Shown here in pieces: positions 1-38,328 of a stretch of 38,328 nt of DNA. The translations under genes and the position numbers were made by a program. The DNA comes from Flavobacteriaceae bacterium TMED81 (GTDB lineage: Bacteria; Bacteroidota; Bacteroidia; Flavobacteriales; Flavobacteriaceae). The stretch covers positions 1 through 38,328 of the forward strand of contig NHEI02000028.1 of assembly GCA_002171575.2 (NCBI GenBank), written 5' to 3'. Numbering within the stretch: position 1 is the stretch's first letter; every line of letters starts with the position of its first letter. The notes beneath the pieces were generated by a model. The model did not search any database. It saw only the letters and a program-made list of their open reading frames with translations, and was not told the DNA's origin.

Positions 1-2
1 AG

Positions 3-107
3 GATACGTTTGGCGAGGCTGGCTCTCCTGCTCAACTTATGGAAAAATATGGCTTGAATGCGCAGTCAATCGTGAATGCAGCAAATCGAGTTATCGCTAG
101 AAAATAA
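3..107 (+). CDS. Transketolase C-terminal subunit, 3' end only (partial)
   Basis: Frame 3 reads ...DTFGEAGSPAQLMEKYGLNAQSIVNAANRVIARK*, which resembles transketolase C-termini; truncated by the window edge. Confidence 0.7.
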   Translation, partial: DTFGEAGSPAQLMEKYGLNAQSIVNAANRVIARK

Positions 108-118
108 TAAGTGACTAC

Positions 119-1009
119 TTAAGAAGCGTCTAAATAGTCTGGTGTACCATCCCCATCGGAGTCATCAGCAAGGCCATCTGCATCAACATCATACTCGTCG
201 ATCGTCAGAATGCCATCGCCATCATCATCATTGTCGAGATAGTTCGGGATGCCATCGCCATCGGTATCGTCAGCATCGTCTGTAAAATGACGGTTTCCGT
301 CGATGTCTTCCTCACTTGTCGGAACAGAATCTTCGTCATGATCAGCCGTAGCAAAGGTGTACAAATCGACTGCAAAAATCAAAGGTGCATATTCTCTAGG
401 AGCAGACTGACTGCCGTAATACCCTAGAGCGGAAGGCATAATTGCTACCGCCGTTCCAAAGCCGTCGTAGCTAATCAACCCAGTTGCGGGGTCAACTTCC
501 CAAGTTCCATGCTTGATAAAAGGATAGAGTTCATAAAACCCCTGAACTGTACTCAATCCCGTAAACCAAATTTGCTGTTCACTTTGATCAAAAGAGTACC
601 CATCAAGTAACATCCCTTTATAGGTAATGTAGACCTCATCGGCAATGGTTGGCGAATCCCCAACACCTTCTCGGACGTTTGGAATCACGTACATGGTGTG
701 TGTGATAAAATTGCCATCCTGGTCTTTGACTTGCACCTCATGCTCAACAACTTGATCAATCATAGGAGTTTTGCCAGAAGCATTAACCAACGAATCGATT
801 GTAAATTCCACTCGTTCGCCAGACGCTGCATTCGCATATTCCTCATAATTATAATAATGACTTTGCAAAAAGGAAATGATTGAATCGTTGTCAGCCGTCC
901 GTTGTTCCTCGTAATCACGTGGAGGGGGAATTACTGATCTTGTTGTATCATCACATTGGATAAAGGTAAAAGCCAGAACAAATAGGAAAAGAAGATTGTG
1001 CGTTTTCAT
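119..1009 (-). CDS. FKBP-type peptidyl-prolyl isomerase-like lipoprotein with Asp-rich (thrombospondin type-3-like) C-terminal tail
   Basis: Signal peptide with lipobox-like FTFIQC; FKBP-like core (VYITYKGMLLDGYSFDQS...AIMPSALGYG-like); C-terminal DxDxDG repeats (DTDGDGIPNYLDNDDDGDGILTIDEYDVDADGLADDSDGDGTPDYLD). Confidence 0.75.
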   Translation of the reverse strand: MKTHNLLFLFVLAFTFIQCDDTTRSVIPPPRDYEEQRTADNDSIISFLQSHYYNYEEYANAASGERVEFTIDSLVNASGKTPMIDQVVEHEVQVKDQDGNFITHTMYVIPNVREGVGDSPTIADEVYITYKGMLLDGYSFDQSEQQIWFTGLSTVQGFYELYPFIKHGTWEVDPATGLISYDGFGTAVAIMPSALGYYGSQSAPREYAPLIFAVDLYTFATADHDEDSVPTSEEDIDGNRHFTDDADDTDGDGIPNYLDNDDDGDGILTIDEYDVDADGLADDSDGDGTPDYLDAS

Positions 1010-1082
1010 CGAAAAAAATAGTGGGACAAGATACGATTTTCTTGTATTTTTGAATCTGTATAAATCACAATTAACATTTCTT

Positions 1083-1469
1083 TTGCGAATTGATAAATAT
1101 CTCTGGGCGATCCGTTTTTACAAATCGAGAAATGAAGCATCGATTGCTTGTAAAAAAGGTCATGTTCGCATAGATGAAGTGACAGTAAAACCCTCTAGAG
1201 AGGTTTTTGGTGCGGAAAAAATACTGATTCGAAAAAATCAAATGGAGTTTACCCTACTTGTGCTTGGAATTCCAAAGTCAAGAGTTGCTGCCAAATTGGT
1301 GGAACAATATGCCAAAGACCTGACGCCTGAAGGTCTTCGGAAAGCGAGAACAGAAATTGCCGTCAATCAAGCGAACAACAGATTTGAAACTGGCGGTAGG
1401 CCAAGTAAAAAAAATCGAAGAGACCTGATGGATTTTATGGATAGTGAGTCCGATTCTACTGATGAATGA
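1083..1469 (+). CDS. S4-domain RNA-binding protein (Hsp15/HslR-like)
   Basis: LRIDKYLWAIRFYKSRNEASIACKKGHVRID S4 motif; basic C-terminus. The ORF track starts at 996, but the domain begins at about 1083 (TTG) and a TATTTTTG -7-like box lies at 1045-1052. Confidence 0.75.
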   Translation: MRIDKYLWAIRFYKSRNEASIACKKGHVRIDEVTVKPSREVFGAEKILIRKNQMEFTLLVLGIPKSRVAAKLVEQYAKDLTPEGLRKARTEIAVNQANNRFETGGRPSKKNRRDLMDFMDSESDSTDE

Positions 1470-1481
1470 TTATATTTGAGT

Positions 1482-1979
1482 ATGTACAATGATTGCATTT
1501 TAACAGCCGAACAAGCAGAGCTGAGTATCCGAAGGATTGCTTATCAAATCCTTGAAGACAATCCCGGTGAAAAAAGAATTGTGGTTGCTGGCGTGATATC
1601 AAATGGCAATCAGGTCGCCAAATCGATCGCTAAAGTTTTGCGATCGATATCGGACATTGAGGTGTTGGATTGCCAAATCCAAATTGATAAAAAAAATCCC
1701 AGAAACAAGATTCAAATGTCTATAGATGAATCTCAATATGAAAACCAATCGGTTGTCATCGTTGATGACGTTTTACATACTGGCTCGACATTGATCTATG
1801 CAGTTCGTCACTTTCTTCAAGTGTCACTTACCCAATGTAAAGTTGCTGTATTAATCAATCGAAATCATAAAAAGTTTCCCATAAAGGCAGATTATAAAGG
1901 AATCTCATTGTCCACAAGCATGCACGAACATGTAGAAATTGTGTGTAAAAACGATACTTTCGAAGGGTATCTAACCTAG
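1482..1979 (+). CDS. Phosphoribosyltransferase family protein (PyrR-like)
   Basis: PRPP-binding motif VVIVDDVLHTGSTL; ATG at 1482 preferred over TTG at 1476. Confidence 0.8.
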   Translation: MYNDCILTAEQAELSIRRIAYQILEDNPGEKRIVVAGVISNGNQVAKSIAKVLRSISDIEVLDCQIQIDKKNPRNKIQMSIDESQYENQSVVIVDDVLHTGSTLIYAVRHFLQVSLTQCKVAVLINRNHKKFPIKADYKGISLSTSMHEHVEIVCKNDTFEGYLT

Positions 1980-2525
1980 TTTTTTGATAATCTGATCGAC
2001 GAGTTCTTGTGGAGTTTCATCCTGTATATACAAGAGGTGATTGGCCTGCTCATAAAATTGTTTTCTTTCAAAAATATGCTTTGCAATAAACTCTTGCAGT
2101 TTGTCTTTTGAAGTTAAATGAGATATCATCGGACGATGGTCTTTCTCGGAAAATAAGCGATGACAGAGGGTTGAAAGGGAAGGAGATAAATAAAAAGTAT
2201 GGGGTGTTGACTGAACCACAGACAGCATATTGTCAGCGTAGCAAGGAGTTCCACCACCAAGCGAAATCACAGATGCTTGAGCTGAAATTAGCAAGTCATC
2301 AAGGGCTCTTTTTTCAAGTTTTCTAAAGCTGATTTCGCCATATTCTAGAAAAAGGTTTGGTACAGAACGACCGTGTATTTCGCTCAAATAATCATCCATA
2401 TCAACAAAAGGCAATGCAAGTTGTTTTGCGAGGAGTTGACCAACTGTGGATTTTCCACAACCCATATAGCCAAGGAGAATGATCGGTTGATCGGATTTTT
2501 CTGAATAAAGTACTTGCTCGCTCAT
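1971..2525 (-). CDS. aroK: Shikimate kinase
   Basis: P-loop GYMGCGKSTVGQLLA, VDMDDYLSE, SLGGGTPC motifs. Confidence 0.9.
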   Translation of the reverse strand: MSEQVLYSEKSDQPIILLGYMGCGKSTVGQLLAKQLALPFVDMDDYLSEIHGRSVPNLFLEYGEISFRKLEKRALDDLLISAQASVISLGGGTPCYADNMLSVVQSTPHTFYLSPSLSTLCHRLFSEKDHRPMISHLTSKDKLQEFIAKHIFERKQFYEQANHLLYIQDETPQELVDQIIKKLG

Positions 2526-2556
2526 TGTCGGATTACAAATTTAAGCCAATTTAAAC

Positions 2557-2588
2557 TTTGATTAATCGTAGAATTGAATTTATATTTG
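2557..2588 (+). promoter_or_regulatory. Bacteroidetes-type promoter for the tRNA-Lys/Lys/Leu cluster
   Basis: TTTG (2557-2560)-N20-TATATTTG (2581-2588), matching the TTTG/TAnnTTTG consensus. Confidence 0.7.
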
Positions 2589-2607
2589 CAGCCATTATAA
2601 AAAGGAC

Positions 2608-2680
2608 GATTTGGTAGCTCAGTTGGTAGAGCATCTCCCTTTTAAGGAGAGGGTCCTGGGTTCGAGACCCAGCCAAATCA
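2608..2680 (+). tRNA. tRNA-Lys (anticodon TTT)
   Basis: Cloverleaf: acceptor GATTTGG/CCAAATC, anticodon arm TCTCC-CTTTTAA-GGAGA, T-arm CTGGG-TTCGAGA-CCCAG. Confidence 0.95.
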
Positions 2681-2684
2681 CAAA

Positions 2685-2757
2685 GACTTGGTAGCTCAGT
2701 TGGTAGAGCATCTCCCTTTTAAGGAGAGGGTCCTGGGTTCGAGACCCAGCCAAGTCA
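2685..2757 (+). tRNA. tRNA-Lys (anticodon TTT), second copy
   Basis: Same as the first copy except the compensated acceptor pair GACTTGG/CCAAGTC. Confidence 0.95.
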
Positions 2758-2771
2758 CAACAAGTCCCTCA

Positions 2772-2857
2772 GCGCACGTGGCGGAACTGGTAGACGCGCT
2801 AGGTTGAGGGCCTAGTGGGAGTTAAATCCCGTGGAGGTTCGATTCCTCTCGTGCGCA
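2772..2857 (+). tRNA. tRNA-Leu (anticodon GAG)
   Basis: Acceptor GCGCACG/CGTGCGC, anticodon arm CTAGG-TTGAGGG-CCTAG, long variable arm, T-arm GAGG-TTCGATT-CCTC. Confidence 0.93.
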
Positions 2858-2883
2858 CAATTTTCCATTTAACTTTTTTTTCC

Positions 2884-2891
2884 TACTTTTG
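2884..2891 (+). promoter_or_regulatory. Putative -7 box of the carH-like promoter
   Basis: TACTTTTG matches TAnnTTTG, 31 nt before the ATG at 2923; a TTTT at 2861-2864 lies 19 nt upstream. Confidence 0.5.
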
Positions 2892-2923
2892 TTTAATGTT
2901 TGTCAATTAAACGTTAAACAAAA
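2887..2923. promoter_or_regulatory. Putative operator of the MerR-B12 regulator (autoregulatory site)
   Basis: TTTTGTTTAA (2887-2896) and TTAAACAAAA (2914-2923) are perfect 10-bp arms; nested GTTTAAT (2891-2897)/ATTAAAC (2906-2912). It overlaps the -7 box and extends to the A of the start codon. Near-identical arms lie upstream of the photolyase operon. Confidence 0.6.
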
Positions 2924-3819
2924 TGGATCGGGTCAAAACAAGTTTTAGTATAAAAAATCTGGAGCATCTCTCCGGAATTAAAGCCCACACCATACGGATT
3001 TGGGAAAAAAGGTACAACCTTTTTGAGCCGGAACGCACAGAAACCAACATTCGCCTCTACAATCTTGATAGCTTGCAAAAGCTTCTCAACGTTTCGATGT
3101 TGTATAAAAATGGCTTTAAGATTTCGAAAATCGCCAGAATGGAGGTAAACGAAATCAAAGATAAAGTCCACACAATTACTCTTCAAAAGAGTCCTTACGA
3201 TTGGTCACTCGGTCTCTTTAAGCTATCAATGATCAATTTTGATCAGCGTTTATTTACAAACACGTTCGATGAGCTCATGGAAAAAATGAGTTTTGGTGAA
3301 ATTTACCAATCCATCTTCACTCCCCTGATGATCGAACTTGGCGTTTTATGGCAAACCAATTCCATCAGCCCATCTCACGAGCACTTTATAACGAGTTTGA
3401 TCAAACAAAAAATACATTCACTCTGTGAAAAGTTGCAAGAGAATCAACCTCAAAATACAGATCAAACTTTTGTGCTTTATCTCCCCGACAATGAGATCCA
3501 CGAACTGGGACTGCTTTATCTAAACTACGAGATTCTGGACCGTGGGTATAAAACTATCTTTTTAGGTCAATCCGTTCCGACAACAAGTCTATCTAATTTT
3601 CAAGACAAAGCAGATAAAATGGTTTTTGTATCCTGCTTTACGATCGAACCCAATCATGACCGTGTAGATGAGTATCTGGAAGAATTTGAAAAAGAGGTTT
3701 TATCAACGGAAGGTTCTGAGTTATTGATTACCGGATACCAAGCCAAATACATTACAAAACCCAAAAACCCTAGGGTTCGTATTTTTGAATCTTCTGCCGA
3801 ATTGATTAAAGAGTTATAA
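2923..3819 (+). CDS. MerR-family regulator with B12-binding domain (CarH/LitR-type predicted cobalamin photoreceptor)
   Basis: MerR HTH (FSIKNLEHLSGIKAHTIRIWEKRYNLFEPERTETNIRLYN); W-x9-EH (WQTNSISPSHEH); B12 motif EIHELG. Confidence 0.88.
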   Translation: MDRVKTSFSIKNLEHLSGIKAHTIRIWEKRYNLFEPERTETNIRLYNLDSLQKLLNVSMLYKNGFKISKIARMEVNEIKDKVHTITLQKSPYDWSLGLFKLSMINFDQRLFTNTFDELMEKMSFGEIYQSIFTPLMIELGVLWQTNSISPSHEHFITSLIKQKIHSLCEKLQENQPQNTDQTFVLYLPDNEIHELGLLYLNYEILDRGYKTIFLGQSVPTTSLSNFQDKADKMVFVSCFTIEPNHDRVDEYLEEFEKEVLSTEGSELLITGYQAKYITKPKNPRVRIFESSAELIKEL

Positions 3820-3891
3820 TTTTTTTCTTTGAAGTTGAATAAACAAGAAAAAAATTATAATTTGCAATTGGTAATTAGAGAAAGTTATTTT

Positions 3892-4731
3892 GTGAAATCT
3901 ATTTTTGATTCTGTATCGAAACGATGTAGCAAAGAAATCACGGAGTCGTATAGTACTTCATTTTCTTTGGCTACACGTATGCTATCATCTGAAATACGTC
4001 AAGACATATACAACATTTATGGTTTTGTCAGATTGGCGGACGAAATTGTTGATAGTTTTCACGATTATGATAAAGTGGCACTTCTAGACCGTTTTGAAGA
4101 CGATTTGGCATATGCACTGACGGAAAAAATCAGTACAAACCCTGTTCTGAATGCTTTCCAAGAGACCGTTCATCGCTACGAAATAGACAAAGAATTCATT
4201 GACGCTTTTATGCAAAGCATGCGCTGGGATCTATCAAAAAAGGTTTATCAAACAGATGAGGAGTATAAAAATTACATTTATGGTTCTGCTGACGTTGTTG
4301 GATTGATGTGTTTACGGGTTTTTGTCAAAGGAGACCGTGAGCTTTTCGACGAATTGAAATCTTCAGCCATGGCACTGGGTTCTGCCTTTCAAAAAGTAAA
4401 TTTTCTTCGTGATCTCAAAAATGACTACGAACAACTAGAGCGCTCTTATTTTCCGAATGTAAACCTCAGAGAGCTTGACGAGGCCTCCAAGCAGAAAATT
4501 ATCGCCGAAATTGAAGCCGATTTTCACAAAGGCCTGTCTGGAATTTTCAAATTACCCGATGCAGCAAAATTTGGTGTTTACACCGCCTATAAGTATTACC
4601 TCCGTCTGCTAAAGAAACTAAAACGGGTTCCCTCTATTGACATCAAAAACAAAAGAATACGTGTGGCCAATATCCAAAAAGTGGATGTGCTAGCTCGCTC
4701 CTATGTTCGGTATCGATTCAATATTCTGTAA
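3892..4731 (+). CDS. crtB: Phytoene/squalene synthase (phytoene synthase)
   Basis: SYSTSFSLATRML, YGFVRLADEIVD (DxxxD) and FQKVNFLRDLKNDYEQLERSYFP motifs; GTG start at 3892 (VKSIFDSVSKRC...) preferred over TTG at 3829. Confidence 0.88.
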   Translation: MKSIFDSVSKRCSKEITESYSTSFSLATRMLSSEIRQDIYNIYGFVRLADEIVDSFHDYDKVALLDRFEDDLAYALTEKISTNPVLNAFQETVHRYEIDKEFIDAFMQSMRWDLSKKVYQTDEEYKNYIYGSADVVGLMCLRVFVKGDRELFDELKSSAMALGSAFQKVNFLRDLKNDYEQLERSYFPNVNLRELDEASKQKIIAEIEADFHKGLSGIFKLPDAAKFGVYTAYKYYLRLLKKLKRVPSIDIKNKRIRVANIQKVDVLARSYVRYRFNIL

Positions 4732-4734
4732 TCC

Positions 4735-5184
4735 ATGCTCCTCACCATTCAGATTTTTATTTTTTTCGCCACCTTTATTTTTATGGAAGCTGTCGCATGG
4801 TTTTCCCACAAGTACATCATGCATGGGTTTTTATGGTCACTTCACAAAGACCATCACCACAAAGACCACGATTCAAATTTTGAAAGAAACGATGCCTTTT
4901 TTCTCTTTTATGCAGCTGTTAGCGCTGGTTTTGTGATTTTATGGGGAGAGTTTGGATTTTGGCCGGGAATGGCAATTGCCTTAGGGATTTTTGCTTATGG
5001 TCTCACTTATTTTTTTGTTCACGACATCTTTATCCATCAGCGCGTAAAATGGTTCCGCAATGCCAATACAACCTATGCAAAAGCGATTCGAAGGGCACAC
5101 AAAATTCATCATAAAAACCTAAACAAAGAAAATGGAGAATGCTATGGCATGCTCTGGGTGCCGATGAAGTATTTTAAGAAATAA
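4735..5184 (+). CDS. crtZ: Beta-carotene hydroxylase / fatty-acid hydroxylase superfamily
   Basis: Histidine motifs HKYIMHG, HKDHHH, HDIFIHQR, RRAHKIHHK; follows crtB with a 3-nt gap. Confidence 0.85.
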   Translation: MLLTIQIFIFFATFIFMEAVAWFSHKYIMHGFLWSLHKDHHHKDHDSNFERNDAFFLFYAAVSAGFVILWGEFGFWPGMAIALGIFAYGLTYFFVHDIFIHQRVKWFRNANTTYAKAIRRAHKIHHKNLNKENGECYGMLWVPMKYFKK

Positions 5185-5187
5185 GTA

Positions 5188-5676
5188 CTATAAATGCGCC
5201 ATTTCAATGGCAGCAACCGCCGCTTCTTCCCCTTTATTTCCCAATGATCCTCCACTTCTCGCATGTGATTGCTCGATTTTATCATCTGTTAACACACAGA
5301 AAATAACTGGTACTGTACCCATCGCATTGAGCTGCTGAATTCCGTTAGTCACCCCTTGACAGACATAATCGAAATGGCTTGTTTCTCCTCGAACTACATT
5401 GCCAATAGCAATGATCGCATCATATTTTTTTTCCATCGCAACACGACTCGCATATACCAATTCAAAGCTACCAGGAACATCAATACGATCAATTTGTTTT
5501 GCCTGTTGTTGTTGCAAAATTTGATGGGCTCCCGCAAAGAGACGATCGGTTATTTCACTGTTCCATCGGGAGACGATGAGTGCAAAACGCAAACCTTCAG
5601 CACTGGGGAGTGTTTCGTGATTGATATGCTTGCTGTTCTGACTGCTCGTTGCCATATTATATGCTGGCTTGACCAA
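5188..5676 (-). CDS. ribH: 6,7-dimethyl-8-ribityllumazine synthase
   Basis: ALIVSRWNSEITDRLFAGA, DVPGSFELVYASR, GNVVRGETSHFDYVCQGVTNGI. Confidence 0.93.
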   Translation of the reverse strand: MVKPAYNMATSSQNSKHINHETLPSAEGLRFALIVSRWNSEITDRLFAGAHQILQQQQAKQIDRIDVPGSFELVYASRVAMEKKYDAIIAIGNVVRGETSHFDYVCQGVTNGIQQLNAMGTVPVIFCVLTDDKIEQSHARSGGSLGNKGEEAAVAAIEMAHL

Positions 5677-6412
5677 GCAAAGCGTCGATGTGCTTGGCGT
5701 CTACCCCACTTGAAAAATCATCTTTAATGATGGTAAAGTATGCTTTGGCAGTTTTTTTATCTCCAAGTGATAAAGCAACAAGACCAGCTTTACGCAAATA
5801 ACGTGGGTAGGTAATTTGATTGTCACTAAACGATAAGGCCTTCTCATAGTAGTTTAAGGCATCTGAAAGTTGATCCAACTCAGCAAAAGCATCACCAATC
5901 CCTCCCAAAGCAAGGGGAGCAAGTAACGGGTCAGAAGAGCTAAAATCCTCTAGGTAATCAATCGCTAACTCATATTCACCCAAATGAAGATAAATCATAC
6001 CCGAACTATAAGTCGCCAAATTGGCTGCAGGTGTTCCACCATAATTATCAATAATATCGAAAAAACCATATTTCCCGTTGGCTCCACTTAGTGCATTCTG
6101 AAAAAGAGAATCGCGAAGTTCTTCATCTGCCAATCCCTTTTCAAAAAAGTCTTGGGCTTGAAAGATCTCTGTGTTGGCTTCCGCAATTTTAGGATTGAGA
6201 ATTAAACTTTGATATCCCAAATAACCAAGAACAACAAGGACGATTCCAAAAATCAATCCGAAAATCTGTCGCTGATAAGCTGCAATCCATTGTTCTAATC
6301 TTGATGCACCTGTGTCGAGATTTGAAAAAACCTCTTCCGTTCTGCTTTCTGTGGCTTGAGAACCCTTGGGGTTTTGCGTTTTCTTAGCACCTCTTTTTTT
6401 ATATGTGGCCAT
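5657..6412 (-). CDS. Tetratricopeptide-repeat membrane protein (YfgM-like)
   Basis: N-terminal TM segment (IFGLIFGIVLVVLGYLGYQSL) followed by TPR-like repeats. Confidence 0.7.
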   Translation of the reverse strand: MATYKKRGAKKTQNPKGSQATESRTEEVFSNLDTGASRLEQWIAAYQRQIFGLIFGIVLVVLGYLGYQSLILNPKIAEANTEIFQAQDFFEKGLADEELRDSLFQNALSGANGKYGFFDIIDNYGGTPAANLATYSSGMIYLHLGEYELAIDYLEDFSSSDPLLAPLALGGIGDAFAELDQLSDALNYYEKALSFSDNQITYPRYLRKAGLVALSLGDKKTAKAYFTIIKDDFSSGVDAKHIDALLGQASI

Positions 6413-6526
6413 AGCTTGTAAATCGTGTTTGCAAAAATATGATAATTATTGAAATGAACATTCTACAAAAACGAGCAAAAATCAATAATTTGGTCATGTA
6501 CAAACTAAAATAACAATCCCTGACCT

Positions 6527-7615
6527 GTGAAGGAACTATTTTTGGACCAACTTTCCATCGTAAACTACAGAAACCTAACAGGTATCGATTTTAGTTTAGA
6601 TCGCAACATCAACTGTTTTGTGGGCAATAATGGAGTCGGCAAAACAAATGCTTTGGATGCGATATACTTCCTTGCTATGGGTAAGAGCTACTCCAATAGC
6701 ATCACGAGTCAAAATATTTCTCATCAAGCCGATTTTAGCATGATTGAAGGTGTTTTTGATAAAAGCGGAAAAAGCTTGCGAATTCAATGTCATTTCGAAC
6801 GCGAGGGCAAAAAAACCATTAAACGAAATCGCAAGGCCTATAAAAAAATTGCAGACCACGTTGGGCTAATCCCTGTAGTGATTATTTCCCCAACTGATAG
6901 AGATTTAATTTTGGAAGGGAGCAGCGTGAGAAGAAAGTTTTTGGATCGTACCATTTCTCAATCCAATAAATCTTACTTGCAGAACCTGATTGCTTACCAG
7001 CGTACCTTAAACCAACGAAATGCCCTGCTCAAACACTTTGCATCATCAAACAAGTTTGACAAAGACACCCTTTCGGTTTTCAACGAAAAACTTGTACAGT
7101 TCGGGCAGCCCATTCACCAAGCTCGTAAAGAGTTTGTAGAGGGCTTTCAACCGCTTTTCCACGATCGCTATCAGTTTATAAGCAGAGACAAAGAAATCGT
7201 TTCGATTAGCTATGAGTCCAAACTCGATGAGAAGCCCTTTATTGACCTTTTGGAGGAATCCTTACAAAAAGACCGCATTTTACAATACACCAGTATTGGA
7301 CCTCACAAAGATGATTTGCGTTTTCAAATCAGCGATTTCCCAATCAAAAAATTTGGAAGCCAAGGACAACAAAAAACGTTTTTAATCGCTCTAAAGCTCG
7401 CCCAGTTTGATGTGATCCGAAATCTGATGAATGTTTTGCCTATATTACTATTGGATGATATTTTTGACAAACTGGACGATCGTCGTGTGATGCAAATCAT
7501 CAATCTGGTCAATGACGATTCTTTTGGGCAGCTATTTGTTACCGATACCAATAAAGAGCGCACCGAAAATATGATTAAACAAACCGCGCAAAGCTATTCG
7601 ATATTCAGCTTGTAA
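6527..7615 (+). CDS. recF: DNA replication and repair protein RecF
   Basis: FVGNNGVGKTNALDAIYFLAMGKSY Walker A; GSQGQQKTFLIALKLAQF signature; LLLDDIFDKLDDRR. GTG start. Confidence 0.95.
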   Translation: MKELFLDQLSIVNYRNLTGIDFSLDRNINCFVGNNGVGKTNALDAIYFLAMGKSYSNSITSQNISHQADFSMIEGVFDKSGKSLRIQCHFEREGKKTIKRNRKAYKKIADHVGLIPVVIISPTDRDLILEGSSVRRKFLDRTISQSNKSYLQNLIAYQRTLNQRNALLKHFASSNKFDKDTLSVFNEKLVQFGQPIHQARKEFVEGFQPLFHDRYQFISRDKEIVSISYESKLDEKPFIDLLEESLQKDRILQYTSIGPHKDDLRFQISDFPIKKFGSQGQQKTFLIALKLAQFDVIRNLMNVLPILLLDDIFDKLDDRRVMQIINLVNDDSFGQLFVTDTNKERTENMIKQTAQSYSIFSL

Positions 7616-7628
7616 AATCCATAGAAAT

Positions 7629-7916
7629 ATGAGTGATGACGCAAAAAAGATCAAATCCGTTTTGGGAGAGTTTATTTCCAAAAATGCGCTTACTGATGGA
7701 ATCGATTCCGCTCGAATTCAAGAGAGTTGGCGTGAGTTACTGGGAGAAAATATCAATGCCTACACTAAAAACATCAGCCTACAGCAAGACGTCCTGGTTG
7801 TGAAACTCACCTCTTCTGTACTTCGACAGGAACTCAGTTATGGGAAAGACAAAATCATCGAAATGATCAATGCATCTCTTGGAAAAGACAAAGTGAGGGA
7901 TATTCGTTTTATTTAG
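7629..7916 (+). CDS. DUF721 (DciA-like) protein
   Basis: Short protein directly after rec[53 protein letters not shown]. Confidence 0.75.
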
Positions 7917-8329
7917 TAGATCTCCCGTGCGGAAAAGTGGAATGCGCACTCAATCTTTGCGTTGTCATCGCTGTCAGATCCGTGAATTGCGTTTCGTCCC
8001 ACCGACTCCGCAAACAACTTTCGGATGGTTCCTTCTGCCGCTTCCTCGGGGTTTGTTGATCCAATAAGTGCTCTAAAATCAGCGACTGCGTTCTCTTTTT
8101 CCAAGACGGCAGCAACAATCGGTCCGCTGGTCATAAAGGCAACCAATTCACCAAAAAATGGTCTTTCTTTATGCACATCATAGAATGCCTCAGCTTCGCG
8201 TTGAATGAGTTGGGACATCTTTAGCCCTCGAATTACAAATCCAGCGGTTGTGATTTTTTCAAGTATAGCACCAACATGGCCGTTTTGAACCGCATCAGGC
8301 TTAATCATCGTAAATGTTCTGTTGGACAT
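7913..8329 (-). CDS. ndk: Nucleoside diphosphate kinase
   Basis: [28 protein letters not shown] active-site motif. Confidence 0.95.
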
Positions 8330-8404
8330 CTATTTATTTTTTTTGCAAACCTACTAAAATTTCATAGGTAGTCAACTATGGACTTTAGTTTGTAGTTTTG
8401 ACAT

Positions 8405-9169
8405 ATGATTCGAATCGGATTGATCGGTACTGGAAATGTGGCAATTGCCCTGGCAAGAGAAATCCGTAACCATCAGACTTTAAGCTTAGTTCAACTCAAC
8501 GGCAGAGATCAAAATAAACTCCCAAAAGATCTGATTGATATTCCTTTTTCGAAACAATTCAATGCCCTTCCATCATGTGATGTGGTTTTGATTGCAGTTT
8601 CTGATCAAGCGATACAACAAGTCAGCAGTCAACTTCCCTTGACAGATGCTGTCGTCGCACACACTTCGGGTGCATCTTCAATGGACTTGCTCAGTAACCA
8701 CAAACATCGAGGGGTTTTTTACCCCTTGCAAACATTCTCAAAGCAACAGCAGCTAAATTGGTCCGAAATCCCAATATTATGGGAAGGTAACAACAAACAA
8801 GTGAATGAGAAATTGGAAACCTTATCTCAACTGCTGAGTCCACTTGCTACACAAATCGATGAAAAACAACGCCTCAGCATGCATTTAGCTGCTGTTGTCG
8901 TGAATAATTTTACCAATCATTTGTATGCGGAAGCCCATCGCTTTTGTAAGTCTAAACAGCTGAATTTTGAATTGTTAACTCCTCTTATCGAAGAAACAAC
9001 CAGAAAAATAAAACAACTAGATCCAAGGGAAAGTCAAACAGGGCCTGCCGCGAGGGGTGATACCCAAACCATCCAGCGCCACATGGCGATCCCAATGACA
9101 GAAGAATTGAGCGATATTTACTCGCTTTTTACATCTCAATTATTAAAACAAAGCAATGAAAATATTTAA
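8405..9169 (+). CDS. Rossmann-fold/DUF2520 (NADP oxidoreductase-like) protein
   Basis: IGLIGTGNVAIALAREI; C-terminal DUF2520-like region. Confidence 0.8.
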   Translation: MIRIGLIGTGNVAIALAREIRNHQTLSLVQLNGRDQNKLPKDLIDIPFSKQFNALPSCDVVLIAVSDQAIQQVSSQLPLTDAVVAHTSGASSMDLLSNHKHRGVFYPLQTFSKQQQLNWSEIPILWEGNNKQVNEKLETLSQLLSPLATQIDEKQRLSMHLAAVVVNNFTNHLYAEAHRFCKSKQLNFELLTPLIEETTRKIKQLDPRESQTGPAARGDTQTIQRHMAIPMTEELSDIYSLFTSQLLKQSNENI

Positions 9170-9686
9170 AGAGGAGCTCAAGCACATTCAGAACTTTATT
9201 TTTGATGTCGATGGGGTTTTTACCGATGGAAGTATCTTGATCCATGAAGATGGTTCGATGTTGCGAACCATGAATACCAAAGATGGCTATGCCGTAAAGG
9301 CCGCATTACACGCTGGGTTTCGGGTTTGTATTATTTCGGGGGGAACAAATCCTGCTGTTCAAAAAAGACTCAATGATTTGGGGGTGAAAGATGTGTATCT
9401 CGGCATCCATGATAAGGCAAGTGTATTGGAAACCTACTTTGCAGAAAACAATCTCAAAGCCAGTGAAAGTTTATTTATGGGGGATGACATCCCAGATATT
9501 CCTGCAATGAATCAAGTGCACCTTGCCACTTGTCCAAACGATGCTGTACCTGAGGTTCGGGCAGCAGCTGATTATATTTCTCATGTCCCTGGTGGAAAGG
9601 GATGTGTTCGGGATGTCATAGAACAAACCTTAAAAATCCACGGCAAATGGGGCGGATTTTTTGAAGCGAGAAACGACAAAAAATGA
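9156..9686 (+). CDS. HAD-family phosphatase, KdsC-like
   Basis: FIFDVDGVFTDGSI, IISGG, FMGDDIPDIPAM motifs. Confidence 0.85.
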   Translation: MKIFKEELKHIQNFIFDVDGVFTDGSILIHEDGSMLRTMNTKDGYAVKAALHAGFRVCIISGGTNPAVQKRLNDLGVKDVYLGIHDKASVLETYFAENNLKASESLFMGDDIPDIPAMNQVHLATCPNDAVPEVRAAADYISHVPGGKGCVRDVIEQTLKIHGKWGGFFEARNDKK

Positions 9687-10273
9687 CCATTCCAAAAACA
9701 GTTGATATCATACTGGGTTCTGGCTCACCAAGGCGACAAAGCTTGCTTGAGCAAATGAAGATCAATCATCGTGTAGAACTGCGAACAATCGATGAAAAAT
9801 TTGATCCTGATCTACAAGCCGAACAAATAACTGACCATTTAGCACAGCAAAAAGGCAAGGTATTCCAGCACGACCTCAACCCTGATCAGCTCGTGATCAC
9901 AGCAGACACGATTGTTTGGTTTGAGAGAAAAGCACTTGGAAAGCCCAAAAGCCAAGAAGAAGCCAAACGGATGTTGCTTTCGCTTTCGGGAAAAACGCAT
10001 CGGGTCATTAGTTCGGTTTGCTTTTCAACCACCAACCGACAGCATACTATCAACTGCTTTACAGATGTCAGGTTTGCGGATTTAAACGAAGACCTAGTTG
10101 ACCAATACGTAGCAACTGGTAGCCCCATGGACAAAGCGGGTTCCTACGGGATTCAGGACGCATTTGGACTCTATGCTGTTTCGGAGATCAATGGGTCATA
10201 TACAAACGTGATGGGATTGCCATGTATGCAAACCTTTCAGGCACTTCACAAGTTTGTCCAAAACTATTTTTAA
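9683..10273 (+). CDS. maf: Maf-like nucleotide pyrophosphatase
   Basis: ILGSGSPRRQSLL, ITADTIVW, KAGSYGIQDAFG. Confidence 0.92.
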   Translation: MTIPKTVDIILGSGSPRRQSLLEQMKINHRVELRTIDEKFDPDLQAEQITDHLAQQKGKVFQHDLNPDQLVITADTIVWFERKALGKPKSQEEAKRMLLSLSGKTHRVISSVCFSTTNRQHTINCFTDVRFADLNEDLVDQYVATGSPMDKAGSYGIQDAFGLYAVSEINGSYTNVMGLPCMQTFQALHKFVQNYF

Positions 10274-10279
10274 GCTCGC

Positions 10280-11119
10280 TTATTCAGCACCCCATTTGGC
10301 CAATTGTTTTTTATTGAGGTCGATGTATTGCTGGTTTCCAGAAGTTGTCGCCAATTGAAGAGAAGTTTTCGCAGCATCGATGGCCAAATCCAATTCCCCA
10401 AGTGCTTCGTGAATCAATGATTTTTGACGAAAAAACCAAAATGCGTCAGTTCTCAATTCAACTGCCTTTGTAATCCATGCCTTTGCTTTTTGCAAATCTT
10501 TATCATTGTTTAAATAATAAACTGCTGCAGTGTATAAATCATTGGCGGAGGCAGAATCTGGGTTCATTTTTGAGATATGAGACGTCATGATCTCGTTTGT
10601 TGGAAAAGTCATCGGGATCTGTATCGCAACTTGTTCCCAAGCCAATTGCAAATCCGCTGAATCGAGGGATATGTTTTCGAGTGATATGGAAAATGACTCT
10701 GCATGATCGATGGTTTGCACTTTTGCCCGAACAGCAAGACTCACTTTGTCCTCGTCCCAGCTTGAAGGCGTTCCCCAATTATTGGTTTCAGTATAGAAAT
10801 ACACCATCCAAACGTCTTGTTTCGGTATGGTATACAGAGAATAGGTTCCCTTGGAAAGGGGTTGGCCAGAAACCGTTACATCGTCAGAAAAGGTGATCAG
10901 TGTATTTCGGTTTGCACCCGTACGCCATAATACGTCGTAGGGAACCAAGTCGCCAAATATGTTTCGATCTCGCACTGCTGGTCGAGAATATTCAATGGTC
11001 ACCTCGGACAAACCAACCGTTTGAACCAACTTTGCTTTCGGACTGAGTTGTGGTCGTGGCAAATGTGCATGAACCGTAAAAGAGATCAATAATAGAGATA
11101 GATAAAATATGGGTTTCAT
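10280..11119 (-). CDS. DUF2911 domain protein with C-terminal TPR, secreted
   Basis: Signal peptide MKPIFYLSLLLISFTVHA; VEYSRPAVRDRNIFGDLVPYDVLWRTGANRNT typical of DUF2911; start trimmed from 11182 to 11119. Confidence 0.8.
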   Translation of the reverse strand: MKPIFYLSLLLISFTVHAHLPRPQLSPKAKLVQTVGLSEVTIEYSRPAVRDRNIFGDLVPYDVLWRTGANRNTLITFSDDVTVSGQPLSKGTYSLYTIPKQDVWMVYFYTETNNWGTPSSWDEDKVSLAVRAKVQTIDHAESFSISLENISLDSADLQLAWEQVAIQIPMTFPTNEIMTSHISKMNPDSASANDLYTAAVYYLNNDKDLQKAKAWITKAVELRTDAFWFFRQKSLIHEALGELDLAIDAAKTSLQLATTSGNQQYIDLNKKQLAKWGAE

Positions 11120-11186
11120 TGTTTTTGAATTTAGAATTTCTAAACTACACTTTTTGTGTAAATCATGATGAAATTTTAACAATTTA

Positions 11187-11222
11187 TTTTGTTTAATCTT
11201 TTTTTTAATTCATTAAACAAAA
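11187..11222. promoter_or_regulatory. Putative light-regulator operator upstream of the photolyase operon
   Basis: TTTTGTTTAAT (11187-11197) - 14 bp - ATTAAACAAAA (11212-11222): perfect 11-bp inverted arms, same arms as the site in front of the CarH-like gene; ends 3 bp before a TATCTTTG -7 box. Confidence 0.62.
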
Positions 11223-11225
11223 GAG

Positions 11226-11233
11226 TATCTTTG
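11226..11233 (+). promoter_or_regulatory. -7 box of the photolyase-operon promoter
   Basis: TATCTTTG matches TAnnTTTG, 16 nt upstream of the GTG at 11250. Confidence 0.55.
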
Positions 11234-11249
11234 ACAAAAATGAAAAAAC

Positions 11250-11708
11250 GTGTACAGCTATACATCTGAACAAAATTTACCGATCGACATGGAAAAGGCA
11301 TGGGATTTTTTATCAGATCCCAAAAACCTAAAAACGATTACGCCAGATTATATGGGCTTTGATATCTTGTCTGGTGCTGATCGCAAAATGTTTCCAGGGC
11401 AAATCATACAATATATCCTCACCCCCATTCTCGGAATCCCATTTCGTTGGGTGACTGAAATTACGCATGTTGAAAAGGGGCATTATTTTGTTGATGAACA
11501 GCGCTTTGGACCGTATACGTTTTGGCACCACAAACATTTTATCAAAGAGATTCCCAATGGTGTTCAAATGACAGATATCGTTGATTACAAGCTTCCTTTG
11601 GGGTTTCTCGGGCGATTTGCCCACTGGCTGTTTGTTAAAAAGAAAGTCAAATCAATTTTTGATTATCGTGAACAAAAGCTCGAAAGCATTTTTGGAAAAT
11701 ATAAATAA
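11250..11708 (+). CDS. SRPBCC (START/Bet v1-like) family protein
   Basis: YTSEQNLPIDMEKAWDFLSDPKNLKTITPDYMGFDIL...; first gene of the photolyase operon. Confidence 0.85.
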   Translation: MYSYTSEQNLPIDMEKAWDFLSDPKNLKTITPDYMGFDILSGADRKMFPGQIIQYILTPILGIPFRWVTEITHVEKGHYFVDEQRFGPYTFWHHKHFIKEIPNGVQMTDIVDYKLPLGFLGRFAHWLFVKKKVKSIFDYREQKLESIFGKYK

Positions 11709-11711
11709 CAT

Positions 11712-12404
11712 ATGAAAAAGAACATTTTATTGATCGGCGGATCGAGCGGGATTGGTCTGGCCACCGCCAAACTACTCACTGAAAGTCATGAGGTGTGTAT
11801 CGCCTCCCGCTCATCGGATTCCCTAACAGGACTCGACATCCATCACCTTCCTTTTGATGTGACTACAGATGATTTGTCCACACTGGACTTACCCGCAGAA
11901 CTATCAGGACTTGTTTATTGTCCAGGGAGCATCAATTTGCGACCGTTTAAGGGGCTAAAACCAGAAGCATTCGAGGCAGATTTTCAAATCAATGTCATGG
12001 GCTTTGTCAAGTCTTTGCAAGCAGTTCTCCCAAAGCTCACAACCAATAGCAGTGTGGTCTTGTACAGTACCGTTGCTGTAAAAGTGGGCATGCCCTTTCA
12101 CGCCAGTGTAGCGGCATCTAAAGGAGCCCTTGAAGGCCTTGGCAAATCACTTGCTGCTGAGCTTGCACCCAAGACGCGAGTAAACATAATTGCACCATCA
12201 ATCACAAATACACCTTTGGCAGATCGATTTTTGAACAACGAAGCAAAAATGGAAAAGTCAGCGCAACGACACCCATTAAAGCGTGTGGGTGAAGCAAGTG
12301 ATATCGCAGCAATGACACGCTTTTTACTCAGCGATGATAGTAGCTGGATGACGGGGCAAATCCTCGGGCTAGATGGAGGAATGTCAACGTTAAACACACA
12401 TTAA
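11712..12404 (+). CDS. Short-chain dehydrogenase/reductase-fold protein lacking catalytic Tyr
   Basis: GGSSGIGLATA nucleotide-binding motif; C-terminal WMTGQILGLDGGM; the YxxxK position reads VAASK. Confidence 0.85.
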   Translation: MKKNILLIGGSSGIGLATAKLLTESHEVCIASRSSDSLTGLDIHHLPFDVTTDDLSTLDLPAELSGLVYCPGSINLRPFKGLKPEAFEADFQINVMGFVKSLQAVLPKLTTNSSVVLYSTVAVKVGMPFHASVAASKGALEGLGKSLAAELAPKTRVNIIAPSITNTPLADRFLNNEAKMEKSAQRHPLKRVGEASDIAAMTRFLLSDDSSWMTGQILGLDGGMSTLNTH

Positions 12405-12405
12405 T

Positions 12406-13707
12406 TTGGACTCGATTGCAATGTTTTGGTTTCGCAGGGATTTGCGTTTAGACGACAACGTCGGGCTTTATCATGCGATAAAAAATGAGACAAAACTAGT
12501 CCCTATCTTTATTTTTGACAGTGACATTTTAGACCGCCTTCCAAAAGAGGATCCGCGTGTCTGTTTTTTACACGAACAAATTGAAGAACTCAATCAACAA
12601 CTCGCTGAGTCGAATAAAAAAATTCATGTCTATCACGGCAAACCAATCGATATTTTTCGAAAAATCTTAAGCGCAAATGCAGTTCATGCAGTTTACACAA
12701 ACCGCGACTATGAGCCCTATGCCACACAAAGAGATGCAGAAATCAAGGCACTCCTTTCTGAAAATGACGTTACCTTTTCAACGTATAAAGACCATGTCAT
12801 CTTTGAACGAGATGAAGTCGTCAAATCGGATGGTACGCCCTATCGAGTATATACCCCCTATTCCCGTGTTTGGCTCGACAAATTTGATCGACAAGAGCAC
12901 CTCAAAAGCCATCGCATTGACGATTTTGAAAAACTCACGACCCTTGCAGATCACAACAATCCTACTTTAACAGATATCGGTTTTACAACATCAAAGATAA
13001 CAGCCCCGCAGTCCGATACTTCAGATGAAATCATAGACCAGTATGAGGCAAGACGAAACACCCCAGCTGTTGCAGGAACCTCCAAAGTCGGAGTTCATTT
13101 ACGGTTTGGTACGTTGAGCATTCGAAAAGCGGTTGCCAAGGGCTTGGAGTCTTCGAACCAAACCTTTTTAAAGGAGTTAATCTGGCGAGAATTTTTTATG
13201 CAGATTCTTTGGCATTTTCCCCATACCGAAAACAAAAGCTTTAAACCCCAATACGACCGCATCGAATGGCGAAACAACCCTGAGGAGTTCAAGTGTTGGT
13301 GCGATGGGGAAACGGGTTATCCTTTTGTGGATGCTGGTATGCGAGAATTAAATGAAACGGGCTTTATGCACAATCGGGTTCGGATGCTAGTCGGTAGTTT
13401 TTTGTGCAAACATTTGCTTATCGATTGGCGCTTGGGAGAGGCCTATTTTGCGGAAAAGCTCCTCGATTATGAAATGGCGAGTAATGTTGGCAATTGGCAA
13501 TGGGTTGCTGGGTGTGGTGTGGATGCAGCACCTTACTTTCGGATTTTTAATCCTACCGAGCAAATCAAAAAGTTTGACAAAGACCATACATACATCAAAA
13601 AATGGGTGCCAGATTACCAAACATCATCTTATCCAAAGCAAATTGTCGATCATAAAATGGCACGTGAACGATGCTTGGAAACTTATAAATCGGCTTTAAA
13701 CAAATGA
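12406..13707 (+). CDS. phr: Class I CPD deoxyribodipyrimidine photolyase
   Basis: MFWFRRDLRLDDN; KELIWREFFMQ; TGFMHNRVRMLVGSFL; DWRLGEAYFAEKLLDYEMASNVGNWQWVAGCGVDAAPYFRIFNP. TTG at 12406 or ATG at 12421. Confidence 0.93.
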   Translation: MDSIAMFWFRRDLRLDDNVGLYHAIKNETKLVPIFIFDSDILDRLPKEDPRVCFLHEQIEELNQQLAESNKKIHVYHGKPIDIFRKILSANAVHAVYTNRDYEPYATQRDAEIKALLSENDVTFSTYKDHVIFERDEVVKSDGTPYRVYTPYSRVWLDKFDRQEHLKSHRIDDFEKLTTLADHNNPTLTDIGFTTSKITAPQSDTSDEIIDQYEARRNTPAVAGTSKVGVHLRFGTLSIRKAVAKGLESSNQTFLKELIWREFFMQILWHFPHTENKSFKPQYDRIEWRNNPEEFKCWCDGETGYPFVDAGMRELNETGFMHNRVRMLVGSFLCKHLLIDWRLGEAYFAEKLLDYEMASNVGNWQWVAGCGVDAAPYFRIFNPTEQIKKFDKDHTYIKKWVPDYQTSSYPKQIVDHKMARERCLETYKSALNK

Positions 13708-13850
13708 GAGGGGTAAAAAAAGAAAACCTCCCTGAAAAAATTTGTTTGGTTTGTAAACGCCCGTTTAGTTGGCGTAGAAAATGGGAAAATAATTGGAACG
13801 AAGTCAAATATTGTAGTCAAAAATGCAGGAGAAACAAAACACCGCTTTAG
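13704..13850 (+). CDS. DUF2256 small zinc-ribbon-like protein (48 aa)
   Basis: Absent from the ORF track. MRGVKKENLPEKICLVCKRPFSWRRKWENNWNEVKYCSQKCRRNKTPL*; CxxC and CxxxC pairs; ATGA overlap with the upstream gene and 28-nt overlap with the downstream gene. Confidence 0.88.
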   Translation: MRGVKKENLPEKICLVCKRPFSWRRKWENNWNEVKYCSQKCRRNKTPL

Positions 13851-15118
13851 TTTGGTTTAGAAATGATCTGCGTGTTGTGGACAATCAATCGCTTTACGAT
13901 GCGGCCACAAAGCATGACAAAGTGATTGGGCTTGTACTGATTCCTGCCGAATGGCTTGCTGAAACCCCGCTTGGATTTAAGAAAATGGAAGCATTTCGGG
14001 CTCGTTTTTTGTTGGAATCCATTGCCGATTTACAGCGCGATCTCGAATCCCATCACATCCCCCTCATCGTTAAAATCGATGATGGAACGTCTTTGACTCA
14101 AATTTGTAGCCAATATCAAATCACGGACATCTACCTACAAAAGGAGTGGACAAAAGATGAGATTGACCAAGAAAAAGGAATCCCTGAATCGGTTGCGGTT
14201 CACAAGTCCTACAACCAATTTTTATTTCACCCCGATGACTTGCCAATCTCAATCGATGACTTGCCAGAAATTTTTACCGTCTTTCGTAAAATATGCGAAA
14301 AGAAAGTCAACGTTCGTCCTTGTGTGTTAGAACCGAGAAGATTAGCAGCAGAAAATGCGAAAATCGCCTCGTATACACCATTGACTTTGGAAGAACTCGG
14401 CTATGAGCCATTTGACATTCATCCCAATAGTGCATTTCCATTTCAGGGGGGCAGCCATGCCGCAGACGAGCGATTGAACCATTATTTTTGGACAACAAAA
14501 AAGTTATCCTACTATAAAAAAACACGAAATGGATTGGTGGGAACAGATTACAGTTCGAAGTTTTCCCCTTGGTTAGCCAACGGGTCGATATCGGCCAAAT
14601 CAATTTATTGGGCGGTCAAAGATTATGAGCAAAATGTGGCCAAAAACCAGTCCACCTATTGGTTGATTTTTGAATTGATTTGGAGAGATTACTTCAAATA
14701 CGTTTCCTTGCGACATGGAAATTCTATTTTTACTGTTGGGGGAATCAAAAACAGATCTTATGATTGGGGGAAAAATCCGCATGTGTTTCAGCAGTGGGTA
14801 AACGGAACAACCGCAGAACCATTTGTCAATGCCAATATGCTCGAACTCAAAAGAACAGGGTTTATGAGCAATCGAGGTCGGCAAAATGTAGCCAGTTATT
14901 TGGTCAAAACACTTCAAATGGACTGGCGCTGGGGCGCTGCCTATTTTGAAGCCCTGTTGATCGACTATGACGTTCATAGCAATTACGGAAACTGGATGTA
15001 TAATGCTGGTGTCGGGAATGACCCCAGAGATCGCGTTTTTAACGTACGCTTACAAGCAGATCGGTATGATGGAAATGGAAAATATCAGTCCATGTGGCTG
15101 CAAAAACAACTCTTTTAA
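13823..15118 (+). CDS. Cryptochrome DASH
   Basis: ALVWFRNDLRVVDN; YKKTRNGLVGTDYSSKFSPWLANGSIS; GFMSNRGRQNVASYL; DYDVHSNYGNWMYNAGVGNDPRDRVFNVRLQADRYD. Confidence 0.92.
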   Translation: MQEKQNTALVWFRNDLRVVDNQSLYDAATKHDKVIGLVLIPAEWLAETPLGFKKMEAFRARFLLESIADLQRDLESHHIPLIVKIDDGTSLTQICSQYQITDIYLQKEWTKDEIDQEKGIPESVAVHKSYNQFLFHPDDLPISIDDLPEIFTVFRKICEKKVNVRPCVLEPRRLAAENAKIASYTPLTLEELGYEPFDIHPNSAFPFQGGSHAADERLNHYFWTTKKLSYYKKTRNGLVGTDYSSKFSPWLANGSISAKSIYWAVKDYEQNVAKNQSTYWLIFELIWRDYFKYVSLRHGNSIFTVGGIKNRSYDWGKNPHVFQQWVNGTTAEPFVNANMLELKRTGFMSNRGRQNVASYLVKTLQMDWRWGAAYFEALLIDYDVHSNYGNWMYNAGVGNDPRDRVFNVRLQADRYDGNGKYQSMWLQKQLF

Positions 15119-16650
15119 TGGAAGTACGCTTAATTCTTGGGGATCAGCTCAATGCCGAACACAGTTGGTTTGAGGAAGTTAATGACAACGTGTGCTATGT
15201 CATGTTTGAAATGCGTCAGGAGACAGACTATGTCAAGCATCACATTCAAAAGGTTGTTGCCTTCTTTGGAGCCATGCGAAACTTTGCACGTGCAAGAGAG
15301 AAAGAGGGGCATCGAGTTTTGTATTACACCCTAGATGATTCGCAAAACGAGCAGGAGCTAGAGAAAAACCTCAACAAAGTCATTTCCCTTTTGGGTGCTA
15401 CACGCTTTGCCTACCAGCTGCCCGATGAGTTTCGACTCGACCAACAACTTCAAAGCTTCTGTAAGGGCTTAAAGATCTCGTCTGAGGCCGTTGACACGGA
15501 CCATTTTCTCACGACAAGGGATGAAATGGGGAAATTCTTTGCGGGAAAGAAAAAATGGGTAATGGAGTTTTTCTACCGCTATATGCGGAAAAAATTTGAT
15601 ATCCTGATGGTGCATGATCAGCCAGAAGGCGGGTCTTGGAATTATGACAAGTTTAATCGAAACAAATGGAACGGCTCTCCGGCCATTCCTCCGCCCTATC
15701 TGCCAAAAGTCGAGTACATTGAGCAACTCCAAAAGATGATCGAAGATCAAGGGATTATGACGCTAGGCAGTCTCTCTAAAGACCAATTTTTATTTCCAAT
15801 GACCCGAGAGGAGAGTATAAAACAGCTCGACTATTTTTGCGAAAATCTGCTTATAGACTTTGGGAGCTTTCAAGATGCGATGCATCAAGAAGAAACCAAC
15901 CTATTCCATGCGAGGATTTCCTTTGCCTTGAATGTCAAAATCCTTCATCCTTTAGAGGTCATCAATCATGCCATTGAGGCCTATCGAAAACAACCCGACA
16001 CCATATCCCTTTCGCAGGTTGAGGGCTTTGTGAGGCAAGTGTTGGGGTGGCGAGAATACATCCGTGGACTGTATTGGAAAGAAATGCCAACTTATAAAGG
16101 GTTAAACGCCTTAGAAAATACCAATCCCCTTCCCGATTTCTATTGGACTGGTGAAACCAAAATGAATTGCTTGAGTACAACTGTAAAAAACAGTTTGGAG
16201 CATGCCTATGCCCATCATATCCAACGATTGATGATTACTGGAAATTTTGCACTCCTCGCCCAAACCCACCCCGATGCGGTAGATGAATGGTATTTAGGGA
16301 TCTATGCCGATGCCGTAGAATGGGTACAACTGCCAAACACACGCGGAATGAGTCAATATGCCGATGGGGGAATGGTGGCAACGAAACCTTATGTTTCCTC
16401 AGGGTCTTATGTCAACAAAATGAGTAATTATTGCTCTTCTTGTAGCTACAACCACAAAAAGAGATTGGGAGATGACGCTTGTCCGTTCAATAGCTTGTAT
16501 TGGAACTTTTTGGACGACAAAAAAGATTTCTTAAAAAGCAACAATCGTATGGGAATGATGCTCAATTTGTTGCGGAAAATCAAACCGGAGGAATTGGCAG
16601 CCATAAAAACACGTGCTTACGGAATCATTGCCAATCCCGATGCCTACTAA
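15118..16650 (+). CDS. FeS-cluster bacterial cryptochrome/(6-4) photolyase (FeS-BCP, PhrB-like)
   Basis: [16 protein letters not shown]-terminus; [15 protein letters not shown]; four-Cys pattern NCLSTT ... CSSC-x12-C ([18 protein letters not shown]). Starts at ATG 15118 (TAATG overlap), not 15094. Confidence 0.92.
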
Positions 16651-18118
16651 AGCAGACCTTTCCATATTTTGGTTTAAAAGAGACCTTCGCGTCGTGGACA
16701 ACCCTGCACTCCAAGCCGCTGTGCTTGACCCTACCCCAACCCTTTTGGTGTATAGTTTCGAACCCATGCTACTCAAAAACGATCATTACGACAACCGGCA
16801 TTGGCAGTTTATCTGGGAAAGTCTTGCGGAGTTAAATCAATTCTTTTCGCAATACGACACCAAAATTCTCATTTGTAGTACAGATATACTGACCCTTTTT
16901 ACAGAAATCCAAAAGAACTTCACTGTCAAATCCATATACAGCCATCAGGAAACTGGGCTTACTTGTACCTATGAGAGGGATCAGTTGGTTGATCGGTATT
17001 GTCGATCTGAGAGGATTAAATGGAATGAGTTTACAAATCAAGGCGTTTTTCGCGGGCTTTCAAATCGAAAAAATTGGCGTAAAAAATGGGGTCAATTCAT
17101 GTCTAAACCCATACAACCATGGGAAACAACATCACATTCATTTGTTTCCAATTTAGCGATTGATTCGATTGGGATTGATGCTTTTGAATGGAAAAGTTCC
17201 TCAACTGATCAGATTAGACAAAAAGGAGGGACAAAACAAGGGCTCGCCTACTTGAATAGCTTTATCAGCAGTCGTCACAAATCCTATCAAAACTCGATAT
17301 CAAAACCGGAATTGTCTCGCAAAGCGTGCAGTCGATTGTCGCCTTACATTTCTTGGGGGAACCTTTCAGTTCGCTATGTATGGCAAACCGCAGAGCAAGC
17401 CAAACGCGATGGTGCCTCACGATTTCAACTACAAGCTTTTACCTCACGTTTGCGCTGGCAAGCCCATTTCATTCAAAAGTTTGAAATGGAAGACCGCATG
17501 GAATTTGAAAGCATCAATAAAGGATATGCCGCTTTGGAAAAATCCCCCAACGAATCTTATATACAGGCATGGAAAACAGGACAGACTGGTTTTCCATTGG
17601 TGGATGCTTCCATGCGTTGCTTGATGCAAACTGGTTATGTCAATTTTCGAATGCGTGCCATGCTCGTCTCCTTTTTTACCCATCATTTATGGCAGCCCTG
17701 GCAACTCGGTGTCAAGCATTTGGCAAAACAATTTTTGGATTTTGAACCAGGAATCCATTATCCCCAATTCCAAATGCAAGCAGGGGTAACTGGAATCAAT
17801 AAGTTGCGCATCTATAACCCCGTCAAAAATAGTATCACTCATGATACAGAGGGTGTGTTTATCGGCAAATGGGTACCTGAGCTTGAAAAGCTCCCATTGC
17901 ACTTGCAGCACGAACCGTGGAAGATCACCCCAATTGAGAAAGAACTCTATGGTTTCGCTTTGGGACAAGACTATCCAGAACCCATTGTTGACTTGCAACA
18001 CGCAGCAAAGCATGCCTCCACCAAGCTATGGGGGATGAAAAAAAAGGGGAGTGTTCGGGCAGAATCGCGGCGCATTCTCTCAAAACACACCTTGGCAGAC
18101 AGAAACAACTTTGATTAG
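16640..18118 (+). CDS. Divergent photolyase/cryptochrome-family FAD protein
   Basis: [38 protein letters not shown] domain with noncanonical [19 protein letters not shown] at 16640 overlaps the upstream stop. Confidence 0.88.
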
Positions 18119-18119
18119 G

Positions 18120-18401
18120 ATGAAGAAAAAGCAATTTGGCGTTAAAGAAATCGATCGTATCATTGAAATGGCATGGGAAGACCGAACACCATTTGACGCC
18201 ATTTCATTTCAGTTTGGCATCAAAGAGCAAGAAGTCATTACAATCATGCGCAACAACCTCAAGCCCTCTAGTTTTCGTCTATGGAGAGCTCGTGTACAGG
18301 GTAGAAAGACCAAGCACAGCAAACAAAGAGGAGATGATGTCAATCGATTTAAATGTAGCCGCCAGCGAGGGATTAGCAACAATAAGGTTTCGAAACGATA
18401 G
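18120..18401 (+). CDS. TIGR03643 family protein
   Basis: GVKEIDRIIEMAWEDRTPFDAISFQFGIKEQEVITIMRNNLKPSSFRLWRARVQGRKTKH. Confidence 0.85.
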   Translation: MKKKQFGVKEIDRIIEMAWEDRTPFDAISFQFGIKEQEVITIMRNNLKPSSFRLWRARVQGRKTKHSKQRGDDVNRFKCSRQRGISNNKVSKR

Positions 18402-18406
18402 AGATT

Positions 18407-19723
18407 CTATTGGGTGTTCACCCGCTTGATATCGGCGCCGATGGCTTGCAGTCTTTCGACGATACGTTCATATCCGCGATCGATTTGTTCGATGTTGTGA
18501 ATGGTACTCGTCCCTTTTGCCGACAAAGCAGCAATCAACAAGGAAATTCCCGCACGAATATCGGGGGAAGTCATCGTAGTTCCTTTCAGGGAGGACTTGA
18601 AATCATGACCTATTACAGTCGCTCGGTGCGGGTCACAAAGTATGATTTTAGCTCCCATATCAATAAGTTTATCCACAAAGAACAAACGACTTTCAAACAT
18701 TTTTTGATGAATAAGCACACTTCCTCTTGCTTGGGTGGCAACCACCAGAACAATACTCAACAGATCGGGGGTAAATCCTGGCCATGGGGCATCGGATATT
18801 GTCATAATGGAACCATCGATAAAGCTTTGAACTTCGTAGCCATCGGAATGCGCAGGGACATAGATATCATCCTCTTGTCTTTCCACCTGTATGCCCAACT
18901 TTCGAAACACATTGGGAATTTGACCCAAATCGTCCCATGATACGTTCTTGATCGTAAGTTCACTTCTCGTCAATGCTGCCAAACCGATCCAACTTCCAAT
19001 TTCGACCATATCGGGCAGAATGCGGTGGCTTGTACCAGAAAGTCGCTCAACTCCTTCAATCGTCAATCGGTTTGATCCAATTCCAGAGATATTGGCACCC
19101 ATTCGATTGAGCATACCACAGAGTTGCTGTAAATAGGGTTCGCAAGCAGCGTTATAGATCGTTGTTGTGCCTTTGGCGAGAACGGCTGCCATCACCAAAT
19201 TCGCTGTTCCTGTCACGGATGCCTCATCGAGAAGTAGGTAAGCGCCTTGGAGACGGTCGGTCTCTACGCTATAAAAGTGATTTTCACGGTCATAGGTAAA
19301 ATCGGCGCCCAATTTCATAAGCCCTTCAAAGTGCGTATCGACTCGTCTTCTACCGATCTTATCTCCTCCGGGTCTTGGAATATATCCTTTGCCGAATCGG
19401 GTGAGCAGTGGACCAATCAACATAATCGACCCTCTGATTTTTCTACCGTCAGTTTTAAATGCATCGGATTTGAGATACTCCAAATTCACTTGATCGGCTT
19501 GAAAGAGATAATGGTTGTTTCCCTTCTTTTCGATGCGAACGCCAAGTGACTCTAAAATATCGAGCAGTTTATTGATGTCGACGATATCGGGAACATTGGA
19601 GATTTCGACAGGTTCTGCAGTGAGAAGAACCGCACATAAAATTTGCAGTGCTTCATTTTTTGCCCCTTGGGGCTCAATCGTGCCAGACAATGGTCTTCCG
19701 CCCTTGACAACAAATGTTCCCAT
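18407..19723 (-). CDS. murA: UDP-N-acetylglucosamine 1-carboxyvinyltransferase
   Basis: GGRPLSGTIEPQGAKNEALQILCA; RPGGDKIGRRRVDTHFEGL; start trimmed from 19789 to 19723 (MGTFVVKGG). Confidence 0.93.
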   Translation of the reverse strand: MGTFVVKGGRPLSGTIEPQGAKNEALQILCAVLLTAEPVEISNVPDIVDINKLLDILESLGVRIEKKGNNHYLFQADQVNLEYLKSDAFKTDGRKIRGSIMLIGPLLTRFGKGYIPRPGGDKIGRRRVDTHFEGLMKLGADFTYDRENHFYSVETDRLQGAYLLLDEASVTGTANLVMAAVLAKGTTTIYNAACEPYLQQLCGMLNRMGANISGIGSNRLTIEGVERLSGTSHRILPDMVEIGSWIGLAALTRSELTIKNVSWDDLGQIPNVFRKLGIQVERQEDDIYVPAHSDGYEVQSFIDGSIMTISDAPWPGFTPDLLSIVLVVATQARGSVLIHQKMFESRLFFVDKLIDMGAKIILCDPHRATVIGHDFKSSLKGTTMTSPDIRAGISLLIAALSAKGTSTIHNIEQIDRGYERIVERLQAIGADIKRVNTQ

Positions 19724-19724
19724 C

Positions 19725-20372
19725 TTACTTACGACGCTTATGTCTGTATTTTTTGTTTTTGTTGGACTGGTGGGGTTTCTGACGACCAAATCGTTTGTTG
19801 CTCAATCGGATCAGGTCTTCGGATTTAGACAGCATTTCATCTGAATTTTTCAGATTGATTTTACCTTCTGAAATTTCAAATAAATGCTCAAAAATTACTG
19901 CATCTTCCACCGTGTCTTTGTTCCAGTTTAAAAAGCACTTTTTCATGTGATTGGCAATCACAAAGACCAGTGCATCTTTCTGTTCTCCATCGGAAAAGGT
20001 AAGTGCCGCCTCGATCATTCGTTTGATATTGTTGCCGTAAAAACGATACTTGGGGAAATTTTGTGGGTAGCTCAACGGGGCTGGACGAGCCGTAAGTACT
20101 TCTTTTTCAGGAATGGGATATGGCGAGTCCACGTCGAGTGAAAAGTCCGACATGATAAACAATTGATCCCAGAGCTTGTGTTGGAAATCGGGAACGTCTC
20201 TAAGGTGTGGGTTCAAATTTCCCATCACACCGATAATGGCATGCGCCATTTTGTTTCGCTGTTCTTTTTTGGGCTCTTCCATCGCTTGATCCACCATCTT
20301 TTGAATGTGACGGCCATATTCTGGAATTCGTAACGGACTGCGTTGGGTATTGTACTGAAGTGTGTCTTCCAA
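19725..20372 (-). CDS. DUF4290 family protein
   Basis: LRIPEYGRHIQKMVDQAMEEPKKEQRNKMAHAIIGVMGNLNPHLRDVPDFQHKLWDQL. Confidence 0.8.
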   Translation of the reverse strand: MEDTLQYNTQRSPLRIPEYGRHIQKMVDQAMEEPKKEQRNKMAHAIIGVMGNLNPHLRDVPDFQHKLWDQLFIMSDFSLDVDSPYPIPEKEVLTARPAPLSYPQNFPKYRFYGNNIKRMIEAALTFSDGEQKDALVFVIANHMKKCFLNWNKDTVEDAVIFEHLFEISEGKINLKNSDEMLSKSEDLIRLSNKRFGRQKPHQSNKNKKYRHKRRK

Positions 20373-20411
20373 TGTTGATGTTTAAATGATATGGTAAAAA
20401 TACGAAAATTA

Positions 20412-20702
20412 CTATAACTGAATGACGCCCTCAATCTGTGCAACCGCTTTGTATTTGGATATGATTTGATCGGGTGAGCTAAAAACCCCTTCGATCGAAA
20501 TGCTGACATAGGTGTTTTTGGACGAATTTCGCTCCGTGATTTGAACAGGGTGATTTGCGAAAATGGACCGAAGAGTCGCTTTTTTCTCCTCGTCGGAAGG
20601 CAAGATAAACTTAAACAAATAGTTTGAAGGCCAATCTGTTGACTCTTCCAATTGCTCTCGAAGTCGATTGTAAAATAAAGTGGTTTTGGTGGTCTCGGAC
20701 AT
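20412..20702 (-). CDS. DUF493 family protein (YbeD-like)
   Basis: FYNRLREQLEESTDWPSNYLFKFILPSDEEKKATL...NTYVSISIEGVF; start trimmed to 20702. Confidence 0.75.
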   Translation of the reverse strand: MSETTKTTLFYNRLREQLEESTDWPSNYLFKFILPSDEEKKATLRSIFANHPVQITERNSSKNTYVSISIEGVFSSPDQIISKYKAVAQIEGVIQL

Positions 20703-20765
20703 CTGGACAAAGATATCGATTTTAAACAAGAAGTAAAGCGCAAAAATTGTAAATTGGTATCCCAT

Positions 20766-21296
20766 ATGAAGCAACATAAACGATATGTGCTGACTGGCTC
20801 TCCAGGAAGTGGGAAAACCACCTTATTGCAAGCTTTACAAAGCGAGTACATTACTTGTTTTGAAGAGATCTTTCGGGTATTGTTTTTACAAGCCAAGGAC
20901 AGAGGTGTAGATTCTCCTTTTCAAGACGAACCCCTAGCACTGAGTGAGGAAATCATCAAAGGGAGAGTTGCCGACTTCAACGCAGCTGCGGTATCTAAGA
21001 TTCACCTTTACGACAGGGGGATTCACGATGCGATTGCCTATCTGGAAGGAATTCAGGTTGAGGTTCCAAAACACTTTATCAAAATCGGTCAATCCCACAT
21101 CTATGACAAGGTGTTTATCCTTCCGCCATGGCAAGAAATTTTTACCAATGACCATGAGCGGATCGAAAATTTTGACGAAACCGAAGCGATACACAACGAA
21201 CTTATCAAGACCTATACTGCATATGGTATGCCGCCAATTGTTGTACCCAAGCTATCGGTGGAAAAACGCATATCTTTTCTCAATGATCATCTATGA
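20766..21296 (+). CDS. AAA_28-like P-loop ATPase
   Basis: RYVLTGSPGSGKTTLLQAL Walker A; VSKIHLYDRGIHDAIAYLEG. Confidence 0.75.
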   Translation: MKQHKRYVLTGSPGSGKTTLLQALQSEYITCFEEIFRVLFLQAKDRGVDSPFQDEPLALSEEIIKGRVADFNAAAVSKIHLYDRGIHDAIAYLEGIQVEVPKHFIKIGQSHIYDKVFILPPWQEIFTNDHERIENFDETEAIHNELIKTYTAYGMPPIVVPKLSVEKRISFLNDHL

Positions 21297-23167
21297 GCAG
21301 CGCGCGGGAACATTTACAAAAACATTGGGGTTGGTCCGACTTTAGACCAGGGCAAAAAGAAGTTATTGATGCTTCTCTATCTAGAAAAAATACCTTGGTC
21401 GTACTCCCAACTGGTGGCGGGAAATCGTTGTGTTTTCAACTGACTGCACTGCTGCAAGACGGCATTTGTGTTGTGGTCAGCCCTTTGGTGGCGTTGATGA
21501 TTGATCAGGTTTCCGCTTTGAAAAGTAAAAACATACGCGCCATGTCGATACACGGATCGATGGGTGAAAATGACCTGGTTGAGGCGCTGGATCAATGTGC
21601 GTTTGGAAACATCAAGCTTTTGTACCTATCCCCCGAACGTCTGCGCAATCCGATTGTGTGTGAACGCTTAAAAACCTTACCCATCTCTCTGTTGGCGGTT
21701 GACGAAGCCCATTGCATTTCACAATGGGGGCATGACTTTCGGCCTGCCTATCGGCAAATTGCTCAATTTCACAACATCATCAACAAGCCCCCTGTGATGG
21801 CACTCACTGCCACCGCAACCCCAAAGGTAAAAGCGGATATCATCGCATCTCTCGAACTTGAGGACACCCAGCTTATCCAAACCTCATTTTTTCGGCCAAA
21901 TCTGTCTTATCAAGTCATTCGTACCGAAAACAAACTCGGTACAATACGGTCGATGCTCAAAAACAGTTCGGGGAACACCATCTTGTATCTCCGTACTCGC
22001 AGGCACTGCGAAACCCTTGTAGAACAACTTCGAATGGAAGGAATCCATGCGCGGTATTTTCACGGAGGGAGCTCCAACAAAACAGAGCTTATCGAGGACT
22101 GGCAAAGTGGAAGAGAACCCATTATGGTGGCGACTTCTGCCTTTGGAATGGGAATTGATCAGGCCAATGTCCGGCAAGTGATTCATGCGGCACTTCCCGA
22201 AAGTATCGAAAGCTACTATCAGGAAGCTGGACGAGCAGGGCGTGACGAGCAGCCCGCTAAAGCCACAATCGTAACAAGCGCGCGGGATATGCAAGTTGTC
22301 AGCAGTCAATTTATGGACAGCTTTCCTCGTGCCGATCTCGTCCGTCAGGTCTATGCCAAATTATGTGCCTATTTCCAAATTGCGTACGGCGAAACTCCGC
22401 TAGAACCGCTTGACATGTCCTTTGAAAGCTTTGTCGACACCTATAATTTCCCTTCCAAAAAAACCTATGAAGTCTTTCGGCTTTTCGATCGAATTGGATG
22501 CATTCGCTGGTCCAACCTTGTGGTAGAACGATTTCGGTTGCAAGTACTATACAAGGGAAAAGATCTCCGCAACTTGATTCGTAAAGACTCACCGCTTTCC
22601 ACGATACTCAATATTTTGGTGCGACTTTATCCAAACATCACGGAAACAGCCCAATCGGTCGATGGGAGCCAATTGAGCAAACGAACCGGGGTCGGGTTGG
22701 ATCAACTCAAAGTTCATTTTGCGGCCTTGGAGAAAAACGGCTATGCCGCCATTTCCTCATGGAACTGCGACACCCGTTTGTTTTTCCTCGAACCACGGGA
22801 AGACGATCACATCCTGACCCGGGCGATAACACATCTCGATCAGAGTCTGGAAACCAGAAAAGTGCAACTCAAAGCGGTTCAGGACTATGTTGAAAACCAC
22901 AAGCAGTGCATGCAAGCCCTCCTCCTTGACTATTTTGGAGAAACAGGCAAGACCGCATGCGAGCATTGCAGTACTTGCCAGTCCACACCAAACCCAGCGC
23001 AATTGCAGTCCTCTATCATGGCGATTTTGCAAAAAAAACCTGCCTCTGCCAAAAACCTATCAAAATTGCTTGTCACTGAAGAAAAAACTATCATTGCATC
23101 ATTAATGGAGATGCTCAACGAGGAACGGATCTTTCAAAAGGATCTTCTATTTTATATCAATAAATGA
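21293..23167 (+). CDS. recQ: ATP-dependent DNA helicase RecQ
   Basis: FRPGQKEVIDA, LPTGGGKSLCFQ, DEAHCISQWGHDFRPAY, AGRAGRD motifs. Confidence 0.93.
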   Translation: MSSAREHLQKHWGWSDFRPGQKEVIDASLSRKNTLVVLPTGGGKSLCFQLTALLQDGICVVVSPLVALMIDQVSALKSKNIRAMSIHGSMGENDLVEALDQCAFGNIKLLYLSPERLRNPIVCERLKTLPISLLAVDEAHCISQWGHDFRPAYRQIAQFHNIINKPPVMALTATATPKVKADIIASLELEDTQLIQTSFFRPNLSYQVIRTENKLGTIRSMLKNSSGNTILYLRTRRHCETLVEQLRMEGIHARYFHGGSSNKTELIEDWQSGREPIMVATSAFGMGIDQANVRQVIHAALPESIESYYQEAGRAGRDEQPAKATIVTSARDMQVVSSQFMDSFPRADLVRQVYAKLCAYFQIAYGETPLEPLDMSFESFVDTYNFPSKKTYEVFRLFDRIGCIRWSNLVVERFRLQVLYKGKDLRNLIRKDSPLSTILNILVRLYPNITETAQSVDGSQLSKRTGVGLDQLKVHFAALEKNGYAAISSWNCDTRLFFLEPREDDHILTRAITHLDQSLETRKVQLKAVQDYVENHKQCMQALLLDYFGETGKTACEHCSTCQSTPNPAQLQSSIMAILQKKPASAKNLSKLLVTEEKTIIASLMEMLNEERIFQKDLLFYINK

Positions 23168-24117
23168 AGTCACTACGGATCATATATATGGGAACGCCAG
23201 CTTTTGCGATCTCGCCTTTGGAGCAGATTCTCGAAAGCGAGGACAAAGTGGTGGCAGTGATTACGGCACCCGATCGAAAATCCGGAAGGGGAAAAAAGTT
23301 GACCCCCTCCCCAATCAAAGTCTTTTGCGAAGAACACGATTTGCCCGTTTTACAACCCCCCAATTTGAAAGACCCAGCTTTGATCACGCAACTCCGTGAG
23401 CTTGCTCCCGATGTGATGGTGGTCGTGGCATTTCGCATGCTTCCCAAAGAAGTTTGGTCGATTCCACCTAATGGTACATTTAATCTGCACGCTTCATTAT
23501 TACCAAAATACCGTGGGGCAGCCCCTATTCATTGGGCGATTATCAATGGAGAACAACAAACAGGTGTCACTACATTTTTTATCAACGAGCAAATCGATAC
23601 GGGTGAAATCATCGCCCAAAAATCATTGTCCATCGGTTTGGACGAAAATACGGGTCAACTCAGCAATCGTCTTGAAAAGCTCGGTGCAACACTTACTCTA
23701 GAAACCCTCGATTTGATTGCAACGAATTGCGTCAATAGCAGCCCACAACCCAATAACAATCAGGCGTCTTTGGCTCCCAAACTAACACGAGAAAACACCC
23801 AACTGCAATGGGATCAGGACGGTCAGCATATTGAACGTAAGGTTAGAGGGCTACAACCTTTTCCCTGCGCTTGGACGATGCTTTCCAACAACGACCAACG
23901 ATTGTACTGCAAAATCCATGACGTGTACTTTATAGAGGAAAAACAACCACTTAAGGGTGGACAGATATTCGTTGAGAATCAGCAAATCATGGTCGCAGTA
24001 CCCAATGGAACGATCCATGTCAAACGTCTCCAACTCCCCAACAAAAAACCGATGAGCGACAAAGAATTGCTCAATGGCTATTCTGTCGATGCAAAGGCAT
24101 CTTTCGAAAATCCCTAA
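23164..24117 (+). CDS. fmt: Methionyl-tRNA formyltransferase
   Basis: IIYMGTPAFAISPLEQI; NLHASLLPKYRGAAPIHWAIINGEQQTGVTTF. Confidence 0.95.
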   Translation: MKSLRIIYMGTPAFAISPLEQILESEDKVVAVITAPDRKSGRGKKLTPSPIKVFCEEHDLPVLQPPNLKDPALITQLRELAPDVMVVVAFRMLPKEVWSIPPNGTFNLHASLLPKYRGAAPIHWAIINGEQQTGVTTFFINEQIDTGEIIAQKSLSIGLDENTGQLSNRLEKLGATLTLETLDLIATNCVNSSPQPNNNQASLAPKLTRENTQLQWDQDGQHIERKVRGLQPFPCAWTMLSNNDQRLYCKIHDVYFIEEKQPLKGGQIFVENQQIMVAVPNGTIHVKRLQLPNKKPMSDKELLNGYSVDAKASFENP

Positions 24118-24136
24118 AAAGTTGTACATTGTTGAA

Positions 24137-24697
24137 ATGAATGCGAAACTGTCAAACGGAAAACTACTTGTAGCCGATCCCTCTATTATCGGAGACTTTT
24201 CGTTTACACGTGCTGTCGTCTTGCTCGCAGACCATAACGATGAAGGTTCTGTGGGTTTTATCCTCAACAAACCCATGTCGCACGACTTACGCACTTTTGT
24301 TCCTGAAATCTCTCAGCCCTTTTCGGTATTTGAAGGAGGTCCTGTCGATCAAGACCGCCTCTATTATGTTCACAGTCGGCGGGACTGCATTCCCAATTCA
24401 AAGCCCATTTCCAATGAGCTGGCTTGGGGTGGTGACTTTGACGTCATCACGACTATGATCAACTCTGGTGAGTTGTCCAGTGACGACATCAAATTCTTTT
24501 TGGGTTATTCGGGATGGAGCTGTGATCAGCTCAAAAATGAGATCAAACAAAAAACATGGATTGTATTGGATGATGGAGACAAAAAAACCAATATCTCCAC
24601 ATCAAACGATGCCTCATTTTGGAAATCCAAAATGATGCGACTCGGGGGGCATTATTCCCTTTGGGCCAATTCGCCGAGTCATCCTAACCTCAACTAA
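24137..24697 (+). CDS. YqgE/AlgH family protein
   Basis: GKLLVADPSIIGDFSFTRAVVLLADHNDEGSVGFILNKP; LGYSGWSCDQL. Confidence 0.92.
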   Translation: MNAKLSNGKLLVADPSIIGDFSFTRAVVLLADHNDEGSVGFILNKPMSHDLRTFVPEISQPFSVFEGGPVDQDRLYYVHSRRDCIPNSKPISNELAWGGDFDVITTMINSGELSSDDIKFFLGYSGWSCDQLKNEIKQKTWIVLDDGDKKTNISTSNDASFWKSKMMRLGGHYSLWANSPSHPNLN

Positions 24698-25530
24698 GCC
24701 ATCTGGTTGAGCAGAGCTACCGCTTTTGGATAGAGTTGTGATTGATAAGTTTTTCTTCTATAATTGGTTACCGCACGAATCCCTTGTATGCTATTGGACA
24801 ACCAGAGTTCATCTGCCTTTTGTAGATCAAAAGGGTTGATTGCCGTTTCTTTGAGGGTCAGATTGAGGTCTTTTGACAACCTAATGATTTGTTTTCGGAT
24901 GATCCCATCCAAACAGCCAGAAGTCAATGGTGGGGTGTGAATCTCCTGCCGAAAAAGCAAAAATAAGTTTGATTGAAGTGCTTCTACAACCTCTTTGTTG
25001 TCATTGACCAAGATGCAATTATCCAAATCGTTCTCTTTGGCAAAAATTGATCCGAGTACATTTAGGATTTTGTTGTTTGTTTTGAGGTTTGGCAACATCC
25101 CTGCTTGCACATAATGATCTTTGTATAAATCAACGGTATAGCTTGTGACTTCATCTGAAAATCGGTCTTGAGATAGTGGCTCACAGCCAATGACAAAAGC
25201 AACACGATTGTGGTCTGGGGTATATCGACCCCCACTATCTCGAAAAACGGTCAGGCGCAAACGCCACGCAGGAGAGTTAACCTCTTGTGCTTGAATCAGT
25301 TGCACACATTGGTCGACAAAGTATTCTGGGGTAAAGGTCATGGGAATCTCCATGCGAAGTAAACGCATACTTGCCATCAATCGGAAGTAGTGATCTTCCC
25401 AAAACAACAGTTTGTTGCCTACTGCTTTTACCGTTTCAAAAAGTGCATCTCCATAGGAAAAGCCGCGATTGAAAAAAGAAAGGCCAGCGTCGGAAGAAGG
25501 TACAAGATTTCCGTTTGAATTGATCATCAA
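24694..25530 (-). CDS. Class IV aminotransferase (PabC/IlvE-like)
   Basis: GLSFFNRGFSYGDALFETVK; PLTSGCLDGIIRKQII. Confidence 0.87.
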   Translation of the reverse strand: MMINSNGNLVPSSDAGLSFFNRGFSYGDALFETVKAVGNKLLFWEDHYFRLMASMRLLRMEIPMTFTPEYFVDQCVQLIQAQEVNSPAWRLRLTVFRDSGGRYTPDHNRVAFVIGCEPLSQDRFSDEVTSYTVDLYKDHYVQAGMLPNLKTNNKILNVLGSIFAKENDLDNCILVNDNKEVVEALQSNLFLLFRQEIHTPPLTSGCLDGIIRKQIIRLSKDLNLTLKETAINPFDLQKADELWLSNSIQGIRAVTNYRRKTYQSQLYPKAVALLNQMA

Positions 25531-25913
25531 GCAGAGCCCAGAACTTGTTTGAGATTGGATATTTGATTTTCCCAGAACATTTTGGATTCCTCAACCTCAT
25601 CTTCATCGGCAAAGTCAGAAACGATAAGTGACACATCCTTGGTGATTTCGTCGACTTGGATACGCATTTCAAAATGATATTTTTCGAAATCATCTTCATC
25701 GCTTTGCCATTGGTAGCGAACAAACTCATTGGCTTTGTTTTTAATCAGCAAAGCTTCCTCACTAGAGTCGTCCCAGAAAAACTCGTATTTATCAGAACGA
25801 GAGTTGACGTTGTCGGCAAACCATTCAGAAAGGCCAGAGGGCGTAAACAGGTATTGGTAAAGGAGTGAAGGGGAGGATTTGATTACAAATTCTATCTCAA
25901 AATGATCTTTCAC
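25527..25913 (-). CDS. START-like domain protein (Bacteroidetes family)
   Basis: IEFVIKSSPSLLYQYLFTPSGLSEWFADNVN. Confidence 0.8.
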   Translation of the reverse strand: MKDHFEIEFVIKSSPSLLYQYLFTPSGLSEWFADNVNSRSDKYEFFWDDSSEEALLIKNKANEFVRYQWQSDEDDFEKYHFEMRIQVDEITKDVSLIVSDFADEDEVEESKMFWENQISNLKQVLGSA

Positions 25914-25985
25914 GGATGTTGTTTTATCAGATTAGCAATATAATATCTTTTTTGATTGCACAAAAATATATTCTGAAAAATATAG

Positions 25986-26017
25986 TTTGACAACGACAGC
26001 AAAACCTTCTATATTTG
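25986..26017 (+). promoter_or_regulatory. Bacteroidetes-type promoter for tRNA-Met
   Basis: TTTG (25986-25989)-N20-TATATTTG (26010-26017), same spacing as the tRNA-Lys promoter. Confidence 0.7.
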
Positions 26018-26028
26018 CAAACCAATAT

Positions 26029-26102
26029 GGCGAGGTAGCTCAGCCGGTTAGAGCGTCGGATTCATAACCCGGAGGTCGGGAGTTCAAGTCTCCCCCTCGC
26101 TA
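26029..26102 (+). tRNA. tRNA-Met (anticodon CAT)
   Basis: GGCGAGGTAGCTCAGCCGGTTAGAGCGTCGGATTCATAACCCGGAGGTCGGGAGTTCAAGTCTCCCCCTCGCTA. Confidence 0.9.
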
Positions 26103-26116
26103 CTCTTTACTCAATC

Positions 26117-27136
26117 ATGATTTTAGTTACAGGTGGTCTTGGATTTATCGGTGCGCATACCGCCGTTACGCTACTTGATAACAATTTTGAAGTTTTGATC
26201 GTCGATGACTTGTCCAACACTTCTATTGACGTGCTCGACGGTATCGAAAAAGCGTGTGGGAAACGTCCGCATTTTGAGCAAATTGACCTGAAAGACAAAA
26301 CGAAAGTCGCCCAACTTTTTAAAACCTACGCCATCAAAGGTATCATCCATTTTGCGGCCTATAAAGCGGTGGGCGAAAGTGTGGAAAAGCCGCTGGAATA
26401 TTACGACAACAACCTCTCGTCTCTGATCAATCTTTTGGCAGTGGCAGAAGTTCAAAAACGCAGAATCCCCTTTATCTTCAGCTCTTCATGCACCGTATAT
26501 GGGGAGCCAGATCAGTTACCGATCACAGAGAACGAACCCAGCAAAACTGCCCTTTCCCCTTATGGAAACACCAAACAGATTTGTGAAGAAATTTTAGCAG
26601 ACCTGACAAAGGTAAATGCAAATATCCCCGTGATTGCATTGCGTTACTTCAACCCGATTGGCGCACATTCCTCGGCGGAGATTGGCGAACTGCCCATTGG
26701 CGTTCCGCAAAATCTTGTTCCCTTTATCACCCAATCCGCGGCAGGAATTCGAGGACCAATTACAATTTTTGGGAACGACTACCCCACCAAAGACGGCACC
26801 TGCATTCGCGATTACATCCATGTGGTGGACTTGGCAGATGCGCATGTTGTCGCCCTCAAACACCTCAATACCCTCTCGGACTCCCCTACCTTTGACGTGT
26901 TGAACGTCGGAACTGGCAAAGGAACCTCCGTGTTGGAAATCGTACAAGCTTTTGAACGTGTCACCAATGTCTCACTCCGTTATGCGATTGGCGAACGCCG
27001 AGAAGGCGATGTTGTGGAAACCTATGCCGATACCACCAAAATTAATAGGACGCTGGATTGGCAAGCTGCAAAAACTCTCGATGATGCCTTACACTCTGCG
27101 TGGAATTGGGAAAAAAAGCTGAGAGGGATTTCCTAA
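26117..27136 (+). CDS. galE: UDP-glucose 4-epimerase
   Basis: ILVTGGLGFIGAHTAVTLL; SSSCTVYGEP; SPYGNTKQICEEIL; GDGTCIRDYIHVVDLADAH-like. Confidence 0.93.
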   Translation: MILVTGGLGFIGAHTAVTLLDNNFEVLIVDDLSNTSIDVLDGIEKACGKRPHFEQIDLKDKTKVAQLFKTYAIKGIIHFAAYKAVGESVEKPLEYYDNNLSSLINLLAVAEVQKRRIPFIFSSSCTVYGEPDQLPITENEPSKTALSPYGNTKQICEEILADLTKVNANIPVIALRYFNPIGAHSSAEIGELPIGVPQNLVPFITQSAAGIRGPITIFGNDYPTKDGTCIRDYIHVVDLADAHVVALKHLNTLSDSPTFDVLNVGTGKGTSVLEIVQAFERVTNVSLRYAIGERREGDVVETYADTTKINRTLDWQAAKTLDDALHSAWNWEKKLRGIS

Positions 27137-27265
27137 ACGATTCGACTTTTACACTTCAATACGCTTTGTTTTATCTATTCGATTTGACAACTTTTTTTGT
27201 TTTTTATTTCGAATTAAATCATCAACTTAAATAGACTGATTGCTTCAAACTAAATCCTACCGTTT

Positions 27266-27559
27266 ATGATGAATATTCACGACAGAATCGAGCATATTAT
27301 TTTGCGAGAAAAGTTATCTATTGCCGCATTAGAACGTCAGATTGGTGTTTGGCGAAATTCTCTGTCGACTTCTTTGAGAAAACAGTCTGCGATCTCTCAT
27401 GAGGTCATTATTAAAATTTTTGAACACTTTCCTAAATATTCTCTAGAGTGGATTATTTTTGGAAATAAAAAGCCCGAAGATATCGAAAATGAAAAATTAT
27501 CGGCTGAAATTGTTGGCATTATCAAGCGGTGGCGGGACCAAAGTGACAAAAATATTTAG
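27266..27559 (+). CDS. Small HTH (phage-repressor-like) protein
   Basis: 97 aa; HDRIEHIILREKLSIAALERQIGVWRNSLSTSLRKQSAISHEVIIKIFEHFPKYSLEWIIFGNKKP. Confidence 0.65.
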   Translation: MMNIHDRIEHIILREKLSIAALERQIGVWRNSLSTSLRKQSAISHEVIIKIFEHFPKYSLEWIIFGNKKPEDIENEKLSAEIVGIIKRWRDQSDKNI

Positions 27560-27572
27560 CACAAATAGCGGG

Positions 27573-28937
27573 TTAGTCCCAACTGTATTGCATCAAACCG
27601 TATAGGGGGATTGTTGATTGCTCGCCCGTACGAAGGTCTTTTAGCGTACAGCTTTGCGCTTTCCATTCCGACTCGCCCATGATCAGTGCATGGGGGATTT
27701 GCAACTGATTGGCCAAGCCCAACTGCTTTTTCAATTTCGCTGCAGATGGGTACACAAAGACTCGTTTGCCTTGCTTTCGCAATTCGCTGATATAGGGAAA
27801 TAAAACCGTGATCAGCTCCGTACTGAAATTCACGACCATTACATCGATTGAGGTGTGCAAGGCAGGGGGAAACAAATCGAGCTCAGAAAGAACCAACTCG
27901 ATGCGATCCAAACCAAACGAAATGCCAATTCCACTCATGTCTTTCATTCCAAACACCCCGGTCAGGTCGTCATAGCGACCTCCCGCCCCGATCGAGCCAA
28001 CAGAAACTTGCTCTGGTGCCGAAATTTCAAATATGGACCCTGTATAATAGTCCAAACCACGCGCGAGTGTCCAATCAAAAACAACCGTTGTCGAGCTGAG
28101 ATGACCCAAATTGGAAAACAAAAAGCCAAGGTCTTGCAGTGAGTCGTCATCACTGTCTGAACTTCCGAGGAGTTGTTTGAGCGCATCGAGCTGATCGGCA
28201 GTGGATTTATCAGCGAGAGCACGCTGGATACTGTCGATGATATCGATGTCGTATTCTGCATCGAGCAACAAGCGTTTGACCTCCTCCCAACCGACTTTAT
28301 CGAGCTTGTCAAGTATGGTAAAAAAGCGTGTCGTTTCTGTGCCGGCACCAGCCCGATGGGCAATGGCCTCAAGCACTTTTCTATGGTTGATTCGCAGGGT
28401 ACAACCCGACAATTGAAGATCCCCAAAAATCGCATCGACCATCAGGATATACTCCAATTCGAGCAACAAGCTATCCGAGCCAATGGCATCGGCATCGCAC
28501 TGGGTGAATTCTTGAAAACGACCGTGTTGCGGACGATCGGCACGCCAAACGGACTGCATCTGATAACGTTTGAATGGAAAGCTCAATTCGTTTTGATGCT
28601 GCACCACAAAGCGAGCAAAAGGCACGGTGAGGTCATAGCGCATGGCTTTGTCGGACAGGGAATTTCCAAAACGCGATAATTCGCCGTTTTTTAAGGCCTC
28701 GAGGTCTGCCTTTTTGACCTTTTCCCCAGAGTTGAGTACCTTAAACACGAGGCGGTCACCCTCATCGCCATATTTACCCAACAACAGCTCTCGACGCTCC
28801 ATAGCGGGCGTTTCGATGGGCAAAAACCCATAACGCTCAAATTGCGTTTTCATCACACTCATAATATGGTTGCGACGTATCACCTCATGCGGTAAAAAGT
28901 CCCGCATGCCCTTGGGAGTATTGGGCTTTGTTGACAT
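27573..28937 (-). CDS. hisS: Histidyl-tRNA synthetase
   Basis: KGMRDFLPHE, VWRADRPQHGRFQEFTQCDAD, GGRYDDLTGVFG, GISFGLDRIE; start trimmed to 28937. Confidence 0.95.
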   Translation of the reverse strand: MSTKPNTPKGMRDFLPHEVIRRNHIMSVMKTQFERYGFLPIETPAMERRELLLGKYGDEGDRLVFKVLNSGEKVKKADLEALKNGELSRFGNSLSDKAMRYDLTVPFARFVVQHQNELSFPFKRYQMQSVWRADRPQHGRFQEFTQCDADAIGSDSLLLELEYILMVDAIFGDLQLSGCTLRINHRKVLEAIAHRAGAGTETTRFFTILDKLDKVGWEEVKRLLLDAEYDIDIIDSIQRALADKSTADQLDALKQLLGSSDSDDDSLQDLGFLFSNLGHLSSTTVVFDWTLARGLDYYTGSIFEISAPEQVSVGSIGAGGRYDDLTGVFGMKDMSGIGISFGLDRIELVLSELDLFPPALHTSIDVMVVNFSTELITVLFPYISELRKQGKRVFVYPSAAKLKKQLGLANQLQIPHALIMGESEWKAQSCTLKDLRTGEQSTIPLYGLMQYSWD

Positions 28938-29039
28938 GCGCATAAAGGTACTGCAAAATGAAATGTAAAAAAAGTGGGGCAAACAGCAATAGGCTTTATT
29001 CGGTCTTCATCGTGAATTGGGTTTTTATTCCGGTTCTTT

Positions 29040-29066
29040 GTCATGCCTCCCTACGGCAGGCATGAC
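29040..29066. repeat. Intergenic palindromic element
   Basis: GTCATGCCT (29040-29048) and AGGCATGAC (29058-29066), perfect 9-bp arms around ccctacggc, between hisS and rimO. Confidence 0.65.
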
Positions 29067-29095
29067 AACGCCCCAGAAATGTTGATGGTTAACTG

Positions 29096-30418
29096 TTAAC
29101 TCTTTGTTGTATGCGACTCTGTTGGGCTGGCGTAGAGGTCAAAGTCCTCTGCTTGTTCGATCGTAACGTCCACAAAATCGCCCAAACGCAAGTAGTGTGC
29201 CTTGGCGTCAATGCGGATTTCGTTGTCCACATCTGGTGAGTCATACTCCGAACGCCCAATATAGTAGTTGCCTTCTTTGCGATCGATCAAACAGCGCAGG
29301 GTTTTCCCAATCATTTGCTGATTGTTCTCCCAAGAGATTTGGGATTGGATGGCCATGATTTCGTTGGCGCGTTGCTGCTTGACTTCGGCGGGTACATCGT
29401 CAATAAGTTGGTGGGCATGGGTGTTTTCCTCATGGCTGTAAGTAAAGCAGCCCAATCGATCAAATCGGGTATCGGACACCCACTGTTTGAGCAATTCAAA
29501 ATCTTCTTGGGTTTCGCCGGGATAGCCCACAATCAGGGTGGTGCGTATGGCCATATTCGGCACACGTTCTTTGCACGTATTGAGCAAGACGTTGGTTTTT
29601 GCAAAGGTGGTTCCGCGGCGCATGGATTTTAAAATGCTGTCCGAAATATGCTGTAAAGGCATGTCGATATACTGACAGACTTTGGGTTCGTCGCGAATCA
29701 CGTCGAGGACATCGAGGGGAAAGCCCGTCGGAAAGGCATAGTGCAAGCGAATCCATTCGATACCATCCACGGTTACGAGTTGGCGCAACAAGTCGGCCAA
29801 TCGCCTTTTTTTATACAGGTCAAGGCCGTAATAGGTCAGATCTTGGGCGATTAAAATCAGTTCTTTTATGCCGTTGGCTGCGAGCTTTTTGGCTTCTTGC
29901 ACGAGGGTTTCTATGGGTGTGGATCGGTGTTTGCCTCTCATCAGCGGAATCGCACAAAACGAGCATGGGCGGTCACAGCCCTCCGAAATTTTGAGATAGG
30001 CATAGTGCTTGGGCGTTGTGGTTAGGCGTTCTCCAATGAGTTCATGCTTGTAGTTTGCACCTAGGGCCTTGAGTAAAATGGGCAGGTCTGTGGTTCCAAA
30101 AAACTGATCGACTTCGGGAATTTCCTGTTCCAAATCGTCTTTGTAGCGTTCGCTCAAACAGCCCGTTACAAAGAGCTTGTCGATAGTTCCGGCTTCTTTT
30201 TTCTTGGCAAAGTTGAGAATCGTTTGCACAGATTCTTCCTTGGCGTTATCGATAAACCCACAGGTGTTGACCACCACGATATTCCCTTCTTTTTCATGAA
30301 CGACTTGTTTGTCGTTGGCTTGAAGTTGTCCCATCAAAACTTCGGAATCGTAGATGTTTTTGGAACAGCCCAAGGTGACAACATTGATGGTATTTTTTTT
30401 AAGGGATTTTGTTCGCAT
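29096..30418 (-). CDS. rimO: Ribosomal protein S12 methylthiotransferase
   Basis: VVTLGCSKNIYDSEVLMGQL; CDRPCSFCAIPLMRGKHRS radical-SAM motif. Confidence 0.94.
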   Translation of the reverse strand: MRTKSLKKNTINVVTLGCSKNIYDSEVLMGQLQANDKQVVHEKEGNIVVVNTCGFIDNAKEESVQTILNFAKKKEAGTIDKLFVTGCLSERYKDDLEQEIPEVDQFFGTTDLPILLKALGANYKHELIGERLTTTPKHYAYLKISEGCDRPCSFCAIPLMRGKHRSTPIETLVQEAKKLAANGIKELILIAQDLTYYGLDLYKKRRLADLLRQLVTVDGIEWIRLHYAFPTGFPLDVLDVIRDEPKVCQYIDMPLQHISDSILKSMRRGTTFAKTNVLLNTCKERVPNMAIRTTLIVGYPGETQEDFELLKQWVSDTRFDRLGCFTYSHEENTHAHQLIDDVPAEVKQQRANEIMAIQSQISWENNQQMIGKTLRCLIDRKEGNYYIGRSEYDSPDVDNEIRIDAKAHYLRLGDFVDVTIEQAEDFDLYASPTESHTTKS

Positions 30419-30423
30419 AGCGC

Positions 30424-32070
30424 CTATTCGTATCCTTTAGGTAATTCTCTGTATCGCGTAAGAGATTCGAATGCCGCCCCCAATGCGTACAGTTTTTGCT
30501 CTTGAAAGCTTGGTGCAACAAAGGTTAAATTTTTTGGCTCTCCTTGCCCAGTATATCCCATCGGTACGGTGATACAGGGATAAAAAGCTGCCGCAGCATA
30601 GGCCGCATTGTAGTTATTTATGCTCAAGACGGCATCCAAATTGTGGGTCTCCATGGGAGAGTTGAAAAAGGACGTTGCGGCTTGATGAAGTCGATCTACA
30701 AGCGATTGTAGTTCGTCATCCGTTAACTCCTCAGCAACAACCCCTTCCAGTCGGCCTTGACCATAGGGCATGCGCAAGAGGGAATCTTGTTGATTGTAGT
30801 CCATAACCGACTGTACATCTTTACCAAATAAGGTCGGGTTTGCGTAGCTATTGAAATAGTTTGGCAAATCTATTTTCATGTCCGCATTGAGCAGGGACAT
30901 AAAGCCTGTAAGCTCGATATTTGGCGGCTCATACACAATGACCTCTGCCCCATGACTGCGCAGGGTGTTTATGGCTTTGCGGTACAAGGAGTCTGCAGCA
31001 ACCAAAGATTTGATTGCGCCAAGTCGAAATCCTGCAAGACTTCGGTTTTGGCTGGCAAGGATATAGTCCACTTGCGAGTCAGGTCCTTTAACTGTTATCG
31101 GGTCTGCAATATCTTTCCCCTTCATCGCATCGATTAAGATGGCATTATCCACCACCGATTTGGTCATTGGTCCCGCAGTATCAAGAGTGCTCGAAATCGG
31201 AACGATTCCCGTCCGACTGATCAAGCCGATGGTTGGCTTACATCCGACAACTGAGTTATGACCCGAGGGAGATAAAATCGAACCTGAGGTTTCTGAACCA
31301 ACAGCAGCAACTGCATAATTGGCAGCCACAGCAACGCCACTGCCAGAACTCGAACCACCTGTTTCAAAAAGTCTTCTTCCGTAGGGATTTAAAGTCTGTC
31401 CACCGACCGCACTGTAGCCCAAAGGACAGACATCACAAAAATAATAAGCCCACTCACTGAGATTGACTTTCCCCAAAATCAAAGCTCCTTTGGCTTGGAG
31501 TTGAGACACGACAAAAGCATCGTTCTCTGTTGTATGGTCTTGTAAATACGCAGCTCCTGCCGTTGTGGGCATGTCTTGGGTGTTAATATTGTCTTTTAAC
31601 AATATGGGCATACCATAGATGGGATGTTGATTTTTCTGCAGTTGACGATCCTTCTCCTTAGCTTGCTCAATTACTTTGGGGTTCAATGCTAAAATGGCGT
31701 GAAGAGTGGTATTGGGATTACTTTCAAATTTCCGAATGCGATACAAATAAAAAAGAACCAATTGTTCATAGGTCAACGACCCTTGCTGTATGTGTGCCTG
31801 CAAAGTCGGGATATCTTGTTCGATAATTAAGGGTTTCAGGGCTTGATAGGTATCGTTCCCAAAACGGTTTAGAGCGGTTTCAAACGGAGCCCATATCTCA
31901 TTTTTGTCCAATAATTTGGATTGGATCAACTGAAACTGCATTCGCGGGTTTTCATGCGTTTGGTTGGCTTGGAGTTCTGCAGTTTCGTCATAGGGTTTCC
32001 AATAAACTGTGGGGGCATTTGTACAGGCAACAAAACTGATAATTGATAATAAATAAATGATATGTCTCAT
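30424..32070 (-). CDS. Amidase-signature lipoprotein
   Basis: Lipobox SFVACT; LLKDNINTQDMPTTAG; GGSSSGSGVAVAANYAVAAVGSETSGSILSPS. Confidence 0.9.
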   Translation of the reverse strand: MRHIIYLLSIISFVACTNAPTVYWKPYDETAELQANQTHENPRMQFQLIQSKLLDKNEIWAPFETALNRFGNDTYQALKPLIIEQDIPTLQAHIQQGSLTYEQLVLFYLYRIRKFESNPNTTLHAILALNPKVIEQAKEKDRQLQKNQHPIYGMPILLKDNINTQDMPTTAGAAYLQDHTTENDAFVVSQLQAKGALILGKVNLSEWAYYFCDVCPLGYSAVGGQTLNPYGRRLFETGGSSSGSGVAVAANYAVAAVGSETSGSILSPSGHNSVVGCKPTIGLISRTGIVPISSTLDTAGPMTKSVVDNAILIDAMKGKDIADPITVKGPDSQVDYILASQNRSLAGFRLGAIKSLVAADSLYRKAINTLRSHGAEVIVYEPPNIELTGFMSLLNADMKIDLPNYFNSYANPTLFGKDVQSVMDYNQQDSLLRMPYGQGRLEGVVAEELTDDELQSLVDRLHQAATSFFNSPMETHNLDAVLSINNYNAAYAAAAFYPCITVPMGYTGQGEPKNLTFVAPSFQEQKLYALGAAFESLTRYRELPKGYE

Positions 32071-32079
32071 ATTAGAAAA

Positions 32080-33000
32080 TTAAAACAAGGAATCTACAAA
32101 TTCTTTTGGACAAAATTCTTGCAAGTCTTCCATCCCTTCGCCAACCCCGATATATTTGACAGGCACTTGCATTTGATCGCAAATCCCCAATACCACGCCC
32201 CCTTTGGCAGTGCCATCAAGCTTGGTGATGGCCAAGGCCGTGATTTCGGTAGCTTGTGAAAATTGACGTGCTTGTTCGAATGCGTTTTGCCCCGTAGAAC
32301 CATCGAGTACCAACAACACCTCATGGGGTGCATCGGGAATTGATTTTTGAATTACTCTTTTGATTTTTGCCAATTCGTTCATCAGGTTGACCTTGTTGTG
32401 TAATCGTCCTGCAGTGTCGATAATCACATGATCGACCCCTTGAGAGAGTCCAGACGCAACCGCATCATAGGCCACAGAAGCTGGGTCACTGCCCATCTGT
32501 TGCTTGACAATCGGCACGCCTACTCTTTCTGACCACATGGTGAGTTGATCCACTGCTGCAGCGCGGAAGGTATCAGCAGCTCCGAGAAGGACTTGCTGAC
32601 CAGCAGTGTGATAAAGGTGGGCGAGCTTTCCAATGGTGGTGGTTTTCCCAACGCCATTGACCCCCACAACCAAAGTAACTAGGGGTTTGACTTCGCGCGG
32701 GCTTTCCTCTTGTAAGTCCAACAAAGTGGTGATTTCGTCTCGAAGGATCAAATGCAGCTCTTTGGCGTTCATGTACTTGTCCTTGGCCACACGTTTTTCG
32801 AGAAGGTCTATGATTTTAAGGGTGGTATCCACGCCGATATCCGCAGTGATCAATACCTCTTCCAACTGATCCAATACACTGGCATCAACCGTGCTTTTTC
32901 CAGCGACTGCTTTCCCAATTTTGTCGACAAGCGATTGCTTGGTCGGCTCGAGTCCTTTGTCTAATTTTTTTTTGGAAAAAAACCGCTTAAAAATCCCCAT
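32080..33000 (-). CDS. ftsY: Signal recognition particle receptor FtsY
   Basis: VVGVNGVGKTTTIGKLAH, AADTFRAAAVDQL, DTAGRLHNK, LDGTAKGG; start trimmed from 33057 to 33000. Confidence 0.95.
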   Translation of the reverse strand: MGIFKRFFSKKKLDKGLEPTKQSLVDKIGKAVAGKSTVDASVLDQLEEVLITADIGVDTTLKIIDLLEKRVAKDKYMNAKELHLILRDEITTLLDLQEESPREVKPLVTLVVGVNGVGKTTTIGKLAHLYHTAGQQVLLGAADTFRAAAVDQLTMWSERVGVPIVKQQMGSDPASVAYDAVASGLSQGVDHVIIDTAGRLHNKVNLMNELAKIKRVIQKSIPDAPHEVLLVLDGSTGQNAFEQARQFSQATEITALAITKLDGTAKGGVVLGICDQMQVPVKYIGVGEGMEDLQEFCPKEFVDSLF

Positions 33001-33023
33001 TCTTCTTTTTTGTAAATGTAAGA

Positions 33024-33051
33024 AATAAAAAAAGCCACGAATCGTGGCTTT
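33024..33051 (-). terminator. Rho-independent terminator of the rpmB-rpmG-DUF4295 operon
   Basis: Arms AAAGCCACGA (33031-33040)/TCGTGGCTTT (33042-33051); on the minus strand the hairpin is followed by a T-run. Confidence 0.75.
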
Positions 33052-33072
33052 AATCATTGTTTAATATGGTTG

Positions 33073-33225
33073 TTATTTTTTGGCAAGCCACTCATTCACT
33101 TGCTCAGGAAGCATCGTGGATTCTACAAAAGTGTACGCACCAGATTTGTCGCTTTTAACCATTTTGATGGCTTTGGTCAAACGCTTTGATGATGTCTGTA
33201 AAGTTGCAACGGTTTTCTTTGCCAT
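33073..33225 (-). CDS. DUF4295 family protein (50 aa)
   Basis: Not in the ORF track; MAKKTVATLQTSSKRLTKAIKMVKSDKSGAYTFVESTMLPEQVNEWLAKK*, directly downstream of rpmG. Confidence 0.88.
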   Translation of the reverse strand: MAKKTVATLQTSSKRLTKAIKMVKSDKSGAYTFVESTMLPEQVNEWLAKK

Positions 33226-33227
33226 GA

Positions 33228-33410
33228 TTACTTAATTTCTTTGTGAACAGTCATTTTTTTCAAAATCGGGTTGAATTTTTTCAATTCAATACGATCAGGC
33301 GTATTCTTTTTGTTTTTGGTTGTGACATAACGAGATGTACCTGCAAGGCCTGAAGCTTTGTGTTCTGTACATTCTAAAATCACTTGAACTCTGTTTCCTT
33401 TTTTAGCCAT
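33228..33410 (-). CDS. rpmG: 50S ribosomal protein L33
   Basis: [48 protein letters not shown]; start trimmed to 33410. Confidence 0.95.
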
Positions 33411-33420
33411 GACAATGTAT

Positions 33421-33654
33421 TTAGAGGACGCCTTGGGCTTTTGCTTCTTTGAGCACGGCCGCAAGTCCTTTTTTATTGATGGTTTTTAAAGCAGACGTTG
33501 AGAGTTTGAGGGTGATCCACTTCTCTTGATCTGTCAAGTAGAAGCGTTTTTTGATCAAGTTCAATTCAAAACGTCTCTTTGTTTTGTTCATCGCATGGGA
33601 AACATTGTTTCCAACCAACGCTTTTTTACCGGTAATTTGACAAACTTTTGGCAT
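33421..33654 (-). CDS. rpmB: 50S ribosomal protein L28
   Basis: [33 protein letters not shown]. Confidence 0.95.
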
Positions 33655-33728
33655 TGCAAAAATTGATTTTTATAATCGGAGTGCAAATAAACAATATTTT
33701 TAACGTATTGGCAAATGTTTTTTATCGA

Positions 33729-34970
33729 TTAACTCAGCATTTTTCTCGCGAGCTCCAAGGCCTTATTCACGGTTTTCTGAACGGTCTTTTCTCTGTTCTT
33801 GCCAAAGGCAAAGCGTTCAGCATGTTCAAAATCGGGTCCGACAAGGGCAATCACGACAGTTCCCACCTCTGCATCGGAGTCACCTTTGGTTGGTCCTGCA
33901 TTGCCAGTTGTTGCGATGGCATAGGTGCTTTTCATTTGCTCACGTGCCCCTTTGGCCATCGCCAAAGCAACCTCCTCACTCACCACAGTATGCGTTTTGA
34001 TCAAATCGTCAGATACTCCCAATACATCTTGCTTGGTCTCTGTTTTGTAAGCGACTACTCCCCCATAGAAATAGGCCGAAGCCCCTGGAATTGATGAGAG
34101 CAATGCCGCAATACGTCCCCCTGTGCAGCTTTCTGCAACCGCAATGGAAGATTTTTTTTCAATCAATAAATCCCCGATTTGTGCTTCAATCGGGCGGTCA
34201 GATTCAAAGCCCGTGATAATCTCTCCAATCAACGGACGAAGACGGTCAAAGTACTCATCGACTTCCTTTTTCAGTTGTTCCTCATCATCGCCACGCGCTG
34301 TGAGTCGCAATCGCACACGACCTAAATTTGGCAAGTACGCGAGCTTGATATGTGTGGGTAGCGCTGCTTCCCAGTAGTGGATGACTTCCGCAATACGACT
34401 TTCGCCCCATCCGTAAGTCATCATCGTTTTGTGTATCAAAACAGGACGCTTAAAGTGATTCTTAAGCTTGGGAATGAGCTGCTTATCCATGATATTTTTC
34501 ATCTCGTAAGGCACGCCCGGCAAAGCAACAAAAACAGTTGTGTTCTTTTCCATCCACATTCCCACAGCCGTACCAAACCGATTTTCCAACAAAACGGCTT
34601 TGGAAGGCACCATTGCCTGGGCGCGGTTTAGGTCATTGATCGGAACATTGACATATTGTGCAAAGAGTTTTTCGATATGCGCCAATACATCTGGATTGTG
34701 TACCAAATCATCGTTGAAAAAACGACAAAAGGCAGTTTTTGTGATATCGTCTTTGGTCGGTCCCAAACCGCCAGTGAGCAAAACAAGGGAAACGCGCTGC
34801 TGCGCTGCTTCCATGGCATTGGTAATGGTATGCTCGGTGTCGGATACTGAGGTGATTTGAGAAACCTCAATGCCGATGGTATTGAGTGATTTGGCAAGAA
34901 AAGCGGAGTTCGAATCCACAATCTGACCAATCAAAATCTCGTCGCCAATGGTAATGATTTCTGCTTGCAT
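33729..34970 (-). CDS. cinA: CinA-like competence/damage-inducible protein
   Basis: EIITIGDEILIGQIVDSNSAFLA; AVAESCTGGRIAALL; TTGNAGPTKGD. Confidence 0.93.
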   Translation of the reverse strand: MQAEIITIGDEILIGQIVDSNSAFLAKSLNTIGIEVSQITSVSDTEHTITNAMEAAQQRVSLVLLTGGLGPTKDDITKTAFCRFFNDDLVHNPDVLAHIEKLFAQYVNVPINDLNRAQAMVPSKAVLLENRFGTAVGMWMEKNTTVFVALPGVPYEMKNIMDKQLIPKLKNHFKRPVLIHKTMMTYGWGESRIAEVIHYWEAALPTHIKLAYLPNLGRVRLRLTARGDDEEQLKKEVDEYFDRLRPLIGEIITGFESDRPIEAQIGDLLIEKKSSIAVAESCTGGRIAALLSSIPGASAYFYGGVVAYKTETKQDVLGVSDDLIKTHTVVSEEVALAMAKGAREQMKSTYAIATTGNAGPTKGDSDAEVGTVVIALVGPDFEHAERFAFGKNREKTVQKTVNKALELARKMLS

Positions 34971-35581
34971 TATTTGATCTTCAGCGTAAATGCGTGTTGA
35001 CCTGCCAACTGTCCTTTCAGTTCATCTCCCTTTTGCACAAGACCCACTCCAGATGGTGTGCCAGTAAACAAGATATCGCCAATTTTGAGGGTAAAATAAC
35101 GCGATACATGACTGATAATTTCATCAATGCCCCATATCATATTGGCAGTGGTGTCGTTTTGGACGACCATAGCGTTTTTTGTCAACTGGAATTGAAGGTC
35201 GTTGATATTCGGAAATTTGGACTTGTCAAACCATTGACCAATATAGGCAGCGCCATCAAAAGACTTGGCCTTTTCCCAAGGCAACCCTTTGGCTTTGAGT
35301 TCGCTTTGCAGGTCTCGAGCAGTAAAGTCGAGTCCCAGTCCAATTTCGTCGTAATACTTGTGTGCAAATTTGGTTTGTATATGCTTGCCAATGCGGTTGA
35401 TTTTGACAAGGACCTCCACCTCATGGTGAATTTCGTTGGAGAAATCCGGAATAAAAAACGGTTGACCCTTTTGCCCCAAACACGAGTCGGGCTTCATAAA
35501 AATAACAGGCTCGTCAGGGCGATCGTTTTGGAGTTCTTCAATATGCTTTGCGTAATTACGCCCGACACAAATGAGTTTCAT
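34970..35581 (-). CDS. Fumarylacetoacetate hydrolase family protein
   Basis: MKLICVGRNYAKHIEEL; HHEVEVLVKI; GLDFTARDLQSELKAKGLPWEKAKSFDGAA; GDILFTGTPSGVG; start trimmed to 35581. Confidence 0.9.
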   Translation of the reverse strand: MKLICVGRNYAKHIEELQNDRPDEPVIFMKPDSCLGQKGQPFFIPDFSNEIHHEVEVLVKINRIGKHIQTKFAHKYYDEIGLGLDFTARDLQSELKAKGLPWEKAKSFDGAAYIGQWFDKSKFPNINDLQFQLTKNAMVVQNDTTANMIWGIDEIISHVSRYFTLKIGDILFTGTPSGVGLVQKGDELKGQLAGQHAFTLKIK

Positions 35582-36351
35582 CAGGACTGATTTAGGGTGT
35601 TGAGTCGAATGGCAGTCAGTACCTTTTTGGTGTAGAGTGGAAAATCTGCTTCCAAAAGCCATCCGAAATAGCCCGGTTCTTTTTCCAAAACCTCAACGAC
35701 GGTCTTTCCCTTGTGTTTTCCAAATCCAAATATGGGTTCGTTTTCTTTATTTGTGCGGATATATCCTGCAAAATCCACACTGTTGTGACGTGTGGTAAAC
35801 TGACTCAACATGTCCACATCGTTTTCCAAATCGTCATAGCGTTCGATTTGAGCCTTGAGCACTTCAAAAGTGGCCTTGGTGTCTGCACTTGCACTGTGTG
35901 CGTTATCGAGGTCTTTATCGCAATAAAAGCGATAAGCAGCTGTCAATGTACGTTGTTCCATTTTATGAAAAACGGTTTGCACATCTACCGTTTTGTGTTT
36001 TTTAAAATCGACATCGATGTCCGCACGCAACATCTCCTCTGCTAGTAACGGAATATCAAATCGATCGGAATTGTAACCCGCCAAATCTGACCCTTTAAAC
36101 CAAGTGTAGATTTCCGCAGCGATTTCTTTAAAAACCGGGGCATTCGCAACCTTTTCATTGGTGATGCCGTGTACGGCTGTCGCTTCTGCTGGAATGGGCA
36201 TACCTGGGTTGACCAGCCAAGTGTTTTCTTGTTCTGAACCATCTGGGAATGCCTTTAAAATCGAAATTTCAACAATCCGATCTTTCGCGATATTTACCCC
36301 TGTGGTCTCTAGGTCAAAAAAACAAATTGGTCGTTTTAATTGTAACTGCAT
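35581..36351 (-). CDS. DnaQ-like 3'-5' exonuclease
   Basis: CFFDLETTGVNIAKDRIVEI; VHGITNEKV; NAHSASADTKATFEVL. Confidence 0.9.
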   Translation of the reverse strand: MQLQLKRPICFFDLETTGVNIAKDRIVEISILKAFPDGSEQENTWLVNPGMPIPAEATAVHGITNEKVANAPVFKEIAAEIYTWFKGSDLAGYNSDRFDIPLLAEEMLRADIDVDFKKHKTVDVQTVFHKMEQRTLTAAYRFYCDKDLDNAHSASADTKATFEVLKAQIERYDDLENDVDMLSQFTTRHNSVDFAGYIRTNKENEPIFGFGKHKGKTVVEVLEKEPGYFGWLLEADFPLYTKKVLTAIRLNTLNQS

Positions 36352-36352
36352 A

Positions 36353-37639
36353 TTATAGTTGTTGTGAGCTGTCCCAATTCTCGATTCGTTCTTTTAGGGC
36401 TTTGATAAACAAACCACCCATTGCGCCGTTGATTATGCGGTGGTCATAGCTGTGGGAAAGGATCATTTTGCGGCGTATCCCGATAAAATCGCCTTTGTCG
36501 GTTTCGACCACTGCGGGTACTTTTCGAATCGCACCCAAAGCGAGGATTCCCAGTTGGGGCTGATTGATAATCGGTGTTCCCATCAAGCTGTCAAACATAC
36601 CAACATTGGTGACCGTATAGGTGCCGTCCTGAACATCATCTGGCTGAAGTGCTCCTTCACGGGCGCGCTTGGCCAAGTCATTCACCCTTTTGGTAAAGCC
36701 CACCAAACTCAACTGATCGGCGTTTTTAACGACTGGAACAATCAGGTTTCCATCTGACAATGCAGTCGCCATCCCAAGGTTGATATTTCGTTTGTGAATA
36801 ATTTGATTTCCCTCTAAGGAAGAGTTGAGCAAGGGAAAATCACGTAGCACTTGGGCTGTAAGCATCATAAAAATCGGGGTGAATGTGATTTTTTCTCTCT
36901 CTCGCTGAAAAAAGGATTGTTTGATTCCCTCTCGCCAATCCCATAACTCGGTGACATCGACTTCGATAAACGATTGTACGTGTGCCGAAGTTTGCAAACT
37001 TTTTTGCATGTGATCCGCAATCAGTTGCTCCATACGTGACAATGCTCTATTTCCACCACTTTCTGGTTTGGAGGTTGTAGTCGTTTGAGCTGGTGCCGGG
37101 TTGGGGTTGGGTTGCGAACTACGAGATTGCAGAAATTGCAATATATCTTTTTTGGTCACACGCTCATTTTTGCCAGTACCGGGGATTTGTTCCAGCTCTG
37201 CTTCTGTTAAACCCTCCTTTTTGGCAATGCTTTTGACTAATGGAGAAAAATAGGTGTCTCCGCTTGTGGTCGGCACTGTTGGGGTTGGTGGTGCGAGTAT
37301 TTCTTTTGCTTTGCTTTCCAAGAAGTCTGCTTTGACATCGGGGGGTTCAGGGATTTCAGCTGGGCTTTCTTCGGGCTCTTCTACTTCGGGAAGTTCTTCA
37401 GATGTTTCGATGATGGCAAGGGGTTCTCCGACACGAACCACTTGATTTTCTTCGACCAGTTTTTTGAGGAGTTTACCAGAAATTTCGGAAGGTACTTCGG
37501 AGTCAACTTTATCGGTAGCAATTTCGACAACGGCATCATCAGCTTCGATGATATCGCCTTCGTTTTTAAGCCATTGGGTAACGGTTGCCTCATCGACACT
37601 TTCACCCATAGAAGGTAGTAACAATTTGTACTCAGCCAT
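36353..37639 (-). CDS. 2-oxo acid dehydrogenase E2 (dihydrolipoamide acyltransferase)
   Basis: Lipoyl motif EIATDKVDSEV; peripheral subunit-binding domain; C-terminal SHSYDHRIINGAMGG. Confidence 0.92.
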   Translation of the reverse strand: MAEYKLLLPSMGESVDEATVTQWLKNEGDIIEADDAVVEIATDKVDSEVPSEISGKLLKKLVEENQVVRVGEPLAIIETSEELPEVEEPEESPAEIPEPPDVKADFLESKAKEILAPPTPTVPTTSGDTYFSPLVKSIAKKEGLTEAELEQIPGTGKNERVTKKDILQFLQSRSSQPNPNPAPAQTTTTSKPESGGNRALSRMEQLIADHMQKSLQTSAHVQSFIEVDVTELWDWREGIKQSFFQREREKITFTPIFMMLTAQVLRDFPLLNSSLEGNQIIHKRNINLGMATALSDGNLIVPVVKNADQLSLVGFTKRVNDLAKRAREGALQPDDVQDGTYTVTNVGMFDSLMGTPIINQPQLGILALGAIRKVPAVVETDKGDFIGIRRKMILSHSYDHRIINGAMGGLFIKALKERIENWDSSQQL

Positions 37640-37656
37640 GCCGCAAAATTACGAAT

Positions 37657-38328
37657 TTAAACGATGCTTACTTCCGATTTATTTTTGGATTTTTTGATGA
37701 TTGCTCCAGAGCCCCTAGAAAGCACATCACTACTTCCGATAATTCGTTTGTTGTCGGCAGAGATAAACTTGTAGATGTATCGCGTTTGATGAAGTTGCAT
37801 AAAGCTGATTACTTCGTTCCATTGTATGGACCGCATGTCAAATACAATTCCTGTTAATCCATTGGTCTCAACTTGCAAAACCTCAAGAAGACTCTGGCAT
37901 TGCTTCATGCTGGGAAATATATTGGCTTGAACAGATTTGTAGAGTGCGGGATTGGCGGATAAAAGAATCCAATCATTGACAAGGACTGGTTTAGTTTCAT
38001 CCCGCCTAGACGACATGATTCTTTTGAATTTACTAAACACATAAGATCCTAACAGAAAAACAAAATTCAAAAGCCAATTGTGAGAAAAGTTTTTGTTGTA
38101 GTAGTAGGACATCGCATTGAAAAATCGTGTTTCATATGCTTTATTTTTGGGGGTGCTTTCCCCTTTAAAGTGAATGACTTTCGCTTCGGATAAATAAAAA
38201 TTGGTCAACCCTAATTTTAAGCTGCGGTGAGAGATGTCGATGTCTTCTCCGTACATAAAGAAATTTTCATCAAAACCAGCAAGCTGATCATAAAGACGTT
38301 TTCGCAGAAACATAAAGGCACCAACAAG
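37657..38328 (-). CDS. Glycosyltransferase family 2 protein (5' end outside the window)
   Basis: RKRLYDQLAGFDENFFMYGEDIDISHRSLKLGLTNFYLSEAKVIHFKGEST; frame remains open through the window edge. Confidence 0.8.
   Translation of the reverse strand, partial: LVGAFMFLRKRLYDQLAGFDENFFMYGEDIDISHRSLKLGLTNFYLSEAKVIHFKGESTPKNKAYETRFFNAMSYYYNKNFSHNWLLNFVFLLGSYVFSKFKRIMSSRRDETKPVLVNDWILLSANPALYKSVQANIFPSMKQCQSLLEVLQVETNGLTGIVFDMRSIQWNEVISFMQLHQTRYIYKFISADNKRIIGSSDVLSRGSGAIIKKSKNKSEVSIV

Follow-up and report, generated by a model that had tools for sequence, protein, structure and literature searches.

A conserved spaced palindrome before a flavobacterial photolyase operon is probably the operator of a CarH-like repressor

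An eight-gene photolyase operon of Flavobacteriaceae bacterium TMED81 is preceded by a palindrome, which raises the question of which protein acts there and in response to what. A sequence-only reading of the window (the whole stretch of DNA that was analysed, 38,328 nucleotides) had proposed trans action of a CarH-like protein on it, with RNA polymerase blocked in the dark. It had described perfect 11-bp arms with an N14 gap, ending 3 bp before a -7 box, and both statements hold exactly:

11187 to 11222, no strand assigned: operator of the photolyase operon, TTTTGTTTAAT-N14-ATTAAACAAAA, conserved in the canonical N16 form TTGTTTAA-N16-TTAAACAA
11226 to 11233, forward strand: TATCTTTG, a Bacteroidota-type -7 box (TAnnTTTG), 3 bp after the right operator arm

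The exact arms occupy 11187-11197 and 11212-11222 and leave a gap of 14 bp. Coverage of the -33 region was claimed as well: this region does lie inside the operator spacer, but the TTG of the left arm, counted with TATCTTTG taken as the -7 box, is 34 bp upstream and too far for a -33 element. A divergent gene borders the same intergenic gap; it is called from a TTG at 10280-11182 but more likely starts at an ATG near 11121. Downstream, the operon does have eight genes, as the earlier reading had counted:

11250 to 11708, forward strand: first operon gene, GTG start, no Pfam match
11712 to 12404, forward strand: short-chain dehydrogenase (SDR)
12406 to 13707, forward strand: class-I deoxyribodipyrimidine photolyase
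13704 to 13850, forward strand: DUF2256, 48 aa, overlapping both neighbours
13823 to 15118, forward strand: DASH-family cryptochrome (TIGR02765 above cut-off)
15094 to 16650, forward strand: DPRP, an FeS-BCP-like photolyase
16613 to 18118, forward strand: further photolyase/cryptochrome family protein
18051 to 18401, forward strand: DUF2805 / TIGR03643, the final operon gene, its true start probably inside

We take the first gene to be SRPBCC-like, as its orthologues are annotated. It starts at a GTG at 11250; an ATG at 11240, preceded by six consecutive A, lies in a different frame. Since its orthologues begin with MK at the equivalent of 11240-11250, the start codon may have changed or the homopolymer length may be in error.

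Could the palindrome be a chance inverted repeat in AT-rich DNA? Perfect 11-bp arms with a gap of 8-20 bp occur five times in the window versus 0.37 expected, three of the hits being one overlapping poly-T hairpin. Such arms are not unique in this AT-rich window, and the case for an operator therefore rests on comparison and conservation. The operator pattern itself, with up to three mismatches, had a single match in the window and none in 100 dinucleotide shuffles, and it is conserved at a fixed distance from the promoter across dozens of genera. This conservation leaves chance with practically no probability and rules it out. That is, the palindrome before the photolyase operon is confirmed as a real, widely conserved switch site.

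The motif survey covered one genome per genus from 101 genera of the window's family (Flavobacteriaceae). The spacer distribution of TTGTTTAA-N{14,22}-TTAAACAA was concentrated at N16, and exact N16 sites occurred in 60 of the 101 genera, with 121 distinct sites retrieved; the reversed-pattern control gave 3 matches in 63 genomes scanned. A class-wide survey of 198 genomes found the site in 77 and the control in 3. The palindrome continues into its flanks, with TT on the left and AA on the right (75-78%); the ninth position favours C or T, and A/T is nearly exclusive at the next positions but one.

For the first operon gene we fetched 80 named loci, 79 of them with enough upstream sequence. 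The operator (up to one mismatch) stood directly before the gene in 51 of the 79, and TAnnTTT[GA] followed 2-10 bp downstream of the operator in 53 of 54 sites (up to two mismatches). Most operator-less loci are rearranged, with the first gene inside a longer operon. In 19 of 24 rearranged loci, TTGTTTAA-N16-TTAAACAT or a near relative was found further upstream in the cluster; in the six examined, the gene after the near-copy is small, and DUF2805 comes next in most. Judged from these gene orders, the operator goes with the operon head and not with the gene, as expected of a promoter element.

A variant of the same operator lies at the regulator gene:

2884 to 2891, forward strand: TACTTTTG, -7 box in the promoter of the regulator gene; it shares bases with the left operator arm
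2887 to 2923, no strand assigned: N17 operator at the regulator gene; its 15-nt arms are 93% complementary, and it ends on the A of the regulator ATG
2923 to 3819, forward strand: CarH-like regulator with a MerR winged helix, a B12-binding four-helix bundle and a Rossmann-like domain (from Pfam, PDB sequence match, fold and residues)
3829 to 4731, forward strand: phytoene/squalene synthase family (CrtB-like), beside the regulator
4735 to 5184, forward strand: fatty acid hydroxylase superfamily (CrtZ-like)

The regulator copy lies 8.3 kb upstream of the operon copy, as had been stated. Calling the latter a second copy of the operator was right in that the two are variants of one operator, but they are not identical: the inner arms of the regulator copy are N17 apart, one spacer base more than in the N16 operon copy. 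At some loci N17 sites free of mismatches are seen again, which makes the regulator copy an accepted variant. A sister metagenome-assembled genome (L160) retains both copies, N17 and N16. Directly upstream of the regulator operator, positions 2608-2858 hold two tandem, near-identical tRNA-Lys(TTT) genes and then a tRNA-Leu(GAG).

Across the survey, sites precede the regulator itself or, more often, sit between the regulator end and crtI, and at these regulator-crtI sites the crtI -7 box is inside the operator. A homologue of the regulator was detected in 79 of the 101 genera. Exact N16 sites were present in 59 of the 79 genomes with the regulator versus 1 of the 22 without it (Fisher p=1.7e-9, a significance that is overstated in that the test treats genera as independent); 20 of the 79 regulator-bearing genomes have no exact N16 site. 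The sole genome with an exact N16 site but no detected regulator, G080, is 81% complete. Might another co-occurring regulator, for example a different MerR- or TetR-type protein, bind the palindrome instead? A few sites adjoin TetR-type genes, and sites without a detected regulator exist in G080 (exact) and G056 (two mismatches, before proteorhodopsin). Yet G056, like G080, is incomplete (86%), sites lie at and beside the CarH-like regulator in many genera, and the half-site fits the CarH element. Together with the skewed distribution of sites, this makes another regulator very improbable. The proposed trans action of the CarH-like protein is strongly supported by the co-occurrence, by the sister genome and by the tracking of the operon head.

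Which other genes might belong to the regulon? Among the genes adjoining the 121 exact N16 sites were fasciclin-domain genes (30), crtI (15), the photolyase operon (10), a TetR-type gene opposite htpG (7), proteorhodopsin/blh (3), mevalonate-kinase-like genes (2) and folE (1), where adjacency does not equal control: mnmA is listed because it is divergent from fasciclin genes. Fasciclin-domain genes are the commonest operator neighbours, above crtI or photolyase (for example L035:1501-1532). In the window's genome, 77% complete, no match to PF02469 was found.

Proteorhodopsin was present in 21 of the 101 genomes. Nine of the 19 proteorhodopsin genes with readable upstream sequence have an operator with up to two mismatches, ending 9-24 bp before the start, and the reversed control at the same 19 upstream regions never came under three mismatches. 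Genome G057 combines a 242-aa proteorhodopsin with an exact operator. The window's genome encodes one, too:

Contig G000:C14, 549 to 1331 (locus L262, 549-1532): proteorhodopsin gene with a Blh-like gene as its divergent neighbour

A one-mismatch operator overlaps its promoter, contains the -7 box TAGATTTG and ends 16 bp before the start codon. Another one-mismatch operator (L261:1501-1532, G000:C4:42146-42177) is located 3.8 kb past the window end, in a stretch rich in N, with htpG about 80 bp after it and a divergent fabH-like gene 180 bp away; in other genera the site separates htpG from a TetR-type gene or from fabH. A third exact site, of N17 form, between cysteine-synthase-like and prfB-like genes (G000:C7:3241-3273), is probably due to chance. 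Other two-mismatch sites in the window's genome were no commoner than the reversed control would give (7 versus 5 in all), so only sites with no or one mismatch were used there. The target classes of known function, photorepair, carotenoids and proteorhodopsin/retinal, all fit light. In Chryseobacterium lacus crt genes are light-induced and the authors report no car or lit genes; that species is therefore no test of a CarH-like regulator.

The regulator comprises the Pfam domains MerR_1 and B12-binding_2 in the CarH order. Its AlphaFold2 model, built with 30 orthologues, reached a mean pLDDT of 87.6, and in the PDB this predicted structure best matches full-length T. thermophilus CarH (E 2e-14). 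Taken alone, the cobalamin-binding domain superposes with a target TM-score of about 0.8; the TM of the whole chain is low owing to how the domains are placed. W143, E153, H154 and H193 are invariant in the 30 orthologues, H193 being the expected cobalt ligand, and in 30 of 30 W143 with E153-H154 forms the Wx9EH motif of adenosyl contacts that separates CarH from CarA. Of the B12 motif D/ExHx2G - SxT/V - GG, ExH is found in 30 of 30 and G196 in 27 of 30, the second part reads SxxT, and GG is reduced to a single Gly (G271). The His132 position is Gln144 in 29 of 30 orthologues and Leu in one. The recognition-helix motif RxWERRY is present as RIWEKRY (K for R in 29 of 30). From the light-responsive signature of SignatureFinder, GxxW (30/30), EH (30/30) and GxxxP (29/30) are fully or nearly retained, and GxxH is mostly NxxH. 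Against the NCBIfam TransRegCarH equivalog the regulator scores 64.7 bits, below the cut-off of 400. The operator half-site TAAACA fits TnnACA, but the arms are inverted with N16 and do not form tandem 11-bp direct repeats. Since it lacks His132, GG and GxxH, the regulator is CarH-like and not a canonical CarH.

His132 of T. thermophilus CarH (TtCarH) takes hold of the cobalt on exposure to light and is needed for the bis-His light state and light-driven tetramer disassembly, and it is found in many, not all, CarH proteins. By analogy with SasPcob, which has Gln, light sensing seems compatible with Gln144, in which case the mechanism must differ from that of TtCarH. The window's genome encodes an adenosyltransferase that makes AdoCbl, and the occurrence of this enzyme goes with that of the regulator (p=0.007); no PduO-/BtuR-type match was obtained in the near-complete genomes G008 and G065, both of which have the regulator and exact operators. 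The pairing of site and protein might hold with a regulator that is no direct AdoCbl light sensor: one that is CarA-like with an antirepressor, reads corrinoids or redox state, or carries another chromophore. The missing His132, GG and GxxH and the two genomes without adenosyltransferase would suit such a protein, and B12-independent CarA and a LitR class with another chromophore are on record. Against this stand the intact Wx9EH, whose loss marks CarA, the Gln at the His132 position of light-responsive SasPcob (PMC11796333) and target genes that fit light, and we consider a regulator of this kind rather unlikely.

Our preferred reading, which we hold to be probable, has a CarH-like repressor occupying the site as its operator in the dark and letting go in the light by way of AdoCbl, with repair genes, the crt operon and proteorhodopsin under its control. 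We infer binding by the CarH-like protein, repression, and AdoCbl and light as the signal from the operator, its promoter geometry, its conservation and its tracking of the operon head, the co-occurrence, the fold and the adenosyl-contact residues. In the dark the regulator, probably AdoCbl-loaded and oligomeric, would bind the two inverted TnnACA-type half-sites TGTTTA and TAAACA, 24 bp apart centre to centre. It would then cover about -50 to -13 of the operon promoter and exclude RNA polymerase. Light would break the Co-C bond, the regulator would release the DNA, and the eight repair genes, the regulator's crt operon and, in the window's genome, proteorhodopsin would be transcribed. The polymerase block of the earlier reading fits the overlap of the operator with the -33/-7 region; its dependence on darkness and B12 would accord with the fold and the AdoCbl-contact residues, less so with the missing His132, GG and GxxH.

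Where the operator lies with respect to the -7 box depends on the target class: it is upstream of it at the photolyase operon, over it at crtI and proteorhodopsin, and downstream of it at the regulator. Despite this variation it always overlaps the polymerase site, which points to occlusion. MerR-family proteins can also activate by reshaping a promoter, and an operator upstream of the -7 box, as at the photolyase promoter, would suit an activator. Such a role is hardly probable given the varied operator position, the arms too far apart for a classical MerR dimer site, and CarH/LitR being negative regulators.

How does this repressor system compare with known ones? It shares with TtCarH (PDB 5c8d, 5c8e, 5c8f) the domain order and fold, the conserved Trp131, Glu141, His142 and His177, and the TnnACA half-site; it differs in having Gln for His132, a single Gly for GG, and two inverted arms with N16 where the TtCarH operator consists of three tandem 11-bp direct repeats. 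As in myxobacterial CarH/CarA, the regulator lies beside crt and the operator over the promoter, and myxobacterial operator design is plastic (PMC9304148). Wx9EH puts the flavobacterial regulator on the CarH side of the myxobacterial CarH/CarA split (PMC9304148). Myxobacterial operators are direct repeats at carotenoid promoters, whereas here a spaced palindrome is found at photolyase, carotenoid, fasciclin and proteorhodopsin promoters. CtMerR (Chloracidobacterium) and SasPcob likewise have cobalamin photoreceptor domains without His at 132 (Arg and Gln, respectively; PMC11796333), and the fold matches of the regulator model include 8jbs/8jbt and 8j2x. Unlike these proteins, the flavobacterial regulator lacks GxxH, and PMC11796333 gives no operator. 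A MerR-family gene before crtI in Sediminicola sp. YIK13, probably an orthologue of the regulator, is annotated only, with no operator, regulon or function named (PMC4732338).

As a type, CarH/LitR photoregulation is known. Novelty lies in how the operator is built, in how broad the candidate regulon is, with proteorhodopsin in it, and in a CarH-like sensor that has no His132. In the open-access literature we found no description of the flavobacterial operator, its regulon or such a sensor; subscription papers were mostly outside the search. An eye-read palindrome has thereby become a family-wide, testable candidate light regulon with an explicit operator sequence, and the regulator would be an example from nature of a CarH-like protein lacking the His132 switch. 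Tentatively, we think it quite possible, if short of probable, that a CarH-like repressor with a non-bis-His switch and a spaced palindrome governs a photoregulon that reaches across much of the class and joins photorepair, carotenoids, proteorhodopsin and fasciclin and includes a light switch for flavobacterial proteorhodopsin. For the rise of proteorhodopsin expression in the light in flavobacteria, the operator over the proteorhodopsin promoter is a concrete candidate explanation.
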